Positions 1 to 64,000 of a DNA stretch of 64,000 nucleotides are shown here, in pieces. Positions within the stretch are counted from its first letter, which is position 1. Each line of letters begins with the position of its first letter. A program made the translations under genes and the position numbers. The DNA is from Amycolatopsis sp. cg9. GTDB taxonomy: Bacteria; Actinomycetota; Actinomycetes; Mycobacteriales; Pseudonocardiaceae. A model generated the notes under the pieces. The model was not told where the DNA came from. It ran no database searches and was given only the letters and a program-made list of their open reading frames with translations. Location: the NCBI RefSeq assembly GCF_041346945.1, contig NZ_CP166850.1:7424501-7488500 (forward strand), read 5' to 3'.

Positions 1-2
1 GG

Positions 3-2417
3 GCGGACTGCCCCGAGGCCGCGCTGGCGCTGCTGGCCGAAGCCGAAACGCTCTGGCGCGGCGATCCCCTCGAGGACCTGCCCACCGCGCCGGCGTGGGA
101 CGCCGAACTCGGCCGGCTCGTCGAGAACCGGCTGGCCGCGGTCGAGGAACGGCTGGCGTTGCAGGTGTCGCTCGGCCGGCACGACCCGGCGATCGCCGAG
201 CTCACCGTGCTGCTGGCCGAGCACCCCTACCGGGAACGCCTGTGGCAGCAGTACCTGCTGGCGCTCACCGGCGCGGGCCGGCGGGCCGAAGCCCTGCAGG
301 CGTACGCGACGGCGCGGGAGCGCCTGGTCACCGAACTCGGCGTCGAACCGGGACCGGAACTGCGGACGCTGCAGGCCGCGATCCTTTCCGGGGAACCGCT
401 TCAGGCGCCTCCGGCGGATCCGCCGCCGGTGCGACAGCTCCCGGCGGACCTGCCGGACTTCACCGGCCGCGAAACCTACGTCCGGGACCTGGAGGCCGCC
501 GTGGGCCCGGCGCCGGTGGTGCTGACCGGCGCGCCGGGCACCGGCAAGACGGCGCTGGCCATGCACGTCGCCCACCGCCTCGCCGAGCGGTACCCGGACG
601 GCCAGCTGTACGTCGACCTGGCCGGCACGGGCACACCGCGCGACCCGGCCGAAGTGCTCGCCGACTTCCTGCACGCGCTGGGCGTCACCGGGAACGCCGT
701 GCCGGCCGGGCTCGGCCAGCGGGCGGCGGTGTTCCGCTCGCGGCTGGCGGGCCGGCGGATGCTGCTCGTGCTCGACGACGCCGCCACGGCCGCGCAGGTC
801 CGGCCGCTGCTGCCCGCCGACGCCGGGTGCGCCGTGCTGGCGACGACGCGCGGGCGGCTGCCGGAGCTGGCCGGCGCGAAGCACGTCGAGCTCGGCGTGT
901 TCGGCGAGCGCGAGGCCTCGGCGCTGCTGGCCGGGGTCGCGGGCGCGGACCGGGTCGTCGGCGAACCGGCCGAAGCGGCGGCGATCGTGCGCTGCTGCGG
1001 GTACCTGCCGCTGGCGATCCGGATCGCCGGGGCGCGGCTGGCCGGGCGGCAGGCGTGGAGCCTGCGGACGCTGCACGACCGGCTCGCCGACGAGTCGAGC
1101 CGGCTGAGCGAGCTACGCGTCGGCGACCTCGGCGTCCGGCCGAGCTTCGAGCTGAGCCTGCGGCAGCTGCCCGCCCGGGCGCGGACCGCGTTCTGCCGCT
1201 CGGCGGTGCTGGGCGCGCAGGACTTCCCGAGCTGGGTCGTCGACGCGGTGCTCGGGCGCGAGGACACGCACGAGGTGCTCGACGTGCTCGTCGACGCCAA
1301 CCTGGTTTCGCTCGCGGGCCGGGACGCCGGCGGGCAGCCGCGCTACCGGCTGCACGACCTGCTGCGGTGCTACGCGGCGGAACTGCTGGCGGAGGAACCG
1401 GCCGCGACGCGGCGGGAAACGCTGGCGCGCGTGCTGTCGGTGCTGCTGGCGCTGGCGAAAACGGCCGCCGCGGGCCTGCCCCCGGCGTTCGGCGCGATGA
1501 CGGGACCCGCGGTGCCCGCCGCGAGCCCGAAGCTGCCCGCCGCTCCGCTGGAGTGGTTCACGGCCGAGCGCAAGCTCCTCGCCGGCGCGGTCCAGCTCGC
1601 GGCGGACGCGGGCCTCGACGAACTGGCCTGGCAGCTGACGGCCGCGGCGGTCCCGTTCTACGACCTGCGCGGCGCGTACGACGAGTGGCGCCGCAGCCAC
1701 CTGACCGCACTGGCGGCCGTCGAGGCGGCCGGCAACCCGGCGGGCGCGGCGGTGCTGCACCGCGGCCTCGGCCAGGTCCGGCTCTACCACGACGAGTACG
1801 AGGCGGCGGTGGCCGACATGGACCGCTCGGCGACGCTGTTTCGCGAACTCGGCGACGTCCGCGGCGAAGCACTGGCGGTGGCGGGCCTCGGCACGGTCGC
1901 CCGGGTCCGCGACCACCCGCGCGAGGCGCTCGGCTGGTACCGGCGGGCCCTGTCCGGGCTGGAGCGCGCGGGCGACCGCACCGGCGTCGCCCAGATGCGC
2001 AACGCGATCGGCTCGACGTACGCGCTGCTGGGCGAATTCACCGAGGCGGACTCGTGGCTGCGGCGCGCCCGCGACCTGGCGCGGGAGATCGAGGACCCGC
2101 ACCGCGAGGCGAAGGTCCTGACGGAACTGGGCACCCTGCACCGCGACGCCGGCCGCCTGCCGGATTCGCTGGCGTGCTTGAGGTTGGCGCAGAGCATCCT
2201 GGAGGAACTCGACGACGAGCGGTGCAGCGCGTACGCGTTGCTGGGCATCGGGCAGACCCTGCTGGCGGCGGGGGAACCGGTGCAGGCCCGCGGGGTGTGC
2301 GACCGGGCGCTGCGCGTCTTCCGGGAAACCGGGAACCGGCAAGGGGAAACGACGGGGTTGGAGCTGCTGGAGCAGGCCCAGCGCCGACGCAGCCCCTCGG
2401 CCGCGACGCGCGCCTGA
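3..2417 (+). CDS. AfsR/SARP-type transcriptional regulator with NB-ARC and TPR, 5' truncated
   Basis: The gene is cut by the window edge; 804 residues are visible and the N-terminal winged helix is missing. The first visible residues belong to a BTAD domain, with the family-typical stretch LWRGDPLEDL followed by helical repeats up to about 375. An STAND/NB-ARC ATPase follows: DFTGRE lead-in near 460, Walker A GAPGTGKT at 528-551, and an LLVLDDA Walker B near 760. The C-terminal third is TPR-like. Such proteins bind direct repeats at promoters of secondary-metabolism or development genes, and the ATPase and TPR parts gate activity (family knowledge). A similar, complete paralogue lies at 47591-50305. 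It converges on the amidase gene downstream. The target genes cannot be told from this window. Confidence 0.93.
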   Translation, partial: ADCPEAALALLAEAETLWRGDPLEDLPTAPAWDAELGRLVENRLAAVEERLALQVSLGRHDPAIAELTVLLAEHPYRERLWQQYLLALTGAGRRAEALQAYATARERLVTELGVEPGPELRTLQAAILSGEPLQAPPADPPPVRQLPADLPDFTGRETYVRDLEAAVGPAPVVLTGAPGTGKTALAMHVAHRLAERYPDGQLYVDLAGTGTPRDPAEVLADFLHALGVTGNAVPAGLGQRAAVFRSRLAGRRMLLVLDDAATAAQVRPLLPADAGCAVLATTRGRLPELAGAKHVELGVFGEREASALLAGVAGADRVVGEPAEAAAIVRCCGYLPLAIRIAGARLAGRQAWSLRTLHDRLADESSRLSELRVGDLGVRPSFELSLRQLPARARTAFCRSAVLGAQDFPSWVVDAVLGREDTHEVLDVLVDANLVSLAGRDAGGQPRYRLHDLLRCYAAELLAEEPAATRRETLARVLSVLLALAKTAAAGLPPAFGAMTGPAVPAASPKLPAAPLEWFTAERKLLAGAVQLAADAGLDELAWQLTAAAVPFYDLRGAYDEWRRSHLTALAAVEAAGNPAGAAVLHRGLGQVRLYHDEYEAAVADMDRSATLFRELGDVRGEALAVAGLGTVARVRDHPREALGWYRRALSGLERAGDRTGVAQMRNAIGSTYALLGEFTEADSWLRRARDLAREIEDPHREAKVLTELGTLHRDAGRLPDSLACLRLAQSILEELDDERCSAYALLGIGQTLLAAGEPVQARGVCDRALRVFRETGNRQGETTGLELLEQAQRRRSPSAATRA

Positions 2418-2501
2418 GGCGGGAGTCGCGCGGGGCGAGGCCGGCGGTGGCGGGCCGGCCGCGGTCGCTTGCGCGGGGGCTGGCGGGAAGTACGCGGGCG
2501 G

Positions 2502-2648
2502 GTGCCGGGGCCGTTGTCGTGGTGGCCAGCGGAACTTGCGCGGTAAGGCCAGATGCGGCGGGCGCTGCGGTCGTTCGCGTGGCGGCCGGTGGGAGTTGCG
2601 TGCGGCGGCGGGTGCCGGAGTCGTTCGCGTGTCGGCCGCGGGAGTTGC
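2502..2648. repeat. Three degenerate direct repeats of about 38 bp
   Basis: Related units start at about 2502, 2562 and 2612. Each runs from a GTGCCGG or GCGCTGCGG start through a TCGTTCGCGT-like core and a GGCCG block to a GGAGTTGCG end. The spacing is uneven (60 and 50 bp) and the units differ at several positions, so this looks like an old, decaying minisatellite next to the perfect 7-bp array. Confidence 0.55.
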
Positions 2649-2674
2649 GCGGGGTGGGCGCCAGTGCTGCGCTC

Positions 2675-2758
2675 GCTGGCGGCTGGCGGCTGGCGGCTGG
2701 CGGCTGGCGGCTGGCGGCTGGCGGCTGGCGGCTGGCGGCTGGCGGCTGGCGGCTGGCG
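2675..2758. repeat. Perfect 7-bp tandem array, 12 copies
   Basis: The unit GCTGGCG is repeated 12 times without a mismatch, and the thirteenth copy breaks after two bases. It lies in non-coding DNA between two convergent genes. A perfect array of this length suggests recent slippage, so copy number is likely to vary between strains or sequencing runs. Confidence 0.95.
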
Positions 2759-2860
2759 GGAGCCGGGAGCCGGGGTCGCTCGCGAGCCGGCCGGCGTGAT
2801 CGGCGGGGCCCAGCATCCCGGTCGTGTGCCGTGGCGGTGCTGGGCGGGCTCCGCAAGCGT

Positions 2861-2890
2861 CGTGCGGCAGGTCAGGCGGCCTGCCGCACG
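2861..2890 (-). terminator. Hairpin downstream of the amidase gene
   Basis: A perfect 11-bp inverted repeat (CGTGCGGCAGG at 2861-2871, complement at 2880-2890) encloses an 8-base loop. It lies 45 bases past the stop of the minus-strand amidase gene. No T tract follows, as is common for actinomycete terminators. Confidence 0.65.
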
Positions 2891-2935
2891 CCCCCGGTGC
2901 CGGGCGCGGCCCACCCGCGCCCGGCGTGCCCGGGA

Positions 2936-3442
2936 TCAGTTGCTGTTGCCCGGCTTCCAGCCCAGGTAGTTCGCGAAGTACCCCTGGCGGGCGTGGCCGA
3001 TCGCGCCGTTGACGCTCGTCGCCCAGACGCCGCCGCTGCCGTCCGCGATGCCCACGTGGCCGTAGGCCGAGATGTTCCAGAACACGAACGCGCCGCGGGG
3101 CGGGGTGCCCGTCGTGTGGCGGGCGCCGTCCGAGGAGCGCCAGTGCTCGATCGCGCTCGCGTGGTGGGTCGTGCGGTCCCAGGCCAGGCGCACCGCCTTC
3201 TCGCAGTAGCCCTGGTAGGCGGTGCTGCCGTTGCGGCTGGAGAACCAGGAGATCGCCTGGTTGGCCGTCCGCGCCGCGGCGAGGTCGGCGGCCGAGTCGG
3301 TGAGGACGGCGCCCGGGTCGGCGATGTCGGCCGCGGTGACCTCCGAGTACACCTCCGACGGCGCGGTGGCGGCCGAAGCGACGGTGGCGCCGCCGAACAG
3401 CAGGGCGGCCGACAGCGCGGCCGCCTGGCAGATGGTTCGCAT
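2936..3442 (-). CDS. Exported CHAP/NlpC-P60-like amidase
   Basis: A 168-residue secreted protein. Residues 1-24 form a Sec signal peptide with an Ala-x-Ala type end. The mature part holds a single papain-like domain with a likely nucleophile at Cys80 (YQGYCEKAV) and a likely general base at His129 (YGHVGIADG). These are the two signature blocks of CHAP and NlpC/P60 peptidoglycan amidases and endopeptidases. The N-terminal region (25-60) is Ala/Asp-rich and probably a linker. Likely role: cutting peptide bonds in the cell wall, either the cell's own or a competitor's. It is transcribed alone, with a hairpin downstream. The exact bond cleaved is not predictable. Confidence 0.82.
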   Translation of the reverse strand: MRTICQAAALSAALLFGGATVASAATAPSEVYSEVTAADIADPGAVLTDSAADLAAARTANQAISWFSSRNGSTAYQGYCEKAVRLAWDRTTHHASAIEHWRSSDGARHTTGTPPRGAFVFWNISAYGHVGIADGSGGVWATSVNGAIGHARQGYFANYLGWKPGNSN

Positions 3443-3574
3443 GGGTGTGTCTCCCTCAGTGGGCCGGGACGGCGTGCCCCGGCGTTGGGGAGAACCCTGC
3501 GTGCGGCCGCTACACCGCCACTACACCGCCGCTCTCGAAGGTGCTGACGCTAATGAGTGCCCGCGAGAACGGAA

Positions 3575-3602
3575 TTGTCACCCGCGACCGGGGCGGTGAC
3601 AA
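3575..3602. promoter_or_regulatory. Inverted repeat between divergent exported-protein genes
   Basis: TTGTCACC at 3575-3582 is repeated inverted as GGTGACAA at 3595-3602, with a 12-base spacer. It lies in the 281-base gap between the amidase gene and the DUF6801-like gene, about 130 bases from each start. It could be an operator for either gene. Confidence 0.4.
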
Positions 3603-3723
3603 AAACCGCACGGACGCACGCAAACCGGCGTGACAAATTCATCGGCAACGGAAAAGGAGAATGGCCGGTTGGGTAGTTTCCACCTACGATCCGAAAGTCC
3701 GTTCGACGATGAAAGGATCCGAC

Positions 3724-4320
3724 ATGACGGAAACCCCCGTTCGGAAAACCGGCCGCCGATTCCTCGGAATGGGAATGGCCGCGTTGCTGGCGGGCGCGGT
3801 CGCCGTGGCGGGCGCCGGGCCGGCCGCCGCGGCCGAGAAAACGCTCACCTACAAGGGCGGGTTCCCGCTGATCGGGGACCAGCGGGTCTCGGTCGTGGTC
3901 AAGGCCGACATCCCGGCCACCGCCACCGCGGGCACGCCGGTTTCGGTGCCGTTCAGCCTCGACGTCGACGCCGGGCAGGCCGCCGGTGACGGCCTGCGGC
4001 TGGTCGGCGCCACCAAGGTCTCCGGCGCGATCAAGTCCAAGGTGAACGTCGCCATCGCCGGCCAGTCGGTGGCGATCCCGATCGAGCTGCCCATCCCCGA
4101 GACGCCCGTGCCCGCCGAAGGCTCGCTGAAGTTCACCGCGCAGGGCCAGGTCGACTTCACCGTGCCGGCCGGCACCCCGGCCGGGGAAGCCACGAGCAGC
4201 GTCGACGCGGCGGCGACCACCCACGTCGTCACCGACAGCAGCCTCGGCGAGTTCGACGTCGACCTGACGCTCGACCCGCCGGACCAGGACGCCACCCTGG
4301 GCACGACGACGGTCGGCTGA
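3724..4320 (+). CDS. Exported DUF6801-like protein
   Basis: Encodes 198 residues from the ATG at 3724, which has a GAAAGGA ribosome site 6 bases upstream; an in-frame ATG at 3709 lies within that site and is less likely. A signal peptide with a twin-Arg-like GRRFLG start and a hydrophobic core ends near AAAAE. The mature part is beta-rich with no cysteines or catalytic motif. The opening YKGGFPLIGDQ matches the start of the DUF6801 family of actinobacterial exported proteins (recognised from memory). No enzymatic function is suggested. A strong hairpin follows the stop codon. Confidence 0.75.
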   Translation: MTETPVRKTGRRFLGMGMAALLAGAVAVAGAGPAAAAEKTLTYKGGFPLIGDQRVSVVVKADIPATATAGTPVSVPFSLDVDAGQAAGDGLRLVGATKVSGAIKSKVNVAIAGQSVAIPIELPIPETPVPAEGSLKFTAQGQVDFTVPAGTPAGEATSSVDAAATTHVVTDSSLGEFDVDLTLDPPDQDATLGTTTVG

Positions 4321-4330
4321 CGCGCGCGAG

Positions 4331-4357
4331 CCCCCGCCGGAATCCGTCCGGCGGGGG
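4331..4357 (+). terminator. Intrinsic-type hairpin after the DUF6801-like gene
   Basis: A perfect 10-bp stem (CCCCCGCCGG at 4331-4340, complement at 4348-4357) with a 7-base loop starts 11 bases after the stop codon. There is no T run. Confidence 0.75.
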
Positions 4358-4518
4358 TGAGCCGCTGCCGGAATCCGGCAGCTGGGGAAATGCCGGTATC
4401 CACCGGAAACCGTTCCTCCCCAACGTGTTCCTCCCTTAGTAGGTACCGGATGCACGGGCCGGGCGCGGAGTATTCCGTGCCACCACATCGCCTCGTCACC
4501 GGCTGGAGGTTCACCTTC

Positions 4519-5106
4519 GTGAAAACCATTCCAGGAGTCCTTCGTGGACTCGCGGTCCTTTCGGCCGCCACGGCCGCGGCCGCCGTGCTGCAGGCGCCGG
4601 CCACCGCGGCCGCCGCGCGCACCGACCTCGGCATCACCATGCAGGCCCAGCAGAAGGACCAGTGGTGCTGGGACGCCAGCGGCAACACCATCGCCGACTA
4701 CTGGGGCCATTCCCTGACCCAGACCCGGTTCTGCCAGATCGCGCACAACGAGTCCGGCAGCGACTGCGCCAACAACCAGGGCTACCTGTCCGATCAGCAG
4801 CGGGTGTTCCGCTACCTCGGTTTCGCGAGCGCCGGGACGTACAACTCCAACGGCCAGGTCCTGACGTTCACCGGCATCAAGAACCAGATCGACGCCGGGC
4901 AGCCGATCGGCACCCGGATCGGCTGGCGCTCCGGCGGCGGGCACATGCACGTGCTCTACGGCTACGACAATTCCGGCGGTGCCACCCGCGTCGAATACGG
5001 CGACCCGTGGCCGAACAACAGCCGCTACAACTCGATGAACTACGACACCTACCGTTCCAACACCCAGTTCCAGTGGACCCACACCGTGTACGGAATCGAG
5101 GGATGA
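4519..5106 (+). CDS. Exported papain-like cysteine protease
   Basis: Encodes 195 residues from the GTG at 4519, which has GGAGG 9 bases upstream; a longer frame from 4357 would start inside the terminator hairpin. Residues 1-33 are a signal peptide. Cys50 in QWCWDAS follows a Gln that could form the oxyanion hole. GGGHMHVLYGY (His142/His144) and YGDPWP (Asp162) complete a papain-like triad of the C39/AvrRpt2-like group. Cys72 and Cys83 may form a disulfide. The stop codon overlaps the start of the next gene (ATGA), so the two are translationally coupled and probably act together. The substrate is unknown. Confidence 0.82.
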   Translation: MKTIPGVLRGLAVLSAATAAAAVLQAPATAAAARTDLGITMQAQQKDQWCWDASGNTIADYWGHSLTQTRFCQIAHNESGSDCANNQGYLSDQQRVFRYLGFASAGTYNSNGQVLTFTGIKNQIDAGQPIGTRIGWRSGGGHMHVLYGYDNSGGATRVEYGDPWPNNSRYNSMNYDTYRSNTQFQWTHTVYGIEG

Positions 5107-5870
5107 GCGTGCTGCGGAACGCGATGGGCGCGGCCGTGCTGGCCGGCGCCGCGATGCTCGCCACGACCGGGGCCGCGAGCGCGGCGACCGGGCCCGCCGG
5201 CACCCCGACCGCCGCGGACACCGCCGCGATCGGGCAGCTGACCGGGAGCCCGGCCACGGCGGACCGGCTGGCCTCGACGAAGTTCCCCGGCGCCCGCGCG
5301 GCGGCCGCGGCGAACACCGCGAAGGCCGACCCGCGCACCCAGGTCGCGGTGTACGAGCCGACGGCGGCGTTCGTCGCGGGCAAGTCGGACGTCCCCGCCG
5401 AGCTCGCCTACGTCGCCGTGCCGGCGCGGACCGGCGACGGCGCGGAAGCGACGGTCTGGGCCGAGCGGCAGGGCCCGGCCTGGACCGTCGTGAACGTCGC
5501 GTCCGGCGACTACGAGCAGCGCTACGCCCAGGCCGCCGCCGGGGGCTACCTCCTGCACGAGCCGCAGGTCAACGCCTGGTACGCGGTCCACGGCGACGCC
5601 GTGACGGTCCTCGACGGCTCGGTCACGGGCCTGGCGGCGGGCACGAAGCTCGCGCTGGCGGACTACCGGGCGGCGCTGCACCGGCGGTACGCCGACAAGC
5701 TGCCGGGTTCGGCCTACGACCACGACGGCGCGGGCGGCGGGTACGGCGGCCGCGAGCGCGCGGTCCCGGCCGCGGACCCGGGCGAGGTCCCGGTGCTGCC
5801 GTTCGCGCTCGGCGGTGTCCTGCTGCTGGCGGCCGGCGCGGTCGTGGTGCCGCGGCTGCGGCGCCAGTAG
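5103..5870 (+). CDS. Exported protein with C-terminal membrane anchor, coupled to the protease
   Basis: A 255-residue protein that I do not recognise. It has a signal peptide (about 1-28), an Ala-rich segment, and a middle domain (about 80-200) with alternating polar and hydrophobic strands. A Gly/Asp/Tyr linker leads to one membrane helix at the C-terminus (VLPFALGGVLLLAAGAVVV) and a short Arg tail. This is the layout of an externally displayed, membrane-anchored protein, but no LPXTG motif is present. Its start overlaps the protease stop by four bases. It could be the protease's partner, inhibitor or substrate; that is inference from coupling alone. Confidence 0.75.
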   Translation: MSVLRNAMGAAVLAGAAMLATTGAASAATGPAGTPTAADTAAIGQLTGSPATADRLASTKFPGARAAAAANTAKADPRTQVAVYEPTAAFVAGKSDVPAELAYVAVPARTGDGAEATVWAERQGPAWTVVNVASGDYEQRYAQAAAGGYLLHEPQVNAWYAVHGDAVTVLDGSVTGLAAGTKLALADYRAALHRRYADKLPGSAYDHDGAGGGYGGRERAVPAADPGEVPVLPFALGGVLLLAAGAVVVPRLRRQ

Positions 5871-5880
5871 CGGGCCCGCA

Positions 5881-5937
5881 ACGTCATGAACGAGTCGTTC
5901 ACCGCGTCCGGCGAGGTGAACGACTCGTTCATGACGT
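5881..5937. repeat. Long hairpin repeat, family copy 1
   Basis: Perfect 22-bp arms (5881-5902 and 5916-5937) around a 13-base centre. The core of the left arm is GTCATGAACGAGTCGTTCAC. It starts 10 bases after the stop of the anchored protein. Two relatives occur at 25907-25959 and 50299-50351 with the same architecture and compensating base changes in the arms. Confidence 0.9.
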
Positions 5938-5986
5938 CCGGATCGGCGGTCCTTGGCAGGTGATCATGATCGGGGCACAATGCGCC

Positions 5987-7015
5987 ATGCCCGTTCCTTC
6001 GGCCCCGCCGGAACCGGCGCGTCCGAGCGCTTCGGACCTCGCGCTGGTGGAGGCGCTGCAGCGCGACCCGCGGGCGCCCTGGACCCGGATCGCCGCCGCC
6101 GTGGGCACCGACGCCACGACGGCGGCCCGCCGCTGGGACCGGCTGCAGGCGGCCGGGCTGGCCTGGCTGACCGCGTACGTCACCGCCCCGACCACGACGG
6201 TCGGCTACGTCGACGTGGCCTGCCGCCCGGACGCGCTCGCCGCCCTCACCCAGGAGCTCTGCGGCTGGCCGCCGGTGTTCAGCGTCGAGCGCACGACCAG
6301 CCGCTTCGGGCTGTTCCTGTCCTTGGCCGCGCGCGACCTCGACGCGCTCGACGCCTTGGTCACCGGCCGGATCGGCGCGCTGCCCGGGGTGCTCGAGGTG
6401 CGGTTCGCCGTCGCCACCCGCGTCTACCGCGAGGGCAGCGGGTGGCTGGTGAACGCGCTGGCGCCGGAGCAGCGGGCGGTGCTGGACGACACCGCGGAGC
6501 AGGCCCGGCTGGTCGTCCCGCAGCAGTGGAACGACCGGGACCTGCGCGCGCTGGTGGAGTCCCTCGGCGAGGACGGGCGGCGCAGCTACGCCGAGCTGGC
6601 CCGCGACTGCCGGATGAGCGAGTCGGCGGTCCGGCGCGCGCTGGCGCGGATGGTGCGCAACCACGAACTCGACTTCCGCTGCGACCTCGCGCACGTGCCG
6701 GCGGGCTGGCCGGTGATCGCGGGCTACCGCCTCGACATCCCCGCGGCGGACCTCGACCGGGCCGGCACGGCGATCGCGCAGCTGCCGGAAACCCGCCTCT
6801 CGGCGGCGGTCGTGGGGGAGGGCAACCTGGTCGTGTCGGCCTGGCTGCGCGAACCGGCGGGCTGCACGGCCTACGAGTCGGCGCTCGCCACCGCGTCTCC
6901 CGGCTCGCGCGTGGTCGACCGCGCGATCACGCTGCGGATGCCGAAGCGGATGGGCCGGCTGCTCAGCCCGCACGGTCTCGGCGGCACCCACCAGGCCATC
7001 ATCCCGGCGCGCTGA
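5987..7015 (+). CDS. Lrp/AsnC-family regulator with two HTH-ligand units
   Basis: A 342-residue protein, about twice the usual Lrp length. Residues 15-65 form a first AsnC-type HTH (SDLALVEALQRDPRAPWTRI), followed by a partial RAM-like domain. A second HTH (about 180-230, DLRALVESLGEDGRRSYAEL) and a second ligand domain follow. Tandem Lrp proteins of this kind are common in actinomycetes. The start at 5987 was chosen over an in-frame GTG at 5960 because homologous proteins begin close to the first HTH; neither has a clear ribosome site. The alditol oxidase gene starts 46 bases downstream in the same direction and may be its target. Confidence 0.85.
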   Translation: MPVPSAPPEPARPSASDLALVEALQRDPRAPWTRIAAAVGTDATTAARRWDRLQAAGLAWLTAYVTAPTTTVGYVDVACRPDALAALTQELCGWPPVFSVERTTSRFGLFLSLAARDLDALDALVTGRIGALPGVLEVRFAVATRVYREGSGWLVNALAPEQRAVLDDTAEQARLVVPQQWNDRDLRALVESLGEDGRRSYAELARDCRMSESAVRRALARMVRNHELDFRCDLAHVPAGWPVIAGYRLDIPAADLDRAGTAIAQLPETRLSAAVVGEGNLVVSAWLREPAGCTAYESALATASPGSRVVDRAITLRMPKRMGRLLSPHGLGGTHQAIIPAR

Positions 7016-7061
7016 GCGTAGGGTCGGAAGCGGATCTCCGGACGGTGGAAGGACGCAGCGC

Positions 7062-8300
7062 GTGCAGGAGTCGAACTGGGCCGGGAACCACGCGTACGCC
7101 GCGGACGCCGTCCTGGCTCCGCGAACGGTCGACGAAGTACGGGAGGCGGTGGCCGGCGCGAGCCGCGTCAAGGCCCTCGGCAGCCGGCACTGCTTCAACG
7201 CCATCGCGGACGCCCCGGGCGGGACGCTGCTGGACCTCCGCGCGCTCGACGTCCCGGTGGCGATCGGCGACGGCACGGTGACCGTCGGCGGGTCCGCGCG
7301 CTACGGCGACTTCGCCGAGCAGCTGCACGCCGCCGGCTTCGCCCTGCCCAACCTCGCGTCCCTGCCGCACATCACGGTGGTCGGCAGCGTCGCGACCGGC
7401 ACCCACGGTTCCGGGCGGCGGCAGCCGGGGCTCGCATCGGTGGTCTCGGCGGTGGAGCTGGTGACCGCGGACGGCGGGCTGCGGACCTTCACGCGCGCCG
7501 ACCCCGAATTCCCCGGCCTGGCCGTCGGGCTCGGCGCGCTCGGGGTCGTCACCCGGCTGACGCTCGACGTGGTGCCCGCGTTCGACGTCCGGCAGGACGT
7601 CTTCGACGGCCTGCCGTGGGAAGCCGCGTACCGGCACTTCGACGAGATCGAGGACGCCGGCTACAGCGTCAGCCTCTTCACGAACTGGGTGAACGACGCG
7701 ATCGACCAGGTCTGGGTCAAGAGCCGTACCGACGCCTTCACCGAGCGGCGCGAGCTCTTCGGCGCGGTCCCCGCCGACGGCCCGCGGCACCCGGCGCACG
7801 CCGCGGGGGTCGCGGCGGGCAACTGCACGCCGCAGCAAGGGGTTCCCGGCCCGTGGCACGAGCGGCTGCCGCACTTCGCGCTCGCGTTCACCCCGAGCGT
7901 CGGGGACGAGCTGCAGTCGGAGTACTTCGTCCCGTACGAGCACGCGACGGCGGCGATCGCGGCGGTCCGCGAACTCGCCGGCCTCGTCGCGCCGGTCCTG
8001 CTGGTGTCGGAGATCCGCGCGATCGCGGGCGACGAGCTGTGGCTGAGCCCGTCCCACGGCGGTGACCGGGTCGGGCTGCACTTCACCTGGCAGCCGCGCC
8101 AGCCCGAGGTCGAAGCGGTCCTGCCGGTCCTCGAGGAGCGCCTGGCCCCGTTCGGCGCGCGGCCGCACTGGGGCAAGCTCTTCCACGACGTCCGCGGCGA
8201 GTACCCGCGGCTGCCGGATTTCCGGGAGCTGGCGGCGAGTCTCGACCCCGGCGGCAAGTTCCGGAACCCGTTCCTCGACCGGCACGTCTTCGGCGGCTAA
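7062..8300 (+). CDS. aldO: FAD-dependent alditol oxidase
   Basis: A 412-residue VAO-family flavoprotein very like Streptomyces AldO, which oxidises xylitol, sorbitol and similar polyols at C1 using oxygen and releases hydrogen peroxide. His43 in GSRHCFN matches the covalent FAD-binding His; GSVATGTHGSG is the pyrophosphate-binding loop; the C-terminal part has SEIRAIAGDELWLSP and FGARPHWGKLF, both typical of AldO. The GTG start has a GGAAGG site upstream. No signal peptide, so cytoplasmic. It follows the Lrp-type gene closely and overlaps the end of the convergent lacI-type gene by four bases. Xylitol oxidase is the close alternative name. Confidence 0.88.
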   Translation: MQESNWAGNHAYAADAVLAPRTVDEVREAVAGASRVKALGSRHCFNAIADAPGGTLLDLRALDVPVAIGDGTVTVGGSARYGDFAEQLHAAGFALPNLASLPHITVVGSVATGTHGSGRRQPGLASVVSAVELVTADGGLRTFTRADPEFPGLAVGLGALGVVTRLTLDVVPAFDVRQDVFDGLPWEAAYRHFDEIEDAGYSVSLFTNWVNDAIDQVWVKSRTDAFTERRELFGAVPADGPRHPAHAAGVAAGNCTPQQGVPGPWHERLPHFALAFTPSVGDELQSEYFVPYEHATAAIAAVRELAGLVAPVLLVSEIRAIAGDELWLSPSHGGDRVGLHFTWQPRQPEVEAVLPVLEERLAPFGARPHWGKLFHDVRGEYPRLPDFRELAASLDPGGKFRNPFLDRHVFGG

Positions 8301-9280
8301 CCCGCCGGGGGAGCCGTCGTCGCGCGCACGATGAGGTAGGTGTCGAGCACCTGGGCCGTGCGTTCGTCGGCTTCGCCCTCGAGCAGGCCCAGCAGGATCG
8401 TCACCGCCGCGCGGCCCGCCGCCTCCGTCGGCATCGCGATCGTCGTCAGCGGCGGCGCGGAGATGGCCGCGAAGACCAGGTCGTCGAAGCCGACCAGGCT
8501 GATCTCGTCCGGCACCGGCACGCCGCGGGCGTTGAGCCGCGCGAGCGCGCCGAAGGCGACGAGGTCGTTGTAGGCGACGATCGCCGTCACGTCCGCGGCC
8601 AGCGCGAGGTCCGCGCCCTGCAGGCCGCCTTCGAACACCGGCGGGAACGGGCCGAACTCGACGACGTCCGTGCCGTGCCGCTCGGCCGCCTCCGCCAGGC
8701 CGTGGCGCCGGGCCCGGTTCGCCCACGACGTCCGCGGGCCGCCCAGGTAGGCGCAGCGGCGGTGGCCCAGCGCGGCCAGGTGCTGGATCGCCTGCCGCAT
8801 CCCGTCCGCGGCGTCCATCACGATCGACGGGATCCCGGTGACCTCCCGGTTGAGCAGCACCAGGGTGGTCTGCCCGGCGAGTGCGCGCAGCTGGTCGTCG
8901 GTCATGCTCGGGCTGCACAGCACGACGCCGTCGACCTGCTTCGCCATCCGGCGGACCAGGTTCTGCTCGGTCGCCGGGTCCTCGTCGCTGTTGGCGAACA
9001 GCACGGCGATGTCGTCCTGGCGTGCGCGGGCCTGGACGCCGTTGAGCACGCCGGTGAAGAACGGGTTGCCCAGGTCCGAAACCACGATGCCGATGTGCCC
9101 GGTGCGCGCGGCGGGCACCGGCTGGGGCGCGCCCGCGGCGTGGTAGCCCAGTTCGGTCGCCGCGGCCAGCACCCGCGTCCGGGTCTGCCGGCGGACCAGA
9201 TCCGGCGACGTGAACGCCCGGGACACCGTCGAGATCGACACGTTCGCGAGGCGGGCGACGTCGTGAATCGTCACGGTCAC
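8297..9280 (-). CDS. LacI-family repressor of the pectin locus
   Basis: A 327-residue LacI/GalR protein. HTH at residues 4-25 (TIHDVARLANVSISTVSRAF), hinge helix near 50, then a periplasmic-binding-protein-like effector domain (GHIGIVVSDLGNPFF onward). The GTG start at 9280 has AGGAG 5 bases upstream. It is divergent from the pectin-degradation genes, and palindromes with an AAGCGCT core of the LacI type stand in front of itself, the transporter and the PL3 lyase. It is therefore the likely local repressor, released by a pectin- or arabinan-derived sugar. The effector is not predictable. Confidence 0.9.
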   Translation of the reverse strand: MTVTIHDVARLANVSISTVSRAFTSPDLVRRQTRTRVLAAATELGYHAAGAPQPVPAARTGHIGIVVSDLGNPFFTGVLNGVQARARQDDIAVLFANSDEDPATEQNLVRRMAKQVDGVVLCSPSMTDDQLRALAGQTTLVLLNREVTGIPSIVMDAADGMRQAIQHLAALGHRRCAYLGGPRTSWANRARRHGLAEAAERHGTDVVEFGPFPPVFEGGLQGADLALAADVTAIVAYNDLVAFGALARLNARGVPVPDEISLVGFDDLVFAAISAPPLTTIAMPTEAAGRAAVTILLGLLEGEADERTAQVLDTYLIVRATTAPPAG

Positions 9281-9304
9281 GGCAACTCCTCATGCTCCTG
9301 CACC

Positions 9305-9333
9305 ATGATGGAAACGCCCGGCAGTGTTGTCAA
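9305..9333 (-). promoter_or_regulatory. Putative promoter of the lacI-type gene
   Basis: On the minus strand, TTGACA (9328-9333) is followed after 17 bases by CATCAT (9305-9310). This places transcription start about 20 bases before the GTG at 9280. The -35 box sits within the palindrome TGTTGTCAACA at 9325-9335. Confidence 0.45.
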
Positions 9334-9363
9334 CAAATGCTGCAAACCCATGACTTGATTCCA

Positions 9364-9375
9364 GTAAGCGCTATC
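9364..9375. promoter_or_regulatory. LacI-type operator 1
   Basis: GTAAGCGCTATC, a near-palindrome centred on AGCGCT. It lies between the divergent lacI-type gene and the first oxidoreductase gene, about 30 bases upstream of the lacI -35 box and 55 bases upstream of the other. Related to the sites at 10780 and 19673. Confidence 0.6.
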
Positions 9376-9429
9376 TCGAATCACTCGCCGCCGTTCGGAG
9401 TACCTTTGTTTCGATGAATTCGACGAACA

Positions 9430-9459
9430 TTGACACCCCTGTCGGGAACGCCTTACCGT
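9430..9459 (+). promoter_or_regulatory. Putative promoter of the first oxidoreductase gene
   Basis: TTGACA at 9430-9435, an 18-base spacer, and TACCGT at 9454-9459. The same boxes with the same spacing occur at 10854-10883 before the transporter operon. Confidence 0.55.
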
Positions 9460-9541
9460 GACGATCGGAAGTTTCTCCCGAACGCCTGACCCATTCGTCA
9501 CCTTCCGCGCGGCCCGGGCGGGCCCCGCCGATCGGAGACCC

Positions 9542-10729
9542 ATGTCGGGGAGCCGGAGCCGCACCGCCGCGGACCCGCCGAGGCTGGCCGTCGTCGGCAC
9601 GTCCGGCTACGCGTTCAGCTACCTGCACCGCGCGCGCATCCTGCACGACGAGGGCCTGGTGCGGTTCGCGGGCATGGCCGACATCCGGGTGCCCTCGGCC
9701 GCCGCGGTCGCGCTGCTGCCCGAGGGGGCCACCGCGCACCTCGGCGTCGACGACCTGCTCCGCCGGTGCCGCCCCGACATCACCGTCGTCGCGACCCCGC
9801 CGCACGCGCACGTCGAGGTCGGCGGCGCCGTGCTGCGGGCGGGCGGCGACCTGCTCCTGGAAACGCCGCCGGTGCTCGACCTCGGCGGGTTCACCACGCT
9901 GACGCGGCTGGCCGCGGAGTCGGGCGCGGCCTGCCAGACCGGGTTCCAGAGCTTCGGGTCCCCGGCTCTGCCCGTCCTCCGCGCGGCGATCGCCGCCGGA
10001 CGGCTCGGGGAGGTGGCGGGCGTCGGTGCGGCCGGGGCGTGGATCCGCACCGACGCCTACTACCGCCGCAATCCGTGGGCGGGCCGCCGGTGGCTCGACG
10101 GCGAGGCCGTCGTCGACGGCGCGCTGACCAACCCCTTCTCCCACGCGGTGGCCACCGCGCTGCTCGTCGGCGGGGTCGGCGGCGCCGACCCGGCGGAGAT
10201 CGCGCTCGAGCTCTACGGCACGCGCGACATCGAGGCCGACGACACGGCGTGCCTGCGCATCCGGTTCGCCGCCGGTCCCGAGATCGTCGTCGCCGCGTCG
10301 TTGTGCGCGGAGCAGGACCACGAGCCCTACGTCGTCGTGCACGGCACGAAGGGGCGCGCGAAGTTCTGGTACAAGAGCCACCGCCTGGAGATCGACGACG
10401 AGCGCGTCCACCTCGGGGCGCCGGCCGACCTGCTGCGCAACCTGGTGGCCCACCACCGGGACCCGGCCGGGGTGCCGCTGCTCGCGCCGCTGGCGCGGAC
10501 CCGGGCGTTCGCCTCGGTGGTCGGGGCGGTCCGGGACGCGCCGTCGCCGTCGCGGATCCCGGCGGGCTGGATCCGCTCGGTCGGCGAGGGGGCCGGCCGG
10601 CACCCGGTGGTGCGGGGGATCGGCGAAGAGGTCGCCGTCGCCGCGGACCGGCTGGCGCTGTTCTCCGAAATCGGCGTCCCGTGGGCGAGCGCCGCGCGGG
10701 CGGCGGAGGCCGCCCACCGCACCGGATAG
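9542..10729 (+). CDS. Gfo/Idh/MocA-family oxidoreductase with altered EKP motif
   Basis: A 395-residue protein: an N-terminal Rossmann NAD(P) domain (about 14-135), then the family's alpha/beta C-terminal domain. It is clearly paralogous to the protein at 14917-16065, sharing PPVLDLGGF, ACQTGFQSFGS, GAWIR and DGALTNPF-HAV blocks. The catalytic EKP motif reads E107-T108-P109: the lysine normally needed for hydride transfer is a threonine (codon ACG near 9863). It may be a non-catalytic partner or have changed chemistry. The ATG at 9542 was chosen over a start at 9458 because a CGGAGA site precedes it and the extra 28 residues look unlike the family and would overlap the promoter. Confidence 0.85.
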   Translation: MSGSRSRTAADPPRLAVVGTSGYAFSYLHRARILHDEGLVRFAGMADIRVPSAAAVALLPEGATAHLGVDDLLRRCRPDITVVATPPHAHVEVGGAVLRAGGDLLLETPPVLDLGGFTTLTRLAAESGAACQTGFQSFGSPALPVLRAAIAAGRLGEVAGVGAAGAWIRTDAYYRRNPWAGRRWLDGEAVVDGALTNPFSHAVATALLVGGVGGADPAEIALELYGTRDIEADDTACLRIRFAAGPEIVVAASLCAEQDHEPYVVVHGTKGRAKFWYKSHRLEIDDERVHLGAPADLLRNLVAHHRDPAGVPLLAPLARTRAFASVVGAVRDAPSPSRIPAGWIRSVGEGAGRHPVVRGIGEEVAVAADRLALFSEIGVPWASAARAAEAAHRTG

Positions 10730-10779
10730 CGCGTTCCGGTGCCCATCGCGCTGGCGGCCCGGCTTTCCACCCGGTTGCT

Positions 10780-10791
10780 GTAAGCGCTTTC
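10780..10791. promoter_or_regulatory. LacI-type operator 2
   Basis: GTAAGCGCTTTC, with a perfect AAGCGCTT core at 10782-10789. It lies about 62 bases upstream of the transporter promoter's -35 box. Confidence 0.65.
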
Positions 10792-10853
10792 CCAGCGCGC
10801 CCGCAATTCGTCGAAACCGTTGCTGCACAAGGGTTGCACTGCCGAAGAGGCCG

Positions 10854-10883
10854 TTGACACCGGTGTGGCGTACTGCCTACCGT
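10854..10883 (+). promoter_or_regulatory. Putative promoter of the transporter operon
   Basis: TTGACA at 10854-10859, an 18-base spacer, TACCGT at 10878-10883; identical boxes and spacing to the promoter at 9430. Start of translation is 57 bases downstream. Confidence 0.6.
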
Positions 10884-10896
10884 GAGCGCGCTGACA

Positions 10897-10911
10897 GCGT
10901 TTTCAGAAAAG
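10897..10911. promoter_or_regulatory. Shared element GCGTTTTCAGAAAAG in the transporter leader
   Basis: The imperfect dyad GCGTTTTCAGAAAAG lies between the putative -10 box and the start codon. The same 15 bases recur exactly at 19566-19580, upstream of the PL3 gene. The position overlapping the initial transcribed region would suit a repressor site. Confidence 0.5.
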
Positions 10912-10939
10912 TGCTGACCGGCTGAGGACGGAGAGTTCG

Positions 10940-12241
10940 ATGGGGCGGACAACTGTGCGTGGGACCAAGGGGCGCGGCGTCGCCGCGCTGGCCGTGGTGG
11001 TTCCCCTGCTGCTGACCGGGGTGGCCGCGTGCGGCTCGGGCTCCGGGTCCGGCGACGGGGACGTGACCATCACCTTCGTCTGGTGGGGCAGCGACGGCCG
11101 CGCGAACCTGACGAAGAAGGCCGTCGAACTGTTCCAGCAGAAGAACCCGAAGATCAAGGTGCAGACGTCGTTCTCGGCGTACGCGGCCTACTGGGAGAAG
11201 CTGGCGACGCAGACGGCCGGTGGCAAGCCGCCGGACGTGCTCAACGTCGACACGCGCTACCTGGCCGAGTACGGCGGCCGGGGCGTGCTGGCCGACCTGA
11301 ACCAGGGCGCGGGCAAGGCGATCTCGCTCGCCGACGTCAACCCCGAGCTGGCCGCCACCGGGGTGTACCAGGGCAAGCGGTACGCCGTGCCGTGGGCGCA
11401 GAACACCCCGGCGATGATCTACGACCCGGCGGCCTTCACCGCGGCCGGCGCGGACCCGGCCAAGGGCCTGACCTGGCAGCAGTACGCCGACGCGACGCAG
11501 AAGGTCAGCGCCGCCAGCGGGTTCGCCGCGCGCGGTGCGACCGACTTCGGCATCCTCGACACGACACTGGAGATCTGGCTGCGCCAGCAGGGCAAGCAGT
11601 TCTACACCCCCGAAGGCAAGCTCGGCTTCACCGCCGACGACCTGCGCCGCTACTGGCAGCTCGCGAGCGGCTTCCGCGACGCCAAGGGCGCCTCGCCCGC
11701 GGACGTCACGGCGTCCTACAACACCTCGCCCGAGCAGGCGCCGCTGGGCAAGAAGCTGACCAGCTCGGAGTTCGCCTACGACAACCTGCTGCCCGCGTAC
11801 CAGAAGGCGAACGGCAAGCCGCTGAACGTGGCGCCGTACCCGAGCGACAAGGCCGGCGAAACCGGGCAGTACCGGCGGCCCTCGATGTTCCTGGCCGTCT
11901 CGGCCCGCAGCGCGCAGCAGGAGGCGGCCGCCAAGCTCGTCGACTTCCTGGTGAACGACGCCGAGGTCGGCAAGATCGTCGGCACCGACCGCGGGCTGGC
12001 GCCGAACCTCAAGGTCCGCGCGCAGCTGGCGGGGTCGGCGACCGGCAACGACAAGACCCTCTACGACTACGAAGCCGCGCTGGAACCGAAGCTCGGGGCC
12101 GCGCCGCCGGTGCCGCCGAAGGGCGCCGGCGCGATCCAGAAGCTCCTCCAGCGCACGTACGAAGAGGTCGCGTTCGGGCGGATGAGCATCGACGACGCCG
12201 TGAGCCGGTTCATGACCGAAGCCGAGAAGGGGCTGTCCTAG
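10940..12241 (+). CDS. ABC transporter sugar-binding lipoprotein
   Basis: A 433-residue family 1 extracellular solute-binding protein. Residues 1-31 are a lipoprotein signal with lipobox VAAC (Cys31). The mature part has the two-lobe sugar-binding fold: opening VTITFVWWGSDGR, then VAPYPSD and FLAVSARSAQQEAAAKLVDF near the C-terminus. It captures a sugar or oligosaccharide outside the cell for the two permeases that follow at once. The neighbouring pectate lyases and arabinanase make oligogalacturonides or arabino-oligosaccharides the likely ligands (inference). GGAGAG precedes the ATG. Confidence 0.92.
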   Translation: MGRTTVRGTKGRGVAALAVVVPLLLTGVAACGSGSGSGDGDVTITFVWWGSDGRANLTKKAVELFQQKNPKIKVQTSFSAYAAYWEKLATQTAGGKPPDVLNVDTRYLAEYGGRGVLADLNQGAGKAISLADVNPELAATGVYQGKRYAVPWAQNTPAMIYDPAAFTAAGADPAKGLTWQQYADATQKVSAASGFAARGATDFGILDTTLEIWLRQQGKQFYTPEGKLGFTADDLRRYWQLASGFRDAKGASPADVTASYNTSPEQAPLGKKLTSSEFAYDNLLPAYQKANGKPLNVAPYPSDKAGETGQYRRPSMFLAVSARSAQQEAAAKLVDFLVNDAEVGKIVGTDRGLAPNLKVRAQLAGSATGNDKTLYDYEAALEPKLGAAPPVPPKGAGAIQKLLQRTYEEVAFGRMSIDDAVSRFMTEAEKGLS

Positions 12242-12244
12242 CCG

Positions 12245-13219
12245 ATGACGACCGTGCGCACCCCGGACCCGCCGCTCGCCCGGGACACTCCTGCGGGCCC
12301 CCGGCGGCGGGACCGGCCGGACCGGCGCCGCCGCAAGAGCCAGCCGCAGGCCTTCGCGTTCCTGACGCCGTGGCTGCTCGGCGCGGTGGCGCTGACCGTC
12401 GGCCCGATGGTCGTCTCGCTGTACCTGTCGTTCACCGACTACGACATGTTCACCGCGCCGGACTGGGTCGGCTTCGGCAACTTCACGCACATGTTCACCG
12501 ACGACGACCGCTACCTGCAGTCGGTGAAGGTCACGCTGATCTACGTCCTGGTCTCGGTGCCGCTGAAGCTGACGGTGTCGCTGCTGGTGGCGATGCTGCT
12601 CAACACCCGCCGCGGGGCGAACGGCTTCTACCGGGCGGCGTTCTACGCGCCCTCGCTGCTCGGCGCCAGCGTCGCGGCGGCGCTGGTGTGGCGGGCGCTG
12701 TTCATGGGCGGCGGCCCGGTGAACGAGGTGCTGGCGTTCTTCGGCTGGCACACGCCGAGCTGGGTCGACGACCCGCAGTTCAGCCTGGCGTCGATCGTGC
12801 TGCTCGGGGTGTGGCAGTTCGGCGCGCCGATGGTGATCTTCCTGGCCGGGCTCAAGCAGATCCCGGCGGAGCTGCACGAGGCCGCGGCGATCGACGGCGC
12901 GGGCGCGTTCCGCCGCTTCCGGCACATCACGCTGCCGATGCTGTCGCCGGTGATCTTCTTCAACCTGGTGATGGAGGCCATCCACGCGTTCCAGGCGTTC
13001 ACCCCGGCGTTCGTCATCGGCGGCGGCCGCGGCGGCCCGGCCGACGCGGACCTGTTCTACACCCTCTACCTGTTCGAGGTCGGCTTCCAGGACTTCCGGA
13101 TGGGCTACGCGTCGGCGATGGCGTGGGTGCTGCTGGCGGTGATCGCGATCGTCACGGCGATCGTGTTCCGCACGGCGAAGCTGTGGGTGTTCTACGACGA
13201 CGCAGAGGAGCGCACATGA
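12245..13219 (+). CDS. ABC sugar transporter permease, MalF type
   Basis: A 324-residue membrane protein with about six helices after a basic cytoplasmic N-terminus. The family's EAA loop for contact with the ATPase is present (ELHEAAAIDGAGAFRRFRHI, around residue 217). It pairs with the downstream MalG-type permease, whose start overlaps its stop by four bases. No ATPase gene is in the locus; as in other actinomycetes, a shared MsiK-type ATPase elsewhere probably powers the importer (family knowledge). Confidence 0.92.
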   Translation: MTTVRTPDPPLARDTPAGPRRRDRPDRRRRKSQPQAFAFLTPWLLGAVALTVGPMVVSLYLSFTDYDMFTAPDWVGFGNFTHMFTDDDRYLQSVKVTLIYVLVSVPLKLTVSLLVAMLLNTRRGANGFYRAAFYAPSLLGASVAAALVWRALFMGGGPVNEVLAFFGWHTPSWVDDPQFSLASIVLLGVWQFGAPMVIFLAGLKQIPAELHEAAAIDGAGAFRRFRHITLPMLSPVIFFNLVMEAIHAFQAFTPAFVIGGGRGGPADADLFYTLYLFEVGFQDFRMGYASAMAWVLLAVIAIVTAIVFRTAKLWVFYDDAEERT

Positions 13220-14061
13220 CGGTGCTCCCGCGTTCGGCCCGGTCGTTCGGCTGGCACGTGCTGTGCCTGGTGATCGTGGCCGTGGTGCTGTACCCGCTGG
13301 TGTGGCTGGCGTTCGCGTCGGTCAAGCCGCCGGACGAGATCCTGTCGAGGCTGGCGCTGCTGCCGACGAGGTTCGTCTTCGACGGCTACACGAAGGGCTG
13401 GGAAGGCGCGGCGGACGTCGGGTTCGGCCGCTTCTTCTTGAACTCCTTCCTGGTGGCCGGGCTGTCGGTGGTGGCGAACGTGCTGTCGTGCTCGCTGGCC
13501 GCGTACGCCTTCGCCCGGCTGAACTTCCGGTTCCGCGGTGCGCTGTTCGCGTTCATGATCACGACGTTGATGCTGCCCTACCACGTGACGCTGATCCCGC
13601 AGTACGTGATCTTCCAGCAGGCCGGGCTGGTCAACACGTTCGTCCCGCTGATCCTGCCGAAGCTCCTGGCGACCGAGGCGTTCTTCGTGTTCCTGATCGT
13701 GCAGTTCATGCGCGGCATCCCGCGGGAGCTCGACGAAGCCGCGACCATCGACGGCTGTTCGGTGTACCGGACGTTCTGGCACGTGGTGCTGCCGCTGTCG
13801 AAACCGGCGCTCGTCACGACGTCGATCTTCACGTTCATCTGGACGTGGAACGACTTCTTCACGCAGATGGTGTACCTGAACGACACGGAGAAGTTCACGG
13901 TCCCGCTGGGGCTGCGGCTGTTCGTGGACACCAGCAGCCAGTCCAACTTCGGCGCGATGTTCGCGATGTCCGCGCTCGCGCTGGTCCCGATCGTGCTGTT
14001 CTTCCTCGCCTTCCAGCGCCTGCTGGTGGAGGGCGTGAGCACCAGCGGCCTGAAGGGGTGA
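13216..14061 (+). CDS. ABC sugar transporter permease, MalG type
   Basis: A 281-residue permease with about six membrane helices. The EAA loop reads ELDEAATIDGCSVYRTFWHV (about residue 172), and the C-terminus ends with VEGVSTSGLKG, the usual end of this family. The ATG at 13216 overlaps the previous stop. The open frame extends far upstream, but that part is antisense-like noise within the preceding genes. Confidence 0.92.
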   Translation: MTVLPRSARSFGWHVLCLVIVAVVLYPLVWLAFASVKPPDEILSRLALLPTRFVFDGYTKGWEGAADVGFGRFFLNSFLVAGLSVVANVLSCSLAAYAFARLNFRFRGALFAFMITTLMLPYHVTLIPQYVIFQQAGLVNTFVPLILPKLLATEAFFVFLIVQFMRGIPRELDEAATIDGCSVYRTFWHVVLPLSKPALVTTSIFTFIWTWNDFFTQMVYLNDTEKFTVPLGLRLFVDTSSQSNFGAMFAMSALALVPIVLFFLAFQRLLVEGVSTSGLKG

Positions 14062-14065
14062 GGGG

Positions 14066-14920
14066 ATGCGCGAAGCGACGTGGCGGGCGGGCTTGGGGGA
14101 GTTCTCGGACTGCCTCCTGGCGGGATTGCTGGTCGCCTTGGCGTCCGTCCCGGTGGTGACGGCGGCCCCGGCGCTGGCGGCGGGCTGCCGCGCGCTCGAC
14201 CGCTCCCGGCGCGGCGTCGGTGGTCCACTGTGGACGACTTTCTGGGCGGACTTCCGTTCGGCGGCCCGCGGTGGGGTGCTGTTCGGGCTCGGGTGCCTCG
14301 CGGCGGTGGCGGTGTTCGCGGTGGACCTGGAGGTGGCGGCATCGCTGCCGGGCGCGGCCCTGCTCCGGCCGGTACTGGGGGTGCTGGCCGGAGCGGCGGC
14401 GGTGCTCGCGGTGCGGACGTGCGAGGTGACGGCAACCCGCGGCTCGCCTGTGCTGCCGCCGGGCGGAGTGGTGGGTGCAGGCGTTGCGGCGGGGCGAGCT
14501 GTGGTGCCGCCGGGTGATGCGGTGTCGGCCGGCGATGCGGCGGGGCGAGCTGTCGTGTCGCCGGGCAGTGCGGGCGTTGCGGCGGGGCGGCGAGCTGGAC
14601 TGGCGCCGGGTGATGCGGTGTCGGCCGGCGTTGCGGCCGAGCGGCGGGCTTTGGCGTCGCCAGGCCGTGAGGTGGCAGCCGGCGATGCGGCGGGGCGAGC
14701 TGTCGTGTCGCCGGGCGGCGGGATGGCCCCCGGCGCTCCTTCCTGGCGCCGGGCGATCCGCACCGCCGCCCGAGAATCGGCCGCCGCGCCCGGTAGTGCC
14801 GCCCTTCTCGGCGGGGCGATCCTGCTCTCCGCCGTTCTCGTCTGGATGCTTCCCATCCTCGCCCTCGTGGTCGCCGGGCCGCTCTGCCTCGCCGTCGTCG
14901 CGACCGGCGGGCGATCGTGA
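14066..14920 (+). CDS. YesL/DUF624-like membrane protein with internal repeat expansion
   Basis: Encodes 284 residues. The N-terminal half (about 1-125) has three or four membrane helices and resembles YesL/DUF624 proteins, which accompany sugar ABC importers. A last membrane helix is near 250-275. In between, residues about 130-222 are an Ala/Gly/Val/Pro-rich block made of repeated units such as AGDAAGRAVVSPG. At DNA level a 39-base segment is repeated exactly at 14528-14566 and 14678-14716. YesL relatives are usually a little over 200 residues, so the block looks like a late minisatellite insertion that kept the frame. Its role in transport is unknown. GGGG precedes the ATG, and the stop overlaps the next start. 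Confidence 0.7.
   Translation: MREATWRAGLGEFSDCLLAGLLVALASVPVVTAAPALAAGCRALDRSRRGVGGPLWTTFWADFRSAARGGVLFGLGCLAAVAVFAVDLEVAASLPGAALLRPVLGVLAGAAAVLAVRTCEVTATRGSPVLPPGGVVGAGVAAGRAVVPPGDAVSAGDAAGRAVVSPGSAGVAAGRRAGLAPGDAVSAGVAAERRALASPGREVAAGDAAGRAVVSPGGGMAPGAPSWRRAIRTAARESAAAPGSAALLGGAILLSAVLVWMLPILALVVAGPLCLAVVATGGRS
14223..14235. repeat. GTCCACWGTGGAC palindrome, copy 1
   Basis: GTCCACTGTGGAC within the YesL-like gene, read as Pro-Leu-Trp-Thr with the otherwise uncommon codon CCA. One of five occurrences of this palindrome or its 11-base core in the window. Confidence 0.6.
14471..14727. repeat. Minisatellite inside the YesL-like gene
   Basis: Five imperfect units of 42-54 bases, all multiples of three, keep the reading frame. 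The pair at 14528-14566 and 14678-14716 is identical over 39 bases (starts GCCGGCGATGCGG, ends GTCGCCGGGC). Confidence 0.75.
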
Positions 14921-16065
14921 TTCCCGCCGTCGTCGTCTTCGGGACCGCCGGGCACGCGCTCACCCACCTCCGCCGCGCGCGGGCGCTCCACGATCGCGGC
15001 GAGATCGTCCTCGCCGGAGCGTGTGACGTCCGCGAACCGCCGGAAGAAGCCCGCGCGCTCCTGCCGGACCACGCCGAACTCACCACCGATCCCGGCGAAC
15101 TCGCCGCCGGGGCGGACATCGCCGTCGTCGCGACGCCGCCGCACACCCACCTGCCGCTCGCGCGCGTCGCGCTCGAGGCCGGGTGCCACCTGCTGGTCGA
15201 GAAGCCGCCGGTGCTCGACCTCGGCGGGTTCGCCGAACTCGAACGGCGGGCCCGTGACCGCGGCCTCGCCTGCCAGACCGGGTTCCAGAGCTTCGGGTCG
15301 GCCGCCGTCCCGCTCGTGCGGGCGGCGATCGGGCGGGGCGAGATCGGGACGGTCACCGGGATCGCCGCCGCCGGGGCCTGGATCCGGCGGGACCGGTACT
15401 TCGGGCGGACCGCGTGGGCGGGACGGCGCCGCGTCGGCGGGCAGCCCGTCGTGGACGGCGCCCTGACCAACCCGTTCGCGCACGCCGTCGCGACCGCGCT
15501 GCTGCTCAACGGGACCGCGAACCTCCTCCCGGACCGGCTGGCCGTGGAGCTCCACCGCGCCCGCGACATCGAGTCCGACGACACGGCGTGCGCGCGGCTC
15601 GCCTTCGCCGGCGCGCCGGACGTCGTCGTCGCGGCCACGCTCGCCGCCGCGGCCGATCACCAGCCCTACGTCCTCGTGCACGGGACCGAGGGCCGGATCC
15701 GCTGGGAGTACAAGACCGACCGGCTGGAGATCCGCGGCACGCCGATCCCCGTGGACCCGCCCGAAGACCTCCTGGTCAACCTCGTCGAGCACCTGCGCGG
15801 CGGCGTCGCGCTGCGGGCGCCGCTGTCCGCGACCCGCGCGTTCACCGCGCTCGTCGAGGCGGTCCGCGACGCGCCCGAGCCGCGGCCGCTGCCCGCCGAG
15901 TGGGTGCGGGCCGTCGGCACCGGCCCCGACCGGCACCACGTCGTGCCGGGTGTCGACGCCGCCGTGGACACCGCCGCCGAGCGGCTCGCCCTCTTCTCCG
16001 AACTCGCCCTGCCCTGGACCGGCGCCGGTGCTCGCGCCGGAGAGAGAGGTGATGGTGGTGCGTAA
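14917..16065 (+). CDS. Gfo/Idh/MocA-family oxidoreductase
   Basis: A 382-residue NAD(P)-dependent sugar or sugar-acid oxidoreductase. It is the close paralogue of the protein at 9542, but here the catalytic motif is intact (E95-K96-P97), as is the NPFAHAV histidine block. The GTG start overlaps the previous stop (GTGA). It probably oxidises or interconverts a pectin-derived sugar; the substrate is not predictable. Confidence 0.87.
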   Translation: MIPAVVVFGTAGHALTHLRRARALHDRGEIVLAGACDVREPPEEARALLPDHAELTTDPGELAAGADIAVVATPPHTHLPLARVALEAGCHLLVEKPPVLDLGGFAELERRARDRGLACQTGFQSFGSAAVPLVRAAIGRGEIGTVTGIAAAGAWIRRDRYFGRTAWAGRRRVGGQPVVDGALTNPFAHAVATALLLNGTANLLPDRLAVELHRARDIESDDTACARLAFAGAPDVVVAATLAAAADHQPYVLVHGTEGRIRWEYKTDRLEIRGTPIPVDPPEDLLVNLVEHLRGGVALRAPLSATRAFTALVEAVRDAPEPRPLPAEWVRAVGTGPDRHHVVPGVDAAVDTAAERLALFSELALPWTGAGARAGERGDGGA

Positions 16066-17341
16066 GTACGCGATCGTCGGCCTGGGCTCGCGGGCCGGGC
16101 TGTTCGCCCGGGCACTGGCCGGGTCGCCGCGGGCGGAGCTCGCCGCCTTCTGCGACACCACCGAAACCCGCATGCGCGTCCACAACGGCTGGCTGGGCAC
16201 GGCGGTGCCCGGCTACCGGCCCGCCGACTTCGCCGCCATGCTGGCGAAGGAGCGCATCGACGTCGTCGTCGTGTGCACGCCGGACCACACGCACGCGGAC
16301 TACGTCGTCGCGGCGCTCGAAGCAGGCTGCGACGTCGTCACCGAAAAGCCCATGACCACCGACGTCGACGGCGCCCGCCGGATCCTCGAGGCCCGGCGCG
16401 AGACGGGACGCTCGGTGCGCGTCACCTTCAACTACCGCTACAACCCGGTGCACCGCCGGGTCCGGGAGCTCCTGGCCGCCGGCGCGATCGGGGAGGTCGG
16501 CTCGGTCGAGTTCAGCTGGCTGCTCGACACCGCGCACGGCGCCGACTACTTCCGCCGCTGGCACCGCGACAAGGCGAACTCCGGCGGCCTGCTGGTGCAC
16601 AAGTCCGGGCACCACTTCGACCTCGTCAACTGGTGGCTCGGCCGCGGCCCCGAGACGGTGTTCGCGCTGGGCCGGCTGTTCTTCTACGGCGAGGAGAACG
16701 GGCGGCGGCACGGCCGGCGGACGGACTACGCGCGCGGCACCGGCACCACCGGCGACCCGTTCGCGCTCGACCTCGACCGCTCGCCTCGGCTGCGCGCCCT
16801 CTACCGGGACGCCGAGGCCGAGGACGGCTACCTCCGCGACCGCACCGTCTTCGCACCCGGCATCACGATCGAGGACGACCTGTCGGTCCTCGTGCGCCAC
16901 CACGGCGGGGCGGTGCTGAACTACCACTTGCACGCGTATTCGCCCCGCGAGGGCTACCGCGTCGCCTTTTCCGGCAGCGAGGGACGGCTGGAGCTCGACG
17001 TCCGGGAAAACGAGCACGCCACCGGCGCGGCCAAGTCCGTCGCGGACCTGCCACCGGGCGTGGTGCCCGAGCCCGGCCGGGCCCGGCTCACGCTGCAACG
17101 GCTCTGGGCGCCGCCCGAGGTCGTGCTCGACCAGGTCCTCGGCGAGGGGCACGGCGGCGGTGACGAACGGATGCTCGCCGAGCTGCTCGGGGACGCCGGG
17201 CCGGACGCGCTCGGCTGCGCGGCCGACCACGACGCGGGGCTCGCGGCGTTGCTCACCGGGCTGGCCGCCAACCGGTCGCTGGCGACCGGGCGGCCGGTCG
17301 CCGTCGCGGAGCTGCTCGCCGAGATCGGGGAGCCGTCGTGA
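16052..17341 (+). CDS. Gfo/Idh/MocA-family oxidoreductase, long form
   Basis: A 429-residue member with Rossmann GLGSRA (10-15), EKPM (Lys99) and a DKANSGGLLVHKSGHHFDLVNWW block holding the conserved Asp/His pair near 180-190. It is a different branch from the two shorter paralogues and resembles large Gfo/Idh proteins found in glycan-degradation clusters. The ATG at 16052 follows GAGAGAG and overlaps the previous gene by 14 bases; further upstream codons are out of character. Translationally coupled to the PmoA-like gene downstream. Confidence 0.87.
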   Translation: MVVRKYAIVGLGSRAGLFARALAGSPRAELAAFCDTTETRMRVHNGWLGTAVPGYRPADFAAMLAKERIDVVVVCTPDHTHADYVVAALEAGCDVVTEKPMTTDVDGARRILEARRETGRSVRVTFNYRYNPVHRRVRELLAAGAIGEVGSVEFSWLLDTAHGADYFRRWHRDKANSGGLLVHKSGHHFDLVNWWLGRGPETVFALGRLFFYGEENGRRHGRRTDYARGTGTTGDPFALDLDRSPRLRALYRDAEAEDGYLRDRTVFAPGITIEDDLSVLVRHHGGAVLNYHLHAYSPREGYRVAFSGSEGRLELDVRENEHATGAAKSVADLPPGVVPEPGRARLTLQRLWAPPEVVLDQVLGEGHGGGDERMLAELLGDAGPDALGCAADHDAGLAALLTGLAANRSLATGRPVAVAELLAEIGEPS

Positions 17342-18264
17342 GCCGCGCGGCGGTCGGGGACGGGACGCTGGCGCTGGCCGAGGCCGACGACGGCCGGGTG
17401 CGGGTCCGCCTCGGCGAGCTCGTGCTGGCCGAGTACGTGGTCGCGCCGCCGACCCCGGCCGGGGACTCGCCGAAGCCGTACCTGCACCCCCTGCGCACCA
17501 CCGCGGGCGAGGTCGTGACCGCGGTCCGGCCGCACGACCACACGTGGCACAACGGCCTGCAGTTCACCATGGCCCACCTGTCGGGCGAGAACTTCTGGGG
17601 CGGCCGCACCTACGTCCGCGGCCGCGGGTACACCCCGCTGGACAACAACGGCACCGTCGGTCACGTCCGCTGGGAAAGCCTCGTGGCCGCGCCCGGGCAC
17701 TGCGAACTCCGGCACGAGCTGGCCTGGCGCACCGCGGCCGGGCGGCGCTGGCTCACCGAGCACCGCACGCTGCGCTTCGGCGACGTCGATGTCGGCGGCG
17801 GGCACTGGACGCTCACCTGGACCAGCCGGCTGCGCAACACCAGCGGCCGCGAGCTGCGCTGGGGCAGCCCGGTCACCGAAGGACGGGACACCGCCGGCTA
17901 CGGCGGGCTGTTCTGGCGCGGCCCGCGGTCGTTCGTCGGCGGCGAAGTCCGGACACCGGACGGCCGGAGCGCGGCCGGCGCGATGGGGCACCGGGCACCG
18001 TGGCTCGCCTTCACCGGGCGGCACGACGTCAGCCTGCGGACCTCGACGCTGCTGTTCGCCGACAGCCCGGTGAACCCCGCGTACCCGACGGCCTGGTACG
18101 TGCGCGCCGAGCCGTTCCCGGTGGTCAGCTTCGCGACGACCTACCACCGGCCGTGGCTGCTCGAACCGGGCGGCGAACTGACGCTGACCCACCACCTCGT
18201 CGTCGTCGACGGCGAGCCCGACCCCGCCCGGCTGGCCGAGCTCGCGGCCCGGGCGGCCGAGTGA
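17338..18264 (+). CDS. PmoA/DUF6807-family protein
   Basis: A 308-residue cytoplasmic protein of the PmoA family (DUF6807). Conserved blocks include PYLHPLRTTAG, PHDHTWHNGLQF, ENFWGGRTY, and a C-terminal HRPWLL. Despite the name, this family is unrelated to the particulate methane monooxygenase enzyme. It occurs next to Gfo/Idh oxidoreductases in sugar operons, as here, and has a sugar-epimerase-like beta sandwich. The function is not established. The GTG start overlaps the previous stop. Confidence 0.85.
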   Translation: MSRAAVGDGTLALAEADDGRVRVRLGELVLAEYVVAPPTPAGDSPKPYLHPLRTTAGEVVTAVRPHDHTWHNGLQFTMAHLSGENFWGGRTYVRGRGYTPLDNNGTVGHVRWESLVAAPGHCELRHELAWRTAAGRRWLTEHRTLRFGDVDVGGGHWTLTWTSRLRNTSGRELRWGSPVTEGRDTAGYGGLFWRGPRSFVGGEVRTPDGRSAAGAMGHRAPWLAFTGRHDVSLRTSTLLFADSPVNPAYPTAWYVRAEPFPVVSFATTYHRPWLLEPGGELTLTHHLVVVDGEPDPARLAELAARAAE

Positions 18265-18274
18265 AGGAGCTGCC

Positions 18275-19549
18275 ATGTCCCGGAAGGCGCTCGTGGGGTG
18301 CCTCGCCCTGATCGGACTCACCTGCGCGGCGGCGCCCGCGTCCGCGCGGGGGCACGACCCCGGCCGCGTCGTGCTCGGCGCGCGCGACGGCTGGGCCGCG
18401 GCGACCACCGGAACGACCGGGGGAGCGGCCGCCGCTGTCGTCCGCACGGTGACCAAGCGCTCCGAACTCGTCGCCGCGCTGGCGGCGGACCCGGGCGCGC
18501 CGAAGATCATCCGCGTCCGGGGCACCATCGAGGGCAACGCGGACGACCGGGACCGGCCGATGAGCTGCACCGACTTCGCCGACCCCGGCTACACCCTGCC
18601 CGCCTACCTGGCGGCGTACGACCCGGCCACCTGGGGCAAGGTCGAGCCGTCGGGGCCGCTGGAGGAGGCGCGCGCCCGTTCGCAGGCCAACCAGGCGGCG
18701 CAGGTGGTGGTCGACGTCGGGCCGAACACGACGATCATCGGCGACCACGGCACGCTGCACGGGCTGACCCTGCGGGTGACCGGGGACAACGTGATCCTCC
18801 GGAACCTGAGCTTCGCCGACGCGCACGACTGCTTCCCGCAGTGGGACCCGCTGGACGGCGCCGACGGCAACTGGAACTCCGAGTACGACAACGTCGACCT
18901 GGTCGGCGCCACGCACGTCTGGGTGGACCACAACGACTTCGGCGACGGCGGGAACTCCCGGCAGCCGACGTACTTCGGGCGCAAGTACGAGGTGCACGAC
19001 GGCCTGCTGGACATCGTGAACGGCTCGGACCTGGTGACGGTGTCGTACAACCGGCTGCACGACCACGACAAGACGATGCTGATCGGCAACACCGACAAGC
19101 CCACCCACGACGTCGGCAAGCTGCGGGTCACCGTGCACCACAACCTCTTTTCCGAGATCGGGCAGCGCGCGCCGCGGGTCCGGTACGGGCAGGTCCACGT
19201 CTACGACAACCTGTACTCGGTGCGGGACGCGGCGGCGTACACGTATTCGCTGGGTGTCGGCGTGGAGTCCCGGATCTACGCGGAGAACAACTTCTTCCGG
19301 ATCCCCGCCGCGGTGCCGCCGGGCGCGCTGGTCGAGTACTGGAAGGGGACGGTGCTGCACGCGACCGGCACGCTGGTGGCGACCGGCACCGCGTGGCCGA
19401 GGCCGGTGGATCTGCTGGCCGAGTACAACGCGGCCAACGACCCGGACCTCGGTCCCGACGTCGGGTGGACGCCCACCCTGGTGCAGCGCCTCGACCCGGC
19501 GTGGCAGGTGCCGGCGCGCGTGCTCGCCGGTGCCGGGCCCGGGCGGTAG
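18275..19549 (+). CDS. Secreted pectate lyase, family PL1
   Basis: A 424-residue parallel beta-helix enzyme. Signal peptide about 1-25; Ca-binding aspartates in the HVWVDHNDFGDGG region; catalytic Arg in QRAPRVRYG; VDHN and VHHNLF strands typical of PL1. It cleaves de-esterified polygalacturonate by beta-elimination outside the cell. AAGGAG precedes the ATG. It is the last gene of the long operon beginning at 10940. A small hairpin follows. Confidence 0.93.
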   Translation: MSRKALVGCLALIGLTCAAAPASARGHDPGRVVLGARDGWAAATTGTTGGAAAAVVRTVTKRSELVAALAADPGAPKIIRVRGTIEGNADDRDRPMSCTDFADPGYTLPAYLAAYDPATWGKVEPSGPLEEARARSQANQAAQVVVDVGPNTTIIGDHGTLHGLTLRVTGDNVILRNLSFADAHDCFPQWDPLDGADGNWNSEYDNVDLVGATHVWVDHNDFGDGGNSRQPTYFGRKYEVHDGLLDIVNGSDLVTVSYNRLHDHDKTMLIGNTDKPTHDVGKLRVTVHHNLFSEIGQRAPRVRYGQVHVYDNLYSVRDAAAYTYSLGVGVESRIYAENNFFRIPAAVPPGALVEYWKGTVLHATGTLVATGTAWPRPVDLLAEYNAANDPDLGPDVGWTPTLVQRLDPAWQVPARVLAGAGPGR

Positions 19550-19565
19550 GCGTTCGACACTTTCG

Positions 19566-19580
19566 GCGTTTTCAGAAAAG
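19566..19580. promoter_or_regulatory. Shared element GCGTTTTCAGAAAAG upstream of PL3
   Basis: An exact 15-base match to 10897-10911. Here it lies 17 bases after the PL1 stop codon and 55 bases before a TTGACA box. Confidence 0.5.
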
Positions 19581-19583
19581 CGG

Positions 19584-19604
19584 CCCGGGTGGCGACCATC
19601 CGGG
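19584..19604 (+). terminator. Hairpin after the PL1 gene
   Basis: A 9-bp stem with one G-U pair (CCCGGGTGG at 19584-19592, CCATCCGGG at 19596-19604) around a 3-base loop, 35 bases past the stop codon. Confidence 0.4.
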
Positions 19605-19634
19605 CGACTTGGCCGCCACCCGCGCCGGGCGACA

Positions 19635-19640
19635 TTGACA
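19635..19640 (+). promoter_or_regulatory. Putative -35 box for the PL3 operon
   Basis: A lone TTGACA. The expected -10 position holds AAACTC, a poor match, but the LacI-type operator lies just downstream at 19673. Confidence 0.35.
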
Positions 19641-19672
19641 CGGACTGCCCGCAACCCGAAACTCGGTGGCGA

Positions 19673-19684
19673 GAAAGCGCTTTC
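19673..19684. promoter_or_regulatory. LacI-type operator 3
   Basis: GAAAGCGCTTTC, a perfect 12-base palindrome and the strongest of the three operators. It is placed where it would overlap or follow the transcription start of the PL3-CE8-GH43-esterase group. Confidence 0.75.
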
Positions 19685-19743
19685 ACAACCCGGTCGGACG
19701 TTTTCGTCAGCGCCGATTGAAGAATCAGACCAGGGAGTGATGA

Positions 19744-20529
19744 ATGGTTTCCCCAGTGATTTCCCGGATGATCCGGGTGGCCGCGGTCGCCGCGCTCGTG
19801 GTTTCGGCGGCGGCGGGCACCGGCGCGAGCGCGTCGGCCGCCACCTGGCCGAGCCCCGGCACGAACGTGCCGGTCGGCGCGACGATCAAGGTCACCAGCG
19901 GCACCTACGACGGCGGGCTCAAGCGGTTCTACGGCACCGGCGACCTCGGGTCCGGCGGCCAGGACGAGGGCCAGGACCCGCTGTTCCAGCTCGCGAACGG
20001 CACCACGCTGAAGAACGTCGTCCTGGGCAGCCCGGCCGCCGACGGCGTGCACTGCCTCGGCACCTGCACGCTGCTCAACGTCTGGTGGGAGGACGTCGGC
20101 GAGGACGCGGCGACCTTCAAGGGCACCTCCGCCTCGCAGACCATGACGATCGACGGCGGCGGCGCCCGGAAGGCGTCGGACAAGGTGTTCCAGCACAACG
20201 GCCCGGGCACCATGTACATCCGGAACTTCGAGGTGAACGACTTCGGCAAGCTCTACCGCTCCTGCGGCAACTGCGGGACGCAGTACAAGCGCAACGTCGT
20301 CGTCGACAACGTCACCGCGACCGTGCCCGGCAAGACGCTCGTCGGCATCAACACCAACTACGGCGACACCGCCAAGCTGACCCGGATCACCATCGTCGGG
20401 GACTCGAGCCGCAAGATCGTGCCCTGCGAGAAGTACAAGGGCGTCACCAGCGGCGAGCCGACGAAGATCGGCAGCGGTCCCGACTCGACGAACTGCCTCT
20501 ACACCACCGCCAACATCACCTACCGGTAG
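19744..20529 (+). CDS. Secreted pectate lyase, family PL3
   Basis: A 261-residue enzyme. Signal peptide about 1-32, then the PL3 beta-helix with TYDGGLKRF, DGVHCLGTCTLLNVWWEDVGEDA (acidic Ca site) and GKLYRSCGNC. It cleaves polygalacturonate at alkaline pH. Cysteines at the LGTC, SCGNC and PCEKYK blocks probably form disulfides. GGGAG precedes the ATG. It opens the second transcription unit of the pectin locus, behind operator 3. Confidence 0.93.
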   Translation: MVSPVISRMIRVAAVAALVVSAAAGTGASASAATWPSPGTNVPVGATIKVTSGTYDGGLKRFYGTGDLGSGGQDEGQDPLFQLANGTTLKNVVLGSPAADGVHCLGTCTLLNVWWEDVGEDAATFKGTSASQTMTIDGGGARKASDKVFQHNGPGTMYIRNFEVNDFGKLYRSCGNCGTQYKRNVVVDNVTATVPGKTLVGINTNYGDTAKLTRITIVGDSSRKIVPCEKYKGVTSGEPTKIGSGPDSTNCLYTTANITYR

Positions 20530-20537
20530 TCCGAGCC

Positions 20538-20576
20538 GCGCCGCGGGTGCCGGCCGCCGTCCGGCACCCGCGGCGC
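20538..20576 (+). terminator. Very strong hairpin between the PL3 and pectinesterase genes
   Basis: A perfect 16-bp stem (20538-20553 with 20561-20576) and a 7-base loop. It lies 8 bases after the PL3 stop and 15 bases before the pectinesterase ATG. It may attenuate the downstream genes or stabilise the 3' end of the PL3 mRNA. Confidence 0.75.
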
Positions 20577-20591
20577 TCCCAGGGAGACGTC

Positions 20592-21605
20592 ATGCTCAAG
20601 ACCCTGCTCGTCGCTTCGGCGCTCGCGGCGCTGGTCACCCCGCCGGCCGGGGCCGCGGCCGGCACCGTCGTCGTGGCCAAGGACGGCTCCGGCGCATACC
20701 CCACCGTCCAAGCCGGGATCGACGCCGTGCCGGCGGGCGGCACCGTGTCGATCAAGCCCGGCACCTACCGCGAGGTGATCACCGTGCCCGCGGCCAAGAC
20801 CGGCGTCACCCTGCGGGGAACCACCGGCAAGGCGGCCGACGTCGTCGTCGACTACGACAACGCCAGCGGGACGAAGAAGCCGGACGGCTCGACCTACGGC
20901 ACCACGGGCAGCGCGACCGCGACCATCGCCGCGAACGGCTTCACCGCCACGGCGCTGACCTTCCGCAACTCCTTCGACCGCAAGGCCCACCCGGAGATCA
21001 CCGCCACGCAGGCCGTCGCGGTCAAGACCACCGGCGACCGGATGGTCTTCGACAACGTCACCTTCCTCGGGCACCAGGACACGCTGTACGCCGACACCGC
21101 GGCCGTGGGCACGACCGGCCGCCAGTACTACCGGAACTGCTCGATCAGCGGCGACGTCGACTTCCTCTTCGGGCGCGCCACCGCGGTGTTCGACCGCGCG
21201 ACGATCACCGCGCTCGACCGCGGTTCGAACCCCAACGGCTACCTGACCGCGGCCAGCACCCGGCGCACCAACCCGTACGGCTTCCTGATCGTGGGCAGCC
21301 GGGTGCTCAGCCCGGCCGCGAACGCGAGCTTCTACCTGGGCCGGCCGTGGCACCCGAGCGGCGACGTCGACGCGATCGCGCAGGTCGTGATCCGCGAGAC
21401 CGCCCTGCCCGCGGCGATCAAGGCGACGCCGTGGACGGACATGTCGGGCTTCTCGTGGAAGGACGCCCGGTTCTTCGAGTACCGCAACACCGGGGCCGGC
21501 GCGGGCACCGGCGCCGACCGGCCGCAGCTCACCGCCGCGCAGGCCGCGGACTTCACCGCGCAGCGCTACCTCGCGGGCGGCGACGGGTGGAACCCCGTGC
21601 ACTGA
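20592..21605 (+). CDS. Secreted pectinesterase, family CE8
   Basis: A 337-residue pectin methylesterase. Signal peptide about 1-22, then AKDGSGAYPTVQAGIDAVP, GHQDTLYA (catalytic Asp), GDVDFLFG (nucleophilic Asp) and YLGRPWHPSG (catalytic Arg). It removes methyl esters from homogalacturonan so that the PL1 and PL3 lyases can act. AGGGAG precedes the ATG at 20592. Confidence 0.94.
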   Translation: MLKTLLVASALAALVTPPAGAAAGTVVVAKDGSGAYPTVQAGIDAVPAGGTVSIKPGTYREVITVPAAKTGVTLRGTTGKAADVVVDYDNASGTKKPDGSTYGTTGSATATIAANGFTATALTFRNSFDRKAHPEITATQAVAVKTTGDRMVFDNVTFLGHQDTLYADTAAVGTTGRQYYRNCSISGDVDFLFGRATAVFDRATITALDRGSNPNGYLTAASTRRTNPYGFLIVGSRVLSPAANASFYLGRPWHPSGDVDAIAQVVIRETALPAAIKATPWTDMSGFSWKDARFFEYRNTGAGAGTGADRPQLTAAQAADFTAQRYLAGGDGWNPVH

Positions 21606-21637
21606 CCCCGGAACCCCATCGAGTGCGAGGACACCCC

Positions 21638-22618
21638 ATGCGCCTGCCCCGCCTGCTCGCCGTCCTGGCCGCCGCCCTGCTGAGCGCGCCGGCCGCCCAA
21701 GCCGCCACCTACCCGGACCCGGGGTACGTCACCGGGGACATCACGGCGGTGCACGACCCGTCGATGATCCGGGCGGCGGACGGCAGCTACCTGCTCTACT
21801 CGACCGACCAGTACCTGCAGATCCGCCGCTCGACCGACCGCATCCACTTCACGAAGATCGGCTCGGTGTGGCCGGACGGCGCACCGTGGACCGCGCCGTT
21901 CACCGACCCGGCCCACCCGGGCTACCTGTGGGCGCCGGACATCTCGTTCCACAACGGCAGGTACTACCTGTACTACGCGGCTTCGACGTTCGGCTCGCGC
22001 AACTCGGCGATCTTCCTGGCCACCAGTGCGACCGGGCTGCCGGGGAGCTGGACCGACCAGGGCATCGTCACGCGGACGAGCACGAGTGACGACTACAACG
22101 CGATCGACCCCAACCTCTTCGTCGACTCCTCGGGCCGGTGGTGGCTGAGCTTCGGCTCGTGGTGGACGGGCATCAAGATGTACCGGCTCGATCCGGCGAC
22201 CGGGAAGCGCAGCACGGCCGACCCGGCGCTGCGGAGCATCGCCCAGCGCACGGGCAGCACGTCCGCGGCCGAGGCGCCGTACATCGTGCAGCACGGGAGC
22301 TACTACTACCTGTTCGTTTCGTGGGATCTCTGCTGCCAGGGCACGAAGAGCACGTACCGCGTGATGGTCGGCCGGTCGACGTCGATCACCGGGCCCTACA
22401 CCGACCGCGACGGCGTCCGCCTGACCGCGGGCGGGGGCACGCAGATCCTGGCGAGCCACGGTGCCGTGCACGGCCCCGGGCACGTGGCGGTGCTGCACGA
22501 CTCCGACGCGGACGTGCTGGTCTACCACTACTACTACTCCGACGCGACGCCGGCGACGGGCAAGCTCGGCATCAACCTCATCGGCTACGACAGCGCCGGC
22601 TGGCCGTACGTCTTCTGA
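21638..22618 (+). CDS. Secreted endo-arabinanase, family GH43
   Basis: A 326-residue five-bladed propeller enzyme. Signal peptide about 1-23. VHDPSMI (catalytic base Asp), YNAIDPNLF (pKa-modulating Asp) and SAAEAPYI (acid Glu) are in the expected order; GHVAVLHD and the LVYHYYYSD block carry the His ligand of the structural metal. It matches alpha-1,5-L-arabinanases that trim pectin side chains. It sits between the pectinesterase and SGNH esterase genes in one unit. Confidence 0.92.
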   Translation: MRLPRLLAVLAAALLSAPAAQAATYPDPGYVTGDITAVHDPSMIRAADGSYLLYSTDQYLQIRRSTDRIHFTKIGSVWPDGAPWTAPFTDPAHPGYLWAPDISFHNGRYYLYYAASTFGSRNSAIFLATSATGLPGSWTDQGIVTRTSTSDDYNAIDPNLFVDSSGRWWLSFGSWWTGIKMYRLDPATGKRSTADPALRSIAQRTGSTSAAEAPYIVQHGSYYYLFVSWDLCCQGTKSTYRVMVGRSTSITGPYTDRDGVRLTAGGGTQILASHGAVHGPGHVAVLHDSDADVLVYHYYYSDATPATGKLGINLIGYDSAGWPYVF

Positions 22619-22633
22619 TCCGCGGGAGTTGTC

Positions 22634-23599
22634 ATGCGCCTGTTCCTGGCGATCGCCGCCGTGCTGTCCGTCGCGGCCGCCCCGGCCGCGGCGGCCGACG
22701 TCCCGGTCACCGACGCGAACCTCGCGTACACCGGCCGCTGGACCACCGAGGCCGCCGGCGCGGTCCCGCACTGGGCCGGCGGCTACGTCACGGCGAAGTT
22801 CACCGGCACGACGGTGAAGGTGAAGGCCCGCGACACGGTGAACTTCTACGCGAGCGTCGACAACGGTCCCGACGTGTTCTTCGCCGGGGTGAAGGGGGTC
22901 GTCGCGCTGACGCCGTCGGCCCTGCCCGCCGGCACGCATTCGCTGCGGCTGTCCTACCGCTCCGGCGACACGATCTTCCAGGGCCTGGTCCTCGACGCGG
23001 GCGCGAAGACGGTGCCGGTCACGCTGCCGCCGAAGCTGGTCGAATTCGTCGGCGACTCGATCACGTACGGCGCGTTGACGAGCAAGCTCGCGCTGTCGGC
23101 CTACGGCTGGCGGGTGGGGGAGCAGCTCGGCGTGCGGCACACGCAGATCGCGCGCTCCGGGTACTGCCTGGTGGCGGCGTCCGGTTGCGCCGGCCAGGCG
23201 GCGCAGTTCTTCCGCACCGACAGCACCGGCGACGCGGCCTGGGACTTCACGCGCTACCAGGCTTCCGCGGTGGTGGTCAACCTCGGCACCAACGACGTGG
23301 GGCACGGCGTCAGCGGCCCGGTTTTCCAGGTGGCGTACACGAAGTTGCTGCGGGACATCAGGGCGAAGTACCCGAACGCGACGCTCTTCGCCTTCGAGAC
23401 GTTGAAGCAGCGGTACGTCTCGGAGACGAAGAACGCGGTCGCGGCGGCGGGGGACGCGAAGGTCCGGTTCATCACCACCGAAGGCTGGCTGACGACCGGC
23501 ACGGACTACGCGGACGGCGACGGCCACCCCAACGACGCCGGCCACGCGAAGATCGCCGACCGGCTGGCGCCGATCCTCGCCCCGCTCCTCGGTCCCTAG
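22634..23599 (+). CDS. Secreted SGNH carbohydrate esterase, CE2-like
   Basis: A 321-residue protein. Signal peptide about 1-21, an N-terminal jelly-roll (about 22-130), then an SGNH hydrolase with GDSITYG (Ser), GTNDVGHG and DGHPNDAGH (Asp/His). The two-domain layout is that of CE2 acetylesterases. In this context it probably removes acetyl groups from pectin or hemicellulose (inference). It overlaps the convergent cupin gene by four bases. Confidence 0.88.
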   Translation: MRLFLAIAAVLSVAAAPAAAADVPVTDANLAYTGRWTTEAAGAVPHWAGGYVTAKFTGTTVKVKARDTVNFYASVDNGPDVFFAGVKGVVALTPSALPAGTHSLRLSYRSGDTIFQGLVLDAGAKTVPVTLPPKLVEFVGDSITYGALTSKLALSAYGWRVGEQLGVRHTQIARSGYCLVAASGCAGQAAQFFRTDSTGDAAWDFTRYQASAVVVNLGTNDVGHGVSGPVFQVAYTKLLRDIRAKYPNATLFAFETLKQRYVSETKNAVAAAGDAKVRFITTEGWLTTGTDYADGDGHPNDAGHAKIADRLAPILAPLLGP

Positions 23600-23931
23600 C
23601 CCGGTCCCAGCGCGGCGCCCGCGACCGCGCCGCCGGGCTCTTTCAGCTCGATGAACAGGGAGTGCGTCGGCGTGGTGCCGACGTTCTCGCCCGAATGCTC
23701 CTGCGCCGCGACCCAGCGCACCGCGCCGGCGGGCAGGTCCACGCCGACCTCGCGGCCGCCGGCGGAGATGCGGCGGCGGAACGCGCTCAGCGTGACCATG
23801 ACCGTGTCGGGGTGCCGGTGGGGCGCGGTGCGGTCGCCGGGGCGGTCGCGGTACTCCAGCACCCGCACCCGCTCGTTCTCGAAGACCACCTGGTACAGCT
23901 CGGGGTTCGTCTCGGCCGGGTCACCGGTCAT
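23596..23931 (-). CDS. Small cupin-domain protein
   Basis: A 111-residue single-domain cupin (APHRHPDTVMVTLSAF metal-binding block; HSGENVG and HSLFIELK second block). The ATG at 23931 has AAGGAGG upstream. It is divergent from the TetR-type gene with only 37 bases between starts, so the regulator probably controls it. No catalytic function can be assigned. Confidence 0.82.
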   Translation of the reverse strand: MTGDPAETNPELYQVVFENERVRVLEYRDRPGDRTAPHRHPDTVMVTLSAFRRRISAGGREVGVDLPAGAVRWVAAQEHSGENVGTTPTHSLFIELKEPGGAVAGAALGPG

Positions 23932-23954
23932 GGCCGCCTCCTTCGTGGGACGTG

Positions 23955-23981
23955 AGTACCATGATGGCATGGCAGTACCAT
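23955..23981. promoter_or_regulatory. Candidate TetR operator between cupin and TetR genes
   Basis: AGTACCAT is directly repeated at 23955-23962 and 23974-23981. Between them lies CCATG-ATGG-CATGG, an inverted repeat (23959-23972) overlapping the TetR start codon at 23969. Repressor binding here would block both divergent genes. Confidence 0.45.
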
Positions 23982-24559
23982 ATGAGTCCACCGGCCGGCA
24001 GCGGCAGAAGGGCCGGACCCGGGCCGCGCTGGTCGAGGCCGCGCACGCGCTGCTCGCCGACGGCGGGTCGCCGACGGTCGAAGACGCGGCCGCGGCCGCC
24101 GGGATTTCCCGCACCACCGCCTACCGCTACTTCCCCAACCAGCGCGAGCTGCTGCTGGCCGCCTACCCGGAGATCCAGGACGACGCCCGCCTGCTGCCCC
24201 CGGACGCGCCGGCCGACCCCGTCGCGCGGCTCGAGCTGGTGATGCGGGAGTTCATCGCCTTCACGCTGCGCTGGGAGCCGCAACTGCGCGCCCAGCTCCG
24301 GCTGTCGCTGGAACCCGGCGCCCCGCAGCCGGTGCTGCGTCGCGGGCGGGCGATCCGCTGGATCGAGGAGGCGCTCGCCCCGCTCGCGGACACCCACCCG
24401 CACCTGGACGTCCACGGCCTGGCCACGGCGATCCGCTCGGCGTCGGGCATCGAGTCCCTGGTGTGGCTGACCGACATCGGTGGGCTCGACCGCCCGCGGG
24501 CCGCGCAGGTGCTGGCGAGTTCGGCGCGGGCCATCCTGCGGGAGGCCCTCCTCACGTGA
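23969..24559 (+). CDS. TetR-family regulator
   Basis: A 196-residue TetR protein. The N-terminal HTH (about 13-60) includes TVEDAAAAAGISRTTAYRYF; the C-terminal ligand domain is alpha-helical. The start at 23969 gives the family's usual short lead before the HTH; it has no clear ribosome site and may be leaderless. Divergent from the cupin gene. The 3' end overlaps the convergent exported-protein gene by eight bases. Confidence 0.88.
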   Translation: MAVPYESTGRQRQKGRTRAALVEAAHALLADGGSPTVEDAAAAAGISRTTAYRYFPNQRELLLAAYPEIQDDARLLPPDAPADPVARLELVMREFIAFTLRWEPQLRAQLRLSLEPGAPQPVLRRGRAIRWIEEALAPLADTHPHLDVHGLATAIRSASGIESLVWLTDIGGLDRPRAAQVLASSARAILREALLT

Positions 24560-24962
24560 TGGACACCGTCGCCACGCACGAATCGGTGCCGTTGTCGAAC
24601 GTCGTCGACGCGTTCCCCACCGCGGTCACCGGCACGTCGAGGCCCGACGGCAGCGTCAGGCTCGTGCTCCCCGACGTCGGCACCGACCGGGTGTAGATCG
24701 TGTGCGTCGTGAAGCCGTCGCGGTAGGAGATCCGCAGGAGCAGGTTGCCCGCGTCGCCGATGTACGGGCCCGACGAAGTCGTCGCCCCGACCATGTGGTG
24801 GAAGCCGCCGGACGTCTCGTACTTGAGGGTGAACGAGCCGCCGAAGTCGCCGGAGTGGCAAACACCGGTTTTCTGGGTGAGGGTGGCCGCCTGGGCCGGG
24901 GTCGCCAGCACCGTCGCGCCGGCCACGAGTGCCGCCAGCCCGGCTCGGATCGCAGTCTTCAT
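24552..24962 (-). CDS. Small exported protein of unknown function
   Basis: A 136-residue protein with a clear signal peptide (about 1-25, ending in AQA). The mature part is beta-rich with two cysteines (VCHSGDF near 34 and SCVATVSIT at the end) that could form a disulfide. Similar small secreted proteins are widespread in actinomycetes, but I know of no function. It ends by overlapping the TetR gene and starts five bases after the stop of the universal stress gene, which is transcribed in the same direction. Confidence 0.75.
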   Translation of the reverse strand: MKTAIRAGLAALVAGATVLATPAQAATLTQKTGVCHSGDFGGSFTLKYETSGGFHHMVGATTSSGPYIGDAGNLLLRISYRDGFTTHTIYTRSVPTSGSTSLTLPSGLDVPVTAVGNASTTFDNGTDSCVATVSIT

Positions 24963-24966
24963 GGCG

Positions 24967-25857
24967 TCATCCTGGCGGGTCCCGCTTCCGTTCCGCTTCT
25001 CTCCAGGCGGTGGTGCGGACCAGCAGGACCGGGCAGGCGGCGTGGTGCAGCAGGGCCTGGCCGGTGGAGCCGAGCAGCAGACCGGGGAAGCCGCCGCGGC
25101 CGCGGTCGCCGAGGACGACGAGCTGGGCGCCGCCGCTGCGCGCGATCAGCTCCCGCCGCGGGTGGGCGTGCACCAGGACCCGCTCGACCTCGACGTCGCC
25201 GGTGTCGTGCGCCAGCACCCGCTCGCCGAGCAGCCGGTGCCCGGCCTCGGTGACGCAGCGGGGGTCCTGGCGCGGCGGCGGGGTGTCCGCCCAGGCGTGC
25301 AGCACGACGAGCGGGGCACCGCGGGTCCGCGCTTCGGCCAGCGCGGCTTCGAGGACCCGGGCGCCGGCGTCGCTGCCGTCGATCCCGGTGACGACCGGGC
25401 GGTCCGCCGCGTCCGGCTCGTCCCAGCTGTCCCCGCGGACGACGACGGTGTCGCAGCGGGCGTGCGTCCCGACGGCCGCGGCGACCGAGCCCGCCAGCAG
25501 GCTGGTGAGCCGCCCGTGCCCGGCCGAACCGACGACGAGCAGCGTCGCGGACCTCGACGCCTCGATCAGCGCCTGCGCCGCGCGGTCGGAGTCGAGCCGG
25601 GTGACGGCGTCCCGGACACCCTGCGCGGCGGCGAGTTCCCCGGCGGTCCGCAGCGCCCGGCGCCCCCGCGCCCGCAGCGCGTCCACCAGCTCGTCCGGCG
25701 GCGGCACGACCCCACCGGCGAGCAGCGCGGGCACGTCGAGGGCGTGCACGACCTCGAGGGGCGCACCCCGCAGCCGTGCGGTCCGCGCGGCCCAGCGAAC
25801 GGCGTCGAGCGACTCGGCCGACCCGTCCACCCCGGTGACGATCGGCGGTCCGGTCAT
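24967..25857 (-). CDS. Tandem universal stress protein
   Basis: A 296-residue protein made of two UspA domains. Domain 1 has VGSAGHGRLTSLLAGSV, domain 2 has LGDRGRGGFPGLLLGST; both fit the ATP-binding G-2x-G-9x-G(S/T) pattern. The ATG at 25857 starts directly before the first beta strand (MTGPPIVTGVDGSAE); an upstream in-frame extension would run through a hairpin repeat and is not credible. Proteins of this type in actinomycetes are linked to dormancy and redox stress. Confidence 0.88.
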   Translation of the reverse strand: MTGPPIVTGVDGSAESLDAVRWAARTARLRGAPLEVVHALDVPALLAGGVVPPPDELVDALRARGRRALRTAGELAAAQGVRDAVTRLDSDRAAQALIEASRSATLLVVGSAGHGRLTSLLAGSVAAAVGTHARCDTVVVRGDSWDEPDAADRPVVTGIDGSDAGARVLEAALAEARTRGAPLVVLHAWADTPPPRQDPRCVTEAGHRLLGERVLAHDTGDVEVERVLVHAHPRRELIARSGGAQLVVLGDRGRGGFPGLLLGSTGQALLHHAACPVLLVRTTAWREAERKRDPPG

Positions 25858-25906
25858 CTTCACGACTGTAGGCCGGAGCGGTCGTCGTCGGGAGCCTGGC
25901 GGGGAT

Positions 25907-25959
25907 GTCATGAACGGGTCGTTCAGGTCGTCGGGTGAGGTGAACGACCCGTTCATGAC
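25907..25959. repeat. Long hairpin repeat, family copy 2
   Basis: Perfect 19-bp arms (25907-25925 and 25941-25959) with a 15-base centre. The left arm reads GTCATGAACGGGTCGTTCA: relative to copy 1, A is replaced by G and the opposite arm has the matching C. It lies between the divergent universal stress and prepilin peptidase genes. Confidence 0.9.
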
Positions 25960-26063
25960 GTTCGGGTGCCGCCGCTCCGGCAAAACCAGGGGGGCGTGCG
26001 GTCGCGGGCGGGGCCGGTCTCGGGCAAGATCTGCGGCGTCCCCCGAACGGACCGGAGGAGCCG

Positions 26064-26843
26064 ATGGCGGTGCTGGTCGTGGCGGCCGCGGTGCTCGGGC
26101 TGCTCGTCGGGTCGTTCCTCAACGTCGTCGTCCACCGGGTGCCGCGGGGCGAGTCGGTCGTCCGCCCGGCCTCGCGCTGCCCCGGCTGCGGGCAGGAGAT
26201 CCGCGCGCGGCACAACGTCCCCGTCCTCGGCTGGCTCGTGCTCCGCGGCCGGTGCGCCGGCTGCGGCAGCCGGATCAGCGTCCGGTACCCGCTGGTCGAG
26301 CTGGGGACGGCGATCCTCTTCGTGCTCCTCGCCCTGCGGCTCGGCCCGCCGGACCTGCCCGCCTATCTCTACTTCGGCGCGATCGGCATCGCGCTCGCCC
26401 TGATCGACCTCGACTGCCGCCGGCTGCCGGACGCGATCGTGCTGCCCGCCTACCCGGTGCTCGCCGTGCTGCTCGCCGCGTCGGCCTGGTACCGCGGCGA
26501 CTGGTGGTCGCTCACCCGCGCGGGGATCGGCGGGGCCGCCCTCTTCGCCTTCTACCTGCTGCTCGCCCTCGCCCACCCCAAGGGCATGGGCTTCGGGGAC
26601 GTCAAGCTCGCCGGCCTGCTGGGCGGGATCCTCGGCTACCTCTCCTGGACGGCCTTGGTGCTCGGCGCGTTCGGCGGCTTCCTGCTCGGCGCGGTGGCCG
26701 GCGTCGTCGTGCTGGCGGCGGGCAAGGGCGATCGCAAGACGGCGCTGCCGTTCGGGCCGTTCATGATCGCCGCGGCGCTGATCGCGGTCTTCGCGGCCGG
26801 GCCGCTCGGCCAGGCCTACCGGGACCTGGTCGGCCTGGCCTGA
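26064..26843 (+). CDS. pilD: Prepilin peptidase/methyltransferase (A24)
   Basis: A 259-residue polytopic membrane enzyme. The N-terminal domain has two zinc-type CxxC pairs (RCPGCG and RCAGCG). The catalytic aspartates are in LIDLDCRRLPD and GFGDVKL (the GxGD motif). The full-length form cleaves prepilins after Gly and N-methylates the new end. AGGAG precedes the ATG. It faces the pilus operon, the two stop codons being four bases apart, and should process the pilins there. Confidence 0.93.
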   Translation: MAVLVVAAAVLGLLVGSFLNVVVHRVPRGESVVRPASRCPGCGQEIRARHNVPVLGWLVLRGRCAGCGSRISVRYPLVELGTAILFVLLALRLGPPDLPAYLYFGAIGIALALIDLDCRRLPDAIVLPAYPVLAVLLAASAWYRGDWWSLTRAGIGGAALFAFYLLLALAHPKGMGFGDVKLAGLLGGILGYLSWTALVLGAFGGFLLGAVAGVVVLAAGKGDRKTALPFGPFMIAAALIAVFAAGPLGQAYRDLVGLA

Positions 26844-26847
26844 GCGG

Positions 26848-28833
26848 TCACCGGTTCCCGGACCAGCTGAGCACCGACACCTGTCTCGCGCCGGGCACCG
26901 GGTTGGCCGGGTCGCCGTCGACGTAGGCCACCCGGGCCCGGGCCGCCGGGGTGCCGCCCGGGGCGCACGTGCCCGCCCCGGGGCAGACGTACGCCGCCAG
27001 GTAGACGCCGAAGACGAAGCCAGGGGAGTCGTCGGGAACTTCGATCACCGCGCCGGTGAACGAGACGCTGCCGGTTTCCTTCACCCACAACGACCGGGCG
27101 ATCACGCCGAAGCGGAAGATCGGTTCGATCGCGTTGTTGAGCGTGATGTCCAGGACGGCCTTCGGCGCGTACGTCGTCCCCTGCACGTAGAACCGGTTGC
27201 CGGAGTTGTTCACCGACGTCACCATCGCGCACGCCGCGCTGTTCGTGTACAGCAGCTGGGTGCACCCGTTCTGCGCGCGCAGCGCGGGCGGGGTGTAGGT
27301 GAGCTCCAGCTGGAGCGCGTCGAGCTGTTCGGTGCCCTTGTGCTTGAGCGCCGCGGTGTACCCCAGCTGCGCACCGGTGAACCCGCCGTCGTACACCTGC
27401 TGCGAGAGCGCCGCGGTGACGTCGACCAGATCGGTGTGCAGGACCTTGTCCGGGTACGACGGCACCCCGAACTTGTCCGCACCCAGCTGGACGGACAGGT
27501 TGTCCTGGCTCGACCCGTTGTCGTTGCCGTGCACCACCCGGATCTTCGCGGACTTGAGCAGGGACCCGGCCGGGATCGCGGCGGGCGGCGCGTAGCCGGT
27601 CGCCGTCACGGTCGCGCTCTGGTTGCCGTTGCCGTTGTTCGTCCACGTCGCGAAGTTGCCGTCCACAGTGGACAGGCTGCCGGCCGGGGCGCTGGTGAAG
27701 GTCCCGGCCGGCGTGCCGGACGGCGTGAGCGTCGCGGTCACCGGGGCCTCGACGCCGGACGTGAGCCCGTACAGCGCCACCGGCGGCTTCGTGCCGCTGT
27801 AGGACCCGCAGATCTCGGCCTCCGCGGCCTTGACCGCGAGCCGGCTGTCGCCGCCGAAGACGAACTGGACACCGGCCGCCTTCGCGTCTTCGATCGGGTT
27901 GTCGCACGCGCCCGGGATGGCCGAGCCGGCCGCCGACGGCGCGGCGATGATCCGGCCGGCGCGGTCCACCGGCGTGCCGGCGACCAGGCGGCCGCTGTTG
28001 ATCGTCCAGACGTCGTCGCCCGCGGGGAGGCCCGGCGGGCGGGTGACCTCGCTGTTGCGGAAGTCGAAGTAGTACGCGCCCGGCTTGAACCACCAGATGC
28101 TGTCCTTGCACGGGCTGCTGTTGGTCATCAGCGCGGACAGGCCGACCGCGTCGTCGTAGAAGCCGGGCTCGAACGTCACCACCGGGCCGGTGCAGCCGGG
28201 CACGCCCCGGTGGGCCGGCACCGACGTCAGCGCCGGGGCGTAGCCGGGATCGGCGCCCAGGCCCGACCCGGGGTAGCCGCAGTTCGCCGCCGGCGTGCTC
28301 CGGATGGTGCCCGCGCAGGCCCCGCGCGCGTACACCGCGGTGTTGGTGTCGAGTGAACCGTTGACGACGTTGATGGTCGAGTTCGAATAGACGACGCCGT
28401 GGACGCGGAACGAGGAGCCGCTCGGCTGCTGGATGTTGAGGCCGTCCTCGCCGCCGGTGCCGAGGGTGAGGATCGCGCTGCCCGGCCGGTTGCACGCGCT
28501 CAGCGACGGGCACTGGATGAGCACCTTCGCCGGGTCCGCGGTGCACGTCACCGCGGCCGACCCGCCGCTGCCGAAGCCCGGCAGCGCGAGGGTGTCGGAC
28601 CCGCCGAAGCACTGCTGCCCGGGCGCGCCGGTGAAGGTGCTGTTCCGGATGCTGTTGATCCCCGCCTGCAGCGCGCCGTCGGCCGTGTAGGCGGCCGCCG
28701 CCTGGTCGCGGAGGTTGACCGTGGCGCGGACGCTGGTGTCGGCGAAGGACAGCAGCGCGCCGAGCACCACCGCGACGACCGTGACGAGGATGAGCACCAG
28801 CGGCAGCGCGGCCCCGGTGTCGTCGCGCTTCAT
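26848..28833 (-). CDS. PilX-like large pilus-associated protein
   Basis: A 661-residue protein with a short basic start and one N-terminal membrane helix (GAALPLVLILVTVVAVVLGA), like the PilX N-terminal domain. It lacks the GF/Glu5 prepilin signature. The rest is a large extracellular beta-rich region with many cysteines (CFGGSD, CTADP, CPSLSACNRPG, CDNP), probably disulfide-bonded. It may form part of a pilus tip with the two minor prepilins directly upstream. The ATG overlaps the preceding stop. I see no known adhesin or enzyme domain. Confidence 0.72.
   Translation of the reverse strand: MKRDDTGAALPLVLILVTVVAVVLGALLSFADTSVRATVNLRDQAAAAYTADGALQAGINSIRNSTFTGAPGQQCFGGSDTLALPGFGSGGSAAVTCTADPAKVLIQCPSLSACNRPGSAILTLGTGGEDGLNIQQPSGSSFRVHGVVYSNSTINVVNGSLDTNTAVYARGACAGTIRSTPAANCGYPGSGLGADPGYAPALTSVPAHRGVPGCTGPVVTFEPGFYDDAVGLSALMTNSSPCKDSIWWFKPGAYYFDFRNSEVTRPPGLPAGDDVWTINSGRLVAGTPVDRAGRIIAAPSAAGSAIPGACDNPIEDAKAAGVQFVFGGDSRLAVKAAEAEICGSYSGTKPPVALYGLTSGVEAPVTATLTPSGTPAGTFTSAPAGSLSTVDGNFATWTNNGNGNQSATVTATGYAPPAAIPAGSLLKSAKIRVVHGNDNGSSQDNLSVQLGADKFGVPSYPDKVLHTDLVDVTAALSQQVYDGGFTGAQLGYTAALKHKGTEQLDALQLELTYTPPALRAQNGCTQLLYTNSAACAMVTSVNNSGNRFYVQGTTYAPKAVLDITLNNAIEPIFRFGVIARSLWVKETGSVSFTGAVIEVPDDSPGFVFGVYLAAYVCPGAGTCAPGGTPAARARVAYVDGDPANPVPGARQVSVLSWSGNR
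27661..27673. repeat. GTCCACWGTGGAC palindrome, copy 2
   Basis: GTCCACAGTGGAC within the PilX-like gene, read on the minus strand as Ser-Thr-Val-Asp with the rare ACT codon. Confidence 0.6.
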
Positions 28834-29456
28834 GTCTGCCTCCGTTGGCCGAACAGGGTGATGGGGTAGGGGTCGGCGCCGGCCGCGACCGCGGTGAAGG
28901 TGAACCGCACCCACTGCGGCACCGCCGCGTCCGTGCAGGTGCCGGCGCAGGTGACGGCCGGGGTGCCGGGCTGCACGTTGTGCGCGACGACCGCGTCGGA
29001 CACCGGCACCGGGGACCCGAGGCAGCGCAGGCGGTGCAGCTCGGTCCCGGACAGGTAGTAGGCGACGACGGCGGTGCGCCGGGTCGCGGCCGGCGTGCCG
29101 GTGTCCCAGTCGTCCGACAGCAGCCGCACGACCGAAACCGGGGTCGCCGCGGTGCCGCAGACCTGGCCGCCCGCGTCGTAGGCGGCGTTCAGCTGGATCG
29201 ACGGCGAGAACGGGACCTGGCCGTTGGCCACCTGCCCCGTGAAGTCGCGCAGCCCGGTCGCGGCGACGTCCTGGGCGAAGAACGCCGAGCTCTGCTGGGC
29301 GTCGTGGGAGACGGCGAGGCGGGCGGAGGTCGCGTCGGTGTTCTTGATCGCGACGACGACCGCGGTGGCGATCGGCGCGGCGACCACGCCGAGGATCACG
29401 ATGACGACGAGCAGCTCGACGAGCGTGAACCCGGCGTCGGAGCGGCGGTTCAGCAC
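28830..29456 (-). CDS. Minor prepilin, PilW/GspJ-like
   Basis: A 208-residue prepilin. The leader MLNRRSDAG is followed by FTLVELLVVIVILG: cleavage after Gly9, with the conserved Glu at +5 of the mature form. The GTG start at 29456 places this leader correctly. The C-terminal domain has paired cysteines (VCGTAA; RCLG; CAGTC). It overlaps both neighbours. Its likely role is initiating pilus assembly with the PilV-like and PilX-like proteins. Confidence 0.85.
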   Translation of the reverse strand: MLNRRSDAGFTLVELLVVIVILGVVAAPIATAVVVAIKNTDATSARLAVSHDAQQSSAFFAQDVAATGLRDFTGQVANGQVPFSPSIQLNAAYDAGGQVCGTAATPVSVVRLLSDDWDTGTPAATRRTAVVAYYLSGTELHRLRCLGSPVPVSDAVVAHNVQPGTPAVTCAGTCTDAAVPQWVRFTFTAVAAGADPYPITLFGQRRQT

Positions 29457-29890
29457 GGCGCCTCCCCGAGCCCGCAGCGCTTGCGCACCACGACTTCCAG
29501 GCGTTCGCTCGCGCGCCCGTCGCCGCTGGCGACCTGCACGGTCAGCTGCTGCAGCCCGGTGTCGGTGCCGCAGGTGGCCGACCACGCCGAGCCGGTCCAG
29601 TACTTCACCGAGGCCACCGAGCTGATGAACCCCGACGGCACCGTGAAGCCGGCCGGTGCGGCGTACTTCGCCGGCGCCGCGCACGGGAAGTACCCGCCCG
29701 CCATGACCTGGTTCTCGATCGCCTCGCCGAAGTCGCGCACGCCCGCGCCGGCGGTCGCCTGCTTGCGGTGGACGTCGGACATCAGCACGCTCACGCCGAT
29801 GCCGCCGACGATCGCGGCGACCGCGACGCCGAGCACCGCGACGGCGACCAGCAGCTCGAGGAGGCTCTCGCCCCGGTCGTCGGCGCGCAT
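29450..29890 (-). CDS. Minor prepilin, PilV/GspI-like
   Basis: A 146-residue prepilin. Leader MRADDRG, then ESLLELLVAVAVLG: cleavage after Gly7, Glu at +5, with an unusual Glu at +1 that is seen in other actinobacterial minor pilins. Cysteines near 70, 107, 139 and 146 probably pair. The start shares its last base with the pilC stop and the end overlaps the next prepilin gene by seven bases. Confidence 0.85.
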   Translation of the reverse strand: MRADDRGESLLELLVAVAVLGVAVAAIVGGIGVSVLMSDVHRKQATAGAGVRDFGEAIENQVMAGGYFPCAAPAKYAAPAGFTVPSGFISSVASVKYWTGSAWSATCGTDTGLQQLTVQVASGDGRASERLEVVVRKRCGLGEAPC

Positions 29891-31095
29891 CAGACGTGCA
29901 CCTGCGTGAAGATGCCGTACATCGCCGACACGAGCGCGACCGCGACGAACCCGACGACCAGGCCCATCACCACGATGACGGCGGGCTCGAACAGCGCGGT
30001 CAGCTTCTTCAGCCGGTAGTCCAGCTCGCCTTCGTAGTACTGGGCGGTGACCTCGAGCTGGGTGTCGAGCGTGCCGGTGTCCTCGCCGACGCGGATCATC
30101 TGCGCGGCGGTCACCGGGAACAGCCCCGAGCCGGTGAGCGGGCGGGCCAGGCCTTCGCCTTCGAGCACGGCGTGCGCGACGCGGGCGAGCGCCCGCATGA
30201 AGACGCGGTTGCGCAGGGAATCCGTCGCCACCCGCAGGGCCTCCGGCAGCGGCACCCCGGCGCTCACCATCGACGAGAGGATCCGGCAGAACCGCTCGAC
30301 GAGCGCGTGCCGCACGGTCGGGCCGATCGCGGGCACGGCCAGCAGCACCCGGTCCCGCGCGTACCGCCCGCCCGGCGTCCGCACCCCGAGCACGTACAGC
30401 GCGATCACGGCGGCGAGCCCCACCAGCAGCGCCCACCACCACTGGCCGAGGAAGTCGGTGACGGCCAGCAGCATCCGCGTCGGCAGCGGGAGCTTCGCGT
30501 TGAGGCTGGCGAAGAACACCTTGAACCGCGGCAGCACGAACGTCGCCAGCACCACGACGGTGACGACGGACATCAGCGCGATCATCGCCGGGTAGATCAG
30601 CGCGGCCTTGATCTTGCGCCGGGCTTCGAGGTCGCGTTCGAGGTAGTCGGCGAGCTGGTCGAGGACGACGTCGAGCTGCCCGGTCAGCTCCGCCGAGCGC
30701 AGGATCTCGCGGTAGAACTCGGGGAAGATCTTCGGGTGCCGGTCGACGCAGTCCGACAGCCGGTCGCCGCCGCGCAGGCCGAGCTCGACGTCCCGCAGCA
30801 TCCGGGCCACCGACGAGTTCGCGGCCTCCTCGCCGAGGATGCGCACCGCGTCGATGAGCGGCAGCCCGGCCCGGACGAACGCGCCGAGCTGGCGCGAGAG
30901 GTGCAGCACGACCTCGCGCTTGACCCGGGGTGCGGTCAGCTCCAGGCTCAGCACGCTCTTCTTCTCGGTGAGCTCGATGTCCCGCAGTTCGCGCTCGTAC
31001 AGCGCGAGCGCGGCGGCGTCGAGGTCGGCGGCCTTCTGCACCCCGCGGGTGCGCTGCCCGTCCGGGCCGGTCGCGACGTAGGCGTACCGGTTCAT
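29890..31095 (-). CDS. pilC: Type IV pilus inner-membrane platform protein
   Basis: A 401-residue GspF/PilC protein with two T2SSF domains, each followed by membrane helices. Landmarks: FVRAGLPLIDAVRILGEE in the first domain, SMVSAGVPLPEALRVATDS and VGEDTGTLDTQLEVTAQYYE in the second. It anchors the assembly ATPase PilB to the growing pilus. Start overlaps the pilB stop. Confidence 0.94.
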   Translation of the reverse strand: MNRYAYVATGPDGQRTRGVQKAADLDAAALALYERELRDIELTEKKSVLSLELTAPRVKREVVLHLSRQLGAFVRAGLPLIDAVRILGEEAANSSVARMLRDVELGLRGGDRLSDCVDRHPKIFPEFYREILRSAELTGQLDVVLDQLADYLERDLEARRKIKAALIYPAMIALMSVVTVVVLATFVLPRFKVFFASLNAKLPLPTRMLLAVTDFLGQWWWALLVGLAAVIALYVLGVRTPGGRYARDRVLLAVPAIGPTVRHALVERFCRILSSMVSAGVPLPEALRVATDSLRNRVFMRALARVAHAVLEGEGLARPLTGSGLFPVTAAQMIRVGEDTGTLDTQLEVTAQYYEGELDYRLKKLTALFEPAVIVVMGLVVGFVAVALVSAMYGIFTQVHV

Positions 31096-32621
31096 CGCGC
31101 GCCTCCGGTGAGGTAGATCGACCGCAGCACCTCGGCCGGGGTGGTGACGCCCTCGGCGATCAGCCGGAGCGCCTCGTCCTGCAGCGTCCGCATGCCTTCC
31201 TTGCGGGCCAGCTCGTGCACCTCGCGGTGCGGCGCGCTGTCCAGCACGAGCGAGCGGATCCCTTCGCTGACCGGCATCAGCTCGTAGACGCCGGTGCGGT
31301 CCAGGAACCCGGTCTGGGCGCAGAAGTTGCAGCCGGTGCCCCGGACGAACCCGCCGTCCGGGCCCGCCGCGTTCATCGAGTCCAGAAAGGACAGCTCTTC
31401 GGCGGAGGGCCGGTAGTACTCGCGGCAGCGCAGGCAGATCCGCCGGACGAGCCGCTGGGCGAGCACGGCGGTGACCGAGGACGCCACGAGGAAGTTCTCG
31501 ATGCCCATGTCGAGCAGCCGGTGCAGCGCCGACGCGGCGTCGGTGGCGTGCAGCGAGGAGAGCACGAAGTGCCCGGTGAGCGCGGACTGCACGGCGATGC
31601 GGGCGGTGTCGACGTCGCGGACCTCGCCGACGAGGATGACGTCGGGGTCCTGGCGCAGGATCGACTTCAGGCCGTCGGCGAAGGTGACGCCGGTCTGCTC
31701 GTTGATCTGGATCTGGTTGATCGAGGACATGGTGTACTCGACCGGGTCCTCGATGGTCATGATGTTGCGCTCGGCGCTGTCGAGCTCGCCCAGCGAGCCG
31801 TAGAGCGTCGTCGTCTTGCCGCTGCCGGTCGGCCCGGCGCAGATCACCATGCCGTAGGGCGACTGCAGCACCGAGCCGTAGCGCGCCGCCATCTCGGCGG
31901 GCATGCCGAGCTGCGGCAGCCGGAACAGCGGGCGGCTCTTGTCGAGCAGCCGGAGCACGACCTTCTCGCCGCCGACGACCGGCGTGGTCGCCACCCGGAT
32001 GTCCACCGGCCGGTCCTCGACGGCCATGCTGATCTGGCCGTCCTGCGGGCGGCGGCGTTCGACGATGTTCATCCCGCCGAGGATCTTGATCCGGCTGGTC
32101 ACCGCGGGGCCCATCGACCCGGGCAGGTCCAGCACGTCGTGCAGCACGCCGTCGATGCGGTAGCGGACGCGGACCCGCTCGGCCTGCGGCTCGACGTGGA
32201 TGTCGGAGGCCCGGTCGCGCAGCGCCTGCTTGATCATCAGCGCGACGACGTGCACCACCGGCGCGTCGTCGTTCGCGGTGGCCGCCGGCTCGGCGCGGGT
32301 CGCGTCGCGCCGGACGGCGTCCCGGGCTTCGAACGCCTTGACCTGCCGGTCGACGCCGGTGAGGGCGCGGTAGGTGCGTTCGACGGTGGCGAGGATGTCG
32401 GCGCGGGCGGCGACCGCGACGGTCACCGGCCGGCCGAGCGCCTCCTGCAACGCGGGTGCGGTGCCCGGGTCGGCGACCGCGACCAGCACGCTGTCTTCGC
32501 GGACGGCGAGGGGGATCGCGCAGAGCTCGCGCGCTTTCGCTTCGCCGAGCAGGTCGGCGGCCGCGCGGTCCGGGGTCACCGTGCGCAGGTCGACGGTGCG
32601 GGGCTGGGTGCGGAGTCTCAT
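31092..32621 (-). CDS. pilB: Type IV pilus assembly ATPase
   Basis: A 509-residue GspE/PilB ATPase. An N-terminal GspE N1-like domain (1-90) precedes the ATPase: Walker A GPTGSGKT (263-270), Walker B DPDVILVGEVRD, His-box SSLHATDA, and a CxxC...CxxC zinc knuckle (ICLRCREYY, GCNFCAQTGF) typical of assembly ATPases. It powers pilin polymerisation. The ATG overlaps the pilT stop by four bases. Confidence 0.94.
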   Translation of the reverse strand: MRLRTQPRTVDLRTVTPDRAAADLLGEAKARELCAIPLAVREDSVLVAVADPGTAPALQEALGRPVTVAVAARADILATVERTYRALTGVDRQVKAFEARDAVRRDATRAEPAATANDDAPVVHVVALMIKQALRDRASDIHVEPQAERVRVRYRIDGVLHDVLDLPGSMGPAVTSRIKILGGMNIVERRRPQDGQISMAVEDRPVDIRVATTPVVGGEKVVLRLLDKSRPLFRLPQLGMPAEMAARYGSVLQSPYGMVICAGPTGSGKTTTLYGSLGELDSAERNIMTIEDPVEYTMSSINQIQINEQTGVTFADGLKSILRQDPDVILVGEVRDVDTARIAVQSALTGHFVLSSLHATDAASALHRLLDMGIENFLVASSVTAVLAQRLVRRICLRCREYYRPSAEELSFLDSMNAAGPDGGFVRGTGCNFCAQTGFLDRTGVYELMPVSEGIRSLVLDSAPHREVHELARKEGMRTLQDEALRLIAEGVTTPAEVLRSIYLTGGAR

Positions 32622-33706
32622 GCCGGCACGCTCCGGGGCCGCGGGCGCGGGTCGATGTCCTGCGGGTGGAGGCTGCGGGCGGCCGCGTCGGCGGGGGAGA
32701 CCAGGCCGGCGGCGACGAGCGCGGACAGCGACTGCTCCAGCGTCACCATGCCTTCGCGGTGGCCGGTCACCAGCGCGTTGCGCAGCTGGTGCGGCTTGCC
32801 CTCCTTGATCAGGTTGCGCACGGCGGTGTTCGCGACGAGCACCTCGAACGCGGCGACCAGCCCGCCGCCGACGCGCGGCAGCAGCCGCTGGTAGACGATC
32901 CCGGTGAGCGCCGCGGCGAGCTGCACCCGCACCTGTTCCTGCTGCCCGGCCGGGAAGACGTCGATCATCCGGGCGAGGGACTGCGCGGTGTCGTTGGTGT
33001 GCAGCGTGGCGAAGACCAGGTGCCCGGTTTCGGCGATGGTGAGGGCGAAGCGGATCGACTCGAGGTCGCGCATCTCGCCCACCAGCAGGACGTCGGGGTC
33101 CTCACGCAGCGCGCTGCGCAGGGCGGCCGGGAAGGACTCGGTGTCGGTGCCGACCTCGCGCTGGTTCACCGCGGAACGGCGGTGCTCGTGGACGTACTCG
33201 ATCGGGTCCTCGACGGTGAGGATGTGGCAGGCGCGCTCGTGGTTGATCCGGTCGATGACGGCGGCGAGCGTCGTCGACTTGCCCGAGCCGGTCGGCCCGG
33301 TGACGAGCACGAGACCCTGGTGCCGGCGGGCGAAGTCGCTCAGGACCGGCGGCAGGCCGAGGTCGGCCATGGCGGGGATCCGGCGCGGGATCATCCGCAG
33401 CGCGACGACGGTGGCGCCGCGCTGGGTGAAGGCGTTGCCGCGGACGCGGGCGTGGTCGCGCCAGCTGAAGGAGAAGTCGAATTCGTGGGCGGTGCGCCAG
33501 GCGCGGGCCTGCTCGTCGGTGAGCAGCTCGCCGAGCAGGGCGTCGGTGTCCTCGCCGGAGAGGACGGGGTGCCCGGCGACCGCGGCGAGGTCGCCGTGCA
33601 CGCGCAGCTGGGGCGGCAGGCCGGCGGTGAGCAGCAGGTCGGTGCCGCGGGCTTGCCAGAGCGCTTCGAGCAGGCCGTCGGCGCGGCTGCCGGTCAGGGT
33701 GGGCAT
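32618..33706 (-). CDS. pilT: Type IV pilus retraction ATPase
   Basis: A 362-residue PilT ATPase. Walker A GPTGSGKS (137-144), Walker B DVLLVGEMRD, HTNDTAQSLARMIDVFP, and AVRNLIKEGK, which matches the PilT-specific AIRNLIRE motif required for retraction. No zinc knuckle, as expected for retraction rather than assembly ATPases. It implies a retractile pilus (twitching or DNA uptake). It starts 57 bases after the pilA stop, beyond a hairpin. Confidence 0.93.
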   Translation of the reverse strand: MPTLTGSRADGLLEALWQARGTDLLLTAGLPPQLRVHGDLAAVAGHPVLSGEDTDALLGELLTDEQARAWRTAHEFDFSFSWRDHARVRGNAFTQRGATVVALRMIPRRIPAMADLGLPPVLSDFARRHQGLVLVTGPTGSGKSTTLAAVIDRINHERACHILTVEDPIEYVHEHRRSAVNQREVGTDTESFPAALRSALREDPDVLLVGEMRDLESIRFALTIAETGHLVFATLHTNDTAQSLARMIDVFPAGQQEQVRVQLAAALTGIVYQRLLPRVGGGLVAAFEVLVANTAVRNLIKEGKPHQLRNALVTGHREGMVTLEQSLSALVAAGLVSPADAAARSLHPQDIDPRPRPRSVPA

Positions 33707-33729
33707 GGGTTCCCTCCGGGGCGAGGAGG

Positions 33730-33757
33730 CCGCGGGGCGGGTCGCCCCACCCCGCGG
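33730..33757 (-). terminator. Hairpin between pilA and pilT
   Basis: An 11-bp stem with one G-U pair when read on the minus strand (33747-33757 with 33730-33740) and a 6-base loop, starting 7 bases after the pilA stop. Probably a partial terminator or mRNA stabiliser that yields much more pilin than ATPase transcript. Confidence 0.6.
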
Positions 33758-33763
33758 CGTGGT

Positions 33764-34099
33764 TCAGTGGGTGCAGGCGCCGGTCGCCTTGACGACGCCG
33801 GCGGCGATGGTGATCGTGTAGCCGTTGGTGGTGGACGGTTCGTCCTTCAGGTAGCCGGCGGTCTTCAGCGCCGCCGGGTCCGCGGCGTAGCCGCCGGTCT
33901 TGGCGTAGAAGGCCTCGTTGGCGGTCTCGACGCTCTTCCAGTCGGCGTTGCACGCGGCGGCCTTGCCTTCGCCGTTGAACGCCTGCACGGCGAACACGAC
34001 GACGCCGGCGAGCACGCCGAGGATCACGACGACGATGAGCAGTTCGATCAGGGTGAAGCCGTCCTCGTTAGCGCGGGCGGCACGCAGTCTTTCCAGCAT
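33764..34099 (-). CDS. pilA: Major type IV prepilin
   Basis: A 111-residue prepilin. Leader MLERLRAARANEDG, then FTLIELLIVVVILGVLAG: cleavage after Gly14, mature Glu5 is Glu19. One cysteine pair (AACNAD and GACTH) likely closes the C-terminal loop. AAAGGA precedes the ATG at 34099. The small size and high-quality class III signal make it the major subunit, as does its place before the hairpin. Confidence 0.93.
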   Translation of the reverse strand: MLERLRAARANEDGFTLIELLIVVVILGVLAGVVVFAVQAFNGEGKAAACNADWKSVETANEAFYAKTGGYAADPAALKTAGYLKDEPSTTNGYTITIAAGVVKATGACTH

Positions 34100-34142
34100 G
34101 AGCTTTTCCTTTGCGTTGCAGGGGTTTCGGGGTGTTCCGGAA

Positions 34143-34541
34143 TCAGCAGGCGGCCACCTCCGGGGAACGGGCCCCCTGCCAGGTGCCGGCGACCGCGCGC
34201 ACGCTGACGTACACCTTGTTGTTGCCGGGCAGGGGGATGGTGGCCGACGTGGTCGTGGCGGTGCCCGCAACGGAAGCGGTGCCGCCCGGGGCGGTCGCGG
34301 TGAGAAGCTCGAAGCCCGGCGGCAGCGGAGCCGGGTAGTTCCAGCGCAGCGTGGCCGTGGGACTGCCGCCGCCGTTGTTGCACTTCGCCGAGTCGACGAT
34401 GGGCTTGTCCGGTGTGGACAGTCGCAGGGCGGCCGCGCCGGCGGTGCCGGAGCCGCTTTTCAGCCACGCCGCTTCGGCCTGGCCGCCGATCGCCGTGGTC
34501 GCCAGCAGCGCGGCCGCGAAGATCACCCGGGTGGTGCTCAC
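34143..34541 (-). CDS. Small exported protein 4 of the pilus operon
   Basis: A 132-residue protein with a signal peptide (about 1-24). The mature start AAWLKSGSGTAG closely resembles two other proteins of this group. The rest is one FnIII/Ig-like beta domain (TATLRWNYPAPLPPGFELL, VYVSVRAVAG) with cysteines at SAKCNN and the very C-terminus. GTG start at 34541 overlaps the previous stop. It ends 43 bases before pilA. Function unknown; probably extracellular. Confidence 0.72.
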   Translation of the reverse strand: MSTTRVIFAAALLATTAIGGQAEAAWLKSGSGTAGAAALRLSTPDKPIVDSAKCNNGGGSPTATLRWNYPAPLPPGFELLTATAPGGTASVAGTATTTSATIPLPGNNKVYVSVRAVAGTWQGARSPEVAAC

Positions 34542-35005
34542 TGGCTCACCACCGTGACGGTCACCGGGATCGTGAACACCGCGCCCTGGCAGGAGTCGTC
34601 GGCGGAGGACGCCATCGACACCGCGGTGGTCAGGGTGAGGGTCGCGGTCGCCCCGGCGGCCAGCACGGAGTTCGGCTGCTGCGCGATCCAGGTGACGGCG
34701 CTGCCCGGGCAGGAGCCGGTCGCGGTCGGTGTGCCGTTGGCGGTGACTCCGCTGACCTTCACCCCGTACGGGTTGGGGTTGGTGATCCGGATCAGGGCGG
34801 TGCCGGAGGTCCCGGGGTAGAGCAGGCCGGTGGTGAGCGCCGCGGCGTCCACCGTCCCGGTCGACGGCGCGGACGCGGTGCCCGCCTTCGCGCCGGCCGT
34901 GCCGGCGCCGGAGCTCGTCCACGCCGCGACGGCGATCCCGCCGCCCAGCGTCGCGCCGACCACCGCGGTGACCACGAGCACGCGGCGCAGGGTCGGGTTG
35001 TTCAT
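34538..35005 (-). CDS. Small exported protein 3 of the pilus operon
   Basis: A 155-residue protein with an N-terminal membrane/signal segment and mature start AAWTSSGAGTAG. The core shares LYPG, ITNPNPYGV, a LAAGATATLTLT strand, and C-terminal ADDSCQGAVFTIPV with protein 1, so the two are paralogues. The motif after the signal recalls TasA/camelysin-type exported proteins (resemblance only). Start overlaps the stop of protein 2. Confidence 0.72.
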   Translation of the reverse strand: MNNPTLRRVLVVTAVVGATLGGGIAVAAWTSSGAGTAGAKAGTASAPSTGTVDAAALTTGLLYPGTSGTALIRITNPNPYGVKVSGVTANGTPTATGSCPGSAVTWIAQQPNSVLAAGATATLTLTTAVSMASSADDSCQGAVFTIPVTVTVVSQ

Positions 35006-35439
35006 GGCTTGACCGCCGTTCCTGTGTACGTCAGGGGAAAGGTGAGGGCGCGGCACGCGTCGGGCGTGCCGGGGAGCATGTGCGTGGTGAGCGCGACGTC
35101 GGCGGTGCCTTTGCCGGGCACCGTGACGGGCGCGGCGAGCGCGTCCACCCGCACCGACGAAGCCGGGCAGGCCGCGACCGTCCGGCCCCGGTCGTCGACG
35201 GGCTTGCCGACCGCTGCCGACACCGTCTCGACCCGGATGGGGAAGTTTTCGGCGTTGCCGAGCCGGATCCACCGCGTCCCGGTCGCCCCGGGGAAGAGTG
35301 CGGTGGCCCGGCCCGGCACGTCGCCGATGGCGAACTGTTTGATGCCGTTGCCGTTCGCGGTGTTCGCCACGGGCGTCGGGGCGAGCGCGAACCACCCGAG
35401 CAGGACGGCCGCGAGCGCGCCGATCCGCCGCCTGGACAT
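35002..35439 (-). CDS. Small exported protein 2 of the pilus operon
   Basis: A 145-residue protein with a signal segment (about 1-25). It lacks the AAWTS start but keeps the rest of the pattern: ALFPGATGTRWIRLGNAENFPIRV, one central CPASS cysteine, and PDACRALTFPLTY near the end. It is therefore a divergent member of the same beta-sandwich family. It lies eight bases from protein 1 and overlaps protein 3. Confidence 0.7.
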   Translation of the reverse strand: MSRRRIGALAAVLLGWFALAPTPVANTANGNGIKQFAIGDVPGRATALFPGATGTRWIRLGNAENFPIRVETVSAAVGKPVDDRGRTVAACPASSVRVDALAAPVTVPGKGTADVALTTHMLPGTPDACRALTFPLTYTGTAVKP

Positions 35440-35447
35440 CGTTCGGA

Positions 35448-35894
35448 TCAGGCGTTGGAGGACAGCGTGGCGGTGAGCGGCAGCGTGAACGTCTGGCTCT
35501 TGCAGGCGTCGGTGGCGTTGCCGTTCATGGTCGCGGTGAGGGTGTAGGTGCCTTCGCCGTGCGCCAGGATGGTGCCCGCCAGGTCCCCGGGGACGCTCGT
35601 CACGGTTCCGGCGGCGCAGCCGTTGACCGCGTTCGAAGAGCCGTTGCTGATGCTGTTCACCACGACCGGGTAGTCGTTGGGGTTGGAGATCTTCACCGTG
35701 AAGGTGGTCGAGCCGCCGGGGTAGAGCGCGCTGCCCGAGTTGCCGGGCGTGATCACCGAGGCGACATCGGTCTTCGAGGTGACCGTGCCGGTGCCGGCGC
35801 CGGTGCTCGTCCAGGCCGCGTAGGCGACACCGGCGACGACGACCGCTCCGGCAGCGCCGAGGACGATGGCGGACCGCTTGCTGATCTTGCGCAT
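35448..35894 (-). CDS. Small exported protein 1, first gene of the pilus operon
   Basis: A 148-residue protein. N-terminal signal (about 1-26), mature start AAWTSTGAGTGTV, then LYPGGSTTFTVKISNPNDYPV, a cysteine at GCAAG, and TDACKSQTFTLPLTATL at the end. Paralogue of protein 3. GGAGAG precedes the ATG at 35894, and a 458-base gap upstream should hold the operon promoter. Likely a cell-surface or matrix protein made together with the pilus (inference). Confidence 0.73.
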   Translation of the reverse strand: MRKISKRSAIVLGAAGAVVVAGVAYAAWTSTGAGTGTVTSKTDVASVITPGNSGSALYPGGSTTFTVKISNPNDYPVVVNSISNGSSNAVNGCAAGTVTSVPGDLAGTILAHGEGTYTLTATMNGNATDACKSQTFTLPLTATLSSNA

Positions 35895-36352
35895 GGGTTC
35901 TCTCCAGGAATTCGCTGTGTCGGGGAGGCCCGGGTGGACCGTCACGAAGAGTGTGCGAATCCGGGTGTGCCCAGCACCTCAGGCGACCGGCCCGACTGCG
36001 AAGGACAGAGGTCCCTTGCGCCGTTCGGCCCAGCGTGTTACGCGCGCGGGATCGAGCCGCCGCGACCGTGTTTCACCGCGGAAGAGTTCCGTTGCGGGAC
36101 CGTGACCTGGGGTGATGCGCACCCGTTCGGCCGAATGGCGGCGGCCGGTGCGGAGGCTTCGCGGCGGGCTCTCCGAAGGCCGCCGGCGGGGTCCGGAGTG
36201 CCGTCCCCGGGCCCTGCGCGGTGATGACTTTCGGTAACAATTCTCCGCGTGCTGAAACGCACCCGCCGAAGACCCTCCGGGCGGCCCTTGACGCGCCTCC
36301 CGGCGTCCCCCGATCATTCCCGTCGCTCACCCCCGGGAGAACGAGGTACCCC
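35895..36352. other. Divergent intergenic region between pilus operon and EEP enzyme gene
   Basis: These 458 bases separate two divergent genes and should hold both promoters. I found no clear sigma-70-type -35/-10 pair. The only dyad noted is GGACAGAGGTCC near 36003-36014. The frames here are random GC-rich sequence. Confidence 0.5.
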
Positions 36353-37681
36353 GTGAAGAACCGCCTCGCCGTCGTGGTCCTCGTGTGTGCGGCCGCCGTG
36401 CTGGTCCCGGCCGCCGCGCACGCCGATCCCATCGACGGCGGCACCTTCTCCGTGCTGAGCTACAACGTCGCCGGGCTGCCCGAAGGCATTTCGAGCGCAC
36501 CGACCCCCCGCGAGCCCGCCACGACGGCGATCGGGCAGCGGCTGGGCCCGTACGACGTGGTGCACGTGGAGGAGGACTTCAACTACCACGCCACGCTCTA
36601 CGCGGCCGACCACCACCCGTACCGCACCCCGACGAGCGGCGGCGCGGGGATCGGCAGCGGCCTGAACACGCTGTCCTCGCTGCCCTACGACACCGGCGAC
36701 TTCGAGCGCGTGCGCTGGAACTCGTGCCAGTTCGACTCGGGCGACTGCCTCACCCCCAAGGGGTTCACCTTCATGCGGCTGAGGCTCGCCGAAGGCGTGT
36801 ACGTCGACACCTACAACGTGCACACCAACGCGGGCACGAACGACGGCGACCAGGCGTCGCGCGCGTCGAACCTGGCGCAGCTGACGGCGTTCATCCGCAC
36901 CCGCTCGGCGGGCAACGCGGTGCTCGTCCTGGGCGACACGAACACGCGCTACACCCGCGCGGCGGACACGATCGCCGCGTTCGCCGCGGACAACGGCCTC
37001 ACCGACGCGTGGGTGAAGCTCGTCCGCGGCGGGACCGCGCCCGCGCCGGGCAGTCCCGCGCTGGTGTGCGACCCGCAGCACGTCACCGACGACTGCGAAG
37101 TCGTCGACAAGGTCCTCTACCGCGGCAGCCCGCTCGTGTCCCTCGGCGCGACGGCGTACCACAACGAGCACGCGGGGTTCCTCGACGACGCGGGCCGGAT
37201 GCTGTCCGACCACGACCCGGTCAGTGTCCGCTTCGACTGGACGCGCAACCCGGAACTGCGCCTGTCCGACCAGTTCGGCGGCCCGCACGGCGACTACTTC
37301 ACCGACGTCGCCGCCCTCCCGCCGGGCGCCCGCGTCCGGACGCTGTCGCTGCGCGCCGGCTCGCGGGTGGACCAGCTCGGGGTGACGCTCGAGAACGGCA
37401 CGGTGCTGACCCACGGCGGTGCCGGCGGGACGGCGGCCGCGCTCACCCTCGGCGCCGGCGAGTACGTCACGGAAGCGACGGTGTGCCAGGGCAGCTACCA
37501 GGGGCGGACGCGGATCTTCTCGGCGGCGTTCACGACCAGCACCGGCCGCACCCTCGCGGGCGGCTCGGTGACGCCGGACTGCGTGACGCGCACGACACCG
37601 GCGGGCTGGCAGCTCGCCGGCTTCCACGGCCGCGCCGGCGGCGAGGTCGACAAGGTCGGGTTCGCCTACACCCGGCGCTGA
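36353..37681 (+). CDS. Secreted EEP-family phosphodiesterase with jacalin-like domain
   Basis: A 442-residue protein. Signal peptide (about 1-24), endonuclease/exonuclease/phosphatase fold (about 30-300) with SYNVAGLP, EEDFNYH, YNVHTNAG, VLGDTNTRY and the catalytic SDHDPV motif, then a jacalin-like lectin domain (about 305-442: FGGPHGDYFTD, VDQLGVTL, HGGAGG). The sphingomyelinase/phospholipase branch of the superfamily fits best, with the lectin part targeting glycans. The GTG at 36353 follows GAGAACGAGG; a longer frame from 36221 adds residues before the signal peptide and was rejected. The substrate is unproven. Confidence 0.83.
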   Translation: MKNRLAVVVLVCAAAVLVPAAAHADPIDGGTFSVLSYNVAGLPEGISSAPTPREPATTAIGQRLGPYDVVHVEEDFNYHATLYAADHHPYRTPTSGGAGIGSGLNTLSSLPYDTGDFERVRWNSCQFDSGDCLTPKGFTFMRLRLAEGVYVDTYNVHTNAGTNDGDQASRASNLAQLTAFIRTRSAGNAVLVLGDTNTRYTRAADTIAAFAADNGLTDAWVKLVRGGTAPAPGSPALVCDPQHVTDDCEVVDKVLYRGSPLVSLGATAYHNEHAGFLDDAGRMLSDHDPVSVRFDWTRNPELRLSDQFGGPHGDYFTDVAALPPGARVRTLSLRAGSRVDQLGVTLENGTVLTHGGAGGTAAALTLGAGEYVTEATVCQGSYQGRTRIFSAAFTTSTGRTLAGGSVTPDCVTRTTPAGWQLAGFHGRAGGEVDKVGFAYTRR

Positions 37682-38847
37682 GCGGTGCGCCGCGCGGACC
37701 AGCCGAGCAGGGCCAGTTCCACGAGCGCGAACCCGGTCAGCACGGCCGATCCGGGTGCCAGGAGCATCGCCAGCCCGACGAGCAGCACCGGCAGCACGAG
37801 ACCCGCGTAGGCGGCGAGGAACAGCGCCGCCAGCACCTCGCCGCGGGTGCGGTCGTCCGCGAGCGCCGCCACCGTCCCGGCCGACGCGCGGAAGCCGAGG
37901 CCGAACCCGGCGCCCGCCAGCACGCTCGCGGCGAAGAACAGTGGGAGTGAAGCCGCGAGCGCCGACGCCGTCAGCAGCGCCAGCCCGGTGCCCATCAGCA
38001 CGTACCCGGACTTGAGCTGCGGGCGCGTGCCGAGCCGTGAGAACGCGATCTGGGCGAGCGCCGCGCTGCCCAGCATCGTGAACGGCGCGACCCCGGCGAG
38101 CAGGCGTGACGGCTCGTGCAGTTCGTGGGCCAGCAGGGCCGGGGCGAGCGCCATGAACAGGCCGCTCAGCGCGAACGCGGCGAACGCGCCGAGTGCGGCG
38201 CCGGTGAACTCGCGCCGGGCGGCCGGCGGCAGCGAGAGCCGCTGCGGGCGGTAGGCCGGGCGCTCTTCCCGGCGTTCCACCGTCTCCGGCACCAGGCTCA
38301 CCGCGATCGCTTCGAGCAGGAGCACGACCAGGAACACCGCGAACGGCGTGCTGAGCGGGTGGCCGGCGAACCGCGCGAACAGCCCGCCCACCAGCGGGCC
38401 GAGCGCCAGGCCGCCGGCGTTCACCACGGTCGCGGTGAGGGCGGGGGCGCGCAGCTCGGACAGGTGCGCGGTGGCGGTCGCGGTGAGCACGCCGATGCCG
38501 GCGCCGCTGACCAGCCGGGCGACGATCAGGCCGGGGACATCCGGCCACAGCAGGAACAGCGCGGCGGCGAGGGCCTCCGCGAGCAGGCCGGCGAGCAGGA
38601 CGCGGCGGCGGCCCAGCCAGTCGCTGACGTGCCCGGCCAGGTACAGGCTCAGCATCACCCCGACCGCGTACGCGGCGAAGACCACCGTGACGAGGAAGGC
38701 GGGGAAGCCGTCGCGCTGCTGGTAAAGCGCGTACAGCGGGGTCGGCACGGTGGAGAACGCGAGCGCCGTCGCGAACGCGACCGCGACGACGCGGAAACCC
38801 AGCCCGTGGCTCACGCGGAGCCGGGCGGGGGACAGGGTGACGGACAT
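37666..38847 (-). CDS. MFS transporter
   Basis: A 393-residue protein with 12 predicted membrane helices, a DWLGRR motif in the 2-3 loop, and YAVGVMLSLYLAGHVSD. It resembles drug/metabolite exporters of the major facilitator superfamily. Divergent from the LysR-type gene, with a LysR-style palindrome in the gap, so probably controlled by it. It overlaps the end of the EEP gene by 16 bases. Confidence 0.87.
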   Translation of the reverse strand: MSVTLSPARLRVSHGLGFRVVAVAFATALAFSTVPTPLYALYQQRDGFPAFLVTVVFAAYAVGVMLSLYLAGHVSDWLGRRRVLLAGLLAEALAAALFLLWPDVPGLIVARLVSGAGIGVLTATATAHLSELRAPALTATVVNAGGLALGPLVGGLFARFAGHPLSTPFAVFLVVLLLEAIAVSLVPETVERREERPAYRPQRLSLPPAARREFTGAALGAFAAFALSGLFMALAPALLAHELHEPSRLLAGVAPFTMLGSAALAQIAFSRLGTRPQLKSGYVLMGTGLALLTASALAASLPLFFAASVLAGAGFGLGFRASAGTVAALADDRTRGEVLAALFLAAYAGLVLPVLLVGLAMLLAPGSAVLTGFALVELALLGWSARRTAQRRV

Positions 38848-38934
38848 CGGGACCTTCCGGGACGCCGGGGGATCTTCCGCTGTCCACGATGTCCCCGCCG
38901 ACTCAGCAAGTCCAACGAAAAGTGCTGGTGCCAG

Positions 38935-38953
38935 TTATCGCTCGCGGCGATAA
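38935..38953. promoter_or_regulatory. LysR-type binding site
   Basis: TTATCG and CGATAA are separated by 7 bases, a perfect dyad that contains the T-N11-A arrangement of LysR regulators (T at 38938, A at 38950). It lies 10 bases upstream of the LysR start codon, in the divergent promoter region. Confidence 0.65.
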
Positions 38954-38962
38954 GTTGGGCGG

Positions 38963-39844
38963 ATGGAGACACGTCAGCTCGAGTACTTCGTCGCCGTCGC
39001 CGAGGAGCTCAGCTTCACCCGGGCCGCCCAGCGGGTGTTCGCGGTGCAGTCCACCGTGTCCGCCGCCGTGCGGTCCCTCGAAGCCGAGCTCGGCACGCGG
39101 CTGTTCGACCGGTCCACCCGCCGGGTCGCGCTTTCCGCGGCGGGCACGGCGTTCCTGCCCGAAGCCAAGGCCGCGATCGAGGCCCTCGAACGGGCGCGCG
39201 CGACCGTGCAGGAGGCGTCGGAGGGACTGCGCGGCAGCCTCCGCATCGGCACGCTGACGTCGATCGGCGGTGTCGACCTGCCCGCGCTGCTCGGGGCGTT
39301 CCACCGGCGCTACCCGCTGGTGGACATCCACGTGACGGTGTCGATCACCGGGTCCACCGGGCTGGCCGAAGAGGTCCGCCGGGGGCGCCTCGACGTCGCG
39401 CTGGTGGGCCTGCCCGAGAGCGACCTCGCCGGGCTGGCCGTGCTGCGGGTCGACACCCGGCCGTTCGTCGTGGTGCTGCCGGCCACGCACCGGCTCGCGG
39501 CCCGCAAGGCGGTCCGCCTGGCCGACCTCGCCGGCGAAGCCTTCATCGACACGCCGCGCGGGTTCGGCAACCGGGTGCTGCTGGACCGCGCCTTCGACGC
39601 GCTCGGCTCGCCGCGGCGGGTCACCGTCGAGGTCGCCGACCTGCGCCCGGTGCCCGGGTACGTGCGTGCCGGGCTCGGCGTCGCGGTCGTCCCGGAGACG
39701 CCCGCCCCGGCCGAGGCGGACGTCGTGGTCCGGCCGCTGGCGGGCGCCGGGCTCGACTGGCCGCTCAACCTGGTCACCGCCGGGGCGAAGCCGCCGAGCC
39801 GGGCGCTGCGGACGCTGCTCGACCTCGTCGAGAGCAGTATTTGA
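38963..39844 (+). CDS. LysR-family regulator
   Basis: A 293-residue LysR protein. The N-terminal HTH (METRQLEYFVAVAEELSFTR onward, 1-60) is followed by the periplasmic-binding-like effector domain. It probably regulates the divergent MFS gene and itself. The effector is unknown. Confidence 0.92.
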   Translation: METRQLEYFVAVAEELSFTRAAQRVFAVQSTVSAAVRSLEAELGTRLFDRSTRRVALSAAGTAFLPEAKAAIEALERARATVQEASEGLRGSLRIGTLTSIGGVDLPALLGAFHRRYPLVDIHVTVSITGSTGLAEEVRRGRLDVALVGLPESDLAGLAVLRVDTRPFVVVLPATHRLAARKAVRLADLAGEAFIDTPRGFGNRVLLDRAFDALGSPRRVTVEVADLRPVPGYVRAGLGVAVVPETPAPAEADVVVRPLAGAGLDWPLNLVTAGAKPPSRALRTLLDLVESSI

Positions 39845-39854
39845 ACGTGTTCAA
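39841..39854. promoter_or_regulatory. Palindrome upstream of the epimerase gene
   Basis: TTGAAC-GT-GTTCAA, a perfect 6-bp dyad with a 2-base centre that overlaps the LysR stop codon. It lies 21 bases before the next ATG, so it may be an operator for the epimerase gene. Confidence 0.45.
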
Positions 39855-39875
39855 CTCTTTCGGTACGGTGGGGCC

Positions 39876-40835
39876 ATGAAGGTCGTGATACCGGGAGGGA
39901 CCGGACACCTGGGGCGCGTGCTCAGCCGCGCGCTGGCCGGGAGCGGGCACGAGGTCGTCGTCCTGACCCGAGGGGAAGCCGCCGCGGCGCCGGGGGTGCG
40001 CCACGTCCGCTGGGACGGGCGGAGCGCGGGGCCGTGGACGCGCGAGATCGACGGCAGCGACGTCGTCGTCAACCTGGCGGGCCGGTCGGTGAACTGCCGC
40101 TACACCCAGGCGAACCTGCGGGAGATGTGGAACTCCCGCATCGACTCCGCGCGGGTCGTCGGCGGCGCGATCGAGCGCGCCGTCCGGCCGCCGCGGGTCT
40201 GGCTGCAGATGAGCACGGCGACGATCTACGCCCACCGCCACGACGCCCCGAACGACGAAACCACCGGCGTCCTGGGCGGCGACGAACCGGACGTGCCGGC
40301 GTACTGGTCCTACAGCGTCGACATCGCCCGGGCGTGGGAGCGCGAGCAGCAGCTCGCCGGCACGCCGAGCACGCGCAAGGTCGCGCTGCGGACGGCCATG
40401 GTGATGAGCCCGGAGCCCGGTGGCGCGTTCGAGATGCTGCTGCGCCTGACGAGGCTGGGCCTGGGTGGCCCGGTCGCCGGCGGGGCGCAGTACATGTCGT
40501 GGATCCACGAGGCCGACCTGCTGCGGGCGATCGACTTCCTCATCGGGCACGACGAGCTGAGCGGCCCGGTGAACCTGGCGGCCCCGGAACCGTTGCCCTA
40601 CCGGGAGTTCCTGCGGGCGCTGCGCGCGGCGGCGGGCGTCCCCTTCGGGCTGCCCGCGACGCGGTGGCTGGCGGCGATCGGCGCGTTCGTGCTGCGCAGC
40701 GACCCGGAGCTGCTGCTGAAGAGCCGTTTCGTGGTGCCGGGCCGGCTCCTGGCGGCCGGTTTCGAGTTCGGCTTCCCGGCCTGGCCCGCCGCGGCGGCGG
40801 ATCTGGTGCGCGGTCCACTCAGGACGGTCAGCTGA
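39876..40835 (+). CDS. TIGR01777/YfcH-type NAD-dependent epimerase family protein
   Basis: A 319-residue extended SDR. GGTGHLGRVL is the nucleotide-binding loop; VVNLAGRSVNCRYT, a WNSRIDSAR block and a C-terminal DUF1731 region (SDPELLLKSRFVVPGRLLAAGF) are typical of the family. The ATG at 39876 begins just before the first strand. The reaction is unknown for this family. The stop overlaps the convergent PucR-type gene by eight bases. Confidence 0.88.
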   Translation: MKVVIPGGTGHLGRVLSRALAGSGHEVVVLTRGEAAAAPGVRHVRWDGRSAGPWTREIDGSDVVVNLAGRSVNCRYTQANLREMWNSRIDSARVVGGAIERAVRPPRVWLQMSTATIYAHRHDAPNDETTGVLGGDEPDVPAYWSYSVDIARAWEREQQLAGTPSTRKVALRTAMVMSPEPGGAFEMLLRLTRLGLGGPVAGGAQYMSWIHEADLLRAIDFLIGHDELSGPVNLAAPEPLPYREFLRALRAAAGVPFGLPATRWLAAIGAFVLRSDPELLLKSRFVVPGRLLAAGFEFGFPAWPAAAADLVRGPLRTVS

Positions 40836-42180
40836 GGCCGGCGTTGTCCCGCAGCCGCCGCAGCATCAGCGCGAGGTGCAGCCGGAAGCGCCCGGCGGGG
40901 GAGTCGACGTCGAAGCCGAGGACGGCCTCGGCCCGGGCGAGCCGGGCCGGCATCGTGCTGTGGTGGCGGTGCAGCACCGCGGCCGCCTTGCGGGCCGAGC
41001 CGGTGGCGCACAAGGCCGAGAGCGCCGCGAGGGTGTCTTCGCCGTGGGGTTCGGCCGCGAGCCGGTCGAGGGCGCGGACGTCGGGGAGGCCGGCCGGGCT
41101 GAGCGTGCCGTCGAGGGCGGCGAGGCTGCCGAGGTGCTCCCAGTGGACCACGGGGTCGTCGTCCGCGGTGAACCGCAACGCCGTCCGCGCGGCGGCCCAG
41201 GAGCGGGCGACCTCGATGGCCGGCACGACCGGGCCGACGCCCACCCGCCGGTAGCCGGGGAGCGCCGGCACGGCGCCGGGGGCGGTCGTCCGCCCGGCGC
41301 CGGCTCGCCCGTCGGCCGCGGGTGGGGTGGGTGTTGCGCGTTGGGTGCCGGCCTGCCCGTCGGCCGCGGGTGCGGCGGCTGTTGCCCGTCCGGTGCCGGC
41401 TCGCCCGTCGGCTGCGGGTGGGGTGGGTGTTGCGCGTTGGGTGCCGGCCCGTCCGCCGGCCGCGGGTGGAACGGGTGTTGCCCGTCCGGTGCCGGGCACC
41501 GCCGCCGGGTGCCGGGTGCCGTCCGGGTGCGGGCCGGGCGCGGTGGCCGGTGCCGCCGGGCCGTTGCCGGGCACCGCCGATCGGCCGGCACCGGCGTCCG
41601 GGATCGGGTCGGTGTCCGCCGTCAGCACCGCGCGCACGGTGCCCAGCACCGCCGAGCGGCGCGCGGGCACCTCGCCGCCGGCCGTGGCCAGCACCCGCAA
41701 CCGGGCCGCCGGGCCGAACCCGAGCAGGTGCAGCGCGCGCGACCGCTCGGCCGTGCCCGCGTCCTCCGTCAGCGCCAGTTCCACCAGCGCCGGGTCGCCG
41801 AGTTCCGGTCGCGGGACGCCGGGGTGTTCGAGCAGGATCGCGGTGGCGATCGCGAACCGCTCCAGCAGCATGTCGTCGAGCGGGACCGGCGCGCCCGCGC
41901 GGGCCACCCACACCACCACCCCGCCTTCGAGCTCGCGGGCCGCCGCGCCGGGCGGGGCCGTCCCGGGCGCGCCGACGTCGCCGCCGGGCGCCGCGCGCAG
42001 GGACAGGCCGCGGCCGGGCGCGTGCACGCCGACCGGGCAGCCGGCGAGGTCGGCCGTGCTGCGCACCAGGGTGTCGAGGTCGGCGTGGGCGGTGATCAGG
42101 CGGTCGAAGAACCCGATCACCCGTACGGCGTTCTCGGCGTCGGCGTCGAGCCCGGACAGCCGCAGCAGCAGCCCTTTCAT
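40828..42180 (-). CDS. PucR/CdaR-type regulator with internal 48-bp repeats
   Basis: A 450-residue protein. N-terminal GAF-like or sensor segment (1-180), then a Pro/Ala/Thr-rich low-complexity region (about 200-300), then the C-terminal PucR HTH (about 370-445: LAALSALCATGSARKAAAVL, RHHSTMPARLARAEAVLG). The low-complexity part contains four exact-length 16-residue repeats (RAGTQRATPTPPAADG type). PucR proteins are usually activators of catabolic genes. The start at 42180 gives a natural N-terminus; it is divergent from the esterase gene, a likely target. The repeat block probably forms a flexible linker. Confidence 0.8.
   Translation of the reverse strand: MKGLLLRLSGLDADAENAVRVIGFFDRLITAHADLDTLVRSTADLAGCPVGVHAPGRGLSLRAAPGGDVGAPGTAPPGAAARELEGGVVVWVARAGAPVPLDDMLLERFAIATAILLEHPGVPRPELGDPALVELALTEDAGTAERSRALHLLGFGPAARLRVLATAGGEVPARRSAVLGTVRAVLTADTDPIPDAGAGRSAVPGNGPAAPATAPGPHPDGTRHPAAVPGTGRATPVPPAAGGRAGTQRATPTPPAADGRAGTGRATAAAPAADGQAGTQRATPTPPAADGRAGAGRTTAPGAVPALPGYRRVGVGPVVPAIEVARSWAAARTALRFTADDDPVVHWEHLGSLAALDGTLSPAGLPDVRALDRLAAEPHGEDTLAALSALCATGSARKAAAVLHRHHSTMPARLARAEAVLGFDVDSPAGRFRLHLALMLRRLRDNAGLS
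41299..41490. repeat. Four 48-bp tandem repeats in the PucR-type gene
   Basis: Units at 41299-41346, 41347-41394, 41395-41442 and 41443-41490, each 48 bases and thus frame-preserving. Units 1 and 3 differ at a single base; units 2 and 4 share a GTTGCCCGTCCGGT end. The pattern suggests duplication of a 96-base two-unit block. Confidence 0.9.
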
Positions 42181-42284
42181 GCCGTCACGATAGGCGCGCC
42201 CGCCGCCGGATGGCGAGTTCCGGCCCGCCAACGCCCGCCGCGTGGCGGTGGCCCGCACGCGGGCGGCGGCCGATGATCGGTGCC

Positions 42285-43235
42285 ATGACCTACGCGATCG
42301 ACCCCGAGCTGGTGCCCTGGCTGGACATGCTGCCGGCGGTGACCCTGACCGACCACGAATCCCTGCTGGCCGCGCGTTCTTCGATGTCGCGGCTGGGCGA
42401 AGTCCTCCCCAGCTACGAACCCACGACCGCGATCGACGTCCGGGACACCGCCGTCCCCGGTCCGTCGGACGCGCCCGACGTGCCCGTGCGCGTCTACCGT
42501 CCGGCCGGCCGCACCGAAGCGGTGCCCGGGCTGCTCTACATCCACGGCGGCGGGTTCGTCCTCGGCGACCTGGACATGTTCCACACCTCGCTGCTGCGGC
42601 TGGTCGACGAGCTGGGCATCGTGATCGTGTCGGTCGACTACCGGCTGGCGCCCGAGCACCCGTTCCCGGCGCCGCTCGAAGACTGCTACGCGGCACTGAC
42701 CTGGCTCGAAGCCAAGGCGGACGAGCTGGGGGTCGACCCGGGACGCCTCGGCGTGGCCGGCGAGAGCGCGGGCGGCGGGCTTTCCGCGGCCGTCGCCCTG
42801 CTGGCCCGGGATCGCGGCGGCCCGGCGCTGGCCTTCCAGTACCTCGGCATCCCGGAACTCGACGACCGGCTCGGCACCCCGTCGATGCGCGCGTACACCG
42901 ACACCCCGGTGTGGAACCGCCCGAACGCCGTCTTCAGCTGGACGAGCTACCTCGGCGCGGAACCGGGCGGCGAAGGCGTTTCCCCGTACGCGGCCCCGGC
43001 TCGCGCCACCGACCTGGCCGGCCTGCCGCCCGCGTTCGTGACGACGTGCCAGTTCGACCCGCTGCGCGACGAAGGCATCGACTACGCCCAGCGCCTGGCC
43101 CACGCGGGCGTCGCGGTCGAGTTCCGCCACTACCCGGGCACGTTCCACGGCTCCGGGCTGGTCGAGACGGCGGAGATCTCGCGGCGGATGTTCGCCGACG
43201 AGGTCGAAGCCCTGCGCCGCGGGCTTCGCGTCTGA
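42285..43235 (+). CDS. Alpha/beta hydrolase, HSL-type carboxylesterase
   Basis: A 316-residue hormone-sensitive-lipase family esterase: oxyanion motif HGGGFVLGD, nucleophile motif GESAGGG, acid Asp in CQFDPLRDEG and His in YPGTFHGSG. No signal peptide. It should hydrolyse short-chain esters in the cytoplasm. It is divergent from the PucR-type regulator. Confidence 0.92.
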   Translation: MTYAIDPELVPWLDMLPAVTLTDHESLLAARSSMSRLGEVLPSYEPTTAIDVRDTAVPGPSDAPDVPVRVYRPAGRTEAVPGLLYIHGGGFVLGDLDMFHTSLLRLVDELGIVIVSVDYRLAPEHPFPAPLEDCYAALTWLEAKADELGVDPGRLGVAGESAGGGLSAAVALLARDRGGPALAFQYLGIPELDDRLGTPSMRAYTDTPVWNRPNAVFSWTSYLGAEPGGEGVSPYAAPARATDLAGLPPAFVTTCQFDPLRDEGIDYAQRLAHAGVAVEFRHYPGTFHGSGLVETAEISRRMFADEVEALRRGLRV

Positions 43236-43236
43236 C

Positions 43237-45014
<1,778 letters not shown>

Positions 45015-45018
<4 letters not shown>

Positions 45019-46892
45019 GGCTTCGGCAGCCCCGGCCGGGCCGCCTTGGCGAACTCCTGCGTCTGCCGGCAGGTTTCTTCGGGGCTCAGCGAACTGGCGG
45101 ACGTGCGGTAGGCGACGGTCACGTTCTCCGACGTTCCTTCGTCGATCGGGCGGTGCGCCCAGCTCAGGCTGCACAGCACCTTCGCCGGGTTGAACCGTTT
45201 GGTGGTGTAGAAGGCGGTGACGCCGCCGAGGTCGACGGTGCCCGCCGAGTCGTAGTAGGAGTCCTTCGACCGGAACGGCCGGGTGCCGCGTTCCAGCGTC
45301 AGCGTCACCTCACCGCCGACCTGCCAGTGGCACTCGTGCAGCCCGTTCGGTTCGACCTTGGTGACCGGGCCGACGATCCGCTGCGCGGCCGCCGTCGTCA
45401 CGAGCCCGCACGGGTCGACCGGCGCGAGACCGCCCTGCGGCGCGGGGGAGTTCAAGGTCCGGAGGCGCTTCACCGCTTCGCCGAGCGCGGCCTTCGCCGC
45501 GTCGCACGGCTTGGCGAACTTCGTGGCCGCGTCACTGGCTTCGACGCCGATCGTGGCGGCCGGGCGGTCCACCACGGGCACCGACGCGGTGCAGCGGGTC
45601 GTCTCGTCTTCGACGCTGAGCGGCCGGCCGTCGAGGTCCCCGGCGGGAGTTCCCTTGGCGGCCACCGGGCCGCCGATGGTCAGCTCCAGCCACTGGCCCT
45701 GCGCGGTCTCGTAGGTGCAGGCGAAGAAGTGCACGCCGATCTCGGGGGTGAGCGTTCCCGTCCCGGGCACCGACGGCAGCACCGCGCACGGGTCGGCACC
45801 GCGCAGCTTGTCCGGGCCCAGCGGGTCCGGGTTCGGCGCGGACGTCGGCGCGGCCGGCACTGGCGGGGTGCTGCTCGCCGGGGCGGCGGCGGTGGCGCCG
45901 TAGTCGCCGTCGAGGAGGCTGACGGCGGTGATCGTGCCGCCGAGGACGACGGCGGCCGCGGCCGCGGCGAGCGCGACCCGCGGACCTCGCCGCCGCGGCT
46001 TCGGCGGCTTGGCCACGACGGCCGCGACCTCGGCCTGGCGGCGGGCGATCAGCGCGTGCACGGCGGGTGGCCACGGGCGCTGCACGGGCGGCAGCGGCCC
46101 GAGCAGTTCGAGGAGCCGAGCCGGGTCCGGCCGCCGCGCCGGGTCCTTGACCAGGCACGCCTCGGCGAGCGCGCGCAGGTCCGGCGGCAGGGCGCGCAGG
46201 TCGGGGTGCGTGTGGACGACGTTGTAGAGCGACTGCGGTGCCGACGCCCCGGCGAAAGGGCTGCGCCCGGTGGCGGCGAGGACGAGCAGGGCGCCGAGGG
46301 AGAAGACGTCGCTCGCCGGGGTCAGCGGCCGCCCGTCCGCCTGCTCCGGCGACATGAACGCCGGCGAGCCCAGGATGACGCCGGTGTGCGTGAGGTCGGT
46401 GCCGCCTTCCGCGGCGCGCGCGATGCCGAAGTCGATGACCCGGGGACCGTCTTCGGCGAGCAGCACGTTGCCCGGTTTGAGGTCCCGGTGCACCAGCCCG
46501 GCCCGGTGGATGCCGTCCAGCGCCGACGCCAGCCCGGCGGCGAGGTGCCGGACTGCGGCGGGCGGCAGCGGCCCGGTCGCCTCGACGGCTTCCTGCAGCG
46601 ACGGCCCGGCGACGAACACCGAGGCGAGCCACGGCACCGGCGCGAAGGGATCGGCGTCCAGCACCGCGGCGGTGTAGGCCCCCGAGACCAGCCGCGAGAC
46701 CTCGACCTCGCGGCGGAACCGTTCGCGGAAACCGGGGTCGTGCGCGAACTGCCGGTGGACCTGCTTGACGGCGGCGAGCCTGCCGTCCGGGCCGACGCCG
46801 AGCAGCACGCGCCCCATCCCGCCCGCGCCGACCACGGCGAGCAGCCGGTACCGCCCGGCCGGCGCCGGTTCACCCGGTCCCAACGGCTCCAC
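45015..46892 (-). CDS. Receptor-like Ser/Thr protein kinase, paralogue
   Basis: A 625-residue kinase with the same architecture as its downstream neighbour: GAGGMGRV, AAVKQVH, HRDLKPGN, DFGIARA, SPEQADGRPLTPASDVFSLG, one membrane helix (VALAAAAAAVVLGGTITAVS) near 310, a Pro/Ala linker, then ADPCAVLP...CTYE and VDPCGLV...CHW modules outside the cell. The GTG at 46892 is 5 bases after GGAGG; a second GTG two codons upstream lies inside that site. Probably co-transcribed with the other kinase gene. Confidence 0.9.
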
Positions 46893-46992
46893 GCCCACCT
46901 CCGCGGGCGATGGTAGATCGTCGGGTGGCAGCGGTGGCCCGGAACGCCCGGACCGGCTGCGCCGGGACCCCCAGGCCCGGCGCACCCGCAGG

Positions 46993-47472
46993 TCAGGGCA
47001 CGACGTCGGTGACCGTGTCCTTGACCACCTGCCACCGGCCGTGGTCCCGCACGAGCGTCAGGCTGATCGTGTAGTGGCGGTCGACGCCGTGCGCCGGCTC
47101 GAGGTAGTGCGCGTCGAGGATGGCGAACCCCACGTGGCAGCCCTCGACGACGGTGTGCGTGACCGTCCACGGCATCGAGTACTCGTAGGGCACCTTGAAC
47201 TGCTCCAGCACCGGGTTCACGTTCGCGTCGTACCCGAGGTAGAGGTTGCCCCGGCGGCCCACCGTGACCATGTCGCGGTGGATGATCGCGCGGTAGCGGG
47301 CCGCGTCGCGCTTGTTGTAGCTGTCCATGTCCTCCCACACGGCGTGGTCGAACGCCCGGCGGCACTCCTGCTGCCCGCCGTCGCCCTGCTCGCCGGCCGC
47401 CGCGGCGACCGGGGCACCGAGCGCCGCCGCCACCAGCGCCGTGCCCAGTGCCGCGTAACCCCACTTGCGCAT
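46993..47472 (-). CDS. Exported SnoaL-like protein
   Basis: A 159-residue protein: signal peptide (about 1-26), then a cone-shaped NTF2/SnoaL-like domain (CRRAFDHAVWEDMDSYNKRD, YTISLTLVRDHGRWQVVKDT). Such domains bind small ligands or form dimers; no catalytic residues are evident. It lies 100 bases upstream of the kinase pair in the same direction and could be a ligand-side partner (inference). GGGAAGG precedes the ATG. Confidence 0.78.
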   Translation of the reverse strand: MRKWGYAALGTALVAAALGAPVAAAAGEQGDGGQQECRRAFDHAVWEDMDSYNKRDAARYRAIIHRDMVTVGRRGNLYLGYDANVNPVLEQFKVPYEYSMPWTVTHTVVEGCHVGFAILDAHYLEPAHGVDRHYTISLTLVRDHGRWQVVKDTVTDVVP

Positions 47473-47590
47473 CTGGCCTTCCCTTCCTCGTGGACCGGCG
47501 CCGACGCTGCCCGGGCGGCGCATCACAGCTGCATCACTTCCGCACCACCGCCGCGCGGGGTCCCGATAACCTCGCCCGCGGGGTGAGGCC

Positions 47591-50305
47591 ATGGAGTTCC
47601 GCGTCCTGGGTCCGGTGCGGGTGCTCGCCGGGGACCGGCCGATCGGACCGTCCGGGCCGCGGCAGGAACGCATCCTGGCGGCCCTGCTGCTCGACGCCGG
47701 GCGCGTCGTCCCGGTGGCCCGGCTGGTCGACGTCGTCTGGGACGGCGAACCCCCGGCGACCGCGGCGCGGCAGGTCCGCAACCTCACCACCGCCCTGCGG
47801 CGCACGCTCGTCGCGGCCGGGGCAGGCGAAGACGTCCTCACCGCCGACGGGCCCGGCTTCACGCTGCGGCCCGCCGCGTTCGACCTCCGCGAGTTCGAGG
47901 CGCACGCGTCCCGCGGCGACTTCCGGGACGCCTTGGCGTGCTGGCGCGGGCCCGCGCTCGCCGGCCTGGACAGCGCGGCGCTGCGGCCGGACGCCGAGCG
48001 CCTCCAGGAGCGGCGGCTCGCGGTGCTGGAACAGTGCCTGGCCGCCGAGGTCGACCACGGGGACGGCGACGCCGTCGCGGAACTGACCGCGCTCGTCGCC
48101 GAGCACCCGCTGCGCGAAGGAGCGGTCGGGCTGCTCATGCGCGCGCTGCACCGGGCAGGACGGCAGGCCGACGCGATCGACGCCTACCAGCGCGCGAAGC
48201 GGCGGCTCGCCGTCGAACTCGGGATCAGCCCGGGCGCGCCGCTGCGGGCGGTCTACGAAGAGCTGCTGCACGAGGAACCCGCACCCGGGCGGTGCTTCCT
48301 GCCCTACGACGTCCCGGACTTCACCGGCCGCGCGGCCGAGACCGCCCGCGCGCTCGAGGCGTTGCGCGCCGGGCGCCCGGTGGTCGTCGACGGCATGGCC
48401 GGGGTGGGGAAGACGGCGTTCGCGGTCCGCGTCGCGCACCGGGCCGCCGCGGACTTCCCGGACGGGCAGCTGTTCGTCGACCTGCACGGCCACACCCCGG
48501 GCCGGGATCCGCTGCCCGCCGGAGCCGCGCTGTCCGCGTTGCTGTTGCAGGTCGGCGTGCCGGCGAGCCGTCAGCCGGACGGGCTGGACGAGCGGGCCGC
48601 GCTGTGGCGGTCCCGGGTGGCCGGGCGGCGCCTGCTCGTCGTGCTGGACAACGCCGCCGGCGCCGGGCAGCTGGTCCCGCTGCTGCCCGGCGGCCCGGGT
48701 GTGCTGGTCACCGGCCGCCGCCGGCCGGTCGTGGACGGCGCGCTCGCGCTCGGCCTGGACGTGCTGCCGCCCGCCGAAGCCGAGGCCCTGTTCGCCGCCG
48801 CGGCGGGACGGCCCGGCGCGGACGTCACCCGGCTCTGCGGGTACCTGCCGCTGGCGCTGCGGATCGCCGCCGCCCGCCTGCAGGCGCGTCCACTGTGGAC
48901 GGCCGACGACCTGGCGGCGCGGCTCGGGTCCGAACGGCGGCGGCTGGCCGAGCTGCGCGCGGGCGGCCGGGACGTCGCGGCCGCGTTCGCGCTGTCCTAC
49001 CGGGACCTCACCCCGGCGCGGCGGCGGGCGTTCCGGCTGCTGGGCGGCCACCCGGGCGCCGACTTCGACGTGGCCGCCGCGGCGGCGCTGTGCGGCACCG
49101 GCGACGCCGAGCGGCTCGTGGAGGACCTGCTCGACGCGCACCTGCTGCGCCAGCCGGCCCCGGGCCGCTACGCCTTCCACGACCTGATCGCCGAACACGC
49201 CCGTGCGGTCGCCGACCCGGCCGAGACCGCGGCGGCGCTGGAACGGCTGCTGGACCACTACCGCGACGGTGAGTACTCGTTCGCGGCCGAGCGCGCGAAC
49301 CTCGTCGCCGTCACGGCGTTGGCGGGGCACGACGAGCACGTCTGGCGCATCGCCGACCGCGCGGTGGCGGCGTTGCGCGAGCGGGGGCACCGCGACGAGC
49401 TGACGGCGCTGGCCCGCGCGGCCGTGCGGGCCGCGGACCGCTCGGGCGACCCGCACGCCCGCCAGCTGAGCCTGGCGAACCTGACGACGGCGCACTGGGA
49501 AAGCGGCAGGCTCACCGAGGCGGTCGAGGCGACGGCGGAGCGGCTGCGCCTGGTCCGCGCGTCCGGCGACCGCGCGGCCGAGGCGGCGGCGGTCGCCCGG
49601 ATGGGCGCGCTGCACGGCATGCTCGGCCGCTACCCGGACGCCGCCGGGCACTACCGGCGGGCGCTGGTGCTGGCGGGCGAGACGGGCAGCCACGCGGTCG
49701 CCGGGCTGGCGTGGGGAAACCTGAGCAACGCCCAGGAGGTGCTGGGGGAGTACGAGGACGCGCTGACGTCGGCCGCGCGCGCCCGTGCGATCCGCGAAGA
49801 GCTCGGTGACGGCGACGGCGCGATCCTGGCGACGGCCCAGCTCGCCCTGGTCCTCGCCCGGCTCGGCCGCCACCGGGAGGCGAGGGCGACCGCGGAGAAG
49901 GCGGTGCACGCGGCCGTCACTCGCGGGTACGCCTTCGGGGAGGCGTGGAGCCGCATCGACTTCGCCGAGGTGCTGCTCGCGGCCGGCCTGCCCGGGGCAG
50001 CGCACGCGGAAGCGGAACGCGCGTGCGCGATCCTGGCCGGGCTGAACCACCCGCTGCTGCTGACGATGGCGGCGACCAGCCTCGGCGCGGCCGCCTTGTC
50101 CCTCGCCGACCCGGCCGCGGCGACGGCCGCCTACCGCCTCGCCCTCACGACAGCGCGTCGCATCGGCTACCGCGCCCAGGAGGCCCGCGCCCTGCTCGGC
50201 CTGGCGGCCTCGCTTTCCGGCCCCGACGCCGATGCCCACCTCCGCGCCGGCCGCGCCCTCCAGGCGGAACTCGGCCTCGTGCCCGCCCCCGTCCCGATGT
50301 CATGA
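47591..50305 (+). CDS. AfsR/SARP-type transcriptional regulator, complete
   Basis: A 904-residue regulator. Winged helix (1-90, MEFRVLGPVRVLAGDRPIG), BTAD (95-240, including CWRGPALAGL), NB-ARC ATPase (about 255-500; Walker A GMAGVGKT; LLVVLDNAAG), and TPR-like repeats (about 590-890). Same order as the truncated regulator at the window start. It is divergent from the SnoaL-like gene. Its stop codon (50303-50305) lies inside the left arm of a long hairpin repeat. Confidence 0.93.
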   Translation: MEFRVLGPVRVLAGDRPIGPSGPRQERILAALLLDAGRVVPVARLVDVVWDGEPPATAARQVRNLTTALRRTLVAAGAGEDVLTADGPGFTLRPAAFDLREFEAHASRGDFRDALACWRGPALAGLDSAALRPDAERLQERRLAVLEQCLAAEVDHGDGDAVAELTALVAEHPLREGAVGLLMRALHRAGRQADAIDAYQRAKRRLAVELGISPGAPLRAVYEELLHEEPAPGRCFLPYDVPDFTGRAAETARALEALRAGRPVVVDGMAGVGKTAFAVRVAHRAAADFPDGQLFVDLHGHTPGRDPLPAGAALSALLLQVGVPASRQPDGLDERAALWRSRVAGRRLLVVLDNAAGAGQLVPLLPGGPGVLVTGRRRPVVDGALALGLDVLPPAEAEALFAAAAGRPGADVTRLCGYLPLALRIAAARLQARPLWTADDLAARLGSERRRLAELRAGGRDVAAAFALSYRDLTPARRRAFRLLGGHPGADFDVAAAAALCGTGDAERLVEDLLDAHLLRQPAPGRYAFHDLIAEHARAVADPAETAAALERLLDHYRDGEYSFAAERANLVAVTALAGHDEHVWRIADRAVAALRERGHRDELTALARAAVRAADRSGDPHARQLSLANLTTAHWESGRLTEAVEATAERLRLVRASGDRAAEAAAVARMGALHGMLGRYPDAAGHYRRALVLAGETGSHAVAGLAWGNLSNAQEVLGEYEDALTSAARARAIREELGDGDGAILATAQLALVLARLGRHREARATAEKAVHAAVTRGYAFGEAWSRIDFAEVLLAAGLPGAAHAEAERACAILAGLNHPLLLTMAATSLGAAALSLADPAAATAAYRLALTTARRIGYRAQEARALLGLAASLSGPDADAHLRAGRALQAELGLVPAPVPMS
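48888..48900. repeat. GTCCACWGTGGAC palindrome, copy 3
   Basis: GTCCACTGTGGAC within the AfsR-like gene, read as Pro-Leu-Trp-Thr with the rare CCA codon, as in copy 1. Confidence 0.6.
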
Positions 50306-50351
50306 AAGGGTCGTTCACCGCGTCCGGCGCGGTGAACGACCCTTTCATGAC
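50299..50351. repeat. Long hairpin repeat, family copy 3
   Basis: Perfect 20-bp arms (50299-50318 and 50332-50351), 13-base centre. Left arm GTCATGAAAGGGTCGTTCAC. Compared with copies 1 and 2, both arms changed together. It sits between convergent genes and contains the AfsR-like stop codon, so it can end transcription from both sides. Confidence 0.92.
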
Positions 50352-50364
50352 CTCCGGTGTCGGG

Positions 50365-51399
50365 TCAGGGAGCGGTGACGTCGATCAGCACCTTGCCGGT
50401 GACGCCGTCTTCGGACGTCGCGTGCGCCTTCGCCGTGTCGGCAAGGGAAAACCGGTGAACCGGCACGCCCCGGTCTTCGCCGACCCGCAGGGCTCCGTCG
50501 GCCAGCGCCGCGGTGACGTCCTCCGTGCCGGCGCGCAGCTTGTCCTCGCCCACCGTGTACAGCACCAGGAACTGGTAGCGCGCGTTCAGCCACACGTTGG
50601 CCCCGAAGTCGAGGGTCACCGTCCCCGTGCCGCGGTCGTCGCCGTACAGCGCGACCGTGCCGCGCGGGCGCAGCACCTCGGTGTGCAGCTTCGCGTTGAC
50701 CCCGGCCGCGACCTCGACCACCAGGTCGACGCCGCCGGGCGCGACTTCGCGGATCCGGGCGCCCAGTTCCGCGTCGGGGTAGCGGAAGACGTGGTGGGCG
50801 CCGGCCGTGCGGGCGAGGGCGGCCTTCTCCTCGCTGCTGACCGTCGCGATCACCGTCGCCCCGGCCCAGCGGCCGAGCTGGATCGCCGCGTTGCCGACCG
50901 CGCCCGCACCGCCGCTGACCAGCACCGTGCGGCCGTCGAGGGCGCCGGGGGCGAGCCGCGACGGCCCGTCTTCGGCGACGGTGAGCGCCCGGTGCGCCGT
51001 CAGCGCCGGGATGCCGAGCCCGGCACCCTCGTCGAAGCCGGCCCCGTCGGGCAGCCGGACCAGTTTGGCCGCCGGCAGCACCGTGTACTCCTGCGCGGTG
51101 CCCGATCCGGGCCCGTACGCCCCGGCGATGACCACCCACACGCGATCGCCGGTGGCGAAGCCGGTGACGTCCGGGCCGACCGCGTCGACCACGCCGGCCC
51201 CGTCCTGGTTGGGCACGGTCTCGGGGACGTCGGCGCCCGGTTCGGCGCGGGCCCCGGCGCGGGCTTTCCAGTCCGTGGGGTTGACCGCGGACACCACGAT
51301 CCGGACGCGGACTTCGCCGGGACCCGGCTCCGGTACGGCCCGCTCGGTCAGCGACAGCACCTCGGGTCCGCCGTGGCGGCGGTAGACGACTGCTTTCAT
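50365..51399 (-). CDS. Zinc-independent NADPH:quinone oxidoreductase (MDR family)
   Basis: A 344-residue medium-chain reductase. N-terminal GroES-like domain (MKAVVYRRHGGPEVLSL, NPTDWKARAG), then a Rossmann domain with SGGAGAVGNAAIQLGRWAGA. No zinc-binding cysteines are present. Typical of quinone or enone reductases. It ends 14 bases past the right arm of the hairpin repeat. Confidence 0.9.
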   Translation of the reverse strand: MKAVVYRRHGGPEVLSLTERAVPEPGPGEVRVRIVVSAVNPTDWKARAGARAEPGADVPETVPNQDGAGVVDAVGPDVTGFATGDRVWVVIAGAYGPGSGTAQEYTVLPAAKLVRLPDGAGFDEGAGLGIPALTAHRALTVAEDGPSRLAPGALDGRTVLVSGGAGAVGNAAIQLGRWAGATVIATVSSEEKAALARTAGAHHVFRYPDAELGARIREVAPGGVDLVVEVAAGVNAKLHTEVLRPRGTVALYGDDRGTGTVTLDFGANVWLNARYQFLVLYTVGEDKLRAGTEDVTAALADGALRVGEDRGVPVHRFSLADTAKAHATSEDGVTGKVLIDVTAP

Positions 51400-51577
51400 G
51401 TCCGGTGCAATCCCGTCCGACCCGCGGTTATTCCCGGCGCGCCGCTAAATCGGCCCGCCGCAAATCGGTTTTTCGCCGCCGGGAAAAGCGAAAACGGCGC
51501 CACGCGGGTGATCCCCCGGCCGGGCGATTTTCCGTGTTGCCCGAGCGAAATCGGCCGCCGTCGCAGAAACTGGGCGC

Positions 51578-51727
51578 GTGGGAGAGGAAAAGCGCACGCC
51601 GTCCGACGAACGGCCGAAGCGCGACGAACGAGAACCGACACCGATCTTCGACGCGGTGTTCAGCGCGACGCGCGCGAAGGCGAATACGGGCAATCCGGCG
51701 CCGGAACCGGACAAAGCCGGGCGGTGA
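51578..51727 (+). CDS. Possible small hypothetical protein
   Basis: A 49-residue frame from GTG at 51578. The sequence is charged and Pro-rich, with TPIFDAVFSATRAKANTG in the middle, and its third codon positions are GC-biased like neighbouring genes. There is no good ribosome site, and the region upstream is unusually A/T-rich for this genome. I cannot assign a function and the gene may not be real. Confidence 0.3.
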   Translation: MGEEKRTPSDERPKRDEREPTPIFDAVFSATRAKANTGNPAPEPDKAGR

Positions 51728-51759
51728 GCGGACGCCGCCACGCCGGACGTGTGGCACTT

Positions 51760-51781
51760 TGTTCGACGTCCGCAGCGAACA
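51760..51781. promoter_or_regulatory. Inverted repeat upstream of the small HTH gene
   Basis: TGTTCG at 51760-51765 and CGAACA at 51776-51781, with a 10-base spacer, 46 bases before the start of the small HTH gene. A possible autoregulatory operator. Confidence 0.4.
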
Positions 51782-51827
51782 TGTAGCATCTCGGGTGGCT
51801 CAGCACCCGGCGGTCGAGGAGTGATCC

Positions 51828-51959
51828 GTGGCAGGCGTCGTCAACAGCATGATCGCCGCCGAGTACGCGGCGGGCGCCACGATCTCCGAGCTCGCCGAGC
51901 GCTGGGGGATCGACCCCCGCCAGGTGGTCGAGCGGATCTCGGCCGCCGCCCGCTCCTGA
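51828..51959 (+). CDS. Very small HTH protein
   Basis: A 43-residue protein from GTG at 51828, with GAGGAG 7 bases upstream. Almost the whole chain is one helix-turn-helix: YAAGATISELAERWGIDPRQ, resembling the HTH of resolvase-like or homeodomain-like short proteins. It stops seven bases before the convergent glgC stop. It could be a DNA-binding modulator acting as a dimer; function unknown. Confidence 0.65.
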   Translation: MAGVVNSMIAAEYAAGATISELAERWGIDPRQVVERISAAARS

Positions 51960-51966
51960 AGCGCCC

Positions 51967-53184
51967 TCAGATCGCCCGTTCCCCCTTGCCGAGCACGACG
52001 ATGCCGCCTTCGCTGACGTGGTAGTGCCCGCGGTCGCGGGCCAGGTCCACGCCGATGTGCGCGCCCGGCGGGACCACCACGTTCTTGTCCAGGATCGCCC
52101 GCCGCACCACCGCGCCGCGGCCCACCCGGGCGCCGTCGAGCAGCACCGAACCCTGCACCACCGCGCCCTGCTCGACGAGCACGTCGGGGGAGAGCACCGA
52201 GTCCACGACCTGGGCGCCGGAGATGATGCAGCCGTTGCTGACGATCGACTGGTTCGCCGACCCGCCCTCGACGAACTTCGCCGCCGCGCGCTGGCCCGGG
52301 TGGGCGAGGATCGGCCACTTCCGGTTGTAGAGGTTGAAGATCGGGTGCGTCGAGATCAGGTCGGTGTGCGCCTCGTAGTAGCTGTCGATGGTCCCGACGT
52401 CGCGCCAGTAGCCGTGATCGCGTTCGGTTTCGCCGGGCACGACGTTGCCGTTGAAGTTGTACACCGCCGCTTCGCCGGACTTGACCAGCGCCGGGATGAT
52501 GTCGCGGCCCATGTCGTGGTGCGAGGCCGCGTTCTCGGCGTCCGCGTGCAGCGCCTCCAGCATCACCTTCGTCGTGAAGATGTAGTTGCCCATCGACACG
52601 TACGACTCCTCGGGGGAGTCCGGCAGGCCCGGCGGGTCGTCGGGCTTCTCCATGAACGCGTCGATCATCAGCCCGTCGGTGGTGCGGATGACGCCGAACG
52701 AGCTCGCCTCCGACCGCGGGACGCGGATCCCGGCCACCGTGACCCCGGCGCCCGAAGCGATGTGGGCGTCCAGCATCTGCCGGGGGTCCATCCGGTAGAT
52801 GTTGTCCGCGCCGAACACCGCGATGTAGTCGGGGTCCTCGTCGTACACCAGGTTGAGGCTCTGGTGGATGGCGTCGGCGCTGCCCTGGTACCAGCGCGGC
52901 CCCAGCCGCTGCTGCGCCGGCACCGGCGTGACGTACTCGCCGGTGAGCGACGAGAGGCGCCACGTCGTCGAGATGTGCCGGTCGAGCGAGTGCGACTTGT
53001 ACTGCGTCAGCACGCACAGCCGCCGGAAGCCGCCGTGCACCAGGTTCGACAGCACGAAGTCGACCAGCCGGTGCACACCCCCGAAAGGCACGGCGGGTTT
53101 GGCGCGGTCGGCGGTGAGCGGCATCAGCCGCTTGCCCTCGCCGCCCGCGAGCACGATGCCCAGCACGTCGGCTCCACTGTTCAC
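51967..53184 (-). CDS. glgC: Glucose-1-phosphate adenylyltransferase
   Basis: A 405-residue enzyme making ADP-glucose for glycogen or maltose-1-phosphate synthesis. Signature [20 protein letters not shown], substrate blocks WYQGSADAI and [21 protein letters not shown], and a C-terminal left-handed beta-helix. GTG start at 53184 overlaps the glgA stop (GTGA), so the pair is translationally coupled. Confidence 0.95.
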
Positions 53185-54335
53185 GACGACCTCCCGCACG
53201 CCTCGTAGAGGGCGACCGTCCGCTCGGCGATCGCCCTCCAGCCGAACTCGCCGACCGCGCGCTCGCGGCCGGCGGTACCCATCGCGGCGGCCCGGTCCGG
53301 GGCGCCCACCACCTCGTTCAGCGCGGCGGCCAGACCCGCCTCGAACCCCTCCGCGTCGCGCTCGTCGTAGTGCACGAGCAGCCCGGTCCGGCCGTCGTCG
53401 ACGACCTCCGGGATGCCGCCGACGTCGCTGGCCACCACGGGGGTGCCGCACGCCATCGCCTCGAGGTTCACGATCCCGAGCGGCTCGTAGACCGACGGGC
53501 AGGCGAACACCGCGGCGTGGGTGAGCAGCTGCACGACCTCGTCGCGCGGCAGCATCTCGGGGATCCAGCGGACCCCGGTGCGCGTCCGTTCCAGCTCGGC
53601 GACCAGGCCGCGGAACTCCGCGTCCAGCTCGGGGGTGTCCGCGCCGCCGGCGCACAGCACCAGCTGGACGCCGGGGTCGAGCTCCGCGCCGGCCCGGACC
53701 AGGTGCGGGACGCCCTTCTGCCGCGTGATCCGGCCGACGAACAGCACGTACGGCCGGTCCGGGTCGATGCCGTGCTTGGCGAGCGCGTCCTTGCCCGGGT
53801 CGGGCCGGTAGAGCGCGGTGTCGATGCCGTTGTGGATCACGTGCACGCGCTCGGGCGGCACTGCGGGGTAGGCGGCGAGAACGTCCCGGCGCATGCCGCC
53901 GCTGACCGCGACGATCGCGTCGGCGGCCTCGTAGGCCTCGCGCTCGATCCACGACGAAACCCGGTAGCCGCCGCCGAGCTGTTCGGCCTTCCACGGCCGC
54001 AGCGGTTCCAGCGAGTGCGCGGTGACGACGTGCGGGATGCCGTGCGTCATCTTCGCCAGGTGCCCGGCCAGGTTCGCGTACCAGGTGTGGCTGTGCGCGA
54101 GGTCGTGGCCTTCGAGGGCGTTCGCCATGGACACCGCGATGTCCATGGTCGTGAACGCGGGCTGGCGGTAGCCGTGGGGATCCGTGTGCCCGGTGGCGTC
54201 CGCGCGGTCGGCGCCCCAGCAGTGCACGTCGAGATCGACCAGCGGCCGCAACTCCCGGGCGAGGAACTCCACGTGGACCCCGGCGCCGCCGTAGACCTCC
54301 GGCGGGTACTCCCGGGTGAGCAGGCCGACCTTCAT
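53181..54335 (-). CDS. glgA: Actinobacterial glycogen synthase (GlgA/GlgM type)
   Basis: A 384-residue GT-B glycosyltransferase of the Corynebacterium-type glycogen synthase family. N-terminal [19 protein letters not shown], then [20 protein letters not shown], and [14 protein letters not shown] near the donor site. In mycobacteria the orthologous enzyme (GlgM) joins ADP-glucose and glucose-1-phosphate to maltose-1-phosphate, so the name glgM is equally possible. Coupled to glgC. Confidence 0.92.
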
Positions 54336-54405
54336 GTCCGAAACCCTATGGCCTCACGGGGGTTTCGCGCAGTCCGACTTCCCGGGGAAATACCGGAGTT
54401 TTCCG

Positions 54406-55941
54406 TCACGGCTCGCGGGTGAAGACGAAGTGGCCGACGCCCTTCGCCGCGGACCGGACCTGCCAGTCGTCCGGTCCGGTCGCCGGGCCGGCCGCGTACT
54501 GCATCCGGAAGTCCGGTTTGCGCGGGGCCACCGAGGTGTCCAGCCAGTGGTAGTTCACCCGCAGCGCCAGGCTCATCAGCGGGTTCGCCGTCGCGATCCG
54601 CTTCTCGACCAGCTTCACCGCCTCACCGCGGTCGGAGAACTCGTCGAGGATGGCGCACTCGCAGAAGTAGGCCAGGGTGCCGATCTCGCCCGGGCTGGCC
54701 ACGCTCGCCCCGTTCAGCCGCGCGCCGAGCTCGGTGCCGACCCGCGCGTAGTCCTCGGCGCTCGCCCAGTTCCCGAACACCACCGGCGACGGCCACGGCA
54801 GGCCCTGGGCGCCGTCGACCGCGGCCCCGCCCAGCACGAGGACCCCGGTGAGCCCGAGGGCGAGCACCGGCGGCCCGGTCCGCAGCTCCGTCCGCTCGCG
54901 CGCCTGGGCGTACCAGGTGCCGAACGCGGCGACGGCGAACGCGCTCGCCGCGGTCACCGGCGCCACGTAGTACCAGTGGAACGGGCCGACCCCGATGAAC
55001 GAGTAGGCGAGGTAGTAGAGGACCCCGCCGCCGGCCAGCGCCGCGACCGGGCCGAGCGCGGGGAAGAGCGGCCACCGCACCGCGAACCGCGCCGCCGCCC
55101 ACCCGGCGAGCGCGACCACGCCGACCAGCGCCGGCAGGAACGACACGAGCACGGTGACCGGCCAGCCGAGGTAGTACATCACCGGCCCGGTGCTGTAGCT
55201 CCACGGCGCGAACAGCCCCGCCTGCGTCTGCTTGATGGCGAGCGTGTCGGGCACGAACGAGCCGAAGGCGATCCAGCTGACCAGGAACCACGGCGCGGCC
55301 GTCAGCACCGCGCAGCCCGCCGCGGGCAGCAGCCGCCGCCGGATCCCGGGCGCGCTGAGGGCGATCACCACCACGAACACCACGAGGTCGATCCGGGTGA
55401 GGACGGCGAGCCCGGCCACGACGCCGAACCAGAGCGGCCTGCCTTCGAGCGCGAGGACCGTGAGCACGAGCAGCACGGCCGGGATCAGCAGCACTTCCAG
55501 CCCGACCGCGGACAGCACGAACGGGTTCAGCAGCACCAGCGCGACCCCGAGCACCCCGGCCGCGGGCGGCAGCGCCAGCCGGCGGCCGAGCCGCAGCCAC
55601 GCCCACCCGAGCGCGGCGCCGCACGCGACGGTCAGGACGCCGAGCGCGACGACCGGGTGCGGCCCGCCCACCACCCGCGTCACCAGGGTCAGCGCGCCGA
55701 GGAGCAGGACGTTCAGCGGCGACGTCGCGGAGTTCGCCGGCGACCCGGGGATGATGCCCCATTCGCCGTGCGCGGCGAGGTTCTTGGCGTAGGCGAGGGT
55801 GATGTAGGCGTCGTCGGTCAGGCTCCCGCGCACCACCAGGAAGACGGCGGCGCCGAGGACCGCCCCGTAGATCGGCAGCCACCGGCCGCGCGTGCCCGTC
55901 CGGTCTTCGGTCGTTCTGTCCGCGTCAGTCTCCGCCAGCAC
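54406..55941 (-). CDS. GT-C membrane glycosyltransferase
   Basis: A 511-residue polytopic protein with about ten membrane helices. The first outer loop carries DDAYITLAYAKNLAAHGEWG, the acidic motif expected for lipid-phosphate-sugar-using GT-C enzymes; the C-terminal 90 residues are soluble. It probably transfers a sugar to a cell-wall or surface glycan, and some arabinofuranosyltransferases share this layout. The GTG at 55941 has GAGGTGG upstream and is preferred over the ATG at 55965. Confidence 0.8.
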   Translation of the reverse strand: MLAETDADRTTEDRTGTRGRWLPIYGAVLGAAVFLVVRGSLTDDAYITLAYAKNLAAHGEWGIIPGSPANSATSPLNVLLLGALTLVTRVVGGPHPVVALGVLTVACGAALGWAWLRLGRRLALPPAAGVLGVALVLLNPFVLSAVGLEVLLIPAVLLVLTVLALEGRPLWFGVVAGLAVLTRIDLVVFVVVIALSAPGIRRRLLPAAGCAVLTAAPWFLVSWIAFGSFVPDTLAIKQTQAGLFAPWSYSTGPVMYYLGWPVTVLVSFLPALVGVVALAGWAAARFAVRWPLFPALGPVAALAGGGVLYYLAYSFIGVGPFHWYYVAPVTAASAFAVAAFGTWYAQARERTELRTGPPVLALGLTGVLVLGGAAVDGAQGLPWPSPVVFGNWASAEDYARVGTELGARLNGASVASPGEIGTLAYFCECAILDEFSDRGEAVKLVEKRIATANPLMSLALRVNYHWLDTSVAPRKPDFRMQYAAGPATGPDDWQVRSAAKGVGHFVFTREP

Positions 55942-56091
55942 CTGTCCACCTCGCGGAAGCGCCATCGGCGCGGGATCCGCCCTCGTCCCGATCGAAACCG
56001 TCCCCGATCACCGCGGTGGGCGCCCGGAGGTCACCCGATCGTGACACGGTTCGCGTGGGACCGCAGTGTGGCGGCGTTCCATTGTGGAGCG

Positions 56092-57714
56092 TCAGCGCGT
56101 CCGGCGGCGGCTCGCGACGAGGACCAGCGCGATGCCACCGGTGAGCAGCAGGGCGCCGAGGCCGAGGACCGGGCCCAGGTCGGTGCCGGTGCTCGGCAGC
56201 CGGCCGTGGCCGCCCAGCGTGGTCGGGACGGTCGGGTTCGGGCCGGCCGGTGTGGTGCTCGTCTCCGACGATTCCGGCGAGGTGCCGGTCGGGGTGGTGA
56301 CCGTGGTCGAGGTGGCCGTCGTGGTGGTGCCCGACGGGGTCGTGGTGCCGGTGGGGCTCGTGCTGGTGGGGCTCGTGGGGGAGGTGGGCACCGTGGTGGT
56401 GTCCGTCGGGGTGGTGCTGGTGGGCACGGTCGTGGTGCCCGCCGTGGTGCTGGTGGGTGTGGTGCTGGTGGGGGAGGTGGGCACGGTGGTCGTGTCCGTC
56501 GGGGTGGTGCTCGTCGGGGTGGTGGTCATCGGCGCCGTCGTCGAAGTGGTCGGCGTGGTGCTGGTGGTCGGGGTGGTGCTGGTGGGGGAGGTCGGCGAAG
56601 TCGTCGTGGTGGGTGTGGTGGTGGGCGCGGTCGAGGTCGTGGTGACCGTGGTCGTGGTGGTCGGCTCGGGCGGCTTCCCGCAGGAGGGCAGGTCGCCGGT
56701 GAACGGGTACGCGTGGAACTCCTGCCCGCTGCCCTGGCTGGCCCCGGAGCCGTGGACCAGGCTGCCCGCCGTGAAGAAGCGGCCGTTGGTGCCGGGGAGG
56801 GTGACCGTCGTGGTGCCGTCCGGGTTGCCCGCGAGCACGCTGCCCTGGAACATGCCGCTGCCGGTGAGGCGGACCACCCGGGCGTCGGGGAAGTTCCACA
56901 GCAGGCGGGGCCGCAGCCGGTTGAGCGGGTCGGTGTCGTCGAGGCTGCCGCTGTAGGTGTTGATCACCCGGGCCGAGCCGGTCAGGTTGACCAGCACGGT
57001 GGCCCCGTCCGGGATGCCGGCGAACGCGATGCCCTGGGTGGCGCCCCCGGGGCCGGCGACGTCCTGGGTGACGGTGAAGACCTGCAGCGCGGACTTCCCG
57101 TCGCCGGTGAAGAGCGTCTGGTGGTTCTGGTTGACGACGGTCCCGGTCGCCGCGGCCCGCGCGTAGCACTCGCTGGCGGCGGTGAGCTCGGCGCGCAGGC
57201 CCGCGTACGGCTTCATCGCCGCGGTGTCGTGCACGACGGTGCCGATCACGGTGCCGCTGACGCTCCCGGCGTGCCGCACGACCCCGCCCCCGGAGTCGCC
57301 CACGGCGTCGAGCCGCTGCCCGTCGGCGACCGAGAGGTCCCCGCCGACGGTCAGGAAGTCGGCCCCGTCCGGCGGCGGAACCCGCGACCCGACCCCGGCG
57401 ACGCCGACGTTGTAGATCGACGAGCCGGCGGTCTTCCGCAGCGTGAAGTCCCCGCCGACGACCACCCGCCCTTCCGCCTCGGCGGCACTGCCGGTGACGC
57501 GCATGTCGCCGCCGGCGAAGACGTTGATGGCGTTGTCCCGCCCGGCGAACGCCCCGTTGCCGACCGGCGGGTAGGTCCCGGGGCACGTCCCGGGCACGCA
57601 CGGCCCGAGCCCCCCGGGCAGCGGATCGGCGGCCGCGGGCCGCCCCGCGGGGATCGAAAGGACCACGAGCCCGCAGGCCGCCAGCGCCGCGAGGGCGGCA
57701 TGGGTCACGCGCAC
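56092..57714 (-). CDS. LPXTG surface protein with choice-of-anchor A domain
   Basis: A 540-residue cell-wall-anchored protein. Signal peptide (about 1-30), then a choice-of-anchor A domain ([43 protein letters not shown]) to about 350, a Thr/Pro/Ser-rich stalk of about 130 residues with repeated [14 protein letters not shown] units, and the sorting signal LPSTG (about 506-510) with hydrophobic stretch and Arg tail. Sortase should link it to peptidoglycan. Likely an adhesin or spore-coat-like surface protein. GGGGAGG precedes the GTG at 57714. Confidence 0.9.
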
Positions 57715-58130
57715 GGGACCTCCCCTGTCCACAGTGGACTTTCCGTGCCGGACGATAGCGCCAGCTCAGGCCGGGTGCCCGCCGATCCACCCGATCGGGG
57801 AGTGTCGTGACGTGGCCGCGGGGCCGGTCGGGTCGCCACTGCTGCGGGGCTGGCGGATCGCCACCGTCGCGGGTGCGGCCGGATCGCTACCGCCGCGGGG
57901 CGTGGCGGCCTCGGCGAGATCTCCGGCTCGCGCCCAGGCGCCGGCGCTCGGCGCGCGGCCTGCTTGGCACCGCACCGCGCGCACCTGATGGCGGCGGCAC
58001 GTTCGTCCGCGAAAGTGCCCGGCAGCGCATTGAAGCGGCCCCGGCCGGCCCACGAAGAGCCAGGTCAACGCACGAGCCATGCCTGGACGAGCCTGCCCGC
58101 GCTCAGGAAACCCGGCTCAGGAAACCCGGC
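57715..58130. other. Intergenic region upstream of the LPXTG gene
   Basis: No convincing gene in 416 bases. A minus-strand frame at 57766-58080 lacks a ribosome site and has an Arg/Ala composition typical of chance frames. The region holds a GTCCACWGTGGAC palindrome and the start of a 14-bp tandem array. Confidence 0.5.
57727..57739. repeat. GTCCACWGTGGAC palindrome, copy 4 (intergenic)
   Basis: GTCCACAGTGGAC, 13 bases upstream of the LPXTG start codon. It is the only intergenic copy, and just overlaps the leader region. Confidence 0.65.
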
Positions 58131-58142
58131 TCAGGAAATCCG
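58101..58142. repeat. Three 14-bp tandem repeats at the STAS gene end
   Basis: GCTCAGGAAACCCG twice, then GCTCAGGAAATCCG. The third unit contains the stop codon and last codons of the minus-strand STAS gene, so each unit brings an in-frame-like TGA. Confidence 0.85.
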
Positions 58143-58517
58143 GCGGTCCTCCGGCCACGCCTCCGCCACCGCCGCCTGGGCGGCGGCCCGGCCCGGGTGC
58201 AGGGGGAGCAGCTCGTCCAGGCCGAGGATGTGCAGCGGCCGGGCGACCGCCACGTCGTCCGGCGCGATCGCGAAGGCCACGTTGAGCGCGTCGGCGTCGC
58301 GGTGCGCCTCGACCAGGACGCTGAAGACCGTCGAGTCGCAGAACGTGGTCTCGGTGAGGTCCGCGACGACCCCGCGCGCCCTGGCGCGGATCGGGGCCAG
58401 CAGCCGGTCGCGGAGGCGGCGGGCCGTGCCCAGGTCGAGTTCGCCGGTGCAGTGGACCGTGACGACTCCGGCGTCCGTCCTGGTGGAGAGCTCGGGCGCG
58501 CTGCAGTGCTCGGTCAT
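58131..58517 (-). CDS. STAS-domain anti-sigma factor antagonist
   Basis: A 128-residue single STAS domain. TVHCTGELDLGTAR starts the fold, and FCDSTVFSVLVEAH carries the phosphorylatable Ser62 typical of SpoIIAA/RsbV-type antagonists. Dephosphorylated, it should release a SigB/SigF-type sigma factor from its anti-sigma kinase; the partner is not in the window. GGGAGG precedes the ATG at 58517. Divergent from the MerR/B12 gene. Confidence 0.88.
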   Translation of the reverse strand: MTEHCSAPELSTRTDAGVVTVHCTGELDLGTARRLRDRLLAPIRARARGVVADLTETTFCDSTVFSVLVEAHRDADALNVAFAIAPDDVAVARPLHILGLDELLPLHPGRAAAQAAVAEAWPEDRRIS

Positions 58518-58855
58518 CGGTTCCTCCCAGTCGTCCCCTGGACGGGTTGATACCCGGGGCGGCGTGAGATCACTCGTCGGCGGCGTGTCGCTGCGACATC
58601 CGGGCGATAGCGATGCGCAAGCGTTGCGACCGGGTATACCGTATTTGGGCAGCACCACCGTTTCCCGGCACATCGCCGGCCGCGCCGGAAGCCACGCCCC
58701 GCGGCCGGCCGGACCCGGTCGACGCGGGCCGGGTCACCGGCGCCTCGCGGCGCCGACGGGGGACGCGGCAGGCCATCGCCCCGCCGCCGCGTCCCCCCTC
58801 GAACCGGGCGTCGCTAAGCTTCGGCGGTTCGCCGTCCGTGAGGCGAAGGGAAGCG
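58518..58855. other. Divergent intergenic region between STAS and MerR/B12 genes
   Basis: These 338 bases hold a TGTCG-CTG-CGACA dyad (58586-58598) and two GGGTAT boxes, one on each strand (minus 58550-58555; plus 58632-58637), which is the -10 form used by SigB/SigF-type holoenzymes. Neither has a clear GTTT -35 box at the right distance. No gene is seen here. Confidence 0.45.
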
Positions 58856-59719
58856 GTGGAAGCCAAGAACGTCGACGCAGGAGCCTGGGCACCCGGCAAA
58901 GTCGCCGAGCTGCTGGGCGTCTCGCCCGTGACGCTGCGCAGCTGGAGCGCGCGGTACGGGATCGGCCCGCCGGCCGGCGCCGGACGCCACCGCCGCTATT
59001 CCGACGCCGACGTCCGCCGCCTGCAGCAGATGCAGCGGCTGGTCGCACGGGGCATGCCGGTGCGCGAAGCGGCGGCCGCGGCCTTCGGCGGCGAAGCGGA
59101 CGCGCCCGAGATCCCGGCGGCCGACCGGGCGCGCGAGCTCGCGGACGCGGCGGAGGAGCTGCGGTCCGCGACGGTGGCCGGCCTCCTGGACGAAACGCTC
59201 GGCACCCTCGGCCCGGCCGCGGCCTGGACCGACGTCCTGGCCCCGGTCCTGCGCGGCCTCGGCGACCGCTGGCAGCGCGGCGACGTGTGCTTCGCCTCGG
59301 AGTGGGCGCTCACGACGGAGATCTCGCTGGCGTTCGAGCGCTTCAGCGCCCGCTTCCCGGCGGCGGTCCCGGGCCGGCCGGTGCTGCTGGCTTGCTGCCC
59401 GGCCGAGCGGCACTCGCTGCCGATGGAGGCCCTGCGGGCGACGCTGGCGGAGGCGGGGATCCCGGTGGCCTACCTGGGCCAGCTCGTCCCGGCTGAGGCG
59501 CTGGCGGACCTGGCGGCCCGCCTCGACCCGGTCCTGGTGATCCTGTGGTCGATGACCCCGCCGACCGCGGACGACCTGCTGGCGGACCGGGTGCGAGCCC
59601 TCGGCCGCCCGGTCGGCACGGCGGGCCCGGGCTGGGAGAACCTGGGCGACCGCGGCTACGCGCGGGTCAACGACCTCGAGGCCGCGGTCGAGCTGGCGGC
59701 GGAACACACCGAGGTGTAG
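58856..59719 (+). CDS. MerR-type regulator with B12-binding domain (CarH-like, altered motif)
   Basis: A 287-residue regulator. MerR HTH (about 10-70: PGKVAELLGVSPVTLRSWSA), helical bundle (about 90-165) and B12-binding Rossmann domain (about 175-285; CPAERHSLP with the cobalt-ligand-type His186). In CarH photoreceptors the bundle carries a Wx9EH motif over the cobalamin. Here it reads W139-x9-E149-W150, so the His is Trp and the residue after W139 is Gln. Light sensing may therefore be altered or lost. The GTG at 58856 follows AAGGGAA. Divergent from the STAS gene. Confidence 0.85.
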   Translation: MEAKNVDAGAWAPGKVAELLGVSPVTLRSWSARYGIGPPAGAGRHRRYSDADVRRLQQMQRLVARGMPVREAAAAAFGGEADAPEIPAADRARELADAAEELRSATVAGLLDETLGTLGPAAAWTDVLAPVLRGLGDRWQRGDVCFASEWALTTEISLAFERFSARFPAAVPGRPVLLACCPAERHSLPMEALRATLAEAGIPVAYLGQLVPAEALADLAARLDPVLVILWSMTPPTADDLLADRVRALGRPVGTAGPGWENLGDRGYARVNDLEAAVELAAEHTEV

Positions 59720-59733
59720 CAAAACGCCCGGAA

Positions 59734-59768
59734 GCCACCATCGCGGCATCCCGTGCCCCGATGGTGGC
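59734..59768. terminator. Hairpin between convergent genes
   Basis: GCCACCATCG (59734-59743) pairs with CGATGGTGGC (59759-59768) around a 15-base loop; flanking bases extend the stem imperfectly. It starts 14 bases after the MerR/B12 stop and ends 20 bases before the SRPBCC stop, so it may serve both genes. Confidence 0.65.
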
Positions 59769-59788
59769 CTTCGGAGGCCTTGCCCGCG

Positions 59789-60223
59789 TCAGGTCAGCTT
59801 CTCGAGCGCCCGGGTCAGCTCCGGCACCACCTCGTCGCCGAGGCGCTCGAACTCGCGCTTCAGCAGCGGTCCGGCCAGCTTCGCCAGGCCGTGGAACTCG
59901 ATCTTCGCCTGGTACCGCACCTTCGTCCCGCCCGCGTCCGGCGTCAGCGTGAAGTCGTCGGTCGAGGTGGCCGTCTTGTTCGAGCCCACGAACGTCACCC
60001 GCCCCGGCTCGCGGCGGGTCAGCCGGTAGTCCAGCTCCGTCTCCCGGCCGCGGAACTCCGACACGTTGTGCCACCGCGCCCCGACCTCGATCGGGCCCGC
60101 GTCGGTCCGGGTGCACGACTTCGTGCCCGGGTCCCACTCCTCGGTGTGCGCGAAATCCTGCAGGTACCCCGCGACGGCGTCGACCGGAGCCGCCACCGTC
60201 ACCGTTCGTTCGACCTCGACCAC
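59789..60223 (-). CDS. SRPBCC/polyketide-cyclase-like protein
   Basis: A 144-residue single START-like helix-grip domain (VERTVTVAAPVDAVAGYLQD at the start, WDPGTKSC, a long C-terminal helix). Such proteins bind hydrophobic ligands in a central cavity. No catalytic role can be assigned. The GTG start at 60223 follows AGGAGG. Confidence 0.85.
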   Translation of the reverse strand: MVEVERTVTVAAPVDAVAGYLQDFAHTEEWDPGTKSCTRTDAGPIEVGARWHNVSEFRGRETELDYRLTRREPGRVTFVGSNKTATSTDDFTLTPDAGGTKVRYQAKIEFHGLAKLAGPLLKREFERLGDEVVPELTRALEKLT

Positions 60224-60416
60224 GACGCCTCCTGGGGGATTCGGTGCGGGTTCGATGCAACCGTACCGAGCACCGCTCAGCGGGGCACGATGACCGCTTC
60301 GCAGACATCGATGTCATTTTTCCTAATTCTTGTCCGCCTTGTCTTCTTGACCGCTCCGACGCGCTCAGCGGAAGCTTCCTGGCAACGTTGTCAGCCGGTC
60401 GGGAAACGGAGTTCGC
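60224..60416. promoter_or_regulatory. Promoter region of the GH2 gene with two palindromes
   Basis: Contains the perfect palindromes GACATCGATGTC (60304-60315) and GGAAGCTTCC (60370-60379), and between them an A/T-rich stretch (TTTTTCCTAATTCTTG) that is unusual here. Both are candidate operators for the glycosidase gene 40-110 bases downstream. Confidence 0.5.
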
Positions 60417-63400
60417 ATGGCCGAGGAGTACGGCATCACCGCAGATGTCGAGCCCGCGGAGATCGCCGCCGTGTCGCGGCGGCACGTCTTGGCCGCCGGG
60501 ACCGGGCTGCTCGCCGGGTTCGGGCTCGCGGCGGTCCTGCCCGGGGTCGCGTCGGCCGCGCCCGCGGTGGCCGGGAAGACCGACCTCGCGCTCTTCCGGC
60601 CGGTCCAGGTCTCCTCGACCGCCTACGCCGCCACCCCGGCCGAGTTCGCCGTCGACGGCCTCGCGCAGGTCGGCGTCCGCGGCTCCGGCTGGCGCGCCGC
60701 CCCGGGCGACGGCCAGTGGATCGTCGTCGACCTCCAGGCCGCCTGCCGCGTCGTCTCCGTCGTGCTGACCTTCGAGGCGCGGCCCGGCGACCCGGCGTTC
60801 GACGCGAGCGCGTCCCGCAGCCGCACCAGCGGTGCCGAAGTCCAGTCGAGCTACGCGACGGCGTTCGACCTCGACGTCTCCGACGACGGCCGGGCCTGGC
60901 GCACGGTCCACCACACCGACGCCGGCACCGGCGGCGTCGTGACGATCCCCCTCGCCGTCACCGCGCGCTGGGTCCGCTTCACCGCGAGCCGCCGCTCGAC
61001 GACCAACCCGCTGGGCCTCAACGGCTTCCAGGTCTTCGGCACCGGCCCGCGCAACCGCCCGGCGGTGCACGGCTGGACGAGCTTCCCGGTCCGCCCGCAC
61101 GACGACCCGCCCGCGCTCGCCGTGGCGCCCGACGGCACCGTGCCGCTCGAATCCGGCTGGGTGCTCACGATGGACGACTGGGCCCCCACCGGCGACGGCA
61201 AAGCGCTTTCCGGCTCCACTGTGGACACCCGTGGCTGGCTGCCGGCCACCGTACCCGGTACCGTGCTGGCTTCGCTCGTGGAGCAGGGGCAGCTGCCCGA
61301 CCCGGTGTCCGGGCTGAACAACCTGCACGTACCGGAAGCGCTTTCCCGCCACGCCTGGTGGTACCGCCGCCGCTTCGGCCTCCCGCGCGGCCTCGACACC
61401 TCGCCCGGCCGGCACGTCTGGCTCGAGTTCGACGGCGTCAACCACGAAGCGCAGATCTGGCTCAACGGCGCCGAAATCGGCACGCAGAGCCATCCGTTCG
61501 GCCGCGGCGCCTTCGACGTCACGGCGGCGCTGCGCCGGTCCGGCGACCAGGCGCTCGCCGTGAAGATCTCGCCGATGCCGCGCCCCGGCAGCCCGGGGGA
61601 CAAGGGCGCCGACGGCAGCTCCTGGGTCGACGCGGGCGGCACCATGTTCGACAACTCGCCGACCTACCTCGCGGTCTCCGGCTGGGACTGGATGCCCGCG
61701 GTGCGCGACCGCGCGTCGGGGATCTGGGACCACGTCCGCCTGCGCTCGACCGGTGCCGCCGTGCTCGGCGACGTCCGCGCCGACACGAAGGTGCCCGGCG
61801 ACGGCACCGCCGAGGTGACGCTCACCGTCCCGGTCCGCAACGCCGCCGCGACCGCCCAGCGCGTCCAGGTCAGCGCCGCGTTCGGCCCGGTCAGCGTGTC
61901 GAGCACGGTGACCGTCCCGGCCGGGCAGAGCACCGATGTCGTGTTCCCGAAGCAGGTCGTGAAGAACCCGAAGCTGTGGTGGCCCAACGGCTACGGCGAC
62001 CCGGACCTGTACGACCTGACCCTCACCGCCGCGATCGGCGCCACCACCAGCGACCGCCGGACCGTCAAGATCGGCCTGCGCGAGATCGGCTACCAGTACG
62101 ACCTGCCGATCGTCATCGCCGACGGCCGCGCTACCCAGACCGTCGACCTCGGCCCGCAGAACGCCCGGTTCGTCCGGATGCAGGGCCTCAAGCGCGCGAC
62201 CGGCTGGGGGTTCTCGCTCTGGACGCTGGCCGTGCCCGGCAGTTCGGGGACCGATCTCGCGCAGGGCAAGCCGTCCTCGTCGTCGTCGGTGGCCGACGGC
62301 AACCCGCCCGAGCGGGCCTTCGACGGCGACCCGGACACGCGCTGGACGTCGGCCTACGAGGACGACCAGTGGCTGCAGGTCGACCTCGGCACCGCGACGG
62401 CGTTCGACAAGGTCGTCCTGACCTGGGAAACCGCCTACGCCGCGACCTTCAAGATCCAGGTGTCGCAGGACGGCGAAGCCTGGACCGACGCGGCTTCGGT
62501 GGACAACAGCCCGAAGCCGCTGACGTTCCTGGTCAACGGCGTCAAGATCTTCGCCCGCGGCGGCAGCTGGGGCTGGGACGAGCTGCTGCGCCGGATGCCG
62601 GCCGAGCGCACCGACGCCGTCGTCGCGATGCACCGCGACATGAACTTCACGCTGATCCGCAACTGGGTGGGCTCGTCGTACCGGCAGGAGCTGTTCGACG
62701 CCTGCGACAAGTACGGGATCCTGCTGTGGAACGAGTTCTGGGACGGCTGGTCGACCGACCCGGCCAACCACGACGTCTTCCTGGCGCAGGCGAAGGACAC
62801 CGTGCTGCGCTACCGCCACCACGCGTGCGCGACGGTCTGGTTCGGCTGCAACGAAGGCACCCCGCCGCCGGTGATCGACAACGCGCTGCGTGACATCGTC
62901 CAGTCGAGCACCGACCTGCTCTACCAGGGCAACTCCGCGGGCGGCGTGATCACCGGCGACGGCCCGTACTACTGGCAGGACCCGAAGCGGTACTTCACCG
63001 GCGAGGCGACCGGCGGCAAGGCCGGGTTCTGGAGCGAGATCGGGCTGCCGACCGTCTCGGTCGTCGAGAGCATGCGCAACCTGGTCGGGAAGGACGACCC
63101 GGGCTGGCCGATCGGCGCGCCGTGGTTCCTGCACGACTGGTCGACCAACGGCAACCAGTCCCCGCAGAGCTACCTGGCGGCGATCGACGCGCGGCTGGCG
63201 CCGTCGACGAGCCTCGCGGAGTTCTGCCGCAAGGCGCAGTTCGTCAACTACGAGAGCATGCGCGCGATCTTCGAGGCGTGGAACGCGAAGCTGTGGGCGG
63301 ACGCCACCGGCGTGCTGCTGTGGATGTCGCACCCGGCGTGGCACAGCACGGTCTGGCAGACCTACGACTACGACCTCGACGTCAACGGCAGCTACTACGG

Positions 63401-64000
63401 CGCGCGCAAGGGCTGCGAGCACCACCACGTGCAGGCCGACCTGACGACGTGGCAGGTCCGGGTCATCAACCACACGCCGGGCGCGCTGACCGGCGTGACC
63501 GCGACCGCGCGCCTCTACGGTCTCGACGGCGTGGCCCTGGGCGAGGCGCAGCAGCAGAAACTGGACGTCGCCCCGATTTCGGCCGCCGCGGCGTTCACGG
63601 TCCCGTTCGCCGACGGGCAGCCGGACCTGCACCTGCTGCGGCTGACCCTGACCGACGCCGGCGGCGCGGTGCTGTCGGAGAACACGTACTGGCGCTACCG
63701 GACGGACACGGCGATGCGCGCGCTGAACCAGCTCCCGGGCGCGCGGCTGACGACGTCCCTGCGCCCGGACGGCGACGCGTACACGGCGACGATCCGCAAC
63801 GACGGCCGCACGGTGGCGGCGATGATCCGGCTGTCGCTGCGGGAGAAGAACGGCACCGACCGCGTCCTGCCCACCCGCTACGGCGACAACTACTTCTGGC
63901 TGCTGCCCGGGGAGAGCCGCACGATCCACGTCGAGCCGCGGCGCCGGGTGCCGAACGCGAAACTGCTGGTGGAGGCGTACAACGTGGCGGCGAAGCTGAC
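60417..64000 (+). CDS. Tat-exported GH2 exo-glycosidase with discoidin insertions, 3' truncated
   Basis: At least 1194 residues; the end lies outside the window. Tat signal with SRRHVLAA (Arg21-Arg22). An F5/8C (discoidin) domain follows (about 50-205), then the GH2 sugar-binding and sandwich domains (about 215-560). Between YQYD (559-562) and PLTFLVNGVKIFARGG (701 on) about 138 residues are inserted, containing a second discoidin module (GNPPERAFDGDPDTRWTS). The barrel has acid/base Glu813 (VWFGCNEG) and nucleophile Glu874 (FWSEIG). The closest family I recognise is exo-beta-D-glucosaminidase, so chitosan oligomers are a likely substrate; beta-mannosides are the alternative. GGAG precedes the ATG. 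Confidence 0.88.
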   Translation, partial: MAEEYGITADVEPAEIAAVSRRHVLAAGTGLLAGFGLAAVLPGVASAAPAVAGKTDLALFRPVQVSSTAYAATPAEFAVDGLAQVGVRGSGWRAAPGDGQWIVVDLQAACRVVSVVLTFEARPGDPAFDASASRSRTSGAEVQSSYATAFDLDVSDDGRAWRTVHHTDAGTGGVVTIPLAVTARWVRFTASRRSTTNPLGLNGFQVFGTGPRNRPAVHGWTSFPVRPHDDPPALAVAPDGTVPLESGWVLTMDDWAPTGDGKALSGSTVDTRGWLPATVPGTVLASLVEQGQLPDPVSGLNNLHVPEALSRHAWWYRRRFGLPRGLDTSPGRHVWLEFDGVNHEAQIWLNGAEIGTQSHPFGRGAFDVTAALRRSGDQALAVKISPMPRPGSPGDKGADGSSWVDAGGTMFDNSPTYLAVSGWDWMPAVRDRASGIWDHVRLRSTGAAVLGDVRADTKVPGDGTAEVTLTVPVRNAAATAQRVQVSAAFGPVSVSSTVTVPAGQSTDVVFPKQVVKNPKLWWPNGYGDPDLYDLTLTAAIGATTSDRRTVKIGLREIGYQYDLPIVIADGRATQTVDLGPQNARFVRMQGLKRATGWGFSLWTLAVPGSSGTDLAQGKPSSSSSVADGNPPERAFDGDPDTRWTSAYEDDQWLQVDLGTATAFDKVVLTWETAYAATFKIQVSQDGEAWTDAASVDNSPKPLTFLVNGVKIFARGGSWGWDELLRRMPAERTDAVVAMHRDMNFTLIRNWVGSSYRQELFDACDKYGILLWNEFWDGWSTDPANHDVFLAQAKDTVLRYRHHACATVWFGCNEGTPPPVIDNALRDIVQSSTDLLYQGNSAGGVITGDGPYYWQDPKRYFTGEATGGKAGFWSEIGLPTVSVVESMRNLVGKDDPGWPIGAPWFLHDWSTNGNQSPQSYLAAIDARLAPSTSLAEFCRKAQFVNYESMRAIFEAWNAKLWADATGVLLWMSHPAWHSTVWQTYDYDLDVNGSYYGARKGCEHHHVQADLTTWQVRVINHTPGALTGVTATARLYGLDGVALGEAQQQKLDVAPISAAAAFTVPFADGQPDLHLLRLTLTDAGGAVLSENTYWRYRTDTAMRALNQLPGARLTTSLRPDGDAYTATIRNDGRTVAAMIRLSLREKNGTDRVLPTRYGDNYFWLLPGESRTIHVEPRRRVPNAKLLVEAYNVAAKL
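61215..61225. repeat. TCCACTGTGGA palindrome, partial copy 5
   Basis: The 11-base core of the GTCCACWGTGGAC palindrome, in the GH2 gene, read as Ser-Thr-Val-Asp with the rare ACT codon, as in copy 2. Confidence 0.5.

Follow-up and report, generated by a model that had tools for sequence, protein, structure and literature searches.

The TasA-TapA fibre of Bacillus subtilis, encoded by the tapA-sipW-tasA operon, is made of small secreted beta-sandwich subunits. In excerpts from two papers (PMC9674648, PMC10151520), the partner protein differs from these subunits in its domain yet resembles them in its N-terminal segment, with an aromatic residue at mature position 2, and the donor strand of TasA and TapA is a segment found on two folds (PMC9674648). 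A CapP-TasA-CalY system is mentioned for Bacillus cereus in part of PMC13082335. For the archaeal threads of Sulfolobus (Saci_0406), passages of PMC9715654 describe a conserved donor-strand segment that begins immediately after the signal peptidase I cleavage site, and a putative cap protein encoded nearby. Chaperone-usher pili (PapD/Caf1 class) also count among the closest known systems, as do monoderm type IV pili; according to part of PMC6916266, PilM/N/O are specific to type IVa pili, and those pili of actinobacteria that had been studied at the time belonged to type IVc. The passages taken from PMC9674648, PMC9715654, PMC6916266, PMC3244431 and PMC10733313 contained no description of a donor-strand fibre in actinobacteria.

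We have compared these systems with a cassette of four genes, g1 to g4, in a 64,000-nucleotide stretch of Amycolatopsis sp. cg9 (the window). Like TasA-TapA, the cassette encodes small secreted beta-sandwich proteins, an aromatic residue at mature position 2, and a partner (type F, g4) that has another domain but a similar N-terminal segment. It differs in having no PF12389 match and no demonstrable mature-region homology, in its three S paralogues, one of them (S2) tail-less, in the fibronectin-III (FnIII) domain of F, and in containing no further gene in the window. The archaeal threads share the signal peptidase I logic and the nearby putative cap, as F in the cassette, but belong to another domain of life and have one shaft subunit instead of S1 and S3; this likeness is one of logic. 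The pilA, pilT, pilB, pilC, minor prepilin and pilD genes of a monoderm type IV pilus lie directly downstream of g1-g4, whereas g1-g4 gave no class III prepilin match and S genes (types S1 to S3) were absent from 52 other PilT regions. The open literature searched, with subscription papers mostly outside it, contained neither a paper on an S1-S2-S3-F cassette nor a pilus system with one, in line with the original prediction.

Organization of the operon

The predicted run of eleven minus-strand genes (35894-26848) was recovered in full, with neighbours overlapping or at most 57 nt apart; the gaps among the first six genes (g1 to pilT) were 8, -4, -4, 43 and 57 nt. The four exported proteins come first. 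g1 (type S1, 35448-35894, 148 aa) has a signal peptide, a mature AWTSTGAGTG tail and an Ig-like domain; g2 (type S2, 35002-35439, 145 aa) has an N-terminal hydrophobic segment and an Ig-like domain, without the AW tail; g3 (type S3, 34538-35005, 155 aa) has a signal peptide, a mature AWTSSGAGTA tail and an Ig-like domain; and g4 (type F, 34143-34541, 132 aa, GTG start) has a signal peptide, an AWLKSGSGTA tail and one complete FnIII domain. The best named matches of g3 were mostly from Amycolatopsis, and those of g4 all were. Ahead of g1 lies a 458-nt gap (35895-36352), divergent from the gene at 36353, which is a candidate promoter site and probably contains the operon promoter. Rfam gave no match anywhere in the window at gathering scores.

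Profile matches bore out the pilus genes named in the original prediction. These are, all on the minus strand, a pilA-like major prepilin (33764-34099; PF07963, TIGR02532), the retraction ATPase gene pilT (32618-33706; PF00437, T2SSE), the extension ATPase gene pilB (31092-32621; PF00437, PF05157), told from pilT by its MshEN domain and length, the platform protein gene pilC (29890-31095; PF00482, T2SSF), minor prepilin 1 (29450-29890), whose PF07963 (N_methyl) score of 20.6 bits is just below the 21.2 cut-off, and minor prepilin 2 (28830-29456, GTG start; PF07963). The last gene encodes a large protein of 661 aa (26848-28833); this PilX-like protein gave no Pfam match at E 0.01 and keeps its position at pilus loci across the genus. 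A prepilin peptidase (PilD; 26064-26843, plus strand; PF06750 and PF01478, Peptidase_A24) is convergent with the operon. Thus, Pfam matches to the type IVa component set of PilB, PilT, PilC, type IV pilin and PilD are present downstream of g1-g4. PilM (PF11104, PilM_2) and PilN (PF05137) had no match in the whole 10.6-Mb genome at E 0.01 and, judged by these profiles, the pilus downstream of the cassette is unusual.

The cassette with and without a pilus

The arrangement of the operon could suggest that g1-g4 serve the type IV pilus as accessory subunits, for instance in a sheath, base or tip. Among 80 genomes of the genus (own included), S genes were found in 20 (E 1e-5) and pilT in 11 (E 1e-40), and all 11 pilT-bearing genomes had S genes directly upstream. 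The predicted operon link between cassette and pilus was seen throughout, as the stop of the g4-like gene preceded pilA by 33-94 nt in 11/11 loci (43 nt in the window); at one of them (L129), F escaped the g4 query and was identified from its start motif. The cassette and the pilus operon are thus probably co-transcribed in this linked clade, and therefore the pilus and a putative cassette fibre may appear together. However, the PilT proteins of the 11 genomes were 93-100% identical to that of the window, so that they probably represent a single event.

Other genomes of the genus separate the two gene sets. The full cassette occurred without pilT in three further genomes (G022, G032 and G317). 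G032 and G317 had the order S-S-S-F, with no pil genes found in the stretch examined. In G022, a single deletion runs from inside pilA to inside pilX and leaves the four cassette genes open and the peptidase in place; therefore, the cassette can outlive the pilus. A larger deletion in G305 runs from inside g2 into pilX, and g1 was not found there.

A single scan of 84,980 species genomes with an S3-type C-terminal pattern yielded 62 loci; since a single pattern was used, these are loci with an S3-like gene. Four genomes of the genus (G285, G320, G294 and G032) recur among them as L031-L034, and full 10-kb flanks were available at 44 of the 62. Within the examined flanks, pilB, pilT and pilC were found at three loci, all from Amycolatopsis, and 59 of the 62 were without them. 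Occurrence of the cassette away from pilus genes in relatives, which the original prediction had named as evidence against itself, was thus found. The cassette is separable from the pilus and is no fixed part of it.

The reverse comparison covered 52 regions around PilT matches outside Amycolatopsis, none of which contained S genes. They comprised the 20 best matches of a class search and 20 further ones chosen from lower in its ranking (103/394 genomes matched), and the 12 best of an order search (57/249); several were cut by contig ends, several had pilT alone, many were from pilus types further removed (45-55% PilT identity), and a single G500 contig supplied three. Of the seven nearest regions (73-76% PilT identity), contig ends truncated two, and five were complete operons (L212-L215 and L218) with the same pilA-T-B-C-minor-minor-PilX order and no S genes alongside. 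One of the seven came from a member of the same family (G244), which carried an S gene on a different contig (L224). In the 249 genomes of the order, 16 had both S and pilT, 16 S only, 41 pilT only and 176 neither, a co-occurrence above expectation (p 4e-4, kinship ignored). By coordinates, S genes adjoined pilT only in the own genome, links across contig ends being possible in fragmented assemblies.

The common operon, the spacing ahead of pilA and the genome-level co-occurrence are what a pilus subunit would predict. The closeness of the PilT proteins in the linked genomes, the many S loci without pilus genes, the pilus operons of up to 76% PilT identity without adjoining S genes, the G022 deletion and the lack of a class III prepilin leader match (N_methyl/GFxxxE, E up to 1) in g1-g4 argue against it, and we regard this explanation as unlikely. 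The idea that the cassette is specific to the pilus is accordingly not supported. The linkage seems to have arisen only in one group of Amycolatopsis.

Away from the pilus, S loci as a rule have one to three S genes and, after them, a gene for an FnIII protein that starts in a similar way. F lay downstream of S in 56 of 63 sources (62 loci and the window), and at eight loci a further S copy followed F. In a phylum-wide sample, S was present in 14 of 396 genomes (own included), with F after S in 12/13 loci, a widespread but sparse distribution. The range covers Actinomycetota and one MAG labelled Dormibacterota. Beyond S and F there was no constant neighbour in the 63 sources, the largest cluster, of dehydrogenase type, being found in 11.

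Domains and N-terminal tails of the cassette proteins

A search of the own genome with g1 returned g3 (E 1.9e-14) and g2 (E 9.4e-7) far ahead of the next match (0.027), which indicates that the likeness noticed among the three proteins is homology, not chance. g1, g2 and g3 are thus paralogues with an Ig-like domain, for which single-chain prediction gave a six-strand model of moderate confidence. g4 has a different fold, its single domain showing the seven strands of FnIII. The export and beta-sandwich folds predicted for all four proteins were therefore supported, with the refinement that the fold of g4 differs from that of the other three.

As originally described, g1, g3 and g4 share a mature start (AAWTSTGAGT, AAWTSSGAGT and AAWLKSGSGT, respectively). 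More generally, S1, S3 and F have an A-[WYF]..GxG start directly after the signal peptide, which S2 nearly always lacks. The strict pattern was found in 30/32 S1, 67/84 S3 and 2/22 S2 proteins, both S2 matches falling in the hydrophobic segment or at its end; a cruder scan gave 29/32, 70/84 and 6/22. These counts left out S matches covering fewer than 85 model positions, and the 32 S1 include the F gene of L037. Types were assigned from a tree built on 146 S domains, with two proteins present twice, in which S2 formed one clade with a support of 0.82 (30 leaves, 28 of them distinct) and S1 two groups of 18 (0.997) and 14 leaves (0.90), with g1 in the 18-leaf S1a clade; S3 denotes all leaves outside the S1 and S2 clades and takes in some genes that are S1-like by position. 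Eight S2-type proteins were added to the tree by hand and stand outside the 22 counted, with N-termini judged by eye. Among the other ORFs of the 62 loci, 26 such starts were listed; sorted by eye, 18 were the F gene, one resembled a further S1 and seven were others.

The tail was as conserved as the domain (mean majority frequency of 0.69 vs. 0.62), and it was predicted to be disordered, with low pLDDT, in single-chain models of S and F proteins.

These features are open to two further explanations. One is that g1-g4 form a secreted, wall-associated coat or adhesin complex that does not polymerise, the AW..GxG start marking them for processing by one peptidase or for sorting to one wall site. 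The type I signal peptides look ordinary, a sorting signal could account just as well for one start on two folds, and in L054 two S genes flank the gene of a LepB-type signal peptidase. However, with that LepB as query, LepB-like genes were found at just one of the 62 S loci; conservation extends well beyond the cleavage site, A41 and A44 being nearly invariant; and S2 has the domain without the start, which fits an acceptor-only logic better than common sorting. We consider a coat of this kind possible, if rather doubtful.

The other is that the S proteins truly belong to the TasA/camelysin family and have diverged. Compared as full-length profiles, the S proteins and nine PF12389-type proteins from actinobacteria gave a probability of 91.8 over 151 columns, helped by the signal peptide, and the same skeleton could be seen by eye (an aromatic residue after the cleavage site, a PG turn and a late QG). 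When mature regions alone were compared, the probability dropped to 1.4, with a score of 18.1 over 38 columns against up to 15.1 in 60 column shuffles. PF12389 was matched by none of 36 aligned S proteins (E up to 0.1) and by none of the four window proteins (E up to 1), and none of the 36 S proteins, nor any of the short F proteins tested, had a Pfam or NCBIfam match above cut-off. Family membership is thus not supported by sequence, and we hold it to be quite improbable.

A candidate donor-strand fibre

The reading that best fits these data, to which we assign a probability of about 0.4, is that g1-g4 are the Amycolatopsis copy of a stand-alone S1-S2-S3-F cassette building a donor-strand surface fibre. 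Among the options originally listed, a matrix fibre would fit best, the fibre itself being deduced from the tail and domain pattern, and pilus-associated subunits are disfavoured by the separability of the cassette. We infer that the A-[WYF]..GxG tail is a donor beta-strand because it is conserved, predicted to be unstructured in the monomer and common to two folds, as in TasA/TapA; in archaeal threads the comparable segment is on one fold. After export, the Ig-like sandwich of each subunit would be completed by the tail of the one before it. The shaft would consist of S1 and S3, which have both tail and acceptor. S2, an acceptor without tail, may be the membrane-proximal base, as suggested by N-termini that often appear uncleaved by eye and, in L034, by a lipobox-like LTAAC. 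F, which combines a tail with an FnIII domain complete in itself, to which some species add further Ig-type repeats, would act as donor only and form a distal cap. That this amounts to an undescribed actinobacterial four-part kit, with S1/S3 giving and accepting, S2 only accepting and F only giving, is put forward tentatively. Since no gene is constantly beside the cassette, assembly may need no dedicated machinery, and the cassette may be modular enough to become linked with a surface machine of another kind, for example a type IV pilus.

Many soil actinobacteria carry the cassette without pilus genes beside it, and there it may build a separate surface fibre. If the fibre reading is true, a sparse but widely spread gene set becomes a testable extracellular fibre system of Gram-positive soil bacteria, and the pattern of tails and complete domains gives direct predictions of subunit partners. 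One clade has a pilus next to a cassette that is otherwise independent, which also cautions against reading operon membership as pilus function.

Some S2 proteins showed, by eye, apparent Ig repeats ahead of the S domain; two of these were scanned and gave no Pfam match above cut-off. F proteins ranged from about 125 to 1,100 aa by rough gene calls, and two of four long ones scanned carried Big or related repeats.

Gene content of the type IV pilus set

The window encodes a type IV pilus set composed of PilT, PilB, PilC, PilD and pilins (26064-34099). A profile search of the window's whole genome, and of that genome only, returned no match to PilM or PilN at E 0.01. For a monoderm, this PilT-bearing set is unusually small. 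The same pil gene order was also seen in other actinobacteria (loci L143, L212-L215 and L218).

Pilus operon deletions and flanking genes

In two genomes of the same genus, the pilus operon was hit by two distinct large deletions (L123 in G022 and L142 in G305), each having one end within pilX. The cassette of four exported-protein genes is intact in G022 and mostly gone in G305. A gene for a small, exported-looking protein of 136 aa, without a Pfam match (window 24552-24962, minus strand), lies next to the locus on its pilus side. Of the 11 pilT-bearing stretches of the genus, window included, 10 have it in this place, as do both deletion strains. The divergent neighbor of the cassette (36353-37681, plus strand) encodes an endonuclease/exonuclease/phosphatase-type enzyme with a fused jacalin-like lectin domain; of the 20 stretches compared, L133 and L134 alone showed a copy of this gene.

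Cassette variants and a distant camelysin-like gene

Eight loci of Actinoplanes and related genera (L076, L077, L079, L083, L084, L086, L091 and L092) carry an additional copy of an S (Ig-like) gene downstream of the F (fibronectin-III) gene, followed in five of them by one and the same pair of further gene types (clusters x4 and x5). In Pseudonocardia endophytica (L054, 8591-10417), the S1 and S3 genes flank a LepB-type signal peptidase gene, whose product is possibly a dedicated peptidase.

The window's genome also encodes, outside the window and a long distance from the cassette, a camelysin-like protein (L191, G000:C1:4851951-4852202), which matched PF12389 with 24.7 bits (cut-off 22.5).
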